Positions 1-64,000 of a stretch of DNA of 64,000 bases are shown here, piece by piece. Numbering within the stretch: the stretch's first letter is position 1; the number at the start of each line of letters is the position of its first letter. The DNA lies in the NCBI RefSeq assembly GCF_023555385.1, contig NZ_JAJSED010000001.1, positions 1,116,001-1,180,000 of the forward strand, written 5' to 3'. The position numbers and the translations under genes are program-made. This DNA is from Guyparkeria hydrothermalis (GTDB lineage Bacteria; Pseudomonadota; Gammaproteobacteria; Halothiobacillales; Halothiobacillaceae). The notes under the pieces are model-generated. The model saw only the letters and a program-made list of their open reading frames with translations, searched no databases and had not been told where the DNA came from.

Positions 1-323
1 GGCAGGGCCTCGCGTGCCGCCTCAAGCATCCGGCGCCCACCGCTGGCATGAACGTTCACCAGGGCGACATCCAGATCACGAGCGGCACGACAGGCCTGAG
101 CGACCGTGTTGGGGATGTCGTGGAACTTGAGGTCGAGGAAGACCGGGAAGCCTCGCTCCCGCGCCCAACCCACGACCTGCGGGCCGAAGGCCGTGAATGC
201 CTCCTTGCCGATCTTGATCCCGCACAGCGCCGGATCGAGCGCCTCCATGAGGAAACGGATCCGTGTCTTATCGGCCGCATCCAGCGCCACGTAGATGCGC
301 GGCTGGGGACGATGCGTCGCCAT
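1..323 (-). CDS. pyrF: Orotidine 5'-phosphate decarboxylase (partial, N-terminal part)
   Basis: Decarboxylates OMP to UMP, the last step of de novo pyrimidine synthesis in the cytoplasm. The 107 codons in the window are the N-terminal half; the gene runs off the left edge. The start of the protein reads PRIYVALD, and the sequence [11 protein letters not shown] is the family active-site segment with the catalytic Asp-Lys-x-His arrangement (K of LK, D and H following). The ATG is one base after the ihfB stop codon, so the gene is probably translationally coupled as the last seen member of the rpsA-ihfB-pyrF group. Identification rests on the active-site motif and on the usual neighbourhood. Confidence 0.93.
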
Positions 324-324
324 C

Positions 325-621
325 TCAGTCACCCAGCTTCACGGCAGCGTTGACCCGCTCGCGCAGTTCCTTGCCCGGCTTGAAGTGCGGCACATACTTG
401 GCCCCAAGCGACACGGTCTCGCCGGTCTTGGGGTTGCGCCCCAGGCGCGGGCGACGATAGTTCAGCGAGAAGCTGCCGAAGCCGCGGATCTCGATCCGCT
501 CGCCGGCGCTCAGGGCATCCATCATCTCGTCGAGCATCAGACGCACCGAGGTCTCGATGTCGCGCATGGGCAGGTACTGCTGGCGATCCGCCAGCCGTTC
601 GATCAGTTCCGACTTGGTCAT
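325..621 (-). CDS. ihfB: Integration host factor subunit beta
   Basis: DNA-bending nucleoid protein that works as a heterodimer with IhfA. The 98-residue length is normal for the HU/IHF family. The signature [21 protein letters not shown], in part, covers the beta-arm with the Pro that intercalates between base pairs, and the N-terminal [11 protein letters not shown] is IhfB-like rather than HU-like. It sits directly downstream of rpsA, its usual place in gammaproteobacteria, but separated from it by an intrinsic terminator, so it probably has its own promoter in the 130-bp gap or depends on read-through. The start ATG is chosen because it gives the conserved MTKS N-terminus. Confidence 0.96.
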
Positions 622-672
622 CGGTCAAAACTCCCTTCGGCGCCCCACGATGGGCACGCTTCTGAAATCGGC

Positions 673-696
673 GGTGGCCGGCCCGAACCGGCCACC
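673..696. other. Perfect 9-bp hairpin upstream of ihfB
   Basis: GGTGGCCGG and CCGGCCACC flank a 6-nt loop. It lies between the rpsA terminator and ihfB. It has no T-run on either side, so it is not itself a terminator; it could form in the ihfB leader RNA. Confidence 0.5.
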
Positions 697-701
697 CACA
701 A

Positions 702-729
702 AAAACGCCATCACATAGGATGGCGTTTT
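702..729 (-). terminator. Intrinsic terminator after rpsA
   Basis: AAAACGCCATC, a 6-nt loop, then GATGGCGTTTT: an 11-bp perfect stem with A/T flanks that would work on either strand. It lies 22 bases beyond the rpsA stop codon and should reduce read-through from the supraoperon into ihfB-pyrF. Confidence 0.88.
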
Positions 730-750
730 CCCAGACTCAAACGAACCGGA

Positions 751-2424
751 TTACTCCGACTTGCCGAGCTGTTCCTTGAGCAGGTCGCCCAGAGTCGGCG
801 AGGAGGTGGACGGCTGCTTGTTGAGCTCGTCCATCGCCTCGGCTTCCTCGGCGTGATCCTTGGCGCGGATCGACAGGCTGATCATGCGGTTCTTGCGATC
901 GATACCCATGAACTTGGCCTCGACTTCCTCACCTTCCTTCAGGACGGTTCGGGCGTCGTCGATGCGCTCGCGAGCGATGTCGGAGGCACGGATGTAGCCG
1001 TCGATGCCTTCGGCCAGCTCGACCACGCCGCCACGGGCGTCGACTTCACGCAGCGTGCCCTTGACGATGCTGCCCTTCGGGTTCTCGGCCGCCCAGTTGG
1101 ACAGCGGATCGTCCTCGAGCTGCTTGAGGCCCAGCGAGATGCGCTCGCGCTCCGGATCGATGGCGATGACGACCGCCTCGAGTTCCTCGCCCTTCTTGAA
1201 CTGGCGAACGGCGTCTTCGCCCGGCTCGCTCCAGGACAGGTCGGAGAGGTGAACCAGACCGTCGATGCCGCCTTCCAGGCCGATGAAGATGCCGAAGTCG
1301 GTGATCGACTTGATCTGACCGACGACCTTGTCGCCCTTGGTGTGCGACGCGGCGAAGGCGTCCCACGGGTTCGGCTGGCACTGCTTCATGCCCAGCGAGA
1401 TGCGGCGGCGATCCTCGTCGATGTCCAGGATCATCACCTCGACCTCGTCGCCGACGTTGACCAGCTTGCCCGGGTTCACGTTCTTGTTGGTCCAGTCCAT
1501 CTCGGAGACGTGTACCAGACCTTCGACGCCATCCTCGATTTCGACGAAGCAGCCGTAATCGGTGATGTTGGTGACCTTGCCGAACAGACGGGTGCTGGTC
1601 GGGTAACGACGGGAGATGTCGTTCCACGGATCCTCGCCCAGCTGCTTGAGGCCCAGCGAAACGCGGTTGCGCTCGCGGTCGAACTTCAGCACCTTGACGT
1701 CGATCTCGTCGCCGATGTTGACCATCTCGGACGGATGCTTGACGCGCTTCCACGCCATGTCGGTGATGTGCAGCAGGCCGTCGATGCCGCCGAGGTCCAG
1801 GAACGCACCGTAGTCGGTGAGGTTCTTGACGATACCGCGGAGGACCATGCCTTCCTGCAGCTGCTCGAGCAGCGCTTCGCGCTCGGCGCTGTACTCTTCC
1901 TCGACAACCGCGCGACGGGATACGACCACGTTGTTGCGGCGCTGGTCGAGCTTGATGATCTTGAACTCGATGTCCTTGCCTTCGAGATACGTGGTATCCC
2001 GGATCGGGCGGACGTCGACCAGCGAGCCCGGCAGGAACGCACGGACGTCGCCAAGCTCGACGGTGAAGCCGCCCTTGACCTTGCCGGAAATGCGGCCGGT
2101 GACGATCTCGTCTGCCTCGAAAGCCTTCTCCAGCTTCTTCCAGGCGCGGGCACGCAGAGCCTTCTCGCGCGACAGGCGGGTCTCGCCGAAGCCGTCTTCC
2201 ACGGCATCGAGAGCAACCTCGACCTCATCACCAACGGTGATATTGACTTCGCCGTTCTCGTCACGGAACTGGTCGGTGGGGATGATCCCTTCCGACTTCA
2301 GGCCGGCATCGACAGTGACGTAATCGTCGTTGATGTCCACGACCTTGCCGTAGACGATCGAGCCCGCCTGCATGACGGCATTCTGGAGGCTTTCTTCAAA
2401 AAGCTGGGCAAAACTTTCAGACAT
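751..2424 (-). CDS. rpsA: 30S ribosomal protein S1
   Basis: Binds mRNA leaders and helps the 30S subunit to start translation. The 557-residue protein has the full six-repeat S1 architecture. Recurrent motifs of the type [15 protein letters not shown]...GLVHVSEM are visible at about residues 105, 190, 275, 365 and 450, with the shorter N-terminal repeat starting near residue 20. Length matches E. coli S1. The ATG is preceded by a 160-bp gap from cmk that should hold the rpsA promoter and the leader used for autoregulation, although I cannot point to a defined site there. Very high identity to the family is obvious by eye. Confidence 0.98.
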
Positions 2425-2586
2425 TAATCCGCATTTCCAAAGGGTTGACGACTGGACGTTCCAAAAGCTGTCCGTCGTGGTGAAAAAACACTGGCGTATC
2501 CGGTCCCTGGGTTTGCCAGACTCACGGGTTGATGACCGGGCGACATTGCCCGCACAAAAACACGAGTCAACGGCCCCGCCGGGCCG

Positions 2587-3255
2587 CTACACGTCCTGAT
2601 CGGCGAGCCGATCCTGGATGTAGCGCCACAGCGTGGCCTCCACCTCGTCGATGGAAAGATCGCTGGAATCAACGACTAACGCATCCTCGGCCGGGCGCAG
2701 CGGCGCGACCGATCGATTGCGATCCCGCTCATCCCGTTGGCGGATCTCCTCGACGAGGGCGGTAAAACTAGCATCGAATCCATTCTCGATCAACTGCTTA
2801 TAACGTCGATCGGCGCGGACCTCGGCACTGGCATCGAGGAATATCTTCGCCGGCGCGTCCGGGAACACCACCGTACCCATGTCGCGGCCGTCGGCGACCA
2901 GCCCCGGGGCCTTGGCAAAGTCGCGCTGGCGCTGCAGCAGCGCCTCGCGCACCTCGGGACGGGCGGCGATCTGCGAGGCGATCGCGCCGGTGGTCTCGGT
3001 ACGCAGTTCGCGGCTGACGTTCTCCTCGTTGAGAAAGACGTTGCCCTCCTCGTCGAAACGACAGGCCAGATGCCGGGCGATGTCGACGATCTCGGGGGCC
3101 TGAGGCGCAAGACCTGCCTGCTGGCTGGCCAGGGCAGTCAGGCGGTACAGCGCGCCGGAATCGAGCATGCCGAAGCCGAGTCGCACGGCCAGTCGACGAG
3201 CAACGGTGCCCTTGCCCGAACCACTGGGACCATCGATGGTGATGACGGGAACCAT
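2587..3255 (-). CDS. cmk: Cytidylate kinase
   Basis: Phosphorylates CMP/dCMP with ATP in the cytoplasm. Residues 5-17 (ITIDGPSGSGKGT) form the P-loop, and the central GRDMGTVVFPDA segment is the conserved CMP-binding region of bacterial CMP kinases. The length of 222 residues is typical. A strong Shine-Dalgarno AAGGAGG stands a few bases before the ATG. The gene follows aroA by 21 bases on the same strand, and cmk between aroA and rpsA is the classical gammaproteobacterial order. Confidence 0.97.
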   Translation of the reverse strand: MVPVITIDGPSGSGKGTVARRLAVRLGFGMLDSGALYRLTALASQQAGLAPQAPEIVDIARHLACRFDEEGNVFLNEENVSRELRTETTGAIASQIAARPEVREALLQRQRDFAKAPGLVADGRDMGTVVFPDAPAKIFLDASAEVRADRRYKQLIENGFDASFTALVEEIRQRDERDRNRSVAPLRPAEDALVVDSSDLSIDEVEATLWRYIQDRLADQDV

Positions 3256-3276
3256 GGGACCTCCTTGAGGGAAAAT

Positions 3277-4635
3277 TCAGTGACGCGACAGCTCGAGGCA
3301 GCCGCCGAGACGGTTGAACAGCTCGGCAAACCCCGGGAACGAGGTCTCGACGAACTGGCAGTCGTGAATCGTGATCTCGCCGCGCGCCTTCAGGCCGGCC
3401 ACCGCAAACGCCATCGCGATGCGATGATCGCCCTGAGCGTAGATGGTGGCCGAACCGAACGGCTGCGGCTCACCCCGCCCTTCGATGACCATGCCGTCCT
3501 CGGTGGGCGTGGCATCAACACCGAGCTTCTCCAGGCCGTCGGCCATTACCGCGATGCGATCGGATTCCTTAACCCGCAGCTCCTCGGCGCCGGTCAACAC
3601 CGTCCGCCCCTTCGCGCAGGCGGCGGCAACGAAGATCACCGGAAATTCGTCGATCGCCAGTGGCACCAGCGCCTCGTCGATCTCGATGCCGTGGAGCTCG
3701 GCGCTCATGACCCGCAGATCGCCGACCGGCTCGCCACCGACCTCGCGGCGGTTCTCGATTCGGATGTCCGCACCCATCGCCTGGAGGATGTCGATCACCC
3801 CGGTGCGGGTCGGATTGAGACCGACGTGGGTCAGCACGACCTCCGAATTCGGCACGATGCTCGCCGCGACCAGGAAGAAGGCCGCCGAGGAAATGTCCGC
3901 CGGGACTTCCAACTCACGACCGACCAGACGGCGCTCGGCGGGGTCGGATTGGTCGAGGCAGACACGGGCACCCTCGCGTGCCACGGACACACCCAGCCCC
4001 GAGAGCATGCGCTCGGTGTGATCCCGCGTCGGCGCCGGCTCGGTGACGCAGGTGCGTCCCTCGGCGTACAGACCGGCGAGCAGCACGCAGGATTTGACCT
4101 GCGCGCTGGCCATCGGCATGGCGTAATCGATCGCCTTAAGGGCTTGCCCGCCACGGATGATCAACGGCGAACGACCTTCCGGACCGGACTCGATCCGCGC
4201 ACCCATCGCGGTCAGCGGGTCAATCACGCGCTTCATCGGTCGACGCGACAGTGAGGCGTCGCCCTCGAGCACCGAGTCGAACGCCTGTCCGGCCAGGATG
4301 CCGGACATCAGACGCATCGAGGTGCCTGAATTGCCCACGTACAGCGGTTTCCCCGGTGCCTTGAGGCCGTGCAGACCCACCCCCTCAATGGTCACCCGGC
4401 CGTCGACCGGGTCGCTGATGGACACGCCCATGGCGCGGAAGCAGCGCAGCGTGTTGAGGCTGTCTTCGCCCTCGAGAAAGCCCGTCACCTCGGTGGCCCC
4501 CTCGGCGAGCGAGCCGAACATGATCGAGCGGTGTGAGATCGACTTGTCGCCCGGCACGCGCGCCTCGCCCTCGAGGGGCTGGGCGGCGGCCGTGCTGCGG
4601 AAGGTCAGGGAAGCGGAATCATGAGCTGCGGTCAT
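3277..4635 (-). CDS. aroA: 3-phosphoshikimate 1-carboxyvinyltransferase (EPSP synthase)
   Basis: Transfers enolpyruvate from PEP to shikimate 3-phosphate, step six of the chorismate pathway. Family motifs are clear: GDKSISHRSIMFGSLAEG near residue 30, GNSGTSMRLMSG near 103, and LRVKESDRI near 350. The length of 452 residues is at the long end for the family, close to the monofunctional EPSP synthases of pseudomonads. It lies between tyrA and cmk on the same strand, so chorismate synthesis is placed beside the branch enzymes that use chorismate products. Confidence 0.97.
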   Translation of the reverse strand: MTAAHDSASLTFRSTAAAQPLEGEARVPGDKSISHRSIMFGSLAEGATEVTGFLEGEDSLNTLRCFRAMGVSISDPVDGRVTIEGVGLHGLKAPGKPLYVGNSGTSMRLMSGILAGQAFDSVLEGDASLSRRPMKRVIDPLTAMGARIESGPEGRSPLIIRGGQALKAIDYAMPMASAQVKSCVLLAGLYAEGRTCVTEPAPTRDHTERMLSGLGVSVAREGARVCLDQSDPAERRLVGRELEVPADISSAAFFLVAASIVPNSEVVLTHVGLNPTRTGVIDILQAMGADIRIENRREVGGEPVGDLRVMSAELHGIEIDEALVPLAIDEFPVIFVAAACAKGRTVLTGAEELRVKESDRIAVMADGLEKLGVDATPTEDGMVIEGRGEPQPFGSATIYAQGDHRIAMAFAVAGLKARGEITIHDCQFVETSFPGFAELFNRLGGCLELSRH

Positions 4636-4688
4636 GGCGCGGTCATCCGGAGGTTGGACTGAGAGAAAGAATGCGGAGCGGGTCGGCG

Positions 4689-5588
4689 TCAGCCATCGTC
4701 CTGTTCGCCGTCACCGGCCTCGACGACGGGATAGAGCGCGTCGCGCACCGCCTTGGCCTCGGCGAAGTAGCGCTCGATCGCCTCGCCATCGGCAGACGCG
4801 AGCATGTCGTGTAGCCCGTCGAGCTCGGCCCGATAGTGATCGAGCATCTGGAGGATCTCGTCGCGGTTGTCGAGGCAGATGTCACGCCACATCACCGGGT
4901 CGGAACTGGCAATGCGGGTGAAGTCGCGGAAGCCGCCGGCGGCGTAGCGGAACACCTCGTAACGCTCGGCCAGCCGGGCGAGCGAGGAGACCATGGCGAA
5001 GGCCGCTGCATGCGGCAGGTGCGAGGTCGCCGCGAGGACGTGGTCGTGATGGGCGACGTCGAGACGCTCGACGCGGGCGCCCGTCGCCTGCCACATCGCC
5101 TCGATGCGGGCGACGTCCTCGGCGCGATTTTCCTCGATCGGGGTCAGGATCACGCGGTGGCCACGGTAGAGCTCCGCCGTGGCCGCCTCGGGACCGCTGC
5201 GCTCGCGTCCGGCGATCGGGTGACCCGGCACGAAGCGGGCAAGCTGCTCGGCCGACAGCTGCGCCCGCGCCCGCTCGACCACCGCACCCTTGACGCTACC
5301 GCCATCGGTGATCAGGGCATCGTCCGGAAGGACGCCTGCCAGCTCGCCGAGCACCGCGTCCATCGCCTTGACCGGCGTGGCAAGAAAGACGAGATCCGCC
5401 CCCTCGACCGCCTCGGCGATCGAATCGGCCGGCCGGTCGATCAGGCCGCGACGCTCGGCGGCCAAGCGGGTCTCGAGGCGCCGGGCGTAACCGACCACCT
5501 CACCCACTTCGCCGCGCTCGCGCAGAGCCAATGCCAGCGAGCCGCCGATCAGGCCGGTACCGATCAGTGCGACGCGACGGAACATCAT
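4689..5588 (-). CDS. tyrA: Prephenate dehydrogenase
   Basis: NAD-dependent oxidative decarboxylation of prephenate (or the arogenate equivalent) on the tyrosine branch. The N-terminal VALIGTGLIGGSLALALRE is a Rossmann GxGxxG fold, and GHPIAGRERSGPEAA near residue 145 is the catalytic His/substrate motif of TyrA. The 299 residues match the free-standing enzyme without a chorismate mutase domain. Two consecutive ATG codons are possible starts; the stop of hisC overlaps them, indicating translational coupling. Whether prephenate or arogenate is preferred cannot be told from the sequence. Confidence 0.95.
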   Translation of the reverse strand: MMFRRVALIGTGLIGGSLALALRERGEVGEVVGYARRLETRLAAERRGLIDRPADSIAEAVEGADLVFLATPVKAMDAVLGELAGVLPDDALITDGGSVKGAVVERARAQLSAEQLARFVPGHPIAGRERSGPEAATAELYRGHRVILTPIEENRAEDVARIEAMWQATGARVERLDVAHHDHVLAATSHLPHAAAFAMVSSLARLAERYEVFRYAAGGFRDFTRIASSDPVMWRDICLDNRDEILQMLDHYRAELDGLHDMLASADGEAIERYFAEAKAVRDALYPVVEAGDGEQDDG

Positions 5589-6757
5589 GCCGAGGCGCCC
5601 TCCCCGACCAGCCGTTGGAGCACCCGCTCGAGCGCCTCGATGGCGCGGGCGTTCTGCGCCTCAGTGCCGATGGTGATCCGCAGCGCCTGCGAAAGACCGC
5701 CACAGGCCTCCATGCCACCGAGCGGGCGGACGATCACGCCCTCGCGTAGCAGGGCCTCGAACACGCGGCCGGCGGCGAACGGCGTGATCACGGTGATGAA
5801 ATTCGCCCGGCTCGGCACGGTCTGCCAGTCGCGCGCCTCGGCCGCACGCTGCCACTGCGCCAGCCCGATGCGGTTGACCGCCCGACTCTCGGCAATGAAC
5901 TGGCCGTCGTCCAGGGCCGCCTCGGCAGCACGCAACGCGAGTGCATTGACGTTGAACGGATGGCGGACCCGATCGAGCAGGCTCGCGATCGCGGGATCGC
6001 TGACCGCGAAGCCAACCCGCAGGGCCGCCAGGCCGAAGATCTTGGAGAAGGTGCGCGTCACCACGAGATTCGGGTAGTGCGCCAACAGCTCGAGCCCGTC
6101 CGGGAAGGCCGGGTCGTCGACGTATTCGGTGTAGGCCTCGTCGAGCACCACGATCACCTCCGGCGGCACGGCATCCAGCAGCGCACGCAGCTGGGCTGAC
6201 TCGACCCAGGTGCCGGTGGGGTTGTTCGGGTTGGCGAGAAACACCACGCGGGTCTGCTCGTCGACCGCGGCGGCCATCGCCTCGAGATCCGCACCGAAAG
6301 GCATCTCCGGATCATCCGCCGGACGGGCAGGCACCACCTTGGCCTCGGCCCCGGCCGCCTGCGTGGCAAGCGCGTAGACCGCAAAGGCGTGCTGGGAGAA
6401 CACCGCGTTGACACCCGGCTCGAGGTAGGCACGCGCCACCAGCTCGAGGACGTCGTTCGAACCGTTGCCGAGCGTGACCTGTTCGGGACGGACGTCGTAA
6501 TGCTCGCCGATGGCCCGCTTGAGGTGAAAACCGCTGCCGTCAGGGTAGACGTGCAGGTCTGCAATGCCCTCGTGGAGCGCTTCGATGGCGCGCGGCGACG
6601 GACCGAGCGGGTTCTCGTTCGAGGCGAGCTTGACCACCTCCTCGATCCCGTACTCCCGGGCGACCTCTTCGGCGGGCTTGCCCGGCACATAGGGGCTGAT
6701 TGCCTCGACGCAGGCCCGCGCCTGTCCGCCGGCGAGTCCGTTTGGCGTCTCTGCCAT
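5585..6757 (-). CDS. hisC: Histidinol-phosphate/aromatic aminotransferase
   Basis: PLP-dependent class I/II aminotransferase. TFSKIFGLAALRVG carries the Schiff-base lysine, and NPNNPTG is the substrate/PLP loop. The 390-residue protein is of HisC family type; its place between pheA and tyrA suggests the HisC2-like role seen in pseudomonads, where the enzyme can also transaminate aromatic keto acids. I take the ATG overlapping the pheA stop (TGATG) rather than the GTG one codon upstream. Its own stop overlaps the tyrA start, so three genes in a row are coupled by overlaps. Confidence 0.94.
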   Translation of the reverse strand: MAETPNGLAGGQARACVEAISPYVPGKPAEEVAREYGIEEVVKLASNENPLGPSPRAIEALHEGIADLHVYPDGSGFHLKRAIGEHYDVRPEQVTLGNGSNDVLELVARAYLEPGVNAVFSQHAFAVYALATQAAGAEAKVVPARPADDPEMPFGADLEAMAAAVDEQTRVVFLANPNNPTGTWVESAQLRALLDAVPPEVIVVLDEAYTEYVDDPAFPDGLELLAHYPNLVVTRTFSKIFGLAALRVGFAVSDPAIASLLDRVRHPFNVNALALRAAEAALDDGQFIAESRAVNRIGLAQWQRAAEARDWQTVPSRANFITVITPFAAGRVFEALLREGVIVRPLGGMEACGGLSQALRITIGTEAQNARAIEALERVLQRLVGEGASA

Positions 6758-7902
6758 CACTCGCCTCCCGGGTGGCCGATTACCGGCACCGGATAGGAAC
6801 CCAGCACCCGCAGCTGACCGCAGTGCGGACGCAGTTGCTCGAGCGCCTTGGCGACCTTGGGGTCGTCGCGGTGCCCGGCGATGTCGATGAAGAAGACGTA
6901 GTCCCAGACCCGGTCACGTGCCGGCCGGGATTCGATCCGCAGCACGTCGATGCCGGCATCGGACAACGGCACCAGCAGTCGCGAGAGTGCGCCGGGCTCA
7001 TTGGTCACCGACAGCAGCAGCGCGGTCTTGTCGTTGCCCGAGGGAGCGATCGGTTCGCGACCGAGCACGGCGAAGCGGGTGGTGTTCTGGACGTTGTCCT
7101 GGATGTTGGATGCCCGCACCACCAGTCCATGGCGCTCGGCGGCGAATGCCGGCCCCACGGCGAAGACCTCGGGGTCGCGCGCTGCCTGCTGGGCCGCGGC
7201 ACTGTTGCTGGCCACGGCCATGCGCTCGATACCGGGGAAGTGGGCGTCCAGCCACTCGCGGCACTGCGCCAGCGACTGGGCGTGCGAGACGATCACGCGC
7301 GGGGTATCTGGCGCCTCGGGGTGCGCGATCAGCTGCTGGTCGATGCGCAGCGCCACCTCGCCGCAGAGCAGCAGGTCGCTGCCGGCAAGCGAGTCGAGCG
7401 TGACCGAGACACTGCCTTCCGTGGAGTTCTCCAGCGGCACCACGCCGTAGTCGACGCTACCGGCCGAGACCGCACGAAAGACCTCGGGAATGCCCGGCTC
7501 GAACCGCAACTGCCCGCCGTGACCGAAGGCCTCGACCGCGGCCAGCTCGGAGAACGTGCCGGACGGGCCGAGCGTGGCGATTGCCAGCGGCCGTTCGTGG
7601 GCCAGACAGGCCGACATGATCTCGCGGAACAGCCAGGCAACGGTGTCGTCGTCCAGCGGACCGGGATTGAGTTCGCGGATGCGCGAGAGCACCTGCGCCT
7701 CGCGCTCCGGACGATAGAAGGACTGCCCCGGGCGATGGTCGGGGTCGCGCTCCTTAATCAACGCGACCTGCTCGGCCAGGCGCGCACGCTGGCTGAGCAG
7801 GTCGAGAATCTGCCGATCGATCGAGTCGATCAGCCCGCGGACCTCGTCCAGGCTCTCGGGCAGTGCCGCGTTCGCCGCGGCGTTGGCATCAGTGCCGCCC
7901 AT
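6757..7902 (-). CDS. pheA: Bifunctional chorismate mutase/prephenate dehydratase (P-protein)
   Basis: Converts chorismate to prephenate and then to phenylpyruvate. Residues about 14-100 are an AroQ chorismate mutase helix bundle (RGLIDSIDRQILDLLSQRA). Residues about 105-285 are the prephenate dehydratase domain with the NSTEGSVS motif that contains the catalytic Thr. Residues 295-375 form an ACT domain with the ESRP motif known from the phenylalanine feedback site, so the enzyme is probably inhibited by phenylalanine. The length of 381 is usual. The gene starts 15 bases after serA ends, and its stop overlaps the hisC start. Confidence 0.97.
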   Translation of the reverse strand: MGGTDANAAANAALPESLDEVRGLIDSIDRQILDLLSQRARLAEQVALIKERDPDHRPGQSFYRPEREAQVLSRIRELNPGPLDDDTVAWLFREIMSACLAHERPLAIATLGPSGTFSELAAVEAFGHGGQLRFEPGIPEVFRAVSAGSVDYGVVPLENSTEGSVSVTLDSLAGSDLLLCGEVALRIDQQLIAHPEAPDTPRVIVSHAQSLAQCREWLDAHFPGIERMAVASNSAAAQQAARDPEVFAVGPAFAAERHGLVVRASNIQDNVQNTTRFAVLGREPIAPSGNDKTALLLSVTNEPGALSRLLVPLSDAGIDVLRIESRPARDRVWDYVFFIDIAGHRDDPKVAKALEQLRPHCGQLRVLGSYPVPVIGHPGGE

Positions 7903-7917
7903 GGCCCCGAACGGTGA

Positions 7918-9081
7918 TCAGAGCAGACGCAGGCGCAGGACGCCGTCGATCGCCGCGAGCTCGTCGCGGGTCTCGGCGGGCACCTCGCGGTCGACGTCCA
8001 GCAGCGTGTAGGCGACCTGGTCACGCGACTCGTTGACCAAGTGCTCGATATTCACGCCGGACTTGCCGAGGATGTGCGAGATCTGACCGACCATGTCCGG
8101 ACGGTTGAGGTTGGCGATCGCGATGCGCTGCGCACCGGAACGGGCCATCTGGACGTGCGGCATATTGACCGAGTTCTTGATGTTGCCGTTCTCGATGTAG
8201 TCGCGCACCTGGTCGGCGACCATGACCGCGCAGTTGTCCTCGGCCTCGTCGGTGGAGGCGCCCAGGTGCGGCAGGGTCAGGCACTTCGGGTGGTTCTTGG
8301 TCAGGTTGGTCGGGAAGTCGCAGACGTAGGACAGCGCCTTGCCGTTGTCCAGTGCATCGACCATGTCCTGCTCGTTGACGATGCCGTCACGGGCGAAGTT
8401 GAGGACGACGCAGTTGTCCTTCATGAACGCCAGACGCTCGGCGTTGATCAGGTCCTTGGTCTGCTCCATCAGCGGCACGTGCAGGGAGACGAAGTCGGCC
8501 TTGGCCAGCACTTCGTCGACGCTGCCCGCCTGGTGGACGTCCGGGGAAAGCTCCCAGGCGCGCTCGACGCTGATGCCCGGGTCGAAGCCGATCACGCGCA
8601 TGCCCAGCGCCTTGGCCGAGTTCGCCACGCGCACGCCGATCGCGCCGAGGCCGATGATGCCCAGGGTGCGACCCGGCAGTTCGAAGCCCTTGAAGTTCTT
8701 CTTGCCGGCCTCGGTCGCCTTGTGGATTTCCTCGTCACTACCCTCGAGGTTGCGGGCGAAGTCCCAGGCCGGGCCGATGTTGCGGATGGACATCAGCATG
8801 CCGGCGATCACCAGCTCCTTGACCGCGTTGGCGTTGGCGCCCGGCGCGTTGAAGACCACCACGCCCTTCTCGGTCATGCGCTCGACCGGAACGTTGTTCA
8901 CGCCGGCGCCGGCACGGCCGATGGCCAGCAGCGATTCCGGCAGGTCCATGTCGTGCATCTTGGCCGAGCGGACCAGGATGGCGTCGGCGTCGTTCAGCTC
9001 GGCGCCGATGTCGTACTGCTCGTTCGGCAGGCGCTCGAGGCCCTTGTTGGAGATGGCGTTGAGGGTGTGAATCTTGTACAT
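7918..9081 (-). CDS. serA: D-3-phosphoglycerate dehydrogenase
   Basis: First committed step of serine synthesis, oxidising 3-phosphoglycerate with NAD. LGIIGLGAIGVRVANSAKALGM (in part) is the Rossmann motif near residue 140; LPHLGASTDEAEDN carries the catalytic His; a C-terminal ACT domain (about 315-387) suggests feedback by serine. At 387 residues it is the shorter type without an intervening domain. A good AAGGAA ribosome site precedes the ATG. The gene lies directly after serC, so consecutive serine-pathway steps are neighbours; serA is not normally part of the serC-pheA supraoperon of E. coli relatives. Confidence 0.95.
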   Translation of the reverse strand: MYKIHTLNAISNKGLERLPNEQYDIGAELNDADAILVRSAKMHDMDLPESLLAIGRAGAGVNNVPVERMTEKGVVVFNAPGANANAVKELVIAGMLMSIRNIGPAWDFARNLEGSDEEIHKATEAGKKNFKGFELPGRTLGIIGLGAIGVRVANSAKALGMRVIGFDPGISVERAWELSPDVHQAGSVDEVLAKADFVSLHVPLMEQTKDLINAERLAFMKDNCVVLNFARDGIVNEQDMVDALDNGKALSYVCDFPTNLTKNHPKCLTLPHLGASTDEAEDNCAVMVADQVRDYIENGNIKNSVNMPHVQMARSGAQRIAIANLNRPDMVGQISHILGKSGVNIEHLVNESRDQVAYTLLDVDREVPAETRDELAAIDGVLRLRLL

Positions 9082-9126
9082 GACGGATTCCTTGAAACGG
9101 GTGTCTTGCGATTCGGCGAGCGGGGC

Positions 9127-10209
9127 TCAGCCGTGGCGCTTGGCAAAGTCGTTCATGAAGTGGATCAGCGCGTCGACGCCGGCTTCGGGCATCGCGTTAT
9201 AGATGCTTGCGCGCATGCCGCCGACCGAACGGTGGCCGTTGAGCGTGACCAGACCCTGGCGACCGGCCTCTTCGAGGAAGGTCTTGTCCAGCGAGTCGTC
9301 GGCCAGCATGAACGGCACGTTCATCCAGGAGCGGTAGGCCGGCTCGACCGGGTTGCGGTAGAAGTCGTTGCCGTCGATGGCGGCGTAGAGCTTCTCGGCC
9401 TTACGCTGGTTGATCTTGCCCATCTCCTCGAGGCCGCCCTTGGCGAGCAGGTGCTCGAAGACCAGACCCGCCATGTACCAGGCGTAGGTCGGCGGCGTGT
9501 TGAACATGGAATCGGCGTCGGCCTGGGTGGCCCAGTCGATCATCGCCGGCGTGTTCTCGCGCGACTTGCCCAGCAGGTCCTCGCGAACGATCACGATGGT
9601 CAGGCCAGCCGGACCGATGTTCTTCTGCGCACCAGCGTAGATGACGCCGAACTTGGAGACGTCGATCGGGCGCGACAGGATGGTCGAGGACATATCCGCG
9701 ACCAGCGGCACGTCACCAGTGTCCGGGATGTAGGGAAACTCGACGCCGGCGATGGTCTCGTTCGGCGTGTAGTGGACGTAGTCGGCATCCGGGGAAAACT
9801 GGATCTCGCCCTCGGCCGGCAGCGTGGTGAAGTTGTCCGGCTTGGTGTCGGCGACGACATTGACGTCGACGAAGCGCTTGGCTTCCTTGATCGCCTTGAC
9901 CGACCAGTGACCGGTGTTGAGGTAGTCGGCCTTGCCCGAACCGTTGCCCAGGTTCAGCGGGATCGCACCGAACTGGGTCGAGGCGCCGCCCTGCAGGAAC
10001 AGCACCTTGTAGTTGTCCGGGATGTTCATCAGCTTGCGCAGATTGGCTTCCGCCTGCTCGGCGATGCCGACGAAATGCTTGCCACGATGGCTCATTTCCA
10101 TGACCGACATGCCGGTCCCCTGGTAATCGACCATCTCGTCCCGTGCGCGGGTGAGAACCTCGGTGGGCAACATCGCCGGACCGGCGCTGAAGTTGTAAAC
10201 GCGAGCCAT
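9127..10209 (-). CDS. serC: Phosphoserine aminotransferase
   Basis: PLP enzyme that makes phosphoserine from 3-phosphohydroxypyruvate, and also acts in pyridoxine synthesis. The N-terminal [16 protein letters not shown] and the [12 protein letters not shown] segment with the PLP lysine are diagnostic of SerC. The 360-residue length is standard. AGGAG stands at good spacing before the ATG. It is the first gene after the gyrA terminator and therefore probably the first gene of the serC-serA-pheA-hisC-tyrA-aroA-cmk-rpsA unit. Confidence 0.97.
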
Positions 10210-10240
10210 GACTACTCCTGAACAGAAACAGAAAACAAGC

Positions 10241-10264
10241 GACCGGGCGATGTCTCGCCCGGTC
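10241..10264 (-). terminator. Terminator hairpin between gyrA and serC
   Basis: GACCGGGCGA, TGTC loop, TCGCCCGGTC: a perfect 10-bp stem. On the minus strand it is followed by GCTTGTTTTC, a moderate T-rich run. It would end gyrA transcription just before serC. Confidence 0.75.
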
Positions 10265-10338
10265 TATATTCAATCGAGAGCCGCCCGATCAGACGGGGGC
10301 TGTAACGGTGTGGCGACGTTCCCTGGCCACGGCGGGGA

Positions 10339-12915
<2,577 letters not shown>

Positions 12916-13067
12916 TCGAGTGTCCTGGTACCCACGAGTGTCCTGATTGATCCGCGCGAACGCGTCATGCAAGCGACCGGCTCACTACGGAATCGCCTCC
13001 TGAGGGGGCGCCGATAAACCGGGGCATAGTACCACAGAGACCCTCCCCGAGCGCGGAGCGTCCCGGC

Positions 13068-14105
13068 TCATTCGAACAGCCGCGCAATCCCGCCACGGTC
13101 GGGGCGCTGCACCACCCCGGCCTCGGTGACAAGCGCGTCGATCAGCGCCGCCGGCGTCACGTCGAAGGCGGGGTTCTCGACTGGTGCGTCAGTCGGCGCC
13201 ACCGGACGCCCGGCGAGGCTGCGCACCTCGTCCGCCGGACGGTGCTCGATCTCGATCGATCGTCCGTCGGCACAGTCCCGGTCGATCGTCGAGCGCGGTG
13301 CGACCACCATGAACTTGACGCCGTGGTGGCGCGCCAGCACGGCAAGCGAATAGGTGCCGATCTTGTTGGCGGTATCACCGTTGGCCGCAATGCGGTCGGC
13401 ACCGACGAGCACGCAGCCCACGCGGCCGCTCGCCAGCACGCTCGCCGCGGCGCTGTCGCAGATCAGCCGGTAGGGAATCCCCTCCTGCGCCAGCTCCCAG
13501 GCGGTCAATCGAGCGCCCTGCAGCCAGGGCCGCGTTTCGTCAACGTAGACGCCCTCAAGTCGACCTGCCGACCAGGCATCTCGCACCACACCGAGGGCCG
13601 TCCCCTGACCGGCAGTGGCCAGCGCGCCCGTGTTGCAGTGAGTCAGGACCCACTGACCCGGCTCGATCAGGGCCGAGCCGTACTGGCCCATTGCGAGATT
13701 CGACTCGACATCCTCCGACTCGATGGCGCTCGCCTCGTCGGCAAGCCGCTGCAGGCTTGATTCGGCATCCAGCCCGGCGCAATTGGCCAGACACGCCACC
13801 ATCCGATCGAGCGCCCAGACGAGGTTCACCGCGGTGGGGCGCGCCGCGGCAAGCTCGTCGTAGACCGGGCGAAGCGCCTCGGGCGTCAGCACCCTGCCCT
13901 CCTCACACCCCCGGTGGGCACCGAGCAGGTAGCCGTAAGCTGCCGCCACACCGATGGCCGGCGCTCCACGCACCGCCATGTCCCGTATCACTTTCGCTAC
14001 GCGCGTTGCGTCTGAACAACACAGCCACTCTTCCTGATGAGGCAGCAGCCGCTGATCGAGAACCCACAACTCGTTTTTCTTGAATATCAGTGCCTTAAGC
14101 AACAC
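13068..14105 (-). CDS. mtnA: S-methyl-5-thioribose-1-phosphate isomerase
   Basis: Isomerises methylthioribose-1-phosphate to the ribulose form in methionine salvage. The eIF2B-alpha-like fold is seen from RGAPAIGVAAAYG near residue 50, THCNTGALAT with the catalytic Cys near 160, and GADRIAANGDTANKIGT with the catalytic Asp near 240. The 345 residues fit the family. The reading frame begins with GTG; the N-terminus ALIF..NELWVLDQRLLPHQEEW fits known MtnA proteins, so the GTG is a reasonable start. mtnA upstream of gyrA is a recurring proteobacterial arrangement. Confidence 0.96.
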   Translation of the reverse strand: MLLKALIFKKNELWVLDQRLLPHQEEWLCCSDATRVAKVIRDMAVRGAPAIGVAAAYGYLLGAHRGCEEGRVLTPEALRPVYDELAAARPTAVNLVWALDRMVACLANCAGLDAESSLQRLADEASAIESEDVESNLAMGQYGSALIEPGQWVLTHCNTGALATAGQGTALGVVRDAWSAGRLEGVYVDETRPWLQGARLTAWELAQEGIPYRLICDSAAASVLASGRVGCVLVGADRIAANGDTANKIGTYSLAVLARHHGVKFMVVAPRSTIDRDCADGRSIEIEHRPADEVRSLAGRPVAPTDAPVENPAFDVTPAALIDALVTEAGVVQRPDRGGIARLFE

Positions 14106-14348
14106 AGAACCCCGATGTGAAACTAATCGAAAATGCCGATATCAGACGGCCGGCACAGTCATCGAACGCTCGATAAACCGGTTTTTGCGCCCGACATTCC
14201 ATCTGAATTTCGCTATTTTTGCACTTTGCCGGAATGGACGACTACTATTTTGGTCAGATTCACCCGTTGCCGGACCTGAATCAGGCTTTCGCTAGCAACA
14301 GCCATAAAAGTCATCTCTGACCTCAGAAGAAACAAGGAGATTTCACAG

Positions 14349-14960
14349 ATGAAGAAAATGACCGTGATCGCTGCCTCCGTCGCAGCCACGTTTGCCTTCT
14401 CTGGCCAGACCTTTGCCGGGGGTCAGTCCCCGTACGTGTTTAACAGCAACGGTGACCCGGTGAAGACCGGCCACGGCCCGTGCCTGTACAACAACCACGG
14501 CACGCTGAACAGCGAGACGGCCATCGAGGAGTGCAACCCGGAACTGGTACAGAAAGCCGAGCCGGCGCCGAAGCCGGTGGTTGAGCCGCCTCCGGCACCG
14601 GAGATGAAGACCGTCACCCTCGAGGCGGACACCTACTTCGACTTCGACAAGTCGTTCCTCCGTCCGGAAGGCAAGGACACGCTTGACGCGCTGGTACGCG
14701 ACATGGGTGACCTCAACTCGGTCGCTGAAGTCACTGCCGTCGGCCACACCGACAGCATCGGCACCGACGAGTACAACCAGGGCCTCTCCGAGCGCCGCGC
14801 CGCTTCGGTCAAGGAATACCTGATCGAGCAAGGCGTCCCGGCCGACCGGATCGAGACCGAGGGCATGGGCGAGTCCCAGCCGGTCGCGACCAACGAGACG
14901 CGCGAAGGCCGTCAGAAGAACCGTCGCGTAGAAGTGACCATCAAGGGCACTGCCCAGTAA
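14349..14960 (+). CDS. OmpA-family peptidoglycan-binding outer membrane/periplasmic protein
   Basis: Secreted protein of 203 residues with a Sec signal peptide (about 1-24, cleaved after TFAG or GGQ). Residues 25-75 are a short linker with two Cys, followed by a Pro/Glu-rich hinge (PAPKPVVEPPPAP). Residues 80-198 are an OmpA C-terminal domain: the segment YFDFDKSFLRPEG, then VGHTDSIGTDEYNQGLSERRA and the final NRRVEV contain the meso-DAP-contacting Asp and Arg. It has no N-terminal beta-barrel, so it is not classical OmpA. A strong AAGGAG lies before the ATG and an intrinsic terminator follows, so it is monocistronic and perhaps highly expressed. Confidence 0.93.
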   Translation: MKKMTVIAASVAATFAFSGQTFAGGQSPYVFNSNGDPVKTGHGPCLYNNHGTLNSETAIEECNPELVQKAEPAPKPVVEPPPAPEMKTVTLEADTYFDFDKSFLRPEGKDTLDALVRDMGDLNSVAEVTAVGHTDSIGTDEYNQGLSERRAASVKEYLIEQGVPADRIETEGMGESQPVATNETREGRQKNRRVEVTIKGTAQ

Positions 14961-14990
14961 TCCCCTTCTCCACGAGCGGGGATACGATAA

Positions 14991-15017
14991 ACACCGCCTT
15001 CGGGCGGTGTTTTTTTG
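14991..15017 (+). terminator. Intrinsic terminator of the OmpA-like gene
   Basis: ACACCGCC, TTCG tetraloop, GGCGGTGT and a run of seven T. Very strong. Confidence 0.96.
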
Positions 15018-15136
15018 TTTGTAGGACGCTGCCCCGAATGGGAAACAGAAACCCGACTCGAACGGGATAACCGGCCTACACTCACTCCCTGCCCGCGAAA
15101 CGACCATCGCAAGTCACAAATCAGGAGAGCCCCATC

Positions 15137-15958
15137 ATGGAAGCGAGCTTTTTCTCTATTTACGTGCTGCCGTGGATCATCAAGATTCTCTTGGCGATCG
15201 CCATCGCCGTGGGTGGCTACTACCTCGCCAAAATCGGCACGCCCTCGCTGACCCGGCTGCTGCAACGGACCGGCATGGACAACATGCTGGTAGGCTTCGT
15301 TGTCGCGATCGCCCGGGCTGCGTTCCTGCTGTTCGTCGCCATCGCCGCCCTGTCGAAACTCGGGCTGGACACCACGTCACTGGTCGCGTTGGTGGCAGGC
15401 GCCGGCATCGCCGTCGGCCTGGCGCTCAAGGACTCACTGAGCAACTTCGCCGCCGGCGTTATGATCCTGACCTTCCGTCCGTTCCGCAGCGGTGACTTCA
15501 TCATCACCGGCAGCCTGATGGGCACAGTCAACGAGATCGGGATCTTCCACACCCGGATGAACACGCCGGACAACGTCGAGATGATCGTGCCCAACGGCAA
15601 CCTCTACAGTGCGGCCATCACCAACTACAGCGTGCGCGACACCCGTCGCCTGGATCTTGCCGTGGGCATCGACTACGCCGACGACATCGCCAAGGCCAAG
15701 GAACTGGTCATGCAGGTCTTCGAAAAGGACGATCGCGTCCTGAAGGACCCGGCACCGGTAATCCTGGTCAACCAGTTCGGTGCCTCCAGCGTCGACCTGC
15801 TGATTCGCCCCTGGATCCGGTCGGCCGACATGCCGCTGGTCAAGTCCGACCTGCAGCAGCAGATCAAGGAGACGTTCGACGCCAACGGCATCACGATTCC
15901 TTTCCCACAGATGGTGATCACCTCGGCCGCGACCGACGAGGAAAAGTCGAAAAACTGA
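15137..15958 (+). CDS. mscS: Small-conductance mechanosensitive channel (MscS family)
   Basis: Inner-membrane channel that releases solutes on hypo-osmotic shock. Three predicted membrane segments lie at about residues 10-30, 50-75 and 80-110; the third (VALVAGAGIAVGLALKDSLSNFAAG, in part) has the Gly/Ala packing of the MscS pore helix. The following beta domain contains FRPFRSGDFI and VPNGNLYSAAITNYS, both conserved. The length of 273 residues is the short MscS form. AGGAG precedes the ATG and a bidirectional terminator follows. Confidence 0.95.
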   Translation: MEASFFSIYVLPWIIKILLAIAIAVGGYYLAKIGTPSLTRLLQRTGMDNMLVGFVVAIARAAFLLFVAIAALSKLGLDTTSLVALVAGAGIAVGLALKDSLSNFAAGVMILTFRPFRSGDFIITGSLMGTVNEIGIFHTRMNTPDNVEMIVPNGNLYSAAITNYSVRDTRRLDLAVGIDYADDIAKAKELVMQVFEKDDRVLKDPAPVILVNQFGASSVDLLIRPWIRSADMPLVKSDLQQQIKETFDANGITIPFPQMVITSAATDEEKSKN

Positions 15959-15982
15959 TGAACGGGAAACCCCGAACGCACG

Positions 15983-16011
15983 AAAAAGCCCCGCCGAAGC
16001 GGGGCTTTTTT
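15983..16011. terminator. Bidirectional terminator between mscS and the Gly-rich gene
   Basis: AAAAAGCCCCGC, CGAA loop, GCGGGGCTTTTT. A-run and T-run on the two sides let it serve the plus-strand mscS and the convergent minus-strand gene. Confidence 0.93.
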
Positions 16012-16052
16012 ATGTGTGTCGGGACACCGTGTCCCGTCACGTGACAAGCGCC

Positions 16053-16358
16053 TTATCGACCGCCGGCGTAGCCGCCACCCATGCCACCGGCACCGGGGCC
16101 CATGCCACCACCGGCAGAGACGGTCGTATCATCGTCGTCAAGGTATCGGTTGACGGAATCGGCGCCCCCACCGCCCTGGACAAAGGCAACGAAGCTGTCG
16201 CTGTCATCCAGTGTATCGATGCGCGTATTGTGGATGTCGTTCGGCATGTTGGCCGTGCCGGCACCCGTCGGGCTGTTGTGGTCAGCCAGGGCCACACCTG
16301 AAGTCAGGAAGGCCGCGGTAGCGAGCAGGGCAGGAGCAATGGTCTTTGTCTTGATCAT
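16053..16358 (-). CDS. Small secreted glycine-rich protein of unknown function
   Basis: 101 residues with a clear Sec signal peptide (about 1-25, ending GVALA before DHNSP). The mature part is acidic (IDTLDDSD, YLDDDDTT) and ends in a Gly/Met-rich tail, GGGMGPGAGGMGGGYAGG. No family is recognised. The ribosome site GAGAGG is good. The gene is convergent with mscS, and an A/T-rich palindrome lies about 40 bases upstream of its start in an otherwise GC-rich region, suggesting a regulated promoter. Location is probably periplasmic or cell-surface. Confidence 0.72.
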   Translation of the reverse strand: MIKTKTIAPALLATAAFLTSGVALADHNSPTGAGTANMPNDIHNTRIDTLDDSDSFVAFVQGGGGADSVNRYLDDDDTTVSAGGGMGPGAGGMGGGYAGGR

Positions 16359-16391
16359 GGTGTACCTCTCGTACAGTCACCTTACATACTT

Positions 16392-16424
16392 GCATGAGAA
16401 TATAACCATATTCTTGTCATGCAT
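16392..16424. promoter_or_regulatory. Palindrome upstream of the Gly-rich gene (candidate operator)
   Basis: Core AGAATAT-AACC-ATATTCT (16397-16414) is a perfect 7-bp inverted repeat with 4-bp spacer, flanked by GCATGA and TCATGC that extend the symmetry with a 3-nt offset. It sits 34 bases upstream of the minus-strand start codon. The regulator is unknown. Confidence 0.5.
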
Positions 16425-16577
16425 AAGCTCAGATAGTGACGGCAGGCAAAAGTTCCGCTTTGCCGAATATGCTCGACAGGCTCCCCACGATGTGGCAAAC
16501 CACGGAGGCGCCACCCATGAGAAACAAAGACCATTGCGTCGTCTATGCTGGTGGACACAATCGTGTCGGGAGTCCGA

Positions 16578-18097
16578 ATGATTCCTCGCTTGACGAGCCG
16601 GAGCGCTGACACCCCCACCTGTCCTGTCGGAAATCGGTGGCTGCTGGCTACAACCCTCAGCATGACGCTACTTGGCGCCGCAGGTGGCTACTTGTGGGGC
16701 GCTAACGCAGTAATGCAGCAAGCCGATGAACGAGCCACCGATCTCGCGCAACGATGGGACCCCGCCGTCAGCTCCTTCTTCTCCCGCTATACCCTACTGC
16801 CCCGCGCCCTCGAACTGCTCCCCAGCGTCCGAAACATTCCTACCTCTGCCTCGCCGGAGTCCGCCAACTCGTTCCTGAGCACCCTGGCCAGTCGATTAGA
16901 ACTGGACGCCGTCTACGTGATCGGCCCCTCGGGCACGACAGCAGCCTCAAGCAACGAGAATTTCGTCGGCGAGAATACGGGTTCCGTCCCTATTTCCAGA
17001 ACGCCATGAACGGCCAAATCTCACACTATGTGGCCCTGGGAAGCACATCGCGCGAGACCGGCTATTACGTCGCGGGCCCCATCCGCCAGGATGATCAGAT
17101 CGTCGGCGTGATCGCAATAAAGATACGTTCGTCCTCCATTGGCGACCTGCTCCACCAGCTGGGTGAAGACGAAACGCATGGGGTTGACTGGGCCCTTTCG
17201 GACGAATACGGCGTGATTTTCGCCGCCTCGCGTGATGAATGGCTTCATCGAAGCCGTCACCCGCTATCGACCGCGACTCTGGATCGCCTCCGGCAGGAAC
17301 GCCGCTACCCGGGGACGCAGCCTTCCGTCATGCCCGCCCCCTACCGCAGCCGTCACGAAGGCGCCGATCATTCGCTCATCATGCGTTTGAGCGACCACGT
17401 CGGCACCGCAACGGCGCCGATATCGGGTACCGACTGGCGGATTACCTTCTTCACGTCCACCCACGGCTCGGCCCCGCTCGCCATGGCCTACGCGGCGATG
17501 GGCGGCATAACGGCCCTGGCCATCACGTTGATCGGAGTGGTGCTGGTGTTCCGGGAGATGACCCGTGCCCAGATGCTGCGCACCGCAGTGCGCGACCCGC
17601 TGACCGACTTGTTTACCCGGCTGTACATGAAGGAAGCCATTCCACCGCTCGTCGCCATGCACGACAGGCATCCCGACCAAGGCTTCACGATGGTCATGCT
17701 CGACATCGATCACTTCAAACGGGTCAACGACCATCACGGCCACCTCGCCGGCGACCGGGTACTTGCCTACGTCGGCTCGATAATCCGCGAAGAGGTCCGC
17801 GCCGGCGACATCCCGGTTCGTTACGGTGGGGAGGAGATGGCTGTATTCCTGCCGGGCGAAGGGCTCACGGAAGGGCGGAAATGTGCCGAGCGCATCCGGC
17901 AAACAGTGGAAAACGCGGCAATACGGGCCGGTCATTCGGTGCTGAGCGTCACGCTGAGTGCCGGGGTCGCCACCCACCGACAGGGCGAATCCCTTTCAAC
18001 CCTGATCGCCCGAGCCGACCGGGAGCTGTATTGCGCCAAACAATCCGGCCGGAACCGCGTCTGCGTAGAAGGCAGCACGGCTCCCGAAACGAACTGA
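16578..18097 (+). pseudogene. Membrane sensor diguanylate cyclase, broken by a one-base deletion
   Basis: Two overlapping frames together make one protein. Frame A (from 16545 or, better placed after GGAG, 16578) gives a membrane helix (RWLLATTLSMTLLGAAGGYL) and the first half of an extracytoplasmic dCache-like sensor up to ENFVGEN. Frame B picks up at YGFRPYFQNAMNGQ, the continuation of the same domain motif, then a second membrane helix and a GGDEF domain with YGGEEMAVF and an intact catalytic core. The join is at about 16971-16976, where one missing base puts the 5' part out of frame. Frame B alone could start at an ATG near 17007. Either a true pseudogene or a sequencing error. Confidence 0.8.
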
Positions 18098-18112
18098 CGC
18101 CCTGACAAAGCC

Positions 18113-18147
18113 AAAAAAAAAACGCCTGCGGCACAAGCCGGCAGGCG
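18113..18147 (-). terminator. Minus-strand intrinsic terminator beside the left att site
   Basis: CGCCTGC/GCAGGCG stem with an inner GGC/GCC and, on the minus strand, a run of ten T. No minus-strand gene lies just to its right except the duplicated tRNA end. It is best explained as the original terminator of the tRNA-Ser operon, now 9.6 kb away because of the insertion. Confidence 0.8.
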
Positions 18148-18177
18148 CGGTGGGTCCAATTCGTTGAACCAGTGATA

Positions 18178-18192
18178 TGGCGGAGAGGCAGG
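18178..18192. repeat. attL core (15-bp direct repeat)
   Basis: TGGCGGAGAGGCAGG, identical to 27784-27798. It equals the complement of the tRNA-Ser 3' end including CCA. The next bases (CCGAAGAACCC) still resemble the tRNA T-arm (GATTCGAACCC), showing an imperfect extension. Confidence 0.85.
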
Positions 18193-18287
18193 CCGAAGAA
18201 CCCGGCAAAATCAGGTAAAACAGGGGCAATATAAACAGAGGGTTAGAGCCTTTTTACTTGCATTGTCGTTATGCGACCGTACACTCG

Positions 18288-18308
18288 AAGGTATGTAGAC
18301 GGTATGCA
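18288..18308. promoter_or_regulatory. Tandem direct repeats near attL (candidate integrase arm sites)
   Basis: AAGGTATGTA at 18288 and ACGGTATGCA at 18299, 11 bp apart, just before the integrase start. The same 10-mer with a neighbouring variant occurs near attR. Confidence 0.5.
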
Positions 18309-18319
18309 GGGAATCGGCA

Positions 18320-19537
18320 ATGGCAAAGACACTCCACCGACTCACCGCTCGACAGGTGACAGCTAAAAGCCTACCACCGGGCGTTCACCATGACGGCGGC
18401 GGGCTCTACCTACAGAACCGCGAGCATGGACACCGCTCCTGGCTGTTCCGGTTCACTCACGACGGCAAGCGTCACTGGATGGGCCTCGGGTCGATCGAGG
18501 AGCTTCCGCTAGCTGAGGCACGCGAACAGGCCGCAGCCTTCCGTGCCGAGGTAAAACGCGGCATCAACCCCATGAGCAAGCGGCGAGAGAACTACGCCGC
18601 CACTGTCTCCCGCACCAGCCGCGCCATGACCTTCGAGAAGGCGATGGATCGTTTCCTCGCGGCCAAGTCGGCACAGTGGTCCAACGACAAGCACGCGAAA
18701 CAGTGGCGCTCGACACTGACCCAGTACGCCCTGCCGAAGCTGGGAAGCATGCCGGTCTCCGAGATCACCACCGACGACGTGCTGCGCGTGCTCGAGGGCC
18801 AATGGCTCAAGAAAACCGAGACCATGAACCGCGTGCGCGGGCGGATCGAGAAGATCCTCGACTGGGCTACAGCGGCCAAGCATCGCGAGGGCGACAACCC
18901 GGCCCGGTGGCGCGGAAACCTTAAAGAGCTGCTGGCCGACCCGACCACAGCGAAAAACGAGCAGCACTTCGCCGCCCTGCCCTATGACCAGGTGGCCGAT
19001 TTCGTGGGCGACCTTCGCGGGCGTGCCGGCATGTCAGCCAAGGCCGCCGAGTTCGTCATCCTCACGGCCGCACGCACAACGATGGTACGCGGCGCGACTT
19101 GGGACGAGATCGACCTAGAGGCCCGCGTCTGGACGATCCCCGCCGAGCGCATGAAGGGACGCAAGAACCAACGGCGCGAGCACAAGATCCCGCTATCCGA
19201 CCGCGCCGTCGAGATCCTCGAGAGCGTCCGGGGCGATCATCCCGAGATCGTATTCCCGTCGACTACCGGCCGCGCCATGAGCGAGAACGCCATGCTTGCC
19301 CTGCTAAAGCGCATGGATCGGCGCGACGTGACCATTCACGGTTTCCGCTCGACCTTCCGCGACTGGGCAGCCGAAACGACCCACTACCCGCACGAGGTGG
19401 TCGAGATGGCGCTCGCCCACACCATCAAGAACAAGGCCGAAGCCGCCTACAGACGCGGCGACCTGCTCGAGAAGCGCCGGGCGCTGATGCAGGAATGGGC
19501 CGACTATTGCCAGCCAGCTAAGGAGGGCTTGGAATGA
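18320..19537 (+). CDS. int: Tyrosine recombinase/integrase (P4/CP4-57 type)
   Basis: Site-specific recombinase for integration and excision at the tRNA-Ser 3' end. The N-terminal MAKTLHRLTARQVTAKSLPPG...DGGGLYLQ is the DUF4102 arm-binding domain of P4-like integrases, followed by a core-binding domain (about 105-190). The catalytic residues are visible: Arg in TAARTTMVRGATW near 255, HGFRSTFRDW near 340, and the nucleophile Tyr in AAYRRGD near 375. At 405 residues it is full length. It is at the end of the element far from the intact tRNA and points inward. Its stop overlaps the next start by ATGA. Confidence 0.95.
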   Translation: MAKTLHRLTARQVTAKSLPPGVHHDGGGLYLQNREHGHRSWLFRFTHDGKRHWMGLGSIEELPLAEAREQAAAFRAEVKRGINPMSKRRENYAATVSRTSRAMTFEKAMDRFLAAKSAQWSNDKHAKQWRSTLTQYALPKLGSMPVSEITTDDVLRVLEGQWLKKTETMNRVRGRIEKILDWATAAKHREGDNPARWRGNLKELLADPTTAKNEQHFAALPYDQVADFVGDLRGRAGMSAKAAEFVILTAARTTMVRGATWDEIDLEARVWTIPAERMKGRKNQRREHKIPLSDRAVEILESVRGDHPEIVFPSTTGRAMSENAMLALLKRMDRRDVTIHGFRSTFRDWAAETTHYPHEVVEMALAHTIKNKAEAAYRRGDLLEKRRALMQEWADYCQPAKEGLE

Positions 19538-20121
19538 CGACTATTCAGCGAGGCACCGGCGGCTGGGTCGAGCCGTTTTCATTCACAGAAGACGAGAAAG
19601 AGCAGCTGCTTTCAGTCTGGAAGCGCAAGTCTCAACACTCAAATGCCCGTGAGTTCGTCAATCTGGCCGAGCATATTGTCGAACTCTGGAAGTCCCTTGA
19701 TGCTCCGGTTGACGCCGAGGAAATGCGCACCCGAGCGGTCGAGATAGAGAAGGCAGCCAGCGTGCTCGCTCGTGCATTGGGCAACGCGCCCCCTGAATTC
19801 ATGGACATGCTCGAGGCCGAGTTAGTGGCTGTCACCAGGAACCACCGCAGCCGAGTGCATGAGGCATGGACACATGACCTCGACCAACTGATCGAGGCAT
19901 CGGGCCGGGTTTCCGCCCTAAAAAACACGGGGGGAGAGGATCGGCGCAAGGAAAAGCATTTAGTCGCCATGCTGGCAACCGAGTATCGGAAGGTATTTGG
20001 TAGGCCCGCGCCGAAAGGTGAAGACACCAACTTCCGCAAGTTCTATCTCGAGCTTTGCACCATCCGGGGCGAGCCCCCGCTCTCTAAGAACACATTCAAC
20101 GAGTTTTTAGGGTCAATCTGA
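19534..20121 (+). CDS. Unknown protein of the integrated element, 195 aa
   Basis: I do not recognise a family. The protein is soluble, charged and mostly helical by composition, without membrane segments or signal peptide. It contains EEMRTRAVEIEKAASVLARALG in its middle (in part amphipathic helix) and a basic patch NTGGEDRRKEKHL near residue 130. It overlaps the integrase stop by four bases, so it is translated from the same message. Position between int and the AlpA-like gene is one where satellites often carry accessory or regulatory genes, but there is no direct evidence of function. Confidence 0.7.
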   Translation: MTTIQRGTGGWVEPFSFTEDEKEQLLSVWKRKSQHSNAREFVNLAEHIVELWKSLDAPVDAEEMRTRAVEIEKAASVLARALGNAPPEFMDMLEAELVAVTRNHRSRVHEAWTHDLDQLIEASGRVSALKNTGGEDRRKEKHLVAMLATEYRKVFGRPAPKGEDTNFRKFYLELCTIRGEPPLSKNTFNEFLGSI

Positions 20122-20181
20122 CGCCGATCTTTCTGGTCGGGTTGACCTCCTAGCGAAATCGCCAAGAGCGGAGCATGCGGC

Positions 20182-20217
20182 CCTGTCATTGACGCAATGT
20201 CCAATAGCGCAGACAGG
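20182..20217 (+). promoter_or_regulatory. Nested inverted repeats covering the alpA-like Shine-Dalgarno
   Basis: CCTGTC (20182-20187) pairs with GACAGG (20212-20217), which contains part of the AGGAG ribosome site of the next gene. Inside it CATTG-ACG-CAATG (20187-20199) is a second inverted repeat. It could be an operator or an RNA hairpin that hides the ribosome site. Confidence 0.4.
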
Positions 20218-20225
20218 AGCCAAAC

Positions 20226-20441
20226 ATGGCGAATAAACAGCAAATCAAGCCCCTCGGCTATCGGCAAAGCACCCTTGCCACAGCCCTTCACTGCACGCGC
20301 CAAACCATCCACAACATGGAAAAGCGCGGCGACCTCCCACCGCGAGTCGAGATCAGCCCCGGACTGAAAATCTGGCCGGCTGACGTTATCGACAAGTGGC
20401 TCGCTGAGCGCGCCTCCCGGACTGCTGCCGAGGAGGTGTGA
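20226..20441 (+). CDS. AlpA-like/excisionase-type helix-turn-helix protein
   Basis: Small DNA-binding protein of 71 residues. LATALHCTRQTIHNMEKRGDLPP is a winged helix-turn-helix of the MerR/AlpA group, followed by the typical wing KIWPADVIDKWL. AlpA-type proteins activate int expression or act as excisionases in P4-like elements and PICIs, so that role is likely here. AGGAG lies at good distance before the ATG within a nested inverted repeat, suggesting control of its own expression. It is the only obvious regulator in the element; there is no CI-type repressor. Confidence 0.8.
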   Translation: MANKQQIKPLGYRQSTLATALHCTRQTIHNMEKRGDLPPRVEISPGLKIWPADVIDKWLAERASRTAAEEV

Positions 20442-20445
20442 GCCC

Positions 20446-20955
20446 ATGAAAAAGCAAACCCCCACCAAACGGCAGGGGCTACAAGGCAGTGACAACCTTG
20501 AGCATAGCATGCCGCCGTTCGACCTCATCACCTCGCTGGTCGAGGGGAAGCCGGCCAAGCCGGCCCCCGGCATGACCCGCGCTGCGGTATGCCGGTGCCC
20601 TGCCCACAACGACAAGCGCCCGAGCCTGTTGGTCAGTGAGCGCGAGGACGGCGACATCCTCATGCACTGCCGCGCCGGCTGCTCATTCTTCGAGGTGCGC
20701 GACGCGCTCGGCATCGACCCGGTCGACCTAATCCCCGAGCACATGCGCTACGCCCGCCAGAAGTCGCCACATAAAGGCCCGCGCTTTTCCGCCTGGCAAG
20801 CCCTGCAGGCGCTCGCCGTCGACGTGATCGTCGTCGCCTTGTGCGCCGCACAGATCCGGCGCGATGGCTGGATCGACGATGACGACATGCGAGCACTGAC
20901 TGACGCAGAGGGACGGATCAAGGCAACGCTCAAGGCGGGAGGCTTTCGAGTATGA
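20446..20955 (+). CDS. Primase-type zinc-finger protein
   Basis: 169 residues. The segment CRCPAHNDKRPSLLV followed by MHCRAGCSFFEVRDALGI is a CHC2-type zinc-binding fold like the N-terminus of DnaG/P4-alpha primases (Cys, His, Cys, Cys ligands). There is no Toprim or other primase catalytic domain after it: residues 110-169 hold a hydrophobic helix (DVIVVALCAAQIRRDG) and a short helical tail. So it is either the DNA-recognition half of a split replication protein or a remnant. Its stop overlaps the helicase start by ATGA, consistent with partners in one replication module. GAGGAGG precedes the ATG. Confidence 0.78.
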   Translation: MKKQTPTKRQGLQGSDNLEHSMPPFDLITSLVEGKPAKPAPGMTRAAVCRCPAHNDKRPSLLVSEREDGDILMHCRAGCSFFEVRDALGIDPVDLIPEHMRYARQKSPHKGPRFSAWQALQALAVDVIVVALCAAQIRRDGWIDDDDMRALTDAEGRIKATLKAGGFRV

Positions 20956-22202
20956 GCAATGCAGAGGAGCAAGCGGCGGCGATTGCGGACCAGGCCGAGA
21001 AAGCGGGGAATACCACTATCACGCGCCGGCCGCCTCGCCTGGTGCCGGTCACTGAGCTGATCGCCAACGCCAAGCCGACCCAATGGCTTGTCCGGCACTA
21101 CCTACCCCAAGAGGCCTTTGGTGTGCTGTTCGGTCCGCCAGCTGTCTACAAGAGCTTTCAGGCGATCGACTGGGCTGCTTGCGTTGCCACCGGCACCCCG
21201 TGGAACGGTCAAAAGGTCCACCGTGCCCCGGTCGTCTACATCAACGGCGAAGGCCCGAACGGCATCAAAAAGCGCCTGGTCGCGTGGCAGCGCCACCACA
21301 AGGTCGAGATTGGCGGCGACCAGATGCTTGTGTCCGACAAAGCTGTCCCGATGATCGAGGGCGGCCACTTGTGGGAGGTGCTAGGCCAAGTCGACCAAAT
21401 GACAGATAAACCTGGATTGTTTGTGATCGACACCCTGTCTCGGGCATTCGGCGGCGGAGACGAAAACGGGAGCGTCGATATGGGTGCATTCGTCGACGCA
21501 TGCGAGCACCTTCGCCACGAGTACTCGGCGACGGTTCTGGTTGTCCACCACTCGAGCAAGGCAGACCCAAAGAGTGGACGTGGGCATACGAGGCTCAAGG
21601 GCGCTATCGACACGGAGTTCTGTATGAGCCGTGAAAAGGATGCCCCGGCGCTCCTGACCTGCACCAAGATGAAGGACGACCGTGAGCCCGACGAGTTGGG
21701 ACTCGAGTTCGAGCAGATCACCCTCCCGGACATTGTCGACGACGAGGGTTTTCCTGCCGTCACCGGCGTTCTATTGCCGACAGAGAAGCCCGCAGCAGCG
21801 CCACGCCCAATGACCCCGACACAGCGTCTCGGTGTCGTGACGTTCGCTGAGGCAATGGACGAGTTCATGACCGTCCGTCTTGAGGCATGGCGGCATGCGT
21901 TCTACGCGAAGCACACCGGCGACAGCCGCGACACCAAGAACAAGGCATTCAATCGCATGAGGGCCGCCCTGGCCGATGGCGGCGCGATCATCCAACCGAG
22001 CGAGTACGTCTATCAACTGACTCCAAACGAGTCCCGATGGGCAGAGGTTGGAGAGATCGCGGCACGCTCCAAGACAGCAGGACATAACGGGACACGTCCC
22101 GGACATGTCCCGCATGACCGGACCGGGACGGACAGGACACACCCCTTTGGGGGTGTCCGTCTGTCCCGTCCGGGGCATGAGTCAGCCGGAGGTGTCCAAT
22201 GA
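20952..22202 (+). CDS. RepA-like replicative helicase/ATPase (AAA_25 type)
   Basis: 416 residues, RecA-fold ATPase. Walker A is FGPPAVYKSFQA near residue 60; PVVYINGEGPNGIKKRL and FVIDTLSRAFGGGDENG (Walker B, near 160) follow, and VLVVHHSSKADP is the sensor segment. This is the plasmid RSF1010 RepA/phage helicase group. A small C-terminal domain (about 290-370) may bind DNA. The last 40 codons are built on repeated GGGACA/TGTCCC units forming a long imperfect hairpin, a candidate replication origin inside the gene. It overlaps its neighbours at both ends by four bases. Confidence 0.85.
   Translation: MSNAEEQAAAIADQAEKAGNTTITRRPPRLVPVTELIANAKPTQWLVRHYLPQEAFGVLFGPPAVYKSFQAIDWAACVATGTPWNGQKVHRAPVVYINGEGPNGIKKRLVAWQRHHKVEIGGDQMLVSDKAVPMIEGGHLWEVLGQVDQMTDKPGLFVIDTLSRAFGGGDENGSVDMGAFVDACEHLRHEYSATVLVVHHSSKADPKSGRGHTRLKGAIDTEFCMSREKDAPALLTCTKMKDDREPDELGLEFEQITLPDIVDDEGFPAVTGVLLPTEKPAAAPRPMTPTQRLGVVTFAEAMDEFMTVRLEAWRHAFYAKHTGDSRDTKNKAFNRMRAALADGGAIIQPSEYVYQLTPNESRWAEVGEIAARSKTAGHNGTRPGHVPHDRTGTDRTHPFGGVRLSRPGHESAGGVQ
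22089..22179. other. Inverted-repeat cluster in the helicase 3' end (candidate replication origin)
   Basis: GGGAC-AC-GTCCC (22089-22100), the perfect palindrome GGACATGTCC (22101-22110), and a large imperfect hairpin 22113-22179 whose ends are CATGACCGGAC and GTCCGGGGCATG around a central CACCCC-TTT-GGGGGTG. The motif GGGACA or its complement recurs many times. Phage and satellite origins often lie in or near the replication gene, so an iteron-type origin is plausible. Confidence 0.5.
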
Positions 22203-22405
22203 GTCGCATGGCAGAAGCCGACCGGGCCGGCACGAAGGCCGAAACGGAGGCACCGCGTGAGCTGATACCAGAGGAAAAGGCACTCATCGCCAGGTACTGC
22301 CGTCGACGGTACGGCAGCACCGACCAGGAGATAGCCGACACGATCCAGGACTGTGAAGGCTGCCCGCCTTTCCGCGAGTACCTGGTGACACTCGCCAGCC
22401 AGTGA
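22199..22405 (+). CDS. Unknown small protein, 68 aa
   Basis: Not recognised. Acidic/charged N-terminal part (ADRAGTKAETEAPRELIPEEK) and a compact C-terminal part with two Cys (DCEGCPPF). It overlaps the helicase stop and the following HNH frame by four bases each, which supports it as a translated gene. No membrane segment. Confidence 0.6.
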   Translation: MSRMAEADRAGTKAETEAPRELIPEEKALIARYCRRRYGSTDQEIADTIQDCEGCPPFREYLVTLASQ

Positions 22406-22419
22406 CAGGAGACAGACAG

Positions 22420-22743
22420 ATGCCACGCGCACCCAAGCAACACAGCCCGGCCAAGGTATCGGCCAAGCGTCACGGACTCCGCAGCGACCGACAGCGGCAA
22501 CTGGATCGCGGGATGAGGACCAACAGCAGAAGGTGGCGGAAGATCCGTGCGGCCTTCCTGCGGGAGCACCCGCTCTGCCAGGAGTGCGAGAAGTCAGGCC
22601 TAGTCACGCCGGCCAAGGTGGTCGACCACGTCGACGGGAACTCGCACAACAACAGCCCCGACAACTTCGCGGCACTGTGCGCCTCATGCCACTCGCGCAA
22701 GACAGCTCGGCAGGACGGTGGATTCGGCAACGCCAAGGCATAG
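22420..22743 (+). CDS. HNH endonuclease
   Basis: 107 residues. The HNH fold is complete: CQEC and CASC zinc knuckles surround VVDHVDGNSHNNSPDNFAALC, with the catalytic His and Asn. I choose the ATG with AGGAGA seven bases upstream over the GTG at 22402. In cos-type phages of HK97 kind an HNH protein encoded next to the small terminase is needed with the terminase for cos cleavage. The present gene lies just before terS, so a packaging role is more likely than homing. The basic N-terminus (KVSAKRHGLRSDRQRQLD) fits DNA binding. Confidence 0.9.
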   Translation: MPRAPKQHSPAKVSAKRHGLRSDRQRQLDRGMRTNSRRWRKIRAAFLREHPLCQECEKSGLVTPAKVVDHVDGNSHNNSPDNFAALCASCHSRKTARQDGGFGNAKA

Positions 22744-22835
22744 GGGCGCCGTCGTTCTTCAGACCGCACCTAGCGCGATCCGGGCCACACACCGTTTTTT
22801 CCCAACAGAGAAATTTGAATTCGGAGCACCAAACC

Positions 22836-23219
22836 ATGGGACGACACAAGAAGCCGACCAAGCTGCTCAAGCTACAGGGCAGGCTCGACCCAAAACGAGC
22901 GAAAGAGCGCGCTCAAGAGCCTGTGCCGGCCGAGGATCTTGGCGCAGCACCAGACCACCTCACGAACAGCCAGAAAGAAGCGTGGGATGAAATCTCAGGC
23001 AACGCTGCCCCCGGCGTCCTGACCAACTCAGACCGCATTGCAGTGGAGATTGCCTCCTGCCTGCTCGACGAGCTACGCCGATCGCCTGCGGAGATGAACG
23101 CAAGCCGGATCGCTCGCCTCGACTCCCTGCTAGGCCGCTTCGGCATGACACCGGCAGATCGGTCGCGGATCAAGCCGAAAGAGGAACAGGCCACCGATGA
23201 CCCGTGGGAGCAGCTTTGA
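22836..23219 (+). CDS. terS: Phage terminase small subunit (P27 family)
   Basis: 127 residues. The start MGRHKKPTKLLKLQGRLDPKR is characteristic of P27-type small terminases (usual form: KPTxLKxLxGNPGKR). The helical central part and the C-terminal PADRSRIKPKEE fit as well. It recognises the packaging site and loads the large subunit. No large subunit gene follows: the next gene is the capsid. So the protein would have to work with a terminase large subunit supplied from elsewhere, as in satellites that redirect helper packaging. The perfect promoter for the capsid transcript overlaps its 3' end. Confidence 0.88.
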   Translation: MGRHKKPTKLLKLQGRLDPKRAKERAQEPVPAEDLGAAPDHLTNSQKEAWDEISGNAAPGVLTNSDRIAVEIASCLLDELRRSPAEMNASRIARLDSLLGRFGMTPADRSRIKPKEEQATDDPWEQL

Positions 23220-23243
23220 CATGACGCGAATGGTGTATATAAT
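23216..23243 (+). promoter_or_regulatory. Consensus sigma-70 promoter for the capsid gene
   Basis: TTGACA (23216-23221), 16-bp spacer, TATAAT (23238-23243). Both hexamers are perfect, which is very unusual in this GC-rich window. A start near 23250 gives a leader of about 160 nt before the capsid ATG. Confidence 0.8.
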
Positions 23244-23311
23244 TACAGTATGCCTCGAGCGGAGCCCCACGGGCCTGCTCCAGCGCATTGCAAGTGGTCG
23301 GTCTCCACGAG

Positions 23312-23369
23312 ACGGGCACACCTTCGCAAGCTGACGTGAATACGCGGCTGGCCGGGGTGTGCCCGTTTT
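23312..23369 (+). terminator. Long-stem hairpin in the capsid leader (attenuator or small RNA end)
   Basis: ACGGGCACACC (23312-23322) and GGTGTGCCCGT (23356-23366) pair perfectly over 11 bp around a 33-nt loop and are followed by TTT. A transcript from the promoter upstream would form it about 65-120 nt after its start. GGTCTC (23300) and GAGACC (23392) can enclose it. Confidence 0.5.
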
Positions 23370-23411
23370 GCATTCGGCACCCGGCAGCCGAGAGACCAAG
23401 AGGAAACCGCT

Positions 23412-24785
23412 ATGTCTTTCGAGACCCCCCTAGCACGAGCCCGCCACATGGACCCGGCTCGCAAGATGAACGCAGTCACCGAGCTGTCCAAGCTTGGCGA
23501 CCAGTCCCTTTCCAACCTGCTGAACGACACCAGCGACCCGGCTACTACCGACCGGAAAGAACTGATCCAGAAAAAGGCTGAGCTTCGCCGTGGTCTAAAC
23601 GCCCTTAGAGATGAGGCGAGCAAGTCACTGGACAAGAAGGACTTCGAGCGTTCCGACTCGATCACCGATGCCATGCATGCCGTTGGCGACTACATCGCTG
23701 CCCTCGACTACGAGATCGACATGCAATCTGAGGTTGCAGCCGTTAATGACGATGGCAGCGACTGGGGCACGGCAACCAGCAATGTCCGCCCCATGGATCA
23801 CTCCGAGAAGTTCGCGAGCATCCAAGTAGGCAACCATTCCGCCACGCACGCGGGCAAGTTCGGCTTCGGTGAATTCGTTCGCGGCATGGTCGGGCAGTCC
23901 AGTTCGATGGACGTGCGCAACGCCCTGAGTGAAGGCACAGACAGCGCAGGCGGCGTGACCGTGCCGCAGCACGTCATGAGCCGGCTTATCGACCGCATGC
24001 GATCCAAGCTGGTGACTAGCAGGGCCGGCGCGCTTTCCATTCCGCTCGAAACCGAGAAAACCACCATTGCCCGGCTGGCAAGCGATCCGACCGCTTCCTG
24101 GCGTCTCGAGAATGCGGCGGTCGCCGAGAGCGACCCGAGCTTTGAGGCGGTCCAGTTCCAAGCGCGATCCCTCGCCTGCCTGGTCAAGGTGCCTCAGGAG
24201 CTGCTGCAAGATTCGGTGAACCTCGAGGACGCGCTCCTTAACGCTTTCGCCGGCAGCATGGCGGTAGAACTCGACCGAGTCGCCCTGTTCGGTAGCGGTA
24301 GCGCACCGGAGCCGCTTGGCCTGGTGAACAACCCGAACATCGGCCAGGTAAGCATGGGCACGGATGGTGCCGCCATCACGGATTACTCCCCCATGCTCGA
24401 CGCGCTGCACGACCTGAAAGCGGCCAACGCAAACGAGCCGAGCGCCATGGTCATGGCACCGCGCACCTGGCGACAGGTAGCCGGCCTGACCGACTCGACC
24501 GGCCAACCGCTCAACCCGCCGCCGGCAGTGTCTGAAGTGCCCATGCTCACGTCGACCTCAGTGCCGATCGACGACACCCAGGGCACTTCGACCGATGCCT
24601 CGCCGTTGATCGTCGGCGACTTCAGCCAGCTACTGATCGGCATTCGTACCCAGCTGCGAATCCGAGTCTTGCAGGAAGCGTTCGCGAACAACCTGCAATA
24701 CGGGTTCCTCGCGGATCTTCGAGCCGACGTGGCGGTCGCTCAGCCTGGCGCGTTCTCGGTCATCGAGGGCATCACTCCGGCCTAA
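23412..24785 (+). CDS. Major capsid protein, HK97 fold
   Basis: 457 residues. From about residue 170 (GTDSAGGVTVPQHVMSRLIDRMRSKLV, in part) the protein matches phage major capsid proteins of the HK97 gp5 family; FEAVQFQARSLACLVKVPQELLQDS, ALFGSGSAPEPLGLVNNPNI and the closing QYGFLADLRADVAVAQPGAFSVI are familiar parts of that fold. Residues 1-130 are charged and helical, like the delta/scaffolding domain that is removed by the head protease, yet no protease gene is present in the element. It is transcribed from a consensus promoter with a structured leader and has AGAGGAAA before the ATG. Confidence 0.93.
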   Translation: MSFETPLARARHMDPARKMNAVTELSKLGDQSLSNLLNDTSDPATTDRKELIQKKAELRRGLNALRDEASKSLDKKDFERSDSITDAMHAVGDYIAALDYEIDMQSEVAAVNDDGSDWGTATSNVRPMDHSEKFASIQVGNHSATHAGKFGFGEFVRGMVGQSSSMDVRNALSEGTDSAGGVTVPQHVMSRLIDRMRSKLVTSRAGALSIPLETEKTTIARLASDPTASWRLENAAVAESDPSFEAVQFQARSLACLVKVPQELLQDSVNLEDALLNAFAGSMAVELDRVALFGSGSAPEPLGLVNNPNIGQVSMGTDGAAITDYSPMLDALHDLKAANANEPSAMVMAPRTWRQVAGLTDSTGQPLNPPPAVSEVPMLTSTSVPIDDTQGTSTDASPLIVGDFSQLLIGIRTQLRIRVLQEAFANNLQYGFLADLRADVAVAQPGAFSVIEGITPA

Positions 24786-24993
24786 TCGGCCTAGGCAAGG
24801 GCCTGGCACTCCCTGAGGCGGTTTCACCACCTCTAAACGTGCCGGGATTGGTCGGCGAGTGCCCGCAGAAATGCAAAAACCCCGACAGCTGGCGGCACAA
24901 CCTCCGGGCGTGTGAGCGCACCCCACGTGCGCGGCCAGCACCCATTCAAGGCTTGGGCTCAGATCCAAGCCTACCCAACATCGAGGCACTGAC
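24786..24993 (+). other. Non-coding gap between capsid and tape-measure genes
   Basis: 208 bases without a supported gene, where portal, connector and tail genes would be expected in a phage. It contains a perfect hairpin GGCTTGG-(8)-CCAAGCC at 24950-24971 close to the next start. No strong promoter or terminator is recognised. Confidence 0.45.
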
Positions 24994-27153
24994 ATGGCAA
25001 CACTCGCAAGCCTGACGGTGGACATTGCCACCAATACGGCCAAGTTTTCCCGAGGTATCGAGAAGGTCGATCGACGCCTCAAACGATTCGACCGCGGCAT
25101 CGCCAAGGCACGACGCGCCGCACAGGGCCTGTTCGCGATTGCCGGCTCGGTCGGCGCGGCCAGCCTGGTCACGCGCTCCCTCGAGGCCGCAGACGCCGCC
25201 CACGACTACGCCAAGGCACTCGGCACGACCACCGAAGCCCTCACGTCCATGCAGTACGCGGCGGACAAGGTACAGGTGCCAGCCGAGAAGCTGCGGGACA
25301 TCCTGAAGGACACCAGCGAGAAGATCGGGGACGCCTACGCCACAGGGGGCGGCGAGGCCGTGGACGCACTAGACGCCCTCGGGCTGTCTGCCGAGCAGCT
25401 GGTCAAACTGTCACCCGACAAGCAATTGCTCGCCATCGCCGACCAACTGGATAACGTCGGCACCCAGGCCGAGAAGATCCAGATCATGGAATCGCTGGGC
25501 AACGATGCGTCCCTACTGCTGCCCCTGCTCGACGACAACGCCAGGGCCATGCGCAGATTCATGCAAGAGGCTGTCGACACCGGTCGGGCGCTCGACGACG
25601 ATCTAGCGGACAAGGCATCCAAGGCCAATGAGCAGCTGAAGAACATTCGCAGCCAGATAAGCGCGGATTTCACCAATCGTGTGGCAGAGAACGCCGAACA
25701 GATCACCCGACTGGCCGAGGCGCTTGGCGACGTAGCCGAGGGCGCAATGTGGGCCGCCGACAAGTTCGCGAGCTTTTCCGAATCCCTCGGCGAGGGTGCG
25801 GCAAAGATCGTCCATGGATCGGCCGACGCCACCGAGCGGCTACGCGAGCAGATCAAGCGCCTGCATGACGTACAGAATGACCCAACGCCCATCAGCAAGA
25901 TGCTGCTGTCTGACGCAGACGCGGCGCTTATCAAGCGCGCCGGCGGTGTGCAGGAAGCGATCGACATGCAGACAAAGGCGCTCGACTCACTACGCGAAGC
26001 GGAAAGGCGGATTGCGCAGCAGCGTAAGGCGATGCAGGGACTGCCGTCGTCCCCGCTCGCCGCGATTGCCTCTGGCAGTGCCGACACGATGAGCCGCACC
26101 AAGGAACAGGCCAAGCAGATTGCACGACTAATCGACCGTTACAAGGAGATGGGTGCAACCGCTGGCATGAGTGCAGTCGAGATTGCCCGTTACAGGTTGG
26201 AGCAAGCCGGAGCGACCGAATCCGAGATCAAGGGTGCACTCGCGTCCGTTCGCCACGCGGAGGCTATCGAGGCCCACCAGAAGGCTGTCGAGAAGCAACG
26301 CGAAAAAATGGAACGTGCCGCCGAGGATGCGCGGATCTATGGCGAAGCGCTGGATGACGCAGCAAAGGCCGTTCTCGACGGCCTCGACCCGATGCGCGTT
26401 CTCAAGCGCGAGCTAGAGGAACTCGACGAGCTGTTCGTCAGGGGACGACTCAGCATCAATCAATGGGCAGAGGCCACTCGCAAGAAGAGCAATGAAGCCC
26501 TGATGAATGGCTTTGCCGAGGATCTCCGCAAGCTGGAGGCAGCGTCAGAGGATTCGGCCGATTCGATGTCCGTGTTCTGGGAACAGGCCGCTCGCAACAT
26601 GCAGGACAGCATGTCGACGTTCTTCTTCGACGTCATGCAGGGCGACTTCGACAACATGGCAGATGGCTTCAAGCGGACCATCGACAAGATGGTTTCCGAC
26701 TTGATGGCGTCGCAGCTTCTCGACTACCTGGGCAAGGGTAACGCCAGTTCTGGCGGCTCGTGGCTTGAGGGTCTCGTCGGCAATCTTGCGGGGGGAATTT
26801 TCGGCAGCGGCGGCGGGACTAGCTGGGCGTCGTCCGGGGCGCAGGTGGTGACCGGCGAGATAAACACAGGCAATGGCTTCGCCAACTTCTCTTCCATCTT
26901 CGGCGGCGGTCGCGCCATCGGTGGCCCGGTCAGCGCCGGCACGCCTTACATGGTCGGCGAGCATGGTCCGGAGCTGTTCGTCCCTGACTCGAGCGGCACG
27001 GTTCGCTCGGCGCAGAACAGCGGTCAGGGTATGAACGTGGTCAATCACTTCAGCATCACGACACCGGACGCCAGGGGCATGCGAGCGGCCGAGGAACGGA
27101 TCGCGGCCAGGGTCGGCGATTCGATCATGCGGGCGCAACGGCGAAACCGATGA
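24994..27153 (+). CDS. Phage tail tape-measure-like protein
   Basis: 719 residues. The N-terminus LTVDIATNTAKFSRGIEKVDRRLKRFDRGIAKAR (in part) is the coiled-coil start of tape-measure proteins, followed by hydrophobic LFAIAGSVGAASLVTRS. Long helical, Ala/Lys/Glu-rich stretches run through residues 150-520. The C-terminus has the family hallmark GGPVSAGTPYMVGEHGPELFVPDSSG near 645. In siphophages it sets tail length and is ejected with DNA. No tail tube, chaperone or baseplate genes accompany it, so its presence in a tail-less element is odd; it may alter a helper's tail or be a leftover. Spacing to the capsid gene suggests one transcript. Confidence 0.85.
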   Translation: MATLASLTVDIATNTAKFSRGIEKVDRRLKRFDRGIAKARRAAQGLFAIAGSVGAASLVTRSLEAADAAHDYAKALGTTTEALTSMQYAADKVQVPAEKLRDILKDTSEKIGDAYATGGGEAVDALDALGLSAEQLVKLSPDKQLLAIADQLDNVGTQAEKIQIMESLGNDASLLLPLLDDNARAMRRFMQEAVDTGRALDDDLADKASKANEQLKNIRSQISADFTNRVAENAEQITRLAEALGDVAEGAMWAADKFASFSESLGEGAAKIVHGSADATERLREQIKRLHDVQNDPTPISKMLLSDADAALIKRAGGVQEAIDMQTKALDSLREAERRIAQQRKAMQGLPSSPLAAIASGSADTMSRTKEQAKQIARLIDRYKEMGATAGMSAVEIARYRLEQAGATESEIKGALASVRHAEAIEAHQKAVEKQREKMERAAEDARIYGEALDDAAKAVLDGLDPMRVLKRELEELDELFVRGRLSINQWAEATRKKSNEALMNGFAEDLRKLEAASEDSADSMSVFWEQAARNMQDSMSTFFFDVMQGDFDNMADGFKRTIDKMVSDLMASQLLDYLGKGNASSGGSWLEGLVGNLAGGIFGSGGGTSWASSGAQVVTGEINTGNGFANFSSIFGGGRAIGGPVSAGTPYMVGEHGPELFVPDSSGTVRSAQNSGQGMNVVNHFSITTPDARGMRAAEERIAARVGDSIMRAQRRNR

Positions 27154-27274
27154 CGCAGATCTGCTTCATCCCCCATTGGGGGGAGAGCGGGGTGCGAGTT
27201 GAAATCCAGCCCTTTACTGCTGATACTGGCCTTACTTAAACCTATGGCGGGACGTGCCCGATACAGCACGCGAC

Positions 27275-27304
27275 CGCCCGCCCCTTGTGCGGGCGTTGTT
27301 GTTT
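27275..27304 (+). terminator. Terminator after the tape-measure gene
   Basis: CGCCCGC, 7-nt loop, GCGGGCG, then TTGTTGTTT. Seven-bp GC stem with a T-rich tail. Confidence 0.75.
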
Positions 27305-27308
27305 CTAG

Positions 27309-27388
27309 GGCCGGGACGATAGTCGGAAATAAAACACCCTTCGGGGAAATACCGGCACGGTTCCATAGGACCGAGTTGAGTCCCGGCC
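27309..27388 (+). other. Structured non-coding stretch before the last element gene
   Basis: GGCCGGGAC (27309-27317) is the exact complement of GTCCCGGCC (27380-27388), enclosing about 60 bases that themselves contain short inverted repeats. Part of a 279-base gap between the tape-measure gene and the 72-codon gene. AACCTATGG occurs on both sides of it (27238 and 27414). Confidence 0.4.
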
Positions 27389-27432
27389 ACCCGCCACGGC
27401 GGGATCCTCACTGAACCTATGGAGATCGAATC

Positions 27433-27651
27433 ATGAGCAGCTACATGGACCACGGCCACAACCTCGAGCAACGCCTGCACGAGGTGCGAAGCCTGCTGAC
27501 CACCATCAATGACGAGGCCATCCTCGAGACCAGCCGCACCGATGCCCTGATGTCATCCCTGAGCGGGATCGAGCAGCTGGCAGAGAAGGCAGCCGAAGAG
27601 TATTACGCGATGCTCGACAAGGTGCGCGAGATGGAGAAGTCGAGCCAGTAG
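27433..27651 (+). CDS. Unknown small helical protein, 72 aa
   Basis: Acidic, entirely helical by composition (RLHEVRSLLTTINDEAILETS, and the tail EKAAEEYYAMLDKVREMEKS), possibly coiled coil. No signal peptide or membrane segment. GGAGAT precedes the ATG and an intrinsic terminator follows, so it is a real separate gene at the right end of the element. No family recognised. Confidence 0.65.
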   Translation: MSSYMDHGHNLEQRLHEVRSLLTTINDEAILETSRTDALMSSLSGIEQLAEKAAEEYYAMLDKVREMEKSSQ

Positions 27652-27671
27652 CCGCAGCAAACGCGGACCAG

Positions 27672-27697
27672 GCCCGGCCATTGCGCCGGGCTTTTTT
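27672..27697 (+). terminator. Terminator at the right end of the element
   Basis: GCCCGGC, 6-nt loop, GCCGGGC followed by six T. Confidence 0.93.
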
Positions 27698-27707
27698 GTG
27701 CCACGAC

Positions 27708-27729
27708 AAGGTATGTACGAAGGTAGGTA
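27708..27729. promoter_or_regulatory. Tandem direct repeats near attR (candidate integrase arm sites)
   Basis: AAGGTATGTA (27708) is identical to the copy beside attL; AAGGTAGGTA (27720) is a variant 12 bp further. Paired arrangement at both ends fits arm-type binding sites. Confidence 0.5.
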
Positions 27730-27745
27730 GCCAATTTCGGGCATG

Positions 27746-27772
27746 AAAAAAGCCGTTGCAAAACAACGGCTT
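27746..27772 (-). terminator. Terminator of the tRNA-Ser pair, supplied by the element
   Basis: AAGCCGTTG, CAAAA, CAACGGCTT: a perfect 9-bp stem with an A-run on the left, so it acts on the minus strand. It is inside the element, 12 bases beyond the tRNA 3' end. Confidence 0.88.
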
Positions 27773-27783
27773 AAATCAGAAAT

Positions 27784-27798
27784 TGGCGGAGAGGCAGG
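27784..27798. repeat. attR core (15-bp direct repeat, tRNA-Ser 3' end)
   Basis: TGGCGGAGAGGCAGG, identical to 18178-18192; it keeps the tRNA complete, including the encoded CCA. Confidence 0.85.
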
Positions 27799-27874
27799 GA
27801 TTCGAACCCTGGGACCCCGCGAGGGGGTCAACGGTTTTCGAGACCGCCCCGTTCGACCGCTCCGGCACCTCTCC
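27784..27874 (-). tRNA. tRNA-Ser(CGA)
   Basis: 91 nt with encoded CCA. Acceptor stem GGAGAGG/CCTCTCC; anticodon loop CTCGAAA gives CGA, which reads UCG; a long variable arm (ACCCCCTCGCGGGGT) is typical of serine tRNA; T-loop GGTTCGAATCC. Its 3' end is the integration site of the 9.6-kb element. Confidence 0.97.
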
Positions 27875-27912
27875 AAACGGGGACGACATGGTGAACCATG
27901 TCGACATGAAAC

Positions 27913-28003
27913 TGGCGGAGAGAGAGGGATTCGAACCCTCGGTACGGGGTTACCGTACACACGCTTTCCAGGCGTGCTCCTTCGACCGCTCGGACATCTC
28001 TCC
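27913..28003 (-). tRNA. tRNA-Ser(GGA)
   Basis: 91 nt with encoded CCA. Acceptor GGAGAGA/TCTCTCC; anticodon loop CTGGAAA gives GGA, reading UCC/UCU; long variable arm. It lies 38 bases upstream of tRNA-Ser(CGA) on the same strand, so they form one transcript. Confidence 0.97.
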
Positions 28004-28046
28004 GTTTTCCGGTCAGCGGGGAACCCGTGACTCGGGAAGGGTGCGG

Positions 28047-28075
28047 ATTCTAACCAAACCACCGGCTCGTGACAA
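28047..28075 (-). promoter_or_regulatory. Promoter of the tRNA-Ser pair
   Basis: Minus strand TTGTCA (28070-28075), 17-bp spacer, TAGAAT (28047-28052), about 44 bases upstream of tRNA-Ser(GGA). Confidence 0.65.
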
Positions 28076-28243
28076 TGGCCCGTAGGCTCCGAACCGGCTT
28101 CGATACGCCAGTGCCCGCCAAATCCCGCCCCGAACCCACCGAAGAACCCGGCCGAAAGGCCCTGACCCATGAACCGCTCCGGCGCACGTTCCTCGTGACC
28201 CGCCCGACGTTGCTACTCCTTGTGCGGCTCGTCGCCGGCCGAC

Positions 28244-29614
28244 TCAGCGTCCCGGTTCGAGGACAACCATCGACTCGATATGAGCCGTGTGCGGGAACAT
28301 GTCCATCACACCGGCGGCCACCAGCCGCCAGCCGTGCTCGTGCACCAGGTGGCCAACATCACGGGCCAGCGATCCCGGGTGGCAGGAGACGTAGACCACC
28401 CGACGCGGCTTCATGCGCGCGATGACCGGCATCATCGCCTCGGCGCCGGCGCGCGGTGGATCAAGCAGGACGCGGTCGTACGATTCACGCATCCAGCCAA
28501 GCGCGGCGTCCGGCTCGAACAGGTTTCCCACCACATGACGAGTGTTGTCGATGCCGTTGGAGGCGGCCCACTCCGCCCCGCGGGCCACCATGGCCTCGTC
28601 GACTTCCACCGCCGTTACCTGGCCTGCCGGGCCGGCGCGGCGCGCCAGCGGCAGGCTGAAGTTGCCCAGCCCGGCAAACAGATCGAGCACGCGATCACCC
28701 GGACCCACCTCGAGCCAGTCGAGCGCCTGGCGCACCATGCGCCGATTGATCTCGGCGTTGACCTGGGCGAAGTCCAGTGGCGAGAAGCGGATCTCGACGT
28801 CGAAGTCGTCGAGACGGTAGCTCGGGTAGACATCGCGTTCACCCTCCACCAGCGGCACCAGTGTTTCGGGCCCACCGGGTTGCAGGAAGATGGCGAAGCC
28901 GTGTTCGTCGGCAAACGCATCCAGGCGCGCGCGGTCGGCCGCGTCCAGCGGCACCATGTGACGGAACGCCAGCGCGCAGTGTTCATCGCCGCAGCCAACC
29001 TCGATCTGAGGAATGTCGCGACATGCCTTCAGGCCGGCAATCATTTCCGATATCGCCGGCAGTTTCTCACCCACCCGCGGGTCGAGTACCGGGCAGGTAT
29101 CGATATCGGCGATCATCGGACTGCCCGGCTCGCGGAAACCGACCAGCACGCGGCCTTTCTTGCGCACGTAGCGCACCCCAAGACGGGCCATGCGCCGGTA
29201 GCCCCAGATCGGGCCTGTCAGCGGTTCGAGCAGCTGCTCGGGCTCGATCCGACCGATGCGCGAAAGCTGGTCGAGCAGCGCTTGCTGCTTGTGGGCCACC
29301 TGCGCCTCGGGATCCAGATGCTGCATGGCGCAGCCACCACAGAGATGGAAATGCGGGCAACCCGGCTCGATCCGCTCGGGGCTGGCCCGCTCGACGGCCA
29401 CGGCATCGCCGAGGTCGAAATGACGACGCTGGTCGCGATAGACGAAACGCACGTCCTCACCCGGCAACGCCCGGCCGATGAAGGTGGCCTTGCCACCGAC
29501 GTGGGCCACGCCACGTCCCTCGAGGGTCAGTGATTCGACGTGCGCGGGAAACTCGCCCCGCGGGAGCGCCTTCTTTTTCTTGATGCGCTTATTGCTGTGC
29601 GTTTTTCGGGCCAT
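28244..29614 (-). CDS. rlmD: 23S rRNA (uracil-1939-C5)-methyltransferase
   Basis: SAM-dependent methyltransferase of the TrmA/RumA group that modifies U1939 of 23S rRNA. An N-terminal TRAM domain (about 15-70) is followed by the iron-sulfur motif CPHFHLCGGC with a fourth Cys in DTCPVL; DLFAGLGNFSLPLAR is the SAM site and VSCHPGSLARD holds the catalytic Cys. I start at MARKTHSNKRIKKKK, a basic RNA-binding tail; the longer frame upstream has no similarity. Length 456. Its neighbourhood with cysM and a BarA-type gene is conserved in gammaproteobacteria. Confidence 0.96.
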   Translation of the reverse strand: MARKTHSNKRIKKKKALPRGEFPAHVESLTLEGRGVAHVGGKATFIGRALPGEDVRFVYRDQRRHFDLGDAVAVERASPERIEPGCPHFHLCGGCAMQHLDPEAQVAHKQQALLDQLSRIGRIEPEQLLEPLTGPIWGYRRMARLGVRYVRKKGRVLVGFREPGSPMIADIDTCPVLDPRVGEKLPAISEMIAGLKACRDIPQIEVGCGDEHCALAFRHMVPLDAADRARLDAFADEHGFAIFLQPGGPETLVPLVEGERDVYPSYRLDDFDVEIRFSPLDFAQVNAEINRRMVRQALDWLEVGPGDRVLDLFAGLGNFSLPLARRAGPAGQVTAVEVDEAMVARGAEWAASNGIDNTRHVVGNLFEPDAALGWMRESYDRVLLDPPRAGAEAMMPVIARMKPRRVVYVSCHPGSLARDVGHLVHEHGWRLVAAGVMDMFPHTAHIESMVVLEPGR

Positions 29615-29708
29615 GATTTCCGGGCGATGAATAGCGTGTTCAAACGGCAAACGACCCCACAGCGCGGCACGCTGCAGGGCCGTATCGGGTGCAATGAACG
29701 AACGGTGA

Positions 29709-30611
29709 TCAGCCGGCCGGGAATACCCCGGTGGACAGGTAGCGATCACCGCGATCGCAGATGATGGTGACGATCACGGCATTTTCCACCTCGGCGGACA
29801 CTTTGAGGGCGGCGGCCATCGCCCCGCCCGAGGAAATGCCGGCAAGGACGCCCTCTTCACGGGCGAGCCGACGGGTCATGTCCTCGGCCTCGTCCTGCGA
29901 GATATCGAGCGTTCGATCGACGCGAGCGGGCTCGAAGATCGACGGCAGGTATTCCTTCGGCCAGCGGCGGATGCCCGGGATCTGCGCGCCCTCGCCCGGC
30001 TGCACACCGACGATCTGCACGTCCGGGTTCTGCTCCTTGAGGTAGTGCGAGGTGCCCATGATCGTGCCGGTGGTGCCCATCGCGGAGACGAAGTGCGTCA
30101 CCCGCCCCTCGGTCGCCTGCCAGATCTCCGGGCCCGTCGTCTGGTAGTGGGCACGCGGGTTGTCCGGGTTCGCGAACTGATCGAGCACCACACCTTCGCC
30201 TCGGGCGGCCATGGCCGCGGCGAGATCCCGCGCACCCTCCATGCCCTCTTCCCGCGATACCAGCTTGAGCTCCGCCCCGTAGGCGGCCATCGACTGGCGC
30301 CGCTCGACCGACATGTGCTCGGGCATGATCAGCGTCAGACGCAGACCCAGCGTGGCTGCGACCATGGCCAGCGCAATGCCGGTATTGCCCGAGGTGGCTT
30401 CCACGAGACGGTCACCCGGCTTGAGATCGCCTCGCTCGATCGCGCGCGTAATCATCGAGTGAGCCGCCCGATCCTTGACCGAACCGGCCGGGTTGTTGCC
30501 CTCGAGCTTGCCGAGAATCACGTTGCCGCGCTCGGCACCAACGGGGTCGAGCCGCTGGATGCGCACCAGCGGGGTGTTACCGATCAATTGATCAAGACGG
30601 TGACCTAACAT
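29709..30611 (-). CDS. cysM: Cysteine synthase B
   Basis: PLP enzyme making cysteine from O-acetylserine and sulfide or thiosulfate. MLGHRLDQLIGNTPLVRIQRL begins the family pattern; the PLP lysine is in NPAGSVKDRAA near residue 41; EATSGNTGIALAM and GISSGGAMAA are the phosphate and PLP-binding loops. The 300-residue length fits CysM rather than CysK (about 320). The frame is open far upstream, but the ATG at 30611 gives the conserved N-terminus. It is divergent from the kinase gene, with only 69 bases between. Confidence 0.95.
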   Translation of the reverse strand: MLGHRLDQLIGNTPLVRIQRLDPVGAERGNVILGKLEGNNPAGSVKDRAAHSMITRAIERGDLKPGDRLVEATSGNTGIALAMVAATLGLRLTLIMPEHMSVERRQSMAAYGAELKLVSREEGMEGARDLAAAMAARGEGVVLDQFANPDNPRAHYQTTGPEIWQATEGRVTHFVSAMGTTGTIMGTSHYLKEQNPDVQIVGVQPGEGAQIPGIRRWPKEYLPSIFEPARVDRTLDISQDEAEDMTRRLAREEGVLAGISSGGAMAAALKVSAEVENAVIVTIICDRGDRYLSTGVFPAG

Positions 30612-30680
30612 ACGCTTGTTGGCTCGCTCTGACTTACCTGAAGATAATCCGGAAAAAGCGGATCCTCCCGCCCCCGGAGT

Positions 30681-32951
30681 ATGCCACAAAGGGCCTCGGT
30701 GAACGCTTCGACACGTAGACAACAGGCCGCCGACCATGGGGGCCACGCCGGCCGGCTTCCGGTCGTTGCGGTGGCACTTGCGGCGCTGGCCGCCCCGCCG
30801 ATACTGCTTGCCATCGACGCCCTGCTCGCGGGTCGCCCGATCCTGTCCCCGGCCTTCCTCACTTCCATCGCCGGGTGGGCGGCGGCCTGGCTGGCCGGCA
30901 TGGCCTGGTGGATGAGCCGCCGCCGGCGACAGCCACGGCCAAGCGCGGACGAGACAGCGCCGTCTACGCCGGCCAGCAGCCCCGAACCGCCGAGCAGTCA
31001 CCTCTCGCCGGCATCAGTACTCGAACTGGTCAATCAGCAATGGGTCACGCCGCTGGGACACATCCGCTCGGCGGTCGACAAGCTGGCCACCATGGAACGC
31101 CGACTGTCCCGCTGCGCGCCCGCCACCGCCGACGGCGAGCCGGAACCGGCGCGATCGCTGCAACTGATGCGGCATGCCAGCCACCGACTGCGCATCTCGA
31201 TCGAGAACATCATCGACTACCACGAGATCACCGCCGGTCGGATGACCCGCACCGACAGCCGGGTGAACCTGCGCACCACCGGCGAAGACCTGGTAACCGA
31301 CTGGCAGACCACCGCCCAGCGCGACGGCCAGGTTCTGCAGTTCATCGGCTATCAGGACCTGCCGCGGGAAATCGTTTTCGACCCGCAGATGCTCCGCCGC
31401 CTTCTCGACCGGTTGCTCAACGAGGTGCTCTGCAACGCCCACCTGCGCGAGCCGGCGGTCACCCTGGAGCTCGAGGACGAGCAGGAGAATGACGGCGGCG
31501 ATCTCATCGGCCGGTTCCGCCTCACTGTCGACGGTCAACGGGCCGCACCCGACTCGCTTGCTGCCGAGCGTCTGGCCGCACGCCTCGACCAGAGCCTGCC
31601 GGAGTCGCTGGAAGGCCTGCTCGTCGACGACCTGATCGACATCTGGATCATCCGCTGCATCTCCAAGCACCTCGACTCGGCTCTGGAGGTCGTGACCACC
31701 GGGCCGGATCGATTCGGCTTCACCGCCACCTTCAGCGCCCCGATCCTCCTGGGCGAAGCCGACAGCGGCGACCGGCTGGCCGACCAGCTTTGTGGCGTGC
31801 TCTGTGCCTCACAGCAGCACCGGCGCGCGTGGCAGGGCAACCTCGCGGCGCTCGGAGCGGACCTCCAGCTGGAGCCGGACTTCGGGCAGCCGGTCGACCT
31901 GTTGTTCCTCGACGAGCGGGTGGTGGAGCGGAACCGGGACGACCCGGCGTTCAACCAGTGGATCTCGCTTGCCGGCCGGGTTATCGGTCTTTCCAGCCAC
32001 CTGACGATTCGCGGTCGCCCGAGTGCCCCGCTGCACTGGGCCGACTTCACGTTGCCGCTGTTCATCCGGGCCAGGGCGCTGTCCGCCTCGCTCGAACGGG
32101 TCCTTGTCGCCCCGGCACCGGGACCGCGCCGCAGCCCCTCCAGGCCCCCGGCCCGATCGGCGCCCCCGGCCTCGGCTACCACCCAGCCCAGCATCGAGCC
32201 CCGGCGAACGGCCAAACCCTCGCGACACGAGCTGTACTCGTTTGCCGGACGCACGGCCCTGGTGATCGACGACGACCCGGTCTACCTCGCACACCTGGGC
32301 CAGACCTTGGGCGAACTCGGCTTCCACGTGCTCTCGGCTACCAACGGCAAGCAGGCACTGGCACTGGCGGATCACGAGGACATCGACATCGTCTTCACCG
32401 ACATGCACATGCCGGACATCACCGGCGCCGGAGTGGCGCGCATCCTCAAGAAACGCCCGCGCCACCTGGAAACGCCGATCGTCGCGATCACCGCCAACCG
32501 GCAGGGCAACGTGCACCAGGACCTGCTGCATAGCGGCATCGAGCGCGTCCTGACCAAGCCGGTGACCGCCGGCGACCTGCTCAGCGCAATCGGCGAATTC
32601 TTCCCACTGCAGACGCACGGGCAGTCCGACACCCAGGCCAAGACGAACGCACGTGACGACAAGGGTCGCGACCCGTTTCTCATGCGTCTGCTCTGCGACG
32701 AACTGCCCGGCTATCGCCGCCTGCTGGCGCAACAGCCCGACGATCCCGACGCATTGCGTCACGCGGCCCACAAGCTGCGTGGAGCGGCCGCCTGCTGCCA
32801 GGAAACCGATTTGCAGACGCTGGCCGGAAAGCTGGAGGAAAGCCTCGATCGCTCGGCATCAGCGAGTGAAATACAGCCCCTGATCGACGCCCTGATCGAG
32901 CGGATCGATCAGATCAACGCCGCCCCCGCCTGTCGAACCAGCGAGTCGTGA
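30681..32951 (+). CDS. BarA/GacS-type hybrid sensor with degenerate kinase, receiver and HPt domains
   Basis: 756 residues. Two membrane helices (about 27-45 and 58-77) and a short linker lead to a HisKA-like helix pair in which the usual H-E-x-x-TP is QQWVTPL, so the phosphoacceptor His is gone. The ATPase region (about 220-355) lacks DxGxG and the GxGLGL box. Residues 370-475 look like a worn receiver. The receiver at 523-640 is intact (IDDDP, phosphoacceptor Asp in VFTDMHMPD, Lys in LTKP), as is the HPt at 667-730 (AAHKLRGAA). Position next to cysM-rlmD is that of gacS/barA in gammaproteobacteria. It probably relays or senses phosphate from another kinase. Confidence 0.82.
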   Translation: MPQRASVNASTRRQQAADHGGHAGRLPVVAVALAALAAPPILLAIDALLAGRPILSPAFLTSIAGWAAAWLAGMAWWMSRRRRQPRPSADETAPSTPASSPEPPSSHLSPASVLELVNQQWVTPLGHIRSAVDKLATMERRLSRCAPATADGEPEPARSLQLMRHASHRLRISIENIIDYHEITAGRMTRTDSRVNLRTTGEDLVTDWQTTAQRDGQVLQFIGYQDLPREIVFDPQMLRRLLDRLLNEVLCNAHLREPAVTLELEDEQENDGGDLIGRFRLTVDGQRAAPDSLAAERLAARLDQSLPESLEGLLVDDLIDIWIIRCISKHLDSALEVVTTGPDRFGFTATFSAPILLGEADSGDRLADQLCGVLCASQQHRRAWQGNLAALGADLQLEPDFGQPVDLLFLDERVVERNRDDPAFNQWISLAGRVIGLSSHLTIRGRPSAPLHWADFTLPLFIRARALSASLERVLVAPAPGPRRSPSRPPARSAPPASATTQPSIEPRRTAKPSRHELYSFAGRTALVIDDDPVYLAHLGQTLGELGFHVLSATNGKQALALADHEDIDIVFTDMHMPDITGAGVARILKKRPRHLETPIVAITANRQGNVHQDLLHSGIERVLTKPVTAGDLLSAIGEFFPLQTHGQSDTQAKTNARDDKGRDPFLMRLLCDELPGYRRLLAQQPDDPDALRHAAHKLRGAAACCQETDLQTLAGKLEESLDRSASASEIQPLIDALIERIDQINAAPACRTSES

Positions 32952-33091
32952 ACCGCCCTCATGACGCCGGTTGCCGACGGAGCCGGATTCAGGTTCACGA
33001 GATTCATTGCTAGGATCGGCCTATATTCATAACCGCACGTCGGTCTAGCGCCCATGGTTGGGCAAACGCATCCAGGGAAAGGTTGGACAAC

Positions 33092-34714
33092 ATGGAGTTC
33101 GACAGCAGTGTGCTGAATGGAGGAACAGATCAAGGCATGATCGTCTTCCTGTGCAACACCTCCGGGCGCGTGATCAGCGCCAGCCCACGGGCCGACGAGG
33201 TCTTCCCGCCCGAGAGCGACGAGACCCTGCGCGAGCGGCTCGAGGGCCGCTTGAGCCTCAACAACAGCCACTTGCTGATCAGCGCGTTGATCGACGGCGA
33301 GCCGATGTCGCTGCGCGGCCTGATGGACAACCGGGAAGTCACGCTCGGTGTCACGCCGCTCGACGAGTACCAGCGACTGGTCGTTCTCCTCGAAAGCCTG
33401 TGTGCCCCAGCCAGCCTCGACTCGCTCACCCGACTCCCCGACCGGAGCGTGATGCTCGAGCGCGTGCGCGAGATCCAGACCACGGGTGACGGCGGCCACC
33501 GGCTGCTGCTGGTCGACATCGACCGGCTCAAGACCGTCAACGACTACCTCGGCTACCACGTAGGCGACCGCGTGATCCGGGACCTGGCCCGCGCCATGCA
33601 GTTGATGGTTCCCGAAGACGTGATGATCTCGCGCTGGAGCGGCCATGAATTCATGCTGCTGATCCCACCGAGGCAGGCCGAACGCACACCTCAGATCGCC
33701 GAGAACATTCGTAAGGCGGCTGCCGGCATCCACTTTGCACCCGACGATGACGCGCCGCACCTGGGCACTGTCACCGTCAGCATCGGCCATGGCTCCCTCG
33801 GCCCCGGCGAGACCAGCCGAATCCAGCCTCGGGACCAGCTCAGCGCCGTCAATGCCGCGGTCTACGAGGCCAAGCGCACCGGCCGCGACCGGGTGGTCGA
33901 CGCCGATCACCTGCGGCAACCCTCCGTCTACACCACCGGGGGCGCACTCGACCGGGCCATCCACGAAGGTCGCATCGTCGCGGCCACCCAGCCGATCGTC
34001 GACCTCAAGACCGGTGAGGTCGTGGCCGACGAGACCCTCGCCCGCATGATCACCCCCGAAGGCGAGGTGATTCCGGCCGGACTGTTCATCGAGGCGGCCT
34101 CGCGCCTGCAGATGGCGCACCGGATCGATTTCGAGATCATCAACCAGACGATCCACAACTGCGTCACATCGCTCACCCACCAGCCGATGGCGCATTTCGT
34201 CAATATCTCCGGCGATTTCCTCCAGCACCCAGAGCTGATGGAAAAGATCATCACCAACGCGCGTCAGGCCTGTGCCGGTTTGGGCGGCGAACGGGAGGTC
34301 AAGCCGCTGGTGCTGGAAATGACTGAGCGCGAGGTACTGGACGACACGGCCGACGCCTACAGCGCGCTCAAGCCGCTGATCGACTTCGGGCTGCGCCTGG
34401 CCCTGGACGACTTCGGCAGCGGCTATTCCTCCTACCGCTACCTGCTGGACATGCCCTTCACCTTCCTCAAGATCGAAGGCGCCCTGGTACAGAACATGAG
34501 CCAAAGCCAGCGGGCACAGAAGATCGTCCGCCACATCCAGGCAATGGCCAGCGACATGGGTCTGATCACGGTCGCAGAATTCATCGGCGACCAGCACACG
34601 GCCGACCTGCTGCGCGACATGGGAATCGACTGGGGCCAGGGCTTCCACTTCGGCCACCCGGAGATCGTGCACCCGGAGCACGCGAACGCCCGGCACATCG
34701 TCCACGAGATCTGA
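33092..34714 (+). CDS. GGDEF/EAL protein, probable c-di-GMP phosphodiesterase
   Basis: 540 residues, cytoplasmic. Residues 1-100 may be a PAS-like input domain; 120-275 are a GGDEF fold whose signature is WSGHEF, so cyclase activity is unlikely; 295-535 are an EAL domain with ETL for EAL, conserved NISG, LEMTE, the metal-binding DDFGSGYSS, FLKIEG, VAEF and QGFHFG, so hydrolysis of c-di-GMP is plausible. I take the ATG nine bases after AGGGAAAGG; a TTG three codons earlier is the alternative. It follows the BarA-type gene by 140 bases and may be regulated with it. Confidence 0.87.
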   Translation: MEFDSSVLNGGTDQGMIVFLCNTSGRVISASPRADEVFPPESDETLRERLEGRLSLNNSHLLISALIDGEPMSLRGLMDNREVTLGVTPLDEYQRLVVLLESLCAPASLDSLTRLPDRSVMLERVREIQTTGDGGHRLLLVDIDRLKTVNDYLGYHVGDRVIRDLARAMQLMVPEDVMISRWSGHEFMLLIPPRQAERTPQIAENIRKAAAGIHFAPDDDAPHLGTVTVSIGHGSLGPGETSRIQPRDQLSAVNAAVYEAKRTGRDRVVDADHLRQPSVYTTGGALDRAIHEGRIVAATQPIVDLKTGEVVADETLARMITPEGEVIPAGLFIEAASRLQMAHRIDFEIINQTIHNCVTSLTHQPMAHFVNISGDFLQHPELMEKIITNARQACAGLGGEREVKPLVLEMTEREVLDDTADAYSALKPLIDFGLRLALDDFGSGYSSYRYLLDMPFTFLKIEGALVQNMSQSQRAQKIVRHIQAMASDMGLITVAEFIGDQHTADLLRDMGIDWGQGFHFGHPEIVHPEHANARHIVHEI

Positions 34715-34801
34715 TCCGAACGAGCAAGGGAATACATGCGGCGACAAGGCGCGGCGGCCTTCCTACCCCGGGGAAAATGCGCTATCCTGCGCGCCCTGTT
34801 T

Positions 34802-34878
34802 CGGAGTGTAGCGCAGCCTGGTAGCGCACCTGCATGGGGTGCAGGTGGTCGGGGGTTCAAATCCCTCCACTCCGACCA
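34802..34878 (+). tRNA. tRNA-Pro(GGG)
   Basis: 77 nt with encoded CCA. Acceptor CGGAGTG/CACTCCG, D-loop AGCCTGGTA, anticodon loop ATGGGGT (GGG, reading CCC/CCU), T-loop GGGTTCAAATCCC. Followed by a short hairpin-forming stretch GGGGTTG...CAACCCC at 34890-34914. Confidence 0.97.
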
Positions 34879-34888
34879 AAAACTTGAA

Positions 34889-34913
34889 GGGGTTGTCCCG
34901 ATGGGGCAACCCC
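34889..34913 (+). terminator. Hairpin after tRNA-Pro
   Basis: AGGGGTTG and CAACCCCT flank CCCGATGGGG; TTCG follows with few T. Probably ends or processes the tRNA-Pro transcript. Confidence 0.6.
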
Positions 34914-34974
34914 TTCGTCGCGTCTGGACACACCCCGGCGCACGTGAACGGCCCAATACGGGGCAACCGACACG

Positions 34975-35583
34975 ATGACCAAGACCGCCAATTCGCCGAT
35001 CGACTATTTCGCTTCGCACCCATCCCTCGTGGTGCGAGAGGCACTTGACGTCGCCATCGCCGCTCATGACGGACAGGTCCGGCGTTACACCGGCGAACCG
35101 TTCGTCCTGCATCCTGTCGCTGTCGCGCACGTGGCCTCGGAATACGAGCGCGATCCTCTCGTGCTGGCCGCCGCCTTGCTCCACGATGTGGTCGAGGACA
35201 CCGAGGTGACGGCATCAGACCTGGCATCTCGCTTCCCCGCCTCGGTCGTACGCATGGTGCTCTCACTGACCAATCCCTCGCAGCCGACGGATGGTGACCG
35301 CGCAAGTCGCAAGGCAATCGATCACGCCCACGTCGTCCGGGCCGATTCACGGTCGCAGACGATCAAATACGCCGACGTGTTTCTGAACGTCAGGTCGATC
35401 GCCCAGCACGACCCCGACTTCGCCAAGCATGTATACCTTCCTCAGAAGGCCTCACTGATCAATCGTCTTGATCGAGGGCATCCGAGGCTGAGGCAACGGG
35501 TTCAGGACTGCATCCAAGAGCTCATCCGCAATCTCGAGGAGAACGACGCAGCCGGGGCCTCGGGCCCCGACTGCACGGTATAA
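34975..35583 (+). CDS. Stand-alone HD-domain (p)ppGpp hydrolase-like protein
   Basis: 202 residues. VREALDVAIAAHDGQVRRYTGEPFVLHPVAVAHV, in part, with LLHDVVEDT and KYADVFLNVRSI are the HD hydrolase motifs of the RelA/SpoT N-terminus (usual forms HPxxVA, HDxxED, KLADRLHN). There is no synthetase, TGS or ACT domain, so it fits small alarmone hydrolases of the MESH1/SAH kind, cleaving (p)ppGpp. Ribosome site is weak. It follows tRNA-Pro by about 100 bases. Substrate is inference from the motif. Confidence 0.85.
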   Translation: MTKTANSPIDYFASHPSLVVREALDVAIAAHDGQVRRYTGEPFVLHPVAVAHVASEYERDPLVLAAALLHDVVEDTEVTASDLASRFPASVVRMVLSLTNPSQPTDGDRASRKAIDHAHVVRADSRSQTIKYADVFLNVRSIAQHDPDFAKHVYLPQKASLINRLDRGHPRLRQRVQDCIQELIRNLEENDAAGASGPDCTV

Positions 35584-35790
35584 GGTGGAACGCCCCAACA
35601 ACGTGCCTTATGGGATGCACAAACGGGGCGCGGTCACCTCCTGACTACGGGCCTCTCGGCATCACCACTCGCCTCCGCGGGCAGAAGCGCGCCATCAACC
35701 GCTCGTTCTCGATCGACCTGATTCGCGACAGTGGTTGCGTGAGCCACGCCTGCCCCCCGCATCCGAAAACCGATGACGCCGACACGAAAA
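35584..35790. other. Gap between the HD protein and hmp
   Basis: About 290 bases separate the two convergent genes. Besides the hmp terminator at its right end I see no conserved gene or RNA; short open frames here have no recognisable content. Confidence 0.4.
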
Positions 35791-35818
35791 AGCCGTCCCG
35801 GACGGGTCCGGGACGGCT
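35791..35818 (-). terminator. Terminator of hmp
   Basis: AGCCGTCCCGGAC and TCCGGGACGGCT pair around GGG, with AAAAA on the left, so it works on the minus strand 55 bases after the hmp stop. Confidence 0.88.
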
Positions 35819-35872
35819 CAAGCCACTCGCTACTTACCACGCGACATGTCGCACAGGCACACAATTAGCCGA

Positions 35873-37045
35873 TCATGCAGCCTTGAGTGGCTGTGACGGA
35901 CCGAAATACTCGTAGTGGCGCCGGTTCTCCGGCACACCCAACGTCTCCAGCGCGTCGTCCACCACGGTCATGAACGGCGGCGGGCCAACGAAATAGCAGC
36001 GCGCTTGATGGTCGGGAAGGTAGCGGGCCAACAGGTCACGGTCGATGAGGCCGGCATGATCGGCACCCTCTCCGTGTTCGTAGATCGTGACTGCGTGCAT
36101 CTGTTCGGGATGTTCCTGTCGTAGCGCGGCAATCTCTTCGCCGAACGCATGATGATCGGCATCGAGGGCGGCATGCAGATAGACGACCCGACGCCCTTGC
36201 GCCAATGCCTGCCGTGCAAGCGGTAGCATCGGGGTCTGGCCCACGCCACCGCTGACCAACAGCAACGGCTCCTGTCCTTGCTCCAGGGTGAGATCCCCGG
36301 ACGGAGGCAGCAGATCCAGCGTATCGCCCACCTTCATCGCATCGTGGAGGTGTCGGCTGGCGCGACCTTCCGGATCGCGCTTCACGGAAATGCGATAGGT
36401 GCGCCCATTGGGCGTATCAGACAGGCTGTAATGCCGATACAAGGGTTCACCGTCGATGGTCAGGCGCACACCGATGAACTGACCGGGCTCGAAGTCCGCG
36501 ACTGCGCCACCATCCTCGGGCTCAAGCAGAAAGGAGCGGATCACCGCGCTTTCCTGCTGCATCGAGGCGATCCGGAAGCGACGCGTTCCGCGCCAGCCGC
36601 CCGGCAAGGATTCAAACGCGGCGTAGCGCGCGTCTTCCATCTCGATCAATAGTTCGGCGAGCTCCCAGTAAAGGGCCGTCCAGGCTTCGGCGATCTCGGG
36701 CGTGACTGCATCGCCCAGCACGTCGGCGACGGCGGCGATCAGGCACTCCCCGACGATCGGGTACTGGTCGGCACGAATCCCGAGCGAGACATGCTTGCTC
36801 ACCGCCACGGCCATCTTGTCGCGAACCATCTCGGGGTTACCCCGCATCTGGACATATGTCACGACGGCCGCTGCCAGGGCGCGCGGCTGCTGACCGCTCT
36901 TCTGGTTCGTCTCGTTGAACAGGGGTTTGACGTCAGGATAACGATCGAACATCAGGGGGTAGAACCGCTGGGTGATCGCCTCGATGTGTTCCGCAACGAG
37001 AGGTGCCGTCGTCTCGATGAGGTGTTCCTGGTCTTTTGTCATCAT
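35873..37045 (-). CDS. hmp: Flavohaemoglobin, nitric oxide dioxygenase
   Basis: Oxidises NO to nitrate with O2 and NAD(P)H. Residues 1-140 are a bacterial globin (FYPLMFDRYPDVKPLFNETNQKSG in part, proximal His in SKHVSLGI); 155-255 an FAD-binding domain with YRHYSLSD; 260-390 an NAD domain with SGGVGQTPML and the closing EYFGPS. Length 390, as in E. coli Hmp. The start is the first of two adjacent ATG codons; the frame is open further upstream without similarity. It is divergent from a NorR-type gene, the usual control arrangement for NO-responsive genes. Confidence 0.96.
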   Translation of the reverse strand: MMTKDQEHLIETTAPLVAEHIEAITQRFYPLMFDRYPDVKPLFNETNQKSGQQPRALAAAVVTYVQMRGNPEMVRDKMAVAVSKHVSLGIRADQYPIVGECLIAAVADVLGDAVTPEIAEAWTALYWELAELLIEMEDARYAAFESLPGGWRGTRRFRIASMQQESAVIRSFLLEPEDGGAVADFEPGQFIGVRLTIDGEPLYRHYSLSDTPNGRTYRISVKRDPEGRASRHLHDAMKVGDTLDLLPPSGDLTLEQGQEPLLLVSGGVGQTPMLPLARQALAQGRRVVYLHAALDADHHAFGEEIAALRQEHPEQMHAVTIYEHGEGADHAGLIDRDLLARYLPDHQARCYFVGPPPFMTVVDDALETLGVPENRRHYEYFGPSQPLKAA

Positions 37046-37189
37046 GCTCGGTTTCTCGGTGGGGATGGATAACGGCCCACTGATCGAGCAAGTGCCATGC
37101 CGGCGCCTTACGGACGACCATTCGTCTCGGGGATGGCCGCCATGGTGCTCTTTGGTGAGGAAATCACGCCCGAGTGTCAGGAGCGACAA

Positions 37190-37202
37190 TGTCGTTAAGA
37201 CA
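37190..37202. promoter_or_regulatory. Inverted repeat in the hmp-norR intergenic region
   Basis: TGTC-GTTAA-GACA, perfect 4-bp arms with a symmetric A/T core. It resembles the GTC/GAC dyads bound by NorR, but the spacing differs from the E. coli site, so assignment is tentative. Confidence 0.4.
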
Positions 37203-37222
37203 AAGCTTGTTGCTGTTAATAA

Positions 37223-37237
37223 AACAACATCGTTGTT
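37223..37237. promoter_or_regulatory. Perfect 15-bp dyad upstream of norR
   Basis: AACAAC-ATC-GTTGTT, 14 bases before the norR start codon, in an A/T-rich patch. Likely an operator for the divergent pair; the protein that binds is unknown. Confidence 0.5.
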
Positions 37238-37250
37238 ATAAGCACAGCCC

Positions 37251-38825
37251 ATGATGACCGAATTTCTGCATGCGTTACGTGAATTGCTCACCCAACTGGC
37301 CGAGGGAAATGACGACGAGACGCTAAGCCAGTATTGGCAGGCCGTACTCCGGGCCCTGGTGGGCAACTACCCTGCCGATGCGAGCTCCTTGCTGGTGATG
37401 GATGGCAACGTCCTCCGCCCGGTTGCCGTCCTGGGCCTGGACGACGAAGTCAGGGGACGCGAGTTCGCCCTGGCCGACACCCCTCGCCTGGCCGCCATCG
37501 CCGCGCACCCGTCCGTCTGCCGCTTCCCACCGGATACCGATCTCCCGGACCCGTTCGACGGGCTGCTCGACGAGGCGCTGACGCACGTTCACGACTGCGT
37601 CGGTGTCGCCCTGCGAGACAAGGGCGAGCTGACGGGCATCCTGACGTTGGATGCATTGCGTCCGGGCGATCTTGACCAGATCAACGAGAGCGAGCTTCGG
37701 GCAGCAGCGGAACTCCTGGCGACCTGTCTTCGTCTCGCCAGACGTCTGAACGCCACGCGCTCATTGCTGAGCGAGGTGCTGGACGACAACCATCGCCAGC
37801 CGCTGCTGAACCAATGGGCCAGTCCGGTGATGCGCGATCTGATGAAGGCCATCGACCTGGTTGCGCCGACGGAGATGAATGTCCTGCTCACCGGCGAGAC
37901 CGGCGTGGGGAAGGAACACGTCGTTCGCACGCTCCACGAGCGATCACGACGGCGCAAGGGCCCGCTGGTTCACGTCAATTGCGCCGCCTTGCCGGAGAAC
38001 CTCATCGAAAGCGCCCTGTTCGGCCATCGTCGCGGCGCGTTCTCGGGCGCAGTCAGCGATCACCGGGGGCACTTCGCCATGGCCGACGGGGGAACCCTGA
38101 TGCTCGACGAGATCGGTGAATTGCCCCTCTCGCTTCAACCCAAGCTACTCAGGGCCCTGCAGGAGGGCGAAATCCAGCCGCTGGGTCACGAGCGCTCCCA
38201 GCCTGTCGACGTCCGCGTGGTGGCGGTCACCAACCGTGACCTCACTACCGAGGTGACGGCCGGGCGTTTTCGCGAGGATCTCTATCACCGACTGGGCGTG
38301 TTTCCCCTGGACGTTCCTCCGCTTCGCAAGCGCATCGAAGACATCCCCCTCCTTGCCGGACATTTCCTGGAGGAGAACCGCGTGCGACTCGGGGTGGCCA
38401 ATCTCAGGCTGGAAAGGGACGCCGAGCGACTCCTGCTGCAATCCGATTGGCCCGGAAACATCCGAGAACTCGAACATGTCATTGCCCGCGCCTCGCTGCG
38501 GGCGCTGGGTGACGCCGAGTTTCGTTCACCAGATGAACGACGTAAGGGGATCGTCCCGATACGAAGCGAACATCTTGATTTGGCTCGACAGGACACACCC
38601 CGACAGGACGAGACCCCATCCAGTCAGGAAAAGCTCGAATCACTCGCGCCACACGGAAGCCTGCGGGAAGCGACCGCCCTGTTCCAACGAGACATGATCC
38701 GTCGGGCATTGGCCGCCGAGGACGGCAACTGGGCAGCCACCGCCCGTCGCCTCGAGATGGACCCCGGCAACCTGCATCGCATGGCGGTACGGCTCGGGAT
38801 CAAGACACCGGGAACAAACAAATAG
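37251..38825 (+). CDS. norR: NorR-like sigma-54-dependent NO-responsive activator
   Basis: 524 residues. An N-terminal GAF domain (1-165), in NorR the site of a mononuclear iron that senses NO; a central AAA+ domain with GETGVGKE (Walker A, near 213), GAFSGA loop near 263 that contacts sigma-54, and GGTLMLDEIGEL (Walker B); and a C-terminal Fis-type helix-turn-helix NWAATARRLEMDPGNLHRMAVRLG. It is divergent from hmp, which it probably activates. I did not find a convincing -24/-12 promoter for hmp, so this link rests on position and family. Confidence 0.92.
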   Translation: MMTEFLHALRELLTQLAEGNDDETLSQYWQAVLRALVGNYPADASSLLVMDGNVLRPVAVLGLDDEVRGREFALADTPRLAAIAAHPSVCRFPPDTDLPDPFDGLLDEALTHVHDCVGVALRDKGELTGILTLDALRPGDLDQINESELRAAAELLATCLRLARRLNATRSLLSEVLDDNHRQPLLNQWASPVMRDLMKAIDLVAPTEMNVLLTGETGVGKEHVVRTLHERSRRRKGPLVHVNCAALPENLIESALFGHRRGAFSGAVSDHRGHFAMADGGTLMLDEIGELPLSLQPKLLRALQEGEIQPLGHERSQPVDVRVVAVTNRDLTTEVTAGRFREDLYHRLGVFPLDVPPLRKRIEDIPLLAGHFLEENRVRLGVANLRLERDAERLLLQSDWPGNIRELEHVIARASLRALGDAEFRSPDERRKGIVPIRSEHLDLARQDTPRQDETPSSQEKLESLAPHGSLREATALFQRDMIRRALAAEDGNWAATARRLEMDPGNLHRMAVRLGIKTPGTNK

Positions 38826-38838
38826 CCGACGAGACCGG

Positions 38839-39294
38839 CTAATCCTTGGCGGAGTGGAAATGCTCCCGGTAGGCCGACCGGAACGCGGCGTGGCAATCGA
38901 GACAACCGTTCTGCAGACGACCGAACGCGGAGATGACCGCCGAGCCATCACCGCCGGCCGCCGTGTCCGCCAGGCTGGACGCCGCTTCGTGCACCTCTTT
39001 GTCGTACTTCTTGAATTGCGCCACCTCCGTGCCAGCAAACGCCATGATGCGGACACGTTCGCTCATGGGCGGCCGCGGGTGATTCGCAATCGCCTCGGCG
39101 TGTTCCGCCACGCGAATCCAGTCCTCATGGGTAATGCCCTCGGTAATACCCACCATTTGGTCACCCAGGTCTTCCATGATCTCGTGGAACTCGTGCGGGG
39201 CGGCGCCCTCATCAGCCAACGCCCCGCCGGCTGCTCCTGCACCGGCAAGCGCCAGGATCGCTACCCACGCCCCGATGCGGTTCGATATGTTCAT
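38839..39294 (-). CDS. Cytochrome c'-like periplasmic protein
   Basis: 151 residues with a Sec signal peptide (1-27, ending GGALA). A single haem motif CLDCH sits near the C-terminus (GCLDCHAAFRSAYREHF), the hallmark of four-helix-bundle class II cytochromes c. Cytochromes c' bind NO and are linked to NO tolerance, which fits the neighbouring hmp and norR. AGGAGG precedes the ATG. It is convergent with norR, 13 bases apart. I cannot tell a true c' from a cytochrome c-556 without alignment. Confidence 0.85.
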   Translation of the reverse strand: MNISNRIGAWVAILALAGAGAAGGALADEGAAPHEFHEIMEDLGDQMVGITEGITHEDWIRVAEHAEAIANHPRPPMSERVRIMAFAGTEVAQFKKYDKEVHEAASSLADTAAGGDGSAVISAFGRLQNGCLDCHAAFRSAYREHFHSAKD

Positions 39295-39329
39295 GATGTA
39301 TTCCCTCCTGTTGGAACAACGACCGGTTA

Positions 39330-39959
39330 TCACGGTTCGATACCGCGCCGATAGATGGCAAACGCCCCCGATGCACGCTCTCGCACAAGCACCGGATCGC
39401 CAGCGATCAGCGACTGCATCACCAGCCCCTGGATCGTGCCAATAAACAGACTTGCCGCCGCCTCGACATCCACGGTTGCGTCGACCTCCCCGGCTTGCTG
39501 ACCATCGCGAAGCAGTCCGGCAACCTTGTCGGTGTAACGACCGACCAACTCCCTCACCATGCGCTTGGGCAAACGATCGCCGTGGTGCTGCAGTTCGCCG
39601 AATACCATCCGCGGCACACCCGGGTGATCGGTGACGAATCCGACATGGGCATGGAACATGGCCTCGAGCTTCGCGGTCGGTGAATCGATGCCTCGAATGG
39701 CGCTGTCGATTCGCTTCATGAGTCGACGAGCCACCCACTGGATCACCCCGGCGAAGATCGCCTCCTTGTTCGGGAAATGACGGAACAACGCGCCCTGAGT
39801 CACGCCCATCTTCTCGGCGATCGCCTTGGTGCTGATCCCGTTGGGGTTTTGCTCTCCCGCGAGATCGACCACGGCACGCGCCGTCTCGTCCCGTCTCTCT
39901 TCGGATGGCAGATACTGGCGAGAACGAACCGACTCATGTTCGTTGTTGGATGGCGACAA
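39330..39959 (-). CDS. TetR-family regulator of the adjacent RND pump
   Basis: 209 residues. The N-terminal helix-turn-helix is GISTKAIAEKMGVTQGALFRHFPNKEAIF, in part, standard TetR. The C-terminal part (about 90-205) resembles TetR_C ligand-binding domains with DHPGVPRMVFGEL. The start is TTG, supported by GAGGA at 8 bases. It is divergent from the membrane-fusion/RND operon across 164 bases that contain a palindrome, so it most likely represses that operon and itself. Confidence 0.9.
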   Translation of the reverse strand: MSPSNNEHESVRSRQYLPSEERRDETARAVVDLAGEQNPNGISTKAIAEKMGVTQGALFRHFPNKEAIFAGVIQWVARRLMKRIDSAIRGIDSPTAKLEAMFHAHVGFVTDHPGVPRMVFGELQHHGDRLPKRMVRELVGRYTDKVAGLLRDGQQAGEVDATVDVEAAASLFIGTIQGLVMQSLIAGDPVLVRERASGAFAIYRRGIEP

Positions 39960-39975
39960 TGTTCGATCCTCAAAA

Positions 39976-39997
39976 AAAGTAATTGATCACTATCTTT
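39976..39997. promoter_or_regulatory. Palindromic operator for the TetR regulator
   Basis: AAAG-TAATTGATCACTAT-CTTT: an imperfect 22-bp palindrome centred on TGATCA in the divergent intergenic region. TGATCA-type half sites recur near 40060 (TCGATCACTT). Confidence 0.5.
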
Positions 39998-40123
39998 TGG
40001 CATGAGCCAGCACATGTCAACGCTTGACAGAAGCCCGGGGCGGCAGGAGAAGATAGCAGTCGATCACTTCTGGACTGGCGCCTCGTTGGTCGCCTCCGCT
40101 CGTCAAGATCAAAGGGACTTCCC

Positions 40124-41479
40124 ATGGCGACACGCCTTACCCGCACACTGACCGTATTCGCCGGCCTCCTCATCGGCGGGATCATCCTGGCGTCATTTAT
40201 CGCGACCCGGCAGGGCCCGCCCGAAAGCGACGAGGCCCTGCAAAAACCGGCGGTGCGGTTTATCGAAGCCACCCCGATACGACCAACGCTTCAAGCCACC
40301 GGCTTTGGAACCGTCCAATCCGCCCGGCCCTGGGCAGCCATTGCCAACGTCTCCGGTCGGGTGGTGAGCCGTCACGCGGGGTTGGAGAACGGCGAATTCA
40401 TCGAAGCCGGAACCGAGCTCCTGGTGATCGACCCCAGCCGATACGAACTGGCGCTCGAACAAGCGAATGCCGACCTCAAGGGCATCGAGGCCGAGCGTCG
40501 AGAACTCCTGCAGGAACAACAAAACACCGAAGCGCTGTACGAACTGGAGCGCCAGCGATTGGCACTGGCCGAGCGGGAGCTGTCTCGCGCCGAGTCACTT
40601 GCCAACCGAGACATGCTCTCGGCGAACCAGCTGGATACCCAGCGGCGCGCGACGATCCAGCAACGACAATCAACGCAAACCCTGGCAAACCAACTCGCCC
40701 AGATCCCCGTCAAGCTCGACCGCTTGGCAGCTCGACGGGAGCAGGCCGAAGTCCGTCGGGAACTCGCTCGGGAAGACCTTGCCGACACGCGCATCACCGC
40801 CCCATTCGACATGCGGATCGGGAAGGTCGAGGTCGAATCCGGCCAACAGGTCTCGCGTGGGCAGCGTCTTTTCGTTGCCGACGGTATCCAGGTGGCCGAA
40901 GCACCCATTCAGATCTCATTTGCCCACATGCGCGATCTGGTCGCCGGGCTCGGGGAAAATGCCCTGACTCTCAAGGGCCCCGTGCCCTCTACCGAGGCAC
41001 TCTCGGGCATCGATGTCCGGATTCTCACCGGCTCGGGGGAACGGGCAAGCTGGGATGCACGAATCGTCCGGGTGGCCGAAGGGCTCGACCTGGCGACTCG
41101 CACGCTGCAGGTCATCACGGCCATCGACCAGCCTTATCGAAACGCTCAACCGCCCCGACGACCGGCCCTTGTCCCGGGCACGTTTGTCGAGGGGCGATTC
41201 ACGGTCGCGACAAGTGAGTCGCGGCTGGTTGTCCCGGTCGAAGCGGTCCATCAGGGCCAGGTCTATCTCGTCGACGAGCAAGACCGACTGGAACGGCGCG
41301 ACGTCCGAACCTCCCGTCCGCAAAACGGTTGGGTCATCGTGGAAACGGGCGTGAAGCCCGGCGATCGGGTGATCATCGACGACCCCGTCCCGGCCATCGA
41401 CGGGATGGCATTGCGACCACGTCACGACCCTGACGCTCAGAAGGCCCTGGTCGAAATGGCCACCGGAGAGACGACGTGA
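40124..41479 (+). CDS. RND efflux periplasmic adaptor (membrane fusion protein)
   Basis: 451 residues. An N-terminal membrane anchor (LTVFAGLLIGGIILASFIA in part), a biotinyl-lipoyl-like domain (FGTVQSARPWAAIANVSGRVV...), a coiled-coil hairpin (about 105-215, rich in Glu/Arg/Leu), and beta-barrel domains with DTRITAPFDMRIGKVEVESGQ. It links the inner-membrane pump to an outer-membrane factor, which is not encoded here. The stop overlaps the next start by GTGA, so the two are coupled. Confidence 0.92.
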   Translation: MATRLTRTLTVFAGLLIGGIILASFIATRQGPPESDEALQKPAVRFIEATPIRPTLQATGFGTVQSARPWAAIANVSGRVVSRHAGLENGEFIEAGTELLVIDPSRYELALEQANADLKGIEAERRELLQEQQNTEALYELERQRLALAERELSRAESLANRDMLSANQLDTQRRATIQQRQSTQTLANQLAQIPVKLDRLAARREQAEVRRELAREDLADTRITAPFDMRIGKVEVESGQQVSRGQRLFVADGIQVAEAPIQISFAHMRDLVAGLGENALTLKGPVPSTEALSGIDVRILTGSGERASWDARIVRVAEGLDLATRTLQVITAIDQPYRNAQPPRRPALVPGTFVEGRFTVATSESRLVVPVEAVHQGQVYLVDEQDRLERRDVRTSRPQNGWVIVETGVKPGDRVIIDDPVPAIDGMALRPRHDPDAQKALVEMATGETT

Positions 41480-44400
41480 TCCGGTGGTTCGCCGGCCATC
41501 CGACGGCCGCCAACCTGCTGCTGATCCTATTGCTGGCCGTCGGCGCGTTCAGCGCACCGCAGTTGATCCGGGAGACCTTTCCCGACTATCAGCCAGTCGA
41601 GGCGGCGATATCGGTCGAATACCGGGGGGCCACGGCCGCCGATGTCGAGGAAAACATCTGCCTGCGCCTGGACGACGCGCTGGCCGGGGTGGGAGACCTC
41701 GAGGAGTTCGTCTGTCACGCCCAGGACAACCTGGCCGATGCCGTCGCGAAAATGGAACCCGACGGGGAAGCCAGCCGCTTCCTGGATGACATCCGTACCG
41801 AGATCGACGCGATCATCGATTTCCCCGAACAGGCTCGCCCCCCGATCATCCGCGAGCTGCATCGCAACGATCTGGTTGCTGCACTGGCCGTTCGGGCCGA
41901 CACCAGCCTTCCCCATCTTGAGAGCTACGCCCGGTCGCTGGAAGACCGTCTGCGTCGGCTCGACGGGGTGAGCGACGTCAGGCTCGCGGGGCTCTCCGAT
42001 CGACGCTGGGAGGTGCGGCTTTCCCGAGACGAACTTCGGCAGTACGGGCTGACCGTACGCGACGTCGCCAACGTCATCCGACAGCAGAACATCGACCTGC
42101 CGATCGGCACCATCGAGAGCGATCGTCAGGAAATCCAGCTTCGGTTCGTCGACCAGAGAAGGAATGTGGATGCGCTCGCGTCGCTGCCCGCCCTACGCTC
42201 GGCTTCGGGGGCCGAGATAACACTCGGCGAGATCGCCGAAATCACTGAAACCTACGAGCGCCCCGAAGAACGGATCGACTACGACGGCCAGCGAGCCGTG
42301 GTGCTGGAGGTGTTCAAGAGCCGCTCGGAGGATGCCCTCGACGTGATGGCGGGCCTCAAGGCATTCATGGCCGAGGAACAGGCCGCACGAGGCGAATCGG
42401 TCGCGCTGACGATTACCCAGGACATGACGTCGATCGTCGAGGATCGGCTGCAGATGCTGGTGAAGAACGGCATCGCCGGACTGATTCTGGTCACGCTGGT
42501 GATGAGTCTTTTCTTCCGCCCGCGACTGGCGATTTGGGCTGTGCTGGGCCTGCCCGTCGCCTTCGCCGGCGCTTTCTTTGCCATGAGTCTGTTCGGCCTG
42601 TCGCTGAACATGATCACCCTGGTCGCCCTACTGATGGCGGTGGGTATCGTGATGGACGATTCGGTCGTACTGACCGATCACATCGTCGAACAGCTCAAAC
42701 GGCAGCCCAGCACCCTGGAGGCGGTGAGCATCGGGGCCCGGGGGATTCTGCCGGGCGTCATGTCCTCGTTCTTGACGACAGTTGCGGTATTCGCGCCACT
42801 GTCCTTCCTCGCCGGCGAACTCGGGGCGGTGCTCGAGGTGCTGCCCGTGGTCCTGATCGCAGCGCTTGCCGCAAGCCTGGTCGAGGCCTTCTGGATCCTG
42901 CCACACCACCTCAAGCACAGTGCCGAACGGCATGACCTGACCGCGGACCCCGCCGACGAAACGGGCTGGCACGGTCGGTTTCACCGGGGATTCGAACGAT
43001 TCCGCGAACGCGTTGGCCGGCTAGCCGACACCGCTATCCGTTTCCGCTACCTGACGGCGGCCGGCCTTCTGGTCATCCTGTTGGGTTCGGTGGGCTTTAT
43101 TGCCGGTGGCAACGTGAAGATGGAAGCGATGCCCGATATCGAAGGCGATGTCCTGGAGGCACGGATCCTGATGCCACAAGGAACGCCGCTTGAGCGCACC
43201 GAGGAGGTCGCGGAACAGGTGGCAAACACCGTGCAGCAGGTGGGCGCAGCGAAGGATAACGAACAACCGGGCGGCCAGCGCTTGGTCGAAGCCGTTCAGA
43301 TTCGCTACGGACAGAATGCGAGCGCGAACGAAGTCGGGCCTCACGTCGCGACTGTTTCCGTCGACCTGCTGACCGCGGAAGAACGCAGCACGACCCTGGA
43401 CGAATTGACGAGCGCCTGGGAGGCCGCCCTGCCCCGAATCGACGGCCTGGTTCGCCTGAACATCCAGGAACCCGGTTTCGGTCCGGCAGGCATACCGATC
43501 GAGATCCGCCTGATGGGCGAGGACCTCGATGCATTGAAGGCGGCATCCCTGGACGTTCAAAACGCCCTGGCCGACTACGACGGGGTGTACAACATCATCG
43601 ACGACCTTCGCCCTGGCAAACCGCAACGACAGCTACATCTCGCCCCGGGGAGTTACGCCCTGGGGTTCACCGCCCAAGAGATCGCCGACCAGTTGCGAAC
43701 GGGCGTGCTGGGCGATCGGCTCACCACATTGCAGATCGGCGATCAGCCCGTCGACCTAGTCGTGCGCCAGACCGACGACGAACGTGGCCGCATCGACTTT
43801 CTCGAACAGAGCGTCATCCTCTCGCCCTCGGGCGAGGCCGTACCGCTGACCGAACTGGTCGATGTTGTCGACACCCGCGAGTGGGCACGCATTACACGCA
43901 TCGACGGGCAACGGACCGTGACGGTCTCGGCCCATGTCGACGTGAAGCGGAACAACGCCCAGGCCATCGTGGACGACTTTGGAACCACCCTCGCCCCGAA
44001 GCTCAAAGACACCTATCCATCCCTCGACATCGGCTACGAGGGACAGGTGGCCCGGTCCGCCGAAACCGGTCAGTCGATTGCGCGTGGCCTGCTTATCGGA
44101 CTGATCGGGGTTTTCCTGATCCTCTCCTACCAGTTCCGAAGCTACGTCGAACCGCTGATCGTCATGCTCGCCATCCCGCTCGCATTCCTCGGCGCGGTAT
44201 GGGGTCACGTCCTCATGGGATACAACCTGTCGATGCCCTCGCTGGTCGGTGCCGCGTCACTTGCGGGCATCGTGGTGAACAACGCCATCCTGCTGGTGCA
44301 ATTCATCAAGAAGTACCGCGACGACGACGGCATGGATGCAATCAGCGCCGCCGGGAAGGCCAGCCGCGCTAGAACCCGCGCAATCTTCATCTCGTCATCG

Positions 44401-44634
44401 ACCACGATCGCCGGACTTCTTCCGCTGCTGGCCGAAACATCCACTCAGGCAACCGCCATCATTCCGCTTGCCATTGCCGTGGTCTTCGGCTTGCTGGTCT
44501 CCACGGTTCTGGTTTTGCTGGTGCTGCCCGCGCTGTATGTGATCCTCGATGATCTGGGCGGCACCCATGAGCGACGCATGATTGGATCTCCGCCCCACTC
44601 GGCCGCTCAGGGCGTCAACTCCACCCCGAAGTAG
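41476..44634 (+). CDS. RND efflux pump, inner-membrane permease
   Basis: 1052 residues, start GTG coupled to the adaptor. Twelve membrane segments in the RND layout, with the proton relay pair in TM4 (LLMAVGIVMDDSVVLTDHIV, two Asp) and large periplasmic loops. It belongs to the AcrB/MexF-like hydrophobe-amphiphile or the less studied VceB/YegN-like groups; substrates cannot be told. Its last 28 bases overlap the convergent DUF3147 gene. The TetR gene upstream suggests induction by a small molecule. Confidence 0.94.
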   Translation: MIRWFAGHPTAANLLLILLLAVGAFSAPQLIRETFPDYQPVEAAISVEYRGATAADVEENICLRLDDALAGVGDLEEFVCHAQDNLADAVAKMEPDGEASRFLDDIRTEIDAIIDFPEQARPPIIRELHRNDLVAALAVRADTSLPHLESYARSLEDRLRRLDGVSDVRLAGLSDRRWEVRLSRDELRQYGLTVRDVANVIRQQNIDLPIGTIESDRQEIQLRFVDQRRNVDALASLPALRSASGAEITLGEIAEITETYERPEERIDYDGQRAVVLEVFKSRSEDALDVMAGLKAFMAEEQAARGESVALTITQDMTSIVEDRLQMLVKNGIAGLILVTLVMSLFFRPRLAIWAVLGLPVAFAGAFFAMSLFGLSLNMITLVALLMAVGIVMDDSVVLTDHIVEQLKRQPSTLEAVSIGARGILPGVMSSFLTTVAVFAPLSFLAGELGAVLEVLPVVLIAALAASLVEAFWILPHHLKHSAERHDLTADPADETGWHGRFHRGFERFRERVGRLADTAIRFRYLTAAGLLVILLGSVGFIAGGNVKMEAMPDIEGDVLEARILMPQGTPLERTEEVAEQVANTVQQVGAAKDNEQPGGQRLVEAVQIRYGQNASANEVGPHVATVSVDLLTAEERSTTLDELTSAWEAALPRIDGLVRLNIQEPGFGPAGIPIEIRLMGEDLDALKAASLDVQNALADYDGVYNIIDDLRPGKPQRQLHLAPGSYALGFTAQEIADQLRTGVLGDRLTTLQIGDQPVDLVVRQTDDERGRIDFLEQSVILSPSGEAVPLTELVDVVDTREWARITRIDGQRTVTVSAHVDVKRNNAQAIVDDFGTTLAPKLKDTYPSLDIGYEGQVARSAETGQSIARGLLIGLIGVFLILSYQFRSYVEPLIVMLAIPLAFLGAVWGHVLMGYNLSMPSLVGAASLAGIVVNNAILLVQFIKKYRDDDGMDAISAAGKASRARTRAIFISSSTTIAGLLPLLAETSTQATAIIPLAIAVVFGLLVSTVLVLLVLPALYVILDDLGGTHERRMIGSPPHSAAQGVNSTPK

Positions 44635-44960
44635 CGAGCGACGAAGGTAAACAGCCAGAAGGAAGCCACCGTGATGGCGGCACTGGTGACCATCGTGGGC
44701 CAGAACACGATCCGTCCCAGCAGAAACGGGAAGGTCAGGAACATCGGCAGTGTCGGCACGACGTACCAGAACGTGTACCAGGCATGATTGGCCACCTTCT
44801 CCTGCGAGCCGGTCTCGATGTGAAGCCAGATCAGCGCAAGGATCGTAACCAGCGGCAGGGCGGCGATCAGTGCCCCGAGCTTGTCGCTGCGTTTCGCCAC
44901 TTCGGAGACCAGCACCACGATCCCCGCCGTGCTCAGATACTTGACCACCAACCAGCCCAT
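44607..44960 (-). CDS. DUF3147 small inner-membrane protein
   Basis: 117 residues with four predicted membrane helices (LVVKYLSTAGIVVLVSEVAK, LGALIAALPLVTILALIWL, YTFWYVVPTLPMFLTFPFLL, TSAAITVASFWLFTFVA, each in part). This is the DUF3147 pattern; function unknown. GGAGG lies before the chosen ATG, while the longer frame upstream has no support. It overlaps the end of the RND gene tail-to-tail. Confidence 0.85.
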   Translation of the reverse strand: MGWLVVKYLSTAGIVVLVSEVAKRSDKLGALIAALPLVTILALIWLHIETGSQEKVANHAWYTFWYVVPTLPMFLTFPFLLGRIVFWPTMVTSAAITVASFWLFTFVARYFGVELTP

Positions 44961-45168
44961 GACGCCCTCCTTCCATTCTTGGCCCCTGGCGCACGCGGCC
45001 ATCAACCGGTGATGACCTTGTGGGCCCACGGACATGCCACGCTGTATCGGATATCCCGACAGGCACCGCTGTCGACGGGCGGAACCGCAGTAACCATCCC
45101 CTTGTCCGAGCCCAAACATGGCGGTTGCCGCCGGCGCGAAGCAACCCTTATAGTAGCTTGCGCACCGC

Positions 45169-45591
45169 GTGGCCGATCCGTTCGGTCATGACTATGCCAC
45201 CACACCGGGACGTTCCTTGATCCAACGCCTGCAACAACAGATTGCCCGTCACCGACGCCTTGTCGGACTGCTCTGCCTGACGGTCGTCCTGCAGACGCTA
45301 TGGTGCTGTGCCTGGCATATCCACACCTCCCCGCACGTGGAAGCGGAAGCGGTCGGCACGACCCACCTCGGGCACCACGAATCCCACGCGGACTCACCGA
45401 CCGACGCCGTCGAGGTCGAACCGACTGCCGTGCTGAAGTTCTTCAGCGAGGGCCTCGGCCTGATCGTGGTTCTTTCCCTGCTGATCGCCCTACCAATGAC
45501 GCAGGCGATCCGCGCCCCGCTGACCACACCAGCGCTTTCCTCGTCTCGGCTGAGACTACGGCCACCCGAACGCGCCCCGCCCCTGGCCTGA
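45169..45591 (+). CDS. CzcI-like His-rich membrane/periplasmic protein
   Basis: 140 residues from a GTG start (no ATG in frame; ribosome site weak, so the start is uncertain). One hydrophobic segment (RLVGLLCLTVVLQTLWCCAWHI in part), then a His/Asp/Glu stretch (HTSPHVEAEAVGTTHLGHHESH) able to bind metal, and a second hydrophobic part with the tail RPPERAPPLA. Small proteins of this form stand before czcC in many czc operons (CzcI). Function of CzcI is poorly known; regulation or metal sensing is suggested in the literature. Confidence 0.68.
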   Translation: MADPFGHDYATTPGRSLIQRLQQQIARHRRLVGLLCLTVVLQTLWCCAWHIHTSPHVEAEAVGTTHLGHHESHADSPTDAVEVEPTAVLKFFSEGLGLIVVLSLLIALPMTQAIRAPLTTPALSSSRLRLRPPERAPPLA

Positions 45592-45621
45592 CAACTCCCC
45601 ACCGTTATCGATACCGATCAC

Positions 45622-45656
45622 GTCACGTAAACCGTCGGCGCATCCGACGACGTGAC
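45622..45656 (+). other. Stable hairpin in front of czcC
   Basis: GTCACGT and ACGTGAC (outer, 7 bp) plus CGTCGG and CCGACG (inner, 6 bp) with a small bulge, 35 bases before the AGGAG of czcC. No T-run, so more likely an RNA-stability or translation element than a terminator. Confidence 0.45.
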
Positions 45657-45700
45657 CCCGCCCCGTCGTGGGCCCGATCCATCGTTTACAGGAGTTCGTC

Positions 45701-46990
45701 ATGCCCCTGACGTTCCGAAAGCGTTGGGCAAAATGTGCCCAACACCCCTTGCTCGTGAGCAGCTTGTTGCTTCTTGCCCCCCTGAGCAGTCCGGCCGCCG
45801 ACTGGACGCTCGATCGCACCGCCGAGCGGGCACTGACTGTCGCCCCCGAGCTGGACGCCGCCCGAGCGGAACGCGACCGTCGTGTCGGCCTGGCCGACGA
45901 GGCCGGTCGCTGGCCCAACCCCTCGCTGGAATTCGATTTCAGTGACGAGCTCGGTCTGCAGGACGGCTCCGGCGGCTGGTCCGTGAAGGAATATGCCATC
46001 CGCCAGCCCCTGCCGATCGACGGACGGATCGGTCACCGCGCCGACGCCGCCGACAGGCGGGTCGAGGTGGCGGAGTCCCGGCAGCTTCAGCGCGCACTGG
46101 CGATGGAGCATCGCGCGGCCCTCGCGTTTCACCAGATGCAATGGGCACAAGCTCGTGTCGAACAGGCAGCGGCCCAACAGAAATGGACCCGGCGCTTCGC
46201 ACGCATCGGTGACCGTCGTGCCAGCGCCGGCGACCTGTCCGAACGCGAACGCCTGCGGCTGAACCTGCTGCATGCCGAGGCTCAGGCCGAGCTGGACGAG
46301 GCACGTCAGGTGCACGAAGCCGCGCTCGCCACCTACCGAGGCGTGCTCGACATCGACGAAAACGCCTCCGTTTCCCTGACCGAACTGAGCCGCCCCGATT
46401 CCCCGCCGTCACTCGACACCCTGCGCGAACGACTCGACCGGCACCCCACCCTGCGCGCCGCCGCCCGGCAGGTGGCCGCCGCTCGCGCCGAGGTGGAACA
46501 GGCCCGGGCCGAGCGGCTGCCGGACCTGGCCGTGCGCATGGGACGCGAACGCGCTCACATCAACGGTCGCGATGAGACCACCAACCACGTCGGGCTCCAG
46601 GTCGAATTGCCGCTCTGGTCACAGGGGCATGGTCGAGTCGATGCAAAGCAGAGCGAGGCCATCCGCCAGGACGCCGAACGCCGGCTGACCGAACGCGACC
46701 TCGGCATCCGGCTGGAACGCTCCCACACCCGCCTCACCGGTGCGCTCGAACACATCCGCGAGCACCGAACCGCCGTGCTTGAGCCCGCCAAAACCGTGCT
46801 CGAACAAACCCGCCGAGGTTTCCAGCAGGGCGAGCTGAGCCTGACCGAACTGATCGATGCGGCCCAGGCCAACATCCGCGGCTCGAGGCGCTATATCGAC
46901 CTGCTGCTGGAAGCGCGTAAACACGAATCCGATTTGCGTCTGGCCGCCGGCCTGATGCTCACGACCGATTACCCGGAGCAAGACCGATGA
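45701..46990 (+). CDS. czcC: Outer membrane factor of a heavy-metal RND system
   Basis: 429 residues, TolC-type channel. A signal peptide (about 1-33, ending SSPAA) and two outer-membrane efflux repeats; long helical, Ala/Arg/Glu-rich stretches make up the periplasmic barrel. First of three overlapping genes: its stop overlaps the czcB start by ATGA. AGGAG at 45690 precedes the ATG; the frame is open a few codons upstream from a GTG that is less likely. Confidence 0.92.
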   Translation: MPLTFRKRWAKCAQHPLLVSSLLLLAPLSSPAADWTLDRTAERALTVAPELDAARAERDRRVGLADEAGRWPNPSLEFDFSDELGLQDGSGGWSVKEYAIRQPLPIDGRIGHRADAADRRVEVAESRQLQRALAMEHRAALAFHQMQWAQARVEQAAAQQKWTRRFARIGDRRASAGDLSERERLRLNLLHAEAQAELDEARQVHEAALATYRGVLDIDENASVSLTELSRPDSPPSLDTLRERLDRHPTLRAAARQVAAARAEVEQARAERLPDLAVRMGRERAHINGRDETTNHVGLQVELPLWSQGHGRVDAKQSEAIRQDAERRLTERDLGIRLERSHTRLTGALEHIREHRTAVLEPAKTVLEQTRRGFQQGELSLTELIDAAQANIRGSRRYIDLLLEARKHESDLRLAAGLMLTTDYPEQDR

Positions 46991-48600
46991 ACCCGATTGC
47001 AATCCCCCGCCGGCGCCTCTGGCTCGTGCTGGCGACTGCCCTGAGTCTTCCCCTGTCCGGCTGCCTCGACGAACTCGGCCACGAACACGACGAGCAGGGC
47101 GAGCATGTCGACGCAAATGACGAGGATGCCGCCACGGACGAGCCACCCATGCGGGCGGTCACGACCTGGTCGCGGGAACTCGAACTGTTCATGGAGTTCC
47201 CCGCACCGACCGCCGGCACGCCCGGCAAATACATCACGCACCTCACCCTCCTGAAGGACTTCTCGCCGGTCATGTCCGGCCCGCTCCGTTATCGATTTGA
47301 GCGCGACGATGGGCATGTCGAGGAGCACGTTGCCGAGACGATCGCGCGGGACGGCATCTTTCTGCCCGAAATTCGCGTCGAGAAGCCGGGCCACTACCAG
47401 CTCGACCTGATCCTCGGCACCGATGACGAGGCACTCACCGTCGATGCCGGCCACGTCACGGTCACGGCGCCGGGCAAGACGATCACCGCAGACGACCACG
47501 GTCACGACCATGGCGACGGCGGTCATGGCGCGCACGGCGGCGACATCGCGTTCCTCAAGGAACAGCAATGGCGGATGGACTTTGCCGTCCGACCGGCCTT
47601 CCGCGACTACATCAGCGAGCGCCTGTCCGTCCCGGCGCGCGTCGAGCCCCGTCCCGGGCAGAACGCCCAGGCGACGGCACCGGCCAGCGGCCGACTGGCA
47701 GCGCCCCAAGATGGCACCTGGAAACGTCCCGGGGATCGCGTCGAGGCCGGCGATGTACTGGCACGTGTCCTGCCGCTGAGCGGCGCCGAGGACGTCAGCC
47801 AGCTCGATCTCGATCTCACCCAGGCCCGCGAGCGGGTGTCCCTGGCCCGCACCGAGCGCGACCGCGTGCAAGGCCTCTTTGATGACGGCGTCGTCGCGGA
47901 AAAACGGCTCGATCAGGCGCAGTCCGAATACCGCATCGCGCAGCAGGCTCTCGAACGCGCCCGTACCCGGCTCGGTCAGATCGAAGGCGAGCGTGACCAG
48001 GCGAACGCGGCCGTCACCCTGCGCGCACCGATCAGCGGGGTGATTACCGCCAGCCCCCGCGCAGCCGGCGAAGTGGTTGCCGCCAACGAGGCGGTGTTCT
48101 CTCTGCTCGACGACAGTCAGGTCTGGCTCAAGGCCATGGCCTACCCGGGCGACATGACGCGGATCAAGCGGCCCGGCAACGTGCTGGCTCGTCAGGCCGG
48201 CGGCCAGTGGCAGTCGCTCCCCGGCGCGGAGCTCGCCTACATCGGCACCCGGACCGAGGAAAACGGCACCGTGCCGGTGGTCTTCGATATCCCCAACCCC
48301 GACGGCCGGCTGGTCCCGGGCACGGCGTGGTCGGCGGCCTTCTCCACCGGTACCGGCCAGATGGCCGTGGTGGTACCGAAATCCGCCATCCTCGACGACG
48401 ACGGCATCGAGGTGGTCATCGTCCAGCACGGCGGCGAGGAGTTCGAGCGCCGTCAGGTCAAGACTGGCATCCGCAGTGGCGACCGCGTGGCGATCACCGC
48501 CGGCCTGCGCCCGGGCGAGCACGTGGTCACCGAGGGGGCCTACACCGTCCTGCTCGCCTCGCGAGGTGAACAGGAAATCGGCCACGGCCACGCCCACTAA
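46987..48600 (+). CDS. czcB: Heavy-metal RND membrane fusion protein
   Basis: 537 residues. The N-terminus is a lipoprotein signal (LSLPLSGC), and the mature protein begins with a His/Asp/Glu-rich stretch (HEHDEQGEHVDANDED). A second His-rich segment, DDHGHDHGDGGHGAHGGD near residue 170, is followed by the adaptor core (VPARVEPRPGQNAQATAPASGRL in part, coiled coil near 275-335, RAPISGVITAS). His-rich loops of this sort are typical of Zn/Cd/Co adaptors. It delivers metal to the CzcA pump. Confidence 0.92.
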   Translation: MNPIAIPRRRLWLVLATALSLPLSGCLDELGHEHDEQGEHVDANDEDAATDEPPMRAVTTWSRELELFMEFPAPTAGTPGKYITHLTLLKDFSPVMSGPLRYRFERDDGHVEEHVAETIARDGIFLPEIRVEKPGHYQLDLILGTDDEALTVDAGHVTVTAPGKTITADDHGHDHGDGGHGAHGGDIAFLKEQQWRMDFAVRPAFRDYISERLSVPARVEPRPGQNAQATAPASGRLAAPQDGTWKRPGDRVEAGDVLARVLPLSGAEDVSQLDLDLTQARERVSLARTERDRVQGLFDDGVVAEKRLDQAQSEYRIAQQALERARTRLGQIEGERDQANAAVTLRAPISGVITASPRAAGEVVAANEAVFSLLDDSQVWLKAMAYPGDMTRIKRPGNVLARQAGGQWQSLPGAELAYIGTRTEENGTVPVVFDIPNPDGRLVPGTAWSAAFSTGTGQMAVVVPKSAILDDDGIEVVIVQHGGEEFERRQVKTGIRSGDRVAITAGLRPGEHVVTEGAYTVLLASRGEQEIGHGHAH

Positions 48601-48612
48601 CGGAGAACGGAC

Positions 48613-51705
<3,093 letters not shown>

Positions 51706-51752
51706 TGCGCTAGACCGTCACCCGAGTCGCCCTCCCCGTTGGGGGTCATCCA

Positions 51753-51787
51753 CTGCCCGCCGGAGACGCCTTCGGCGGGCAGTTTTT
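51753..51787 (+). terminator. Terminator after czcA
   Basis: CTGCCCGCCG, GAGACGC, then CGGCGGGCAG and six T. It separates czcCBA from the convergent kinase gene. Confidence 0.93.
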
Positions 51788-51812
51788 TGCAGTGCCCCCA
51801 TAGCACGACTCG

Positions 51813-53237
51813 TCAGGCGCTCTCCCCGCCGGCGTGTTGCGACGGCTCTCGGGGCAGGGTGACAAGAAAACAGGTGACCCCCTCCTCCGAGTTTGCCGTG
51901 ATGTCGCCGCCGTGGGCCCGGATGATCGCCCGGGTAATTGCCAGGCCAAGCCCCAGTCCGCCGGTGGCACCCTGAGGGCGCGTTCTAGCTCCCTCGGCAC
52001 GGTAAAAGCGCTCGAAGATCCGGGAAAACTCCTCCGGTGCCAGCGGCTGGCCCGAGTTTTCCACCGCCACGGAGACCGTCGACGGCTGCTCGGTGATTTT
52101 CACGGCGACGTAGCCGCCCTCGTCGGCATGTCGGAGCGCGTTGGAAAGCAGGTTGCTGAACGCCCGTCGCAACATGAGGCGATTGCCACGGAGCACCGCC
52201 CGGCCCGCGGAGGACAGGCTCACCCCCTCCTCCTCGGCAAGCGCGTCGTAGAACTCGAACAGGTCGGCCACTTCCTCGTGCAGGCGCAACTCCTCTACCG
52301 AGGGCAGCGACAGGCCATGGTCCGCCTTCGCCAGAAACAGCATGTCGCCGATCATCCGCGACAGGCGGTCGAGCTCTTCCGCGCTGGAGGCCAGGATTTC
52401 CTGGTACTCCCGTTGGCTGCGCGAACGCGACAGGGCCACCTGCGTCTGGGTGAGCAGGTTGCTCACAGGCGTGCGCATCTCGTGGGCGAGGTCAGAAGAG
52501 AAGTTCGACAACCGGCGGAACGCCTCTTCCAGACGGTCGAGCATGCGGTTGAGCTCGTGGGCGAGCCCGGTCAGTTCATGGGGAACGGAGCCCTCGGGCA
52601 GGCGGGTGTTCAACTGGCTCGCCGTCACCGAGGCGGCCCGTTCCTGCATCAACCGCAATGGGACAAGGCCACGGCGGGCGGCCCGCCAGCCGAGAAAACC
52701 ACTCAGGATCGCGGCAAACGGGATGAAGATGAACAGAGTGCGGTTATAGCGCTCCATGAAGCGCTCATGGTGATCAATGTTGATGGCCACCGCGACGATC
52801 AATGGCTCGAAACCCGGAAGCGCGGGCTGAATGGCATCGGCAAGCCCCCGATATCTGGAACCGTCATACCACCAGGTAAAAAGCCCCGGCCGCACCCCGC
52901 TTGCCCGCTGGGGCAACTCGTCCGCGGGGAAATCAGGCTCCTCCGGAGCGAGTATCACTCTGCCGTCGGCGGTCTGGACGAACACCCGCAATTCCGGATC
53001 GCTGCGGAACATCTCAACCACGGCACTCTGCAAAGCCGTCAATTCCTGCGCTTGCGGCGGCTGCTTTAGCAGGCGTTCGAGCACCTCGACCTTGCTTTGG
53101 AGTATGCCGCGATCCATCTCCACGAAATGGCGCTCGACCGCCGCATGCAGCACCCAGGCGAGCCCCAGCAGCACCGAGGAGGAAACTAGGATGAACAGCA
53201 GCGTCAGACGCGTGGTCAGGGAGGCCGGATGCGTCAT
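51813..53237 (-). CDS. cusS: Heavy-metal sensor histidine kinase (CusS type)
   Basis: 474 residues. Two membrane helices (about 9-30 and 175-197) enclose a periplasmic sensor domain, followed by HAMP, HisKA with [18 protein letters not shown] (His in the H-box) and an ATPase with [12 protein letters not shown]. The start overlaps the regulator stop (ATGA), chosen because [15 protein letters not shown] gives the family N-terminus while the open frame runs further. CusS/CopS-like proteins sense periplasmic Cu(I)/Ag(I) or Zn. Confidence 0.93.
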
Positions 53238-53917
53238 TCCTCCTCCTCGACCTCCATCACGTAACCCATGCCGCGAATGGTACGGATCAGTCGCTGGTCG
53301 AATGGCTCGTCGATCTTGCGCCGCAGGCGCCGCACCGCCACCTCGACCACGTTGGTGTCGCTGTCGAAGTTCATGTCCCAGACCTGCGAGGCAATCAGCG
53401 AACGGGGCAACACCTCGCCCTGGCGGCGCATGAACAGCTCCAGCAGCGCGAACTCCTTGGCGGTGAGATCGATACGCTGCCCGGCCCGGGTTGCCCGGTG
53501 CCCGAGCAGGTCCAGCTCCAGGTCGGCGACCTGCAGCGTGGTGGCTTCCGGTTCTCCTCGCCCGCGACGCAACAGGGTGCGCACCCGCGCCAGCAGTTCG
53601 GAGAAGGCGAACGGCTTGACTAGGTAGTCGTCCGCACCCCGCTCGAGGCCGCGAACGCGGTCCTCCACCTGGTCCCGCGCCGTGAGGAACAGCACCGGCA
53701 TGTCGCGCCCGCCACGGCGCAGCGTCTCGAGGATCTGCCAACCATCCATGCCGGGCAGCATCACGTCGAGGATGACCAGGTCGTGATCGCCCGTCAGGGC
53801 CAGGTGCAGACCGTCCACGCCGTCATTGGCCAGATCGACCGTGTAGCCGGCCTCAGTCAGGCCCTGCTGCAGGTAGCGCCCTGTCTTGTCCTCATCCTCG
53901 ACGATCAAAACCTTCAT
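53234..53917 (-). CDS. cusR: Heavy-metal response regulator (CusR/CopR type)
   Basis: 227 residues, OmpR family. The receiver has VEDEDKTG, the phosphoacceptor Asp in [13 protein letters not shown], and LTARDQ; the C-terminal winged helix has the usual [18 protein letters not shown] and MGYVMEVE. I take the ATG with GGAG six bases upstream rather than the first of two. It is divergent from the multicopper oxidase gene; a CusR-like inverted repeat lies between them, so it most likely controls both itself and that gene. Confidence 0.94.
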
Positions 53918-53976
53918 GTGCATCTCCGATCCGGTTCCGGGGGCATTCTGCCACCCGGCGACGTCAGCCTGTCCAG

Positions 53977-53992
53977 ATTACAAGGATGTAAT
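53977..53992. promoter_or_regulatory. CusR/CopR box between cusR and the multicopper oxidase gene
   Basis: ATTACA-AGGA-TGTAAT: perfect 6-bp dyad with 4-bp spacer, the shape of known heavy-metal response regulator boxes (cop/cus box). Confidence 0.8.
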
Positions 53993-54151
53993 GTTCAGGT
54001 CAGGTACCGGACAGTCGCAGTGACTAGCGTTGTCCGTGAGATCGGGAATGCAGCGCCGCCGCGAAGATCCAATCGCAGGGCGTCCCCGAACAACATTGAT
54101 CGCGCAGACTCGTTGAGCCGGGTCGTGAACGCGTTGAGGAGGGAATCAGAA

Positions 54152-55651
54152 ATGGATCGACGTCGTTTCCTGAAGGGCAGTCTGGCGAGCGCCGCCAGCG
54201 CGACCCTGTGCATGGGAGCAACCACATGGGCTCGAGCGGACTCGGCCAATCGGCCGTCGCTGCCGTTGCCCAACCTGATCGACGTGAGCAAGAGCGGCCG
54301 GCTGGATCTGGTCGCCCAGCGCGGCAATCACAGGTTCCTCCCCGGCGCCTCCTCGGCGACGCTGGGCTACAACCAGGATTTCCTGGGTCCGGTCGTCCGG
54401 GCCCGCCGCGGGCAGGAGGTCGCCGTCGGATTGCTCAATGACCTGCCAGAACCGCTGGCCACGCACTGGCACGGCCTGCTGGTGCCGGGCAATGTCGACG
54501 GCGGCCCCCACCAGCCGATCCACCCGGGTGCGCTCTGGAAGCCGGTGCTGCCCATCGACCAGCCGCCGTCGACCGCCTGGTTCCACGCCCATACCTACCC
54601 GCATACGGCCCGACAGGTCTATGCCGGGCTGGCCGGTGTCTTCCAGATCGACGACGGACGCGACGACGAGCGGGGCCTGCCGCATGACCACGGCGACGAC
54701 GACTTCACGCTGATCATCCAGGACCGCCGCTTCGACTCGCTCGGCCGTCTGGACTACCGCCTCGGCATGATGGACCGCATGCATGGTTTCCAGGGGGATC
54801 GGATCCTGGTCAACGGGGCCGAAAACCCGCGTGCGCGAATGCCGCGCTCGATCGTGCGGCTGCGCCTGCTGAACGGTTCCAATGCCCGCATCTATCATCT
54901 GCGATTCGACGACGACCGGCCCATGCACGTCATCGCAAGCGATTCGGGCTACTGGCCCAAGCCGACGGCCGCCAACGAACTGCGTCTCGCCCCCGGCGAA
55001 CGGATCGAGGTGCTGGTCGACTTCCGTGACGGCCACGACGCCCGCCTGGTCACCGGGCCGGACCGAAACCAGGGCGGCCCCGGCATGATGGGCATGATGA
55101 GCGGTCTGCGCTCCTTCACCTCTTCGCTGCTGGAGGGTGACATGCCGGTTCTCTCGTTCCACCCGGCGGGCAAAAAGGGTGCTGTCGACCAGCTTCCCGA
55201 GACCATCGACGACGAGCTACCCGCACCGACGACACGCTTTGCCCAGCGCCGTCACTTCCGGCTCGACATGATGCTCGGCGGCATGCCGATGATGGGCATG
55301 ATGGGCGGAAGCGGCGGCCCGACCATGGGCATCAACGGCCGACCGTTCGACATGCAGCGCATCAACGAGCAGGTGTCACTCGGCACCACCGAGCACTGGA
55401 CCGTCGAGAGCGACATGCTGATGCACCCCTTCCACATTCACGGTGTCCGCTTCCGGGTACTGGCGGACGAGAACGGTCGATCGACGCGCCTGGAGAACCA
55501 GGGATACAAGGACACCGTGCTGGTGAACGGTCGCGCCGAACTCGCGGTGGAATTCACGCAACCGGCGAGCCACGAGAAACCGTTCATGTACCACTGCCAC
55601 ATCCTCGAACACGAGGATGGCGGGATGATGGGGCACTTCAGCGTTTCCTGA
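54152..55651 (+). CDS. CueO-like multicopper oxidase
   Basis: 499 residues. Tat signal (RRRFLKGSLASAAS) and three cupredoxin domains. Copper ligands are visible in HWHG (near 105), HAH (near 146), HPFHIHG (near 426) and HCHILEHEDGGMMG (near 481). Met-rich loops (GGPGMMGMMSGL, GGMPMMGMMGG) near 310 and 375 resemble the CueO copper-binding insert. It oxidises Cu(I) in the periplasm. GAGGAGGG precedes the ATG. It is of a different subfamily from the copA-type oxidase downstream. Confidence 0.92.
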   Translation: MDRRRFLKGSLASAASATLCMGATTWARADSANRPSLPLPNLIDVSKSGRLDLVAQRGNHRFLPGASSATLGYNQDFLGPVVRARRGQEVAVGLLNDLPEPLATHWHGLLVPGNVDGGPHQPIHPGALWKPVLPIDQPPSTAWFHAHTYPHTARQVYAGLAGVFQIDDGRDDERGLPHDHGDDDFTLIIQDRRFDSLGRLDYRLGMMDRMHGFQGDRILVNGAENPRARMPRSIVRLRLLNGSNARIYHLRFDDDRPMHVIASDSGYWPKPTAANELRLAPGERIEVLVDFRDGHDARLVTGPDRNQGGPGMMGMMSGLRSFTSSLLEGDMPVLSFHPAGKKGAVDQLPETIDDELPAPTTRFAQRRHFRLDMMLGGMPMMGMMGGSGGPTMGINGRPFDMQRINEQVSLGTTEHWTVESDMLMHPFHIHGVRFRVLADENGRSTRLENQGYKDTVLVNGRAELAVEFTQPASHEKPFMYHCHILEHEDGGMMGHFSVS

Positions 55652-55708
55652 GCAGAAAGGCCGATTCGAGGCTGACATTCACCAAGTATCCCGACGGGAG
55701 GCACAAGC

Positions 55709-55921
55709 ATGGACTATGCACACTTCATGGGATTCGGCGGAGGCTTCATGTGGATCATCTGGATACTGCTGATCGCGGCCGTCGTCTGACTGGTCCTCGG
55801 CATCTCGAATCGTGACCGCCTGTCCAGCCGCTCCACTGCCAAGGAGATCCTCGATCGCCGTTACGCACGGGGCGAAATCGACCACGACACCTACGAGCGC
55901 ATGAAGCGGGACCTCGACTGA
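55709..55921 (+). pseudogene. SHOCT-domain membrane protein with an in-frame TGA
   Basis: ATG at 55709 after GGGAGG starts a frame that encodes MDYAHFMGFGGGFMWIIWIL and a membrane helix, meets TGA at 55787-55789, and then continues in the same frame to 55921 with a complete SHOCT motif (AKEILDRRYARGEIDHDTYE). The usual residue here would be Trp (TGG), so one substitution explains it. SHOCT proteins of this size often accompany copper genes. Either a recent nonsense mutation or an error; TGA read as selenocysteine is unlikely. Confidence 0.75.
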
Positions 55922-56010
55922 GCACCCGTCTGCGCCGGACACTGACCGGCCTCGGCTCGTCTACGCACGCATTGCCGGGCCGATGAGGGACCGACCCTCT
56001 CCGCCACGAA

Positions 56011-56039
56011 AAAGGCCGCCCGATATCCGGGCGGCCTTT
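56011..56039. terminator. Bidirectional terminator between the SHOCT and Spy-like genes
   Basis: AAAGGCCGCCCG, ATATC, CGGGCGGCCTTT: perfect 12-bp stem with A- and T-flanks; it can serve both convergent transcripts. Confidence 0.9.
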
Positions 56040-56070
56040 GCCTTTCCCAACACGATGACTGCCGGGAACG

Positions 56071-56664
56071 TCAGTTCTCGCCCAACGCTTTCTCCATGCG
56101 CTTGTGAGCCTCGATGCGCTCCTGGGCCATCTGCTGCTGAAGATCCCCGATCTCGCGAGACTTCTTCTTGATTGCCTCGTAATCCGGGTCGGCGGCCAGC
56201 TGCATGCGATAGAGCTCTCGCTGCCGGTCCTGCATCTTCTGCATCAGCTTGTACTGCTTTTCCTGCTGGTCTTCCTGGATGGCTCTCAGGCGGTCCCGCT
56301 GCTGATCGGTCAGTCGTTGACCATTCCAGCCCCACTCGGGTGCGTAGCCACCACCATAGCCCGGTCCCATCATGCCGGGGCCGTAGCCACCGCCCATCAT
56401 GCCGGGGCCGTAGCCGCTACCGTAACCGGGGCCGTAGTTACCACCATAGCCGCGCCCCATCATGCCTGGGCCATATCCCGGGCCGTAGCCACCCCCCATC
56501 ATGCCTGGGCCATATCCCGGCCCGTAGCCACCCCCCATCATCATGCCGGGCCCGTAGGCACCGCGTCTGGGCTCGTCATCGGCGAACGAGGCGGGCGCCG
56601 CCCCGACAATGGCGACGGCAAGTGTGCAGGCAGTCAGTTCGCGGATCAGTCTGGCTTTTCTCAT
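56071..56664 (-). CDS. Spy/ZraP-like periplasmic protein with Gly-Tyr-Pro-Met repeats
   Basis: 197 residues. A signal peptide (about 1-28, ending ASFA) is followed at 37-110 by repeats of the form GYGPGMMGGGYGPG. The C-terminal third (LTDQQRDRLRAIQEDQQ onward, to 197) is helical, Gln/Met/Arg-rich and has the LTxxQ pattern of Spy/CpxP/ZraP chaperones. Met-rich repeats could bind copper in the periplasm. The gene is divergent from the cupredoxin gene; a copper box lies in between. Role is inferred from the family and the neighbours. Confidence 0.8.
   Translation of the reverse strand: MRKARLIRELTACTLAVAIVGAAPASFADDEPRRGAYGPGMMMGGGYGPGYGPGMMGGGYGPGYGPGMMGRGYGGNYGPGYGSGYGPGMMGGGYGPGMMGPGYGGGYAPEWGWNGQRLTDQQRDRLRAIQEDQQEKQYKLMQKMQDRQRELYRMQLAADPDYEAIKKKSREIGDLQQQMAQERIEAHKRMEKALGEN
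56340..56560. repeat. Tandem coding repeats in the Spy-like gene
   Basis: Units of about 24-36 bases encoding GYGPGMM(G)GG are repeated six or seven times with small variations. Such repeats can change in number by slippage. Confidence 0.75.
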
Positions 56665-57027
56665 GGCGCTTCTCCTCCTCTGGATTGAAGGCCGTCAACA
56701 AGGTATCGCCCCGGGAAGGTCGGCCTCCCGGGGACGCTCCACGCAGGGCTAGGGCACTGCGTCCGATACGTCCCGCGCAATAAGGAACGTAGCAGGGCTA
56801 CCCAAGATCGCCAGCCGATGCCAACCCCTTGTTTCGACGCCATTCAGGCCATTTCCGCCGACAAACCCTGCCCTACCGCCCTCTTGTTTTATCCCGAGCC
56901 GAAAACCCACCTGACAAAAACGTAATCCTGCAGTCAGGCGCGGGACAGGGGGGCGCACTAAAGTCGTTGGCACGAAATCGGGAGGCGGACGCTTCCTTCA
57001 CGCACCGTCACCAAGAGGACGAGACGC
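56665..57027. promoter_or_regulatory. Divergent intergenic region of the Spy-like and cupredoxin genes
   Basis: 363 bases without a gene. It holds a hairpin CCCCGGGA-AGGTCGGC-CTCCCGGGG near 56711-56734 and, at 56911-56926, a copper-regulator box. No other gene or RNA is recognised. Confidence 0.55.
56911..56926. promoter_or_regulatory. Second CusR/CopR-like box, upstream of the cupredoxin gene
   Basis: CTGACA-AAAA-CGTAAT: 9 of the 12 dyad positions match the perfect ATTACA-N4-TGTAAT box at 53977. It lies about 100 bases before the cupredoxin start. Confidence 0.6.
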
Positions 57028-57483
57028 ATGAACCGACGACAGATCCTGCTTGCACTCGCGCTGATGCCGGTGATGGCGAGCGCGGGCGGTAATCACGGCG
57101 GCGGCCACGAGGCGATGACCGGTACGCCGGGCGAATCGGCCGAGGTGGACCGGACGATCGAGGTATCGATGAATGACCAGATGCGCTTCGCCCCGGAAAG
57201 CATCCGGGTCGAGGCCGGCCAGACGGTCCGATTCGCCGTGAAGAACACCGGCCAGCAGCCCCACGAGATGGTCATTGGCTCGCTTAACGAACTCAAGGCA
57301 CACGCCGAGCAGATGCGCGAACAGCCGGGCATGAAGCACAACGAGCCAAACATGATCCGGCTGGATGCCGGCGAGAGCGGGGAGATCGTCTGGCACTTTC
57401 CCTCGGCCGGCGAGGTGGATTTCGCCTGCCTGATACCCGGGCACCTCGAAGCGGGCATGAAGGGGACGATCGACGTCCGCTAG
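57028..57483 (+). CDS. Periplasmic cupredoxin (CopI/CopP-like)
   Basis: 151 residues. Signal peptide (about 1-20, ending ASA), then a His/Gly stretch (GGNHGGGHEAM) and a cupredoxin fold with type 1 copper ligands: His in PHEM near 79, and Cys, His, Met in CLIPGHLEAGMKG near 133-145. Small cupredoxins of this kind (CopI, plastocyanin/azurin-like) are induced by copper and help periplasmic tolerance. It heads a row of copper genes (copA, copB, ATPase) and follows a copper box. Confidence 0.88.
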   Translation: MNRRQILLALALMPVMASAGGNHGGGHEAMTGTPGESAEVDRTIEVSMNDQMRFAPESIRVEAGQTVRFAVKNTGQQPHEMVIGSLNELKAHAEQMREQPGMKHNEPNMIRLDAGESGEIVWHFPSAGEVDFACLIPGHLEAGMKGTIDVR

Positions 57484-57570
57484 CTGTCCTGATGGCGATC
57501 CCGCTCCCGCGAGCAACGTAATTCGCCGAACCAACGAATCACGCTTTCCGCACGACTGAGGAAAACGACA

Positions 57571-59493
57571 ATGGACCAATACGAAACCCTGACCGGGAAA
57601 GGCCACTCACGGCGCCGGTTCCTGCGAAACGTCACCTCCATGAGCGTCCTGGCCGCGTTGTATGGCTATGGCGGCATCCGCCCTGCCCTCGGCTGGCCGC
57701 AGGCCGGTAACCATGAAGCCGAACGAGTAGAGGATGGCGATACCGACATCTTCAACCTGGTCATCGATCGCACGCCGATGAAGATCGACGGAAAGCCGGC
57801 CAACCCGGTCACCGTCAACGGCACTGTCCCGGGGCCGGCCATCCGCATGCGTGAAGGGCGCAATGTCCGCATTCGTATTCAGAACAAGCTCGACGAGTGG
57901 ACCTCGATCCACTGGCACGGGATCCTACTGCCGTTCCAGATGGACGGCGTGCCCGGCGTGACCTTCAAGGGCATCCCGCCCAAGGACACGTTCGAGTACT
58001 ACTACCCGCTCAAGCAGGCCGGCACCTACTGGTATCACAGCCACTCCGGTCTCCAGGAGCAGCTGGGTCACTACGGTCCGCTGATCGTCGAGCCGGCCCA
58101 GCCCGAGCCATACGAGTATGACCGCGACTACGTCGTCATGCTATCGGACTGGACCTTCGAGGACCCGCACGACGTCTTCCGCAACCTCAAGGTGGCCGAG
58201 GGTTATTACAACTACCAGAAGCGCACCGTCCAGACCCTGCTCGAGGACATCGAGAAGAAGGGCTGGGCGCAGACCATGCGCGAGCGCGCCATGTGGGGCG
58301 AGATGGGCATGAGCTCCCGCGACATCCTCGACGTCACGGGCAGCACCTATACCTATCTGATGAACGGCCGGGCCCCGCGCGATAACTGGACCGGCCTGTT
58401 TAAGCCGGGAGAGAAGATCCGCCTGCGGTTCATCAACGGCTCGGCAATGACCTTCTTCGACGTGCGCATCCCCGGCCTGAAGATGACCGTGGTGCAGGCC
58501 GACGGCCAGGACGTCGAACCGGTCCCGGTCGACGAATTCCGCATCGGGGTCGCAGAAACCTACGACGTGATCGTCGAGCCCGAGGACGAACAGGCCTACA
58601 CGATCTTCGCCGAGGTCATGGACCGCAGCGGCTTTGCGGCCGGCACGCTCGCCACCGAGGTGGGCATGCAGGCCGAGATCCCCGCCCCGCGCCCGATGCC
58701 CGAGCGCGGCATGGCCGCCATGGGAATGGACATGGGTGACATGGACATGGCCGGCATGGACATGAAGAACGACATGGACATGAAAGGCGGCATGGACATG
58801 GGCGGGGACATGAAGGCCAAGGGCGACGACATGGCCGGCATGTCATCGCACAGCGGCAAGCAGCCTGCCTCCAAGCCGTCATCGGGCGGCTCGATGGACA
58901 TAAAGGGCGGTCACGACATGGCGATGGCCGACGGCGCCGACGCGAGCGCCTGGCCCCTGGCCGGCCGAACGATTGAACACGGCCCGGACAAGCACGGCCC
59001 GGGTGCCGCCATGGTGGCGATGAACCCGAGAAACCGGATGAGCGATCCGGGTGTCGGGCTCGAGAACACGCCCGAACACCGGGTATTGGTCTACGACGAC
59101 CTGCGTGCCCACGCGCCATGGCCGGATCAGCGCGAACCCGAGCGCGAGGTGGAACTGCACCTGACCGGCAACATGGAGCGCTACATGTGGTCATTCGACG
59201 GGCAGAAGTTCTCGGAAGTCGACGGCCCGATCCAGTTCCATTACGGCGAGCGACTCCGCCTGATCCTGGTGAACGACACCATGATGGAACACCCCATCCA
59301 CCTGCACGGCATGTGGATGGAACTGGAGAACCGCCACGGTGAATACCGGCCGCGCAAGCACACGCTGTCGCTCAAACCGGGCGAAATGGTGTCTGCCCGC
59401 ATTACCGCGGATGCGAAGGGTCACTGGGCCTTCCACTGCCACCTGCTGTACCACATGAAGGCCGGCATGTTCCGTGTCGTATCCGTCGCCTGA
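57571..59493 (+). CDS. copA: CopA/PcoA-type multicopper oxidase
   Basis: 640 residues. Tat signal (SRRRFLRNVTSMSVLAALYG in part), copper ligands in HWHG near 114, YWYHSHSG near 153, HPIHLHGMW near 574 and HCHLLYHMKAGM near 623. A Met/Asp-rich insert of MDMxxMDM type (about 387-425) is the hallmark of plasmid-type CopA/PcoA proteins. It oxidises or stores periplasmic copper together with CopB. GAGGAAAA precedes the ATG. Its stop touches the next gene. Confidence 0.95.
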   Translation: MDQYETLTGKGHSRRRFLRNVTSMSVLAALYGYGGIRPALGWPQAGNHEAERVEDGDTDIFNLVIDRTPMKIDGKPANPVTVNGTVPGPAIRMREGRNVRIRIQNKLDEWTSIHWHGILLPFQMDGVPGVTFKGIPPKDTFEYYYPLKQAGTYWYHSHSGLQEQLGHYGPLIVEPAQPEPYEYDRDYVVMLSDWTFEDPHDVFRNLKVAEGYYNYQKRTVQTLLEDIEKKGWAQTMRERAMWGEMGMSSRDILDVTGSTYTYLMNGRAPRDNWTGLFKPGEKIRLRFINGSAMTFFDVRIPGLKMTVVQADGQDVEPVPVDEFRIGVAETYDVIVEPEDEQAYTIFAEVMDRSGFAAGTLATEVGMQAEIPAPRPMPERGMAAMGMDMGDMDMAGMDMKNDMDMKGGMDMGGDMKAKGDDMAGMSSHSGKQPASKPSSGGSMDIKGGHDMAMADGADASAWPLAGRTIEHGPDKHGPGAAMVAMNPRNRMSDPGVGLENTPEHRVLVYDDLRAHAPWPDQREPEREVELHLTGNMERYMWSFDGQKFSEVDGPIQFHYGERLRLILVNDTMMEHPIHLHGMWMELENRHGEYRPRKHTLSLKPGEMVSARITADAKGHWAFHCHLLYHMKAGMFRVVSVA

Positions 59494-59513
59494 TGATCAA
59501 GAGGAGCAAGTCG

Positions 59514-60302
59514 ATGAGCACCAAGCCAACTATCCGCACCGTGCTCGGCAGCCTGCTGACGGCAGGCATGCTGGCAGGCACACCGATGGCCGCCTTGGCC
59601 GACGGCCAGGCACCCTTCGCCCGCGACAAGGGCTGGGCACCACCGGTGGGTGACGAGCCCTACGGTCGATTCCTGATCGACCGCCTCGAATATGCCGCCG
59701 GTGACGACGAAGACAGCGTCAACTGGGAATTCCAGGGCTGGTACGGCGGCGACTACAACCGCGTCATGGTCAAAGGCGAAGGAGAGGACACAGTCTCCGG
59801 CGGCAGCGGCGGCGAGATCGAGAAGCTCGACCTGCTGTACAGCCGGCTGATCTCGGCCTTCTGGTCCATCCAGGGCGGCGTGGGCTATCAGCTCGAATAC
59901 GGGCCCGGACCGGATCATGATCGCGGCTTCGCGGTCATCGGCCTGCAGGGGCTGGCCCCCTACTGGTTCGAGATCGACACCAACCTGCGCGTCAGCGACG
60001 AAGGCGACACCTCGATGGATTTCGAGGCGGAATACGACGTCCAGCTCGGTCAGCGGGTCGTCTTCCAGCCCCGACTGGCGACCTCGTACGCCTTTGACAA
60101 GGTCGAGGAATTCGGTGTCGGCCAGGGCATCAACAACGTCAAGCTGGGCGTTCGGCTGCGCTACGAGATCAAGCGCGAGTTCGCCCCCTACATCGGCGTG
60201 AGTTGGAACCGGAAGCTCGGCGACACCGCCGACATGGCCGAGGCCGAAGGCGAGGACACCAGCGACTTTCGGGTGCTTGCGGGGGTACGAATGTGGTTCT
60301 AG
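59514..60302 (+). CDS. copB: CopB-type outer membrane copper resistance protein
   Basis: 262 residues. Signal peptide (about 1-28, ending ALA), then a beta-barrel with alternating residues (RFLIDRLEYAAGDDEDSVNWEFQGWYGGDYNRV in part) and the C-terminal FAPYIGVSWNRKLGDTADMA with RVLAGVRMWF ending in an aromatic, as in CopB/PcoB. Usual CopB has an N-terminal Met-rich insert; this one has none. I choose the ATG with AGGAG seven bases upstream over the one that overlaps the copA stop. Confidence 0.9.
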   Translation: MSTKPTIRTVLGSLLTAGMLAGTPMAALADGQAPFARDKGWAPPVGDEPYGRFLIDRLEYAAGDDEDSVNWEFQGWYGGDYNRVMVKGEGEDTVSGGSGGEIEKLDLLYSRLISAFWSIQGGVGYQLEYGPGPDHDRGFAVIGLQGLAPYWFEIDTNLRVSDEGDTSMDFEAEYDVQLGQRVVFQPRLATSYAFDKVEEFGVGQGINNVKLGVRLRYEIKREFAPYIGVSWNRKLGDTADMAEAEGEDTSDFRVLAGVRMWF

Positions 60303-60357
60303 GGCGGCAACGACCGGCCCACTCAAAAACCACCGGCTTCGCGCCGCTGTGATCACC

Positions 60358-60388
60358 GCGCCCCCGCATGACGGGGCGCGCCGTTTTC
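60358..60388 (+). terminator. Terminator-like hairpin after copB
   Basis: GCGCCCC, 8-nt loop, GGGGCGC then GCCGTTTTCG; weak T-run. It may partly end the cupredoxin-copA-copB message before the ATPase gene. Confidence 0.55.
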
Positions 60389-60467
60389 GACGGCAGCCGA
60401 GCAACTCGGGCGCCCATGTGCTTGAGTTGTCACACCGCCCTAAAGATGAACAAGGAGACCGCGATTC

Positions 60468-62519
60468 ATGAACGAGGACTCTCCGTCCGTCCATCAGCAC
60501 CATCACGACGAGCACGATCACTCGCATCATGGCGATCATGATCATGGTGCGATGATCGCCGACTTCCGGCGCCGCTTCTGGATCTCGCTGGCCCTGACCA
60601 TGCCGATCCTGCTGCTCTCGCCGATGATCCAGGGCTTTCTCGGCCTGGAAGCGGCGCTCGACTTCCCCGGTGACCGCTACCTGCTGTTCGTCCTGTCGAT
60701 CGCCGTGTTCTTCTACGGCGGCTGGCCGTTCCTAACCGGGCTGGTCTCGGAGATCCGTCAAGGCGCCCCGGGCATGATGACGCTGATCGCCCTGGCCATC
60801 ACGGTGGCGTTCCTTTACTCCTCCGCCGTGGTCCTCGGCCTGTCCGGACGCGTGTTCTTCTGGGAACTGGCCACCCTGGTCGACGTGATGCTGCTGGGGC
60901 ACTGGATCGAGATGCGCTCGATCATGGGCGCCTCCGGCGCGCTCGAGGCCCTCGTCAAACTGATGCCGGCTACCGCCCACCGGATCGGCGATAACGGCGA
61001 AGCCGAGGACGTCCGCGTCGATACCTTGCAACCGGGCGACCGCGTGCGCGTCAAGCCGGGCGAGAAGATCCCAACCGACGGGCGAATCGTCGAGGGCCGC
61101 TCGAACGTCAACGAGTCGTTGCTGACCGGCGAATCCAAGCCGGTAAGCAAGAGCGAGGACGATGAGGTGATCGGTGGTGCGATCAACAGCGAAGGCACGC
61201 TGGTGGTCGAGATCAGCCGCACGGGCGAGTCGACCTACCTGTCCCAGGTCATCGACATGGTGAAGCAGGCCCAGGCCTCGCGCTCGCGCACACAAGACCT
61301 GGCCAACCGCGCCGCAGCCTGGTTGACCTACATCGCCCTGACCGTCGGCGCGGTGACCCTTGCCGCCTGGCTGATTGCCGGCTACGCCTTCGACTTCTCG
61401 CTCGAGCGCATGGTCACGGTGATGGTGATCACCTGCCCACACGCGCTGGGACTCGCGGTGCCGTTGGTGGTGGCCGTCTCGACCAGCAAGTCGGCGCGTA
61501 ACGGCCTCCTGATCCGTGATCGGGCCGCCTTCGAGCGGGCGCGCAAGACCGACGTGTTCGTATTCGACAAGACCGGCACGCTCACCGAGGGCCGATTCGG
61601 GGTGAGCGACGTGGTCGCCCTTGGCGATCGGGGCGACGACACGCTGCTCGGACTGGCCGCCGCGCTGGAGTCGAGCTCCGAACACCCGATCGCCGTGGGT
61701 ATCGCCGAAGCGGCCCGCGATCGCGATCTCTCTCTGCCCGAGGCGAGCGACTTTCAGAGCCTGCCCGGCGAGGGGGTCGAGGCGCGCGTCGATGGCGAGA
61801 CCGTCCGCATCGTCAGCCCGGGCTACCTCGAACGGCAGGACATCGCAATCGACGACGACCGGGTCAAACGGCTCGAAGAGCAAGGCAAGACGGTTGTCTT
61901 CGTGCTGGTGGACGACCAGCCCGCCGGCGCGATCGCCCTATCGGACATCGTCCGCGAGGTCTCGCGCGAGGCGGTCGACCGGATCCGGGCGATGGGCATG
62001 CAGTGCATGATGCTCACCGGCGACTCGAAGCCCGTCGCCCAGGCGGTGGCCGACGAACTGGGCCTGGACGATTTCTTCGCCGAGGTAATGCCCGACCAGA
62101 AGGCCACCCGCATCCGCGAACTTAAGGAGAAGGGGCTGTCGGTGGCCATGGTGGGCGACGGCGTCAACGACGCGCCCGCACTGACCGAGGCGGATCTCGG
62201 CATCGCCATCGGCGCCGGCACCGACGTGGCGGTCGAATCGGCCGACATCGTGCTGGTGAACTCCGACCCGCGTGACGTCGCCACCGTCACCGAGCTCTCC
62301 GCGGCCACCTACCGCAAGATGATCCAGAACCTCTGGTGGGCCGCCGGCTACAACATCGTCGCCATCCCGCTCGCCGCCGGTGTCCTCTATGGCGTGGGTT
62401 TCCTGATGCCACCGGCGATCGGCGCGGCAGTGATGTCGGTCTCCACCATCGTGGTCGCGATCAACGCCAAGCTGCTGGAGCGATTCCAGCCCGGCGACGC
62501 GAAGGAGGCGATGACCTAG
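60468..62519 (+). CDS. copB2: P1B-3-type copper-exporting ATPase (CopB type, CPH motif)
   Basis: 683 residues. A His-rich N-terminus (HQHHHDEHDHSHHGDHDHG) replaces the usual CxxC metal domain. The membrane metal motif is CPH (near 322), DKTGTLTEG near 367 is the phosphorylated Asp, SEHP near 404 the nucleotide domain and GDGVNDAP near 563. The final helices carry NLWWAAGYN and MSVSTIVVAINA, signatures of subgroup P1B-3. This group exports Cu(II)/Cu(I) and Ag to the periplasm. AAGGAGA precedes the ATG. The symbol is descriptive to avoid confusion with the outer-membrane CopB. Confidence 0.93.
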   Translation: MNEDSPSVHQHHHDEHDHSHHGDHDHGAMIADFRRRFWISLALTMPILLLSPMIQGFLGLEAALDFPGDRYLLFVLSIAVFFYGGWPFLTGLVSEIRQGAPGMMTLIALAITVAFLYSSAVVLGLSGRVFFWELATLVDVMLLGHWIEMRSIMGASGALEALVKLMPATAHRIGDNGEAEDVRVDTLQPGDRVRVKPGEKIPTDGRIVEGRSNVNESLLTGESKPVSKSEDDEVIGGAINSEGTLVVEISRTGESTYLSQVIDMVKQAQASRSRTQDLANRAAAWLTYIALTVGAVTLAAWLIAGYAFDFSLERMVTVMVITCPHALGLAVPLVVAVSTSKSARNGLLIRDRAAFERARKTDVFVFDKTGTLTEGRFGVSDVVALGDRGDDTLLGLAAALESSSEHPIAVGIAEAARDRDLSLPEASDFQSLPGEGVEARVDGETVRIVSPGYLERQDIAIDDDRVKRLEEQGKTVVFVLVDDQPAGAIALSDIVREVSREAVDRIRAMGMQCMMLTGDSKPVAQAVADELGLDDFFAEVMPDQKATRIRELKEKGLSVAMVGDGVNDAPALTEADLGIAIGAGTDVAVESADIVLVNSDPRDVATVTELSAATYRKMIQNLWWAAGYNIVAIPLAAGVLYGVGFLMPPAIGAAVMSVSTIVVAINAKLLERFQPGDAKEAMT

Positions 62520-62851
62520 ACCGACCTCTTCACACATCGTCCCTCGGCGTGGTGCCTTGCAACGCCGAGAGACGATGCCGGTTACGCCCCTGCCTTGGCG
62601 CGCGTCACAACCAGCGTCGCGCTTTCCCCTATCTGGCCTACTGAACCCTGTCTGCCGTTCGACCCAAAACGGCGACGGCCTTCCGGGTATTTGACCGCTA
62701 CGTCCGCAGGGCACCCCCTTCCCCTGTGAGTCGCTGCATCGGCCAATCCATATCGTCATATTGCATATGCGAACCATTATCATGTAGATTGCTCACCGCG
62801 ATCGCAGTCGCGACTGCATCTCATCCCTACAGAACCAGAGATTGACCGCAT
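62520..62851. other. Gap between the copper ATPase and the TonB receptor
   Basis: 332 bases without a gene. A strong hairpin stands at 62534-62576 (CATCGTC-CCTCGGCGT and ACGCCGAG-GACGATG, one bulge) and probably marks the 3' end of the copper message. A Fur-like box lies at 62763-62781. Confidence 0.55.
62763..62781. promoter_or_regulatory. Fur-box-like sequence
   Basis: GCATATGCGAACCATTATC matches 13 of 19 positions of the GATAATGATAATCATTATC consensus. It is 70 bases before the TonB-receptor start. Confidence 0.6.
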
Positions 62852-64000
62852 ATGAAGATGACGACGAAGGTGCGACGCACCCCGACAAGTCGCGCCGTAC
62901 GGCAAGCGCTTGCCTGGTCCGTGCCCTGTCTAGCGCTGGGCGCCACTGGCACCACCCTCGCCGAAGAAGCCGGCAGCGAAACAACCGTGCTCGAGAGCGT
63001 GGTGGTCGAGGGGGCCGGTTTCAGCCTGCCCACCGAGGAGACGGGCCAGTACGCCCCCACCGACTCGCAGACGGCGACCGGGCTGACCCTTTCCGCGCGC
63101 GAGACGCCGCAATCTCTCTCGGTCGTTACCAACCAGCAGATCGAGGACTTCAACCTCGACAGCGCCAACAAGGCGCTCGAAGCCACCCCGGGCGTGACGG
63201 TGGAGAAGGTCGAAACCGACCGCACCTACTACACCTCGCGCGGCTTCGACATCCAGAATTTCCAGATCGACGGCCTCGGGGCACCGTTCGCCTACGGCAA
63301 CGTCCAGGGCGACATCGACACGGCGGTGTACGACCGTATCGAGGTCATCCGTGGCGCCAATGGCCTGATGTCCGGTAGCGGCTCACCGTCGGCCACCGTC
63401 AACTTCATCCGCAAGCGCCCCACACCCGAAGCCCAGGCCGAGGTGGAGCTGAGTGCCGGCTCCTGGAACCGCCGCCGCGTGGAAGGCGACGTGTCCGGAC
63501 CAATCACCGAAGACAAACGCATCCGTGGCCGCCTGGTCGTCGCCGGCGAACAGGGCGAATCGTATCTCGACCGCTACGAGCGCGACCGCTACGTCGCCTA
63601 CGGGGTAGTCGAGGCGGACCTCACGGACAACACCATCCTGACCGCCGGCCACACCTGGCAGCAGAACAACGCCGATAGCCCGCTCTGGGGCGCCCTGCCG
63701 CTGTACTACACCGACGGCACCCAGACGGACTACGATCGTTCCACCGCCACGTCCTCGAACTGGGCCTACTGGGACAATCAGGACCGGCGCACCTTCGTCG
63801 AGCTCGAACACCATTTCACCAACGGCTGGCAGACGCGCGCGGCCATCAACCGCGTCGAAACCGAGGCGGACGCCAAGTTGTTCTACATGTACGGCACCCC
63901 GGACCCATCCACCGGACGCGGCCTGTACAGTTACCCGAGCCGCTATGACTACGACAACGAGCAGTGGATCGCCGACGTTCAGGCCAAGGGGCCGTTCGAT
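62852..64000 (+). CDS. TonB-dependent siderophore receptor (partial)
   Basis: The first 383 codons of an outer-membrane receptor that runs off the right edge. Signal peptide (about 1-38, ending TTLA), a TonB-box-like VLESVVVEG, a plug domain (LSARETPQSLSVVTNQQIEDFNL, SRGFDIQNFQIDG, RIEVIRGANGLMSGSGSPSATVNFIRKRP in part) and the first barrel strands. The plug pattern is that of ferric-siderophore receptors (FhuA/FpvA group). A Fur-box-like sequence precedes it, fitting iron control. The ligand is unknown. Confidence 0.93.
   Translation, partial: MKMTTKVRRTPTSRAVRQALAWSVPCLALGATGTTLAEEAGSETTVLESVVVEGAGFSLPTEETGQYAPTDSQTATGLTLSARETPQSLSVVTNQQIEDFNLDSANKALEATPGVTVEKVETDRTYYTSRGFDIQNFQIDGLGAPFAYGNVQGDIDTAVYDRIEVIRGANGLMSGSGSPSATVNFIRKRPTPEAQAEVELSAGSWNRRRVEGDVSGPITEDKRIRGRLVVAGEQGESYLDRYERDRYVAYGVVEADLTDNTILTAGHTWQQNNADSPLWGALPLYYTDGTQTDYDRSTATSSNWAYWDNQDRRTFVELEHHFTNGWQTRAAINRVETEADAKLFYMYGTPDPSTGRGLYSYPSRYDYDNEQWIADVQAKGPFD

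Follow-up and report, generated by a model that had tools for sequence, protein, structure and literature searches.

GacS/BarA is the standard input to the Gac-Rsm/Csr global switch of gammaproteobacteria. Among comparable proteins, RcsD has a kinase-like but degenerate body. Here we describe pGacS, an orthologue of GacS/BarA, 756 aa long, whose kinase appears dead and which is encoded in the window, that is, the whole stretch of 64,000 nucleotides of Guyparkeria hydrothermalis DNA that was analysed. Two described systems provide close comparisons. The ArcB signal is reported to decay by the route Asp54-His717-Asp576-Pi, via HPt and receiver only (PMC11620690), and RcsD is described as a membrane phosphotransfer protein with an HPt domain in a relay (PMC12189002, PMC12471899). 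A kinase-dead GacS was not found described in the titles and abstract openings of a literature that largely excludes subscription papers. In the Guyparkeria pangenome paper, a text search gave no mention of GacA, CsrA or histidine kinase. We propose that pGacS is likely a kinase-dead GacS that has been kept as a receiver–HPt phosphotransfer module for GacA.

The pGacS locus and its domains

The gene is divergent from cysM and rlmD in the window. The locus and the domains of pGacS are arranged as follows.

28244..29749, minus strand: rlmD (ORF and neighbour comparison)
29709..30608, minus strand: cysM, divergent neighbour of pGacS (ORF and neighbour comparison)
30681..32951, plus strand: pGacS, kinase-dead GacS/BarA orthologue, 756 aa (ORF and orthologue comparison)
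30756..30926, plus strand: N-terminal membrane region (residues 26-82), modelled as a pair of helices joined by a short loop (model; second helix weak by hydropathy)
31005..31265, plus strand: degenerate DHp, residues 109-195, with pseudo-H-box NQQWVTPLGHIR, Q119 replacing the phosphoacceptor His (alignment)
31266..31766, plus strand: degenerate CA (ATP-binding) domain, residues 196-362 (alignment and model)
31767..32120, plus strand: pseudo-receiver, residues 363-480 approximately (alignment to the corresponding part of intact GacS; model)
32238..32606, plus strand: intact receiver, residues 520-642, D574 (Pfam, residue check and structure search)
32670..32930, plus strand: intact HPt, residues 664-750, H697 (Pfam and residue check)
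33083..34714, plus strand: GGDEF-EAL gene downstream of pGacS (16 of 16 named loci)

Sixteen of the 75 scanned loci (L053-L068) hold pGacS orthologues that extend over all or most of the protein. At all 16 named loci, cysM adjoins the orthologue and a GGDEF-EAL gene flanks it; rlmD lies nearby at eight, all Guyparkeria-type, within the flanking DNA examined. A functional tie of the GGDEF-EAL gene to pGacS would be a guess. By eye, the GGDEF motif of the 33083-34714 gene reads SGHEF, and its product may therefore be a phosphodiesterase. Upstream in the window, positions 24994-27153 encode a phage tail tape-measure protein (phrog_2854, E 7.6e-57), which is prophage material, and two tRNA-Ser genes lie near it at 27784-28003.

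The receiver and HPt domains were originally described as intact, and the orthologues bear this out. The receiver residues D530, D531, D574, T604 and K626 and the HPt residues H697, K698 and G701 are each invariant in 20 of 20 orthologues, and the receiver is the domain richest in invariant residues (54 of 123). Pfam matches Response_reg (82 bits) and Hpt (37 bits) in the window pGacS, with no match to HisKA or HATPase_c even at E 10. In two Halothiobacillus orthologues, HATPase_c is found below the cut-off (E 0.015 and 0.094), i.e. as a remnant. The best NCBIfam model for pGacS is BarA, which scores 100.4 bits against a cut-off of 890, most strongly in the receiver–HPt part; this cut-off is passed in just one of 57 genomes, and in most relatives the intact kinases also fall below it.

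The loss of the catalytic residues was examined by profile–profile alignment (hhalign) of pGacS residues 105-480 from 20 orthologues with nine intact hybrid kinases. The alignment, run without a negative control, covers DHp, CA and pseudo-receiver with a global E of 9e-22 and a local E of 1.5e-14. In it, Q119 falls at the position of the phosphoacceptor His, and Q120 at that of the Glu that follows. Position 119 is Gln in all 20 full-length orthologues (10 Guyparkeria, 10 Halothiobacillus), and the replacement of the phosphoacceptor His, claimed from the window protein, thus extends to both genera. The residue after Q119 is Q in 10, H in nine and N in one, and the position of the catalytic N-box Asn (248) is occupied by E in 10, I in six, V in three and Q in one. 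The ATP-binding G-boxes had also been reported absent. Consistent with this claim and with the unmatched HATPase_c of the window protein, neither of the two G1 glycine positions holds Gly in any of the 20 orthologues, and no GLGL-type G2 box could be seen by eye in them; the G1 Asp is retained in all 20.

The pseudo-H-box itself (NQxW[VI]TPLGHIR) is nearly invariant among pGacS orthologues. An invariant His, H127, sits eight residues past the lost phosphoacceptor His. We considered H127 as a relocated phosphoacceptor and rejected it: the residue is invariant, but the ATP site is gone. A conserved His elsewhere, which could have spoken for an active kinase, is thus present, but ATP-binding residues are restored nowhere.

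Two features go beyond the original prediction. The pseudo-receiver is present at about residues 363-480, and the large periplasmic region has been lost, the model containing helices at 26-50 and 57-82 with a short loop between them. Helix 26-50 passes a simple hydropathy cut, and helix 57-82 does not. Pfam found no HAMP domain in pGacS, and none in the intact GacS of the related genome G011 either; HAMP loss is therefore not specific to pGacS.

AlphaFold, with 16 sequences as input, gave a moderate model of the whole protein (mean pLDDT 68) and a better one of DHp-CA (mean pLDDT 79), in which the pseudo-H-box part falls below 50. DHp-CA was modelled alone because receivers filled the VIA-align list of the whole model. 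In the VIA-align search with the DHp-CA model, the P. aeruginosa GacS kinase came first (7z8n, Z 19.0, 216 aligned, rmsd 5.0), followed by DivL (4q20, Z 17.9), ShkA (16.9), ETR1 (16.4) and RetS (16.2). Foldseek with the whole model returned ShkA (6qrj) as best match, then GacS and RetS. As modelled, the kinase fold is retained in pGacS without the catalytic residues.

The resemblance of this domain to DivL and RetS, together with the strongly conserved pseudo-H-box and DHp, would suit a role other than phosphotransfer, in which pGacS acts as a DivL- or RetS-like pseudokinase through protein contacts of its dead DHp-CA. Such contacts alone do not explain the invariant receiver and HPt residues, and we consider this role quite unlikely.

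Distribution, descent and selection

Relatives were searched for pGacS in 57 genomes, the window's genome being G000. A full-length orthologue is found in 10 of 11 Guyparkeria and 10 of 10 Halothiobacillus (genus g4) genomes, while the other 36 relatives' genomes give partial matches or none. The single Guyparkeria miss, G004, is a genome 64% complete. In genus g3 of the same family (G012, G014, G016, G018, G020), none of the five genomes has a pGacS orthologue, and none has GacA at E<=1e-35; the Gac system was apparently lost there.

An intact GacS of 889 aa (AHLSHEIRTPMN) is encoded in G011, the sole genome of the sister genus g2, with HisKA, HATPase_c, receiver and HPt all matched by Pfam. 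Like pGacS, it is divergent from cysM-rlmD, in agreement with the gacS/barA position originally assigned to the gene. We scanned 89 further loci for cysM and rlmD, most of which had too little flank or were not GacS; an intact kinase divergent from cysM was seen at L130 and L131, from two other families. In a receiver–HPt tree of 30 rows, pGacS joins the G011 GacS with support of 97/87 and with long-branch warnings that include the G011 GacS. By locus and tree, pGacS is a direct descendant of GacS/BarA. The distribution of orthologues, taken with the tree, points to a single loss of the kinase, probably before Guyparkeria and Halothiobacillus diverged.

Selection was estimated as dN/dS in six orthologue pairs. 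The values are 0-0.059 for the receiver, 0.014-0.104 for DHp, 0.020-0.090 for the pseudo-receiver, 0.047-0.170 for CA, 0.047-0.163 for HPt and 0.25-0.61 for the N-terminal membrane part. The fast evolution of this last region, the loss of the catalytic and sensor parts and a stop after the usual ATG in one MAG (G010/L059) could suggest that pGacS is a decaying gacS pseudogene. Against this, the frame stays open over a long stretch in 20 genomes from two genera, dN/dS is low in the folded domains and the neighbours are conserved. Moreover, the MAG has, after the stop, a GTG common to Guyparkeria genes. With dN/dS and conservation both disfavouring it, we regard decay as very improbable. The comparisons indicate that pGacS is under purifying selection and not a pseudogene, so that an objection foreseen for the original prediction falls away.

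In the MAG, the stop follows the usual ATG at L059 2974-2979; the GTG shared with Guyparkeria genes comes directly behind this stop, and translation may in fact begin at that GTG. For the MAG's pGacS (L059/L030), the frame used in alignment A1 begins with the codon that follows the stop; the sequence was left out of A2 and A3.

GacA and the source and direction of phosphate flow

The window's genome encodes a single regulator of the UvrY/GacA type, which scores 189 bits against the UvrY model (cut-off 280) and is directly followed by uvrC. The order uvrY-uvrC is the usual one. At E<=1e-35, GacA is found in 11 of 11 Guyparkeria (G004 at 61% identity), 10 of 10 Halothiobacillus and one of one g2 genomes, and in none of the five g3 genomes. 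The GacA alignment comprises 10 Halothiobacillus sequences and that of G011, and the GacA of the window's genome was read by eye. A GacA/UvrY-type partner had been expected, and it occurs in all 20 pGacS genomes, the window's included. Two genomes of the family have GacA without pGacS: G004, which is incomplete, and G011, which has the intact GacS. The observed link between pGacS and GacA is this co-occurrence; phosphotransfer between the two is proposed.

Further downstream in the pathway, CsrA is encoded in the window's genome. At G000:1886397, outside the window (G000:C1; L196 1501-1800 onward), there is a fully palindromic site, TGTAGGAAAATTCCTACA, that departs from the GacA consensus at two positions. 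By eye, it is followed by a GGA-rich region, a terminator-like hairpin and a T run. The region resembles a Csr/Rsm sRNA with a palindromic GacA-box-like site and is a candidate for one, the comparison being with the Csr/Rsm sRNAs under UvrY/GacA (PMC3171408). It is matched in 10 of 11 Guyparkeria genomes over about 400-440 bases (79-100% identity), the palindrome being identical in all 10. Six of 10 Halothiobacillus genomes give matches of 44-125 bases at the box end, and the GacA-box pattern is present at the match in two of these six loci.

GGA content and folding were compared with shuffled sequences at seven loci (five of the 10 Guyparkeria and two Halothiobacillus). Predicted hairpin loops carry 4-7 GGA against shuffle means of 0.8-1.5, a number that at most 1 in 200 shuffles reaches at all seven loci. 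The total GGA count is clearly above the shuffles at four loci and is reached by 7 to 11% of shuffles at the other three; at two loci, folding is about as stable in the shuffles as in the real sequence. Rfam gave no above-threshold match to the candidate; CsrB scored 15.6 bits against a gathering score of 71, and this sub-threshold match falls just downstream of the first terminator-like hairpin. A genome scan for GacA boxes (two mismatches or fewer) found five sites, compared with 20 in the reversed control. The pattern alone is not enriched, and the sRNA claim thus rests on the one conserved site, G000:1886397. A near-identical box, TGTAGGCAAATTCCTACA, was seen at a second place in G001 and G003, where L213 and L215 are the second matches; in L215, it precedes what looks by eye like a small exported helix-hairpin-helix (ComEA-like) protein.

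We propose that pGacS, with neither ATP autophosphorylation nor periplasmic sensing, would be kept as a membrane-bound receiver–HPt module for GacA. The dead DHp-CA-pseudo-receiver part would serve for dimerisation and is probably a regulatory body, although its strong conservation also permits a DivL-like role. Unless D574 is charged by some other donor, phosphate could move only among three sites, pGacS having no ATP input of its own: Asp54 of GacA, H697 of the HPt and D574 of the receiver. The contact with GacA, the direction of flow, the role of the dead domains and the source of phosphate are inferred. The remaining parts are those that ArcB uses against ArcA~P, and we therefore favour a regulated drain as the likeliest net action. 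GacA would be charged through crosstalk or by acetyl phosphate, and phosphate would pass from GacA~P to H697, then to D574 and finally to Pi. This reading, drawn by analogy with the reverse relay of ArcB, is tentative. The receiver is best conserved and so presumably takes part, as required by a drain or by a relay that runs via the receiver, but not by a LadS-type relay.

Three points weigh against the drain. It needs a source of GacA~P, yet the acetyl-phosphate enzymes are patchy; the BarA-model kinases present in 10 of 10 Halothiobacillus genomes could instead feed pGacS; and the dead DHp is conserved beyond the need of a mere drain remnant.

The opposite direction of flow corresponds to the rewiring originally predicted, in which phosphate reaches the receiver or HPt of pGacS in trans from another kinase and then moves to GacA. 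The intact receiver and HPt would allow this, and there is a precedent in P. aeruginosa, where LadS borrows the HPt of GacS (PMC4866733). To find a donor, the window's genome was searched for kinases. There are 14 HATPase matches, named by reading the sequences. Eight are HisKA kinases, the same eight that a HisKA search returned at E 0.1; the rest are a CheA, a protein of the ChpA/PilL type that carries HPt and receiver domains, and ATPases of the GyrB/ParE/MutL/HtpG type. In none of the eight kinases, of which L009 and L010 were read incompletely at the N-terminus, does a receiver follow the ATPase domain, and no second GacS was found among the HATPase and HisKA matches. By eye, a response regulator gene adjoins each of the eight, leaving no orphan; L008, considered as one, has an NtrC-type regulator beside it.

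The BarA model at E<=1e-60 gave the same outcome in the window's genus, with no match in the 11 Guyparkeria genomes (best 12 candidates scored per genome), whereas all 10 Halothiobacillus genomes are matched. A LadS-like donor is therefore possible in Halothiobacillus and has no candidate in Guyparkeria. A LadS-type route, moreover, would not need the pGacS receiver, the best conserved domain. We regard the forward relay as doubtful and the drain as rather more likely than a relay from another kinase. Much of the original prediction stands, namely descent from GacS/BarA, a dead kinase, an intact receiver and HPt and the presence of GacA. The feeding kinase, in contrast, is so far unsupported, and a second intact gacS, which would have offered another explanation, is absent from these searches.

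Acetyl phosphate was considered as another donor. It might charge the pGacS receiver, from which phosphate would reach GacA through the HPt, so that pGacS would bring a metabolic input to the pathway. The window's genome encodes acetate kinase and a Pta domain. Acetate kinase is found in 10 of 11 Guyparkeria and one of two Halothiobacillus genomes examined, and a Pta-type domain in four of five and one of six, respectively. Searches for the two found neither in G010 and G015, which weakens acetyl phosphate as a donor common to all carriers, and we consider this input improbable.

Returning to the drain, a ligand bound to the pseudo-receiver or the dead CA might gate it, c-di-GMP being one possibility. 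The guess of c-di-GMP stems from the GGDEF-EAL gene, which is always adjacent, and from the ShkA-like layout; we give such gating a low probability. If it is true, the default state of the Gac-Rsm switch would be the charged one, and regulated dephosphorylation would be its main control.

Comparison with known systems

The kinase site and the sensor are lost while the gene is under selection and the regulator is kept with it, so that something besides its own kinase must set the switch. With the kinase dead in 20 of 20 orthologues and the regulator and candidate sRNA persisting, autophosphorylation is set apart in this lineage from the other two roles of such kinases, phosphotransfer and phosphatase activity. 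Cultured sulfur-oxidising autotrophs are among the carriers, which makes the direction of flow accessible to simple gene deletions.

DivL is not known to have a receiver–HPt relay. This protein resembles pGacS in having a kinase fold without a normal kinase role, and it was second in the structure list (4q20), but it acts on CckA through protein contacts. The conserved pseudo-H-box is suggestive of a DivL-type binding of a regulator to the pGacS DHp. ShkA, the top Foldseek match of the whole model, shares the DHp-CA-pseudoREC-REC layout. It differs in being an active c-di-GMP-gated hybrid kinase, and binding of c-di-GMP by pGacS is a guess by analogy.

RcsD is similar by analogy, from descriptions rather than sequence. 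RcsD works with the kinase RcsC, and no RcsC-like hybrid kinase was found in the window's genome; in addition, pGacS keeps an intact receiver. In ArcB, the HPt and receiver are likewise the parts that dephosphorylate the regulator (PMC11620690). In contrast to pGacS, ArcB is also a kinase; pGacS retains the decay parts only, and its drain activity is proposed by analogy.

The closest likeness is to GacS/BarA itself: the locus beside cysM, the order DHp-CA-pseudoREC-REC-HPt, the kinase fold with 7z8n as first match and the encoded GacA/UvrY are shared. Conversely, pGacS is without the H-box His, the N-box Asn, the G-box glycines and the large periplasmic sensor. pGacS is therefore a GacS by descent and, by the features tested, not a GacS kinase. 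It belongs with the histidine pseudokinases and phosphotransfer proteins, having a kinase fold without catalytic residues that is under selection and accompanied by an HPt.
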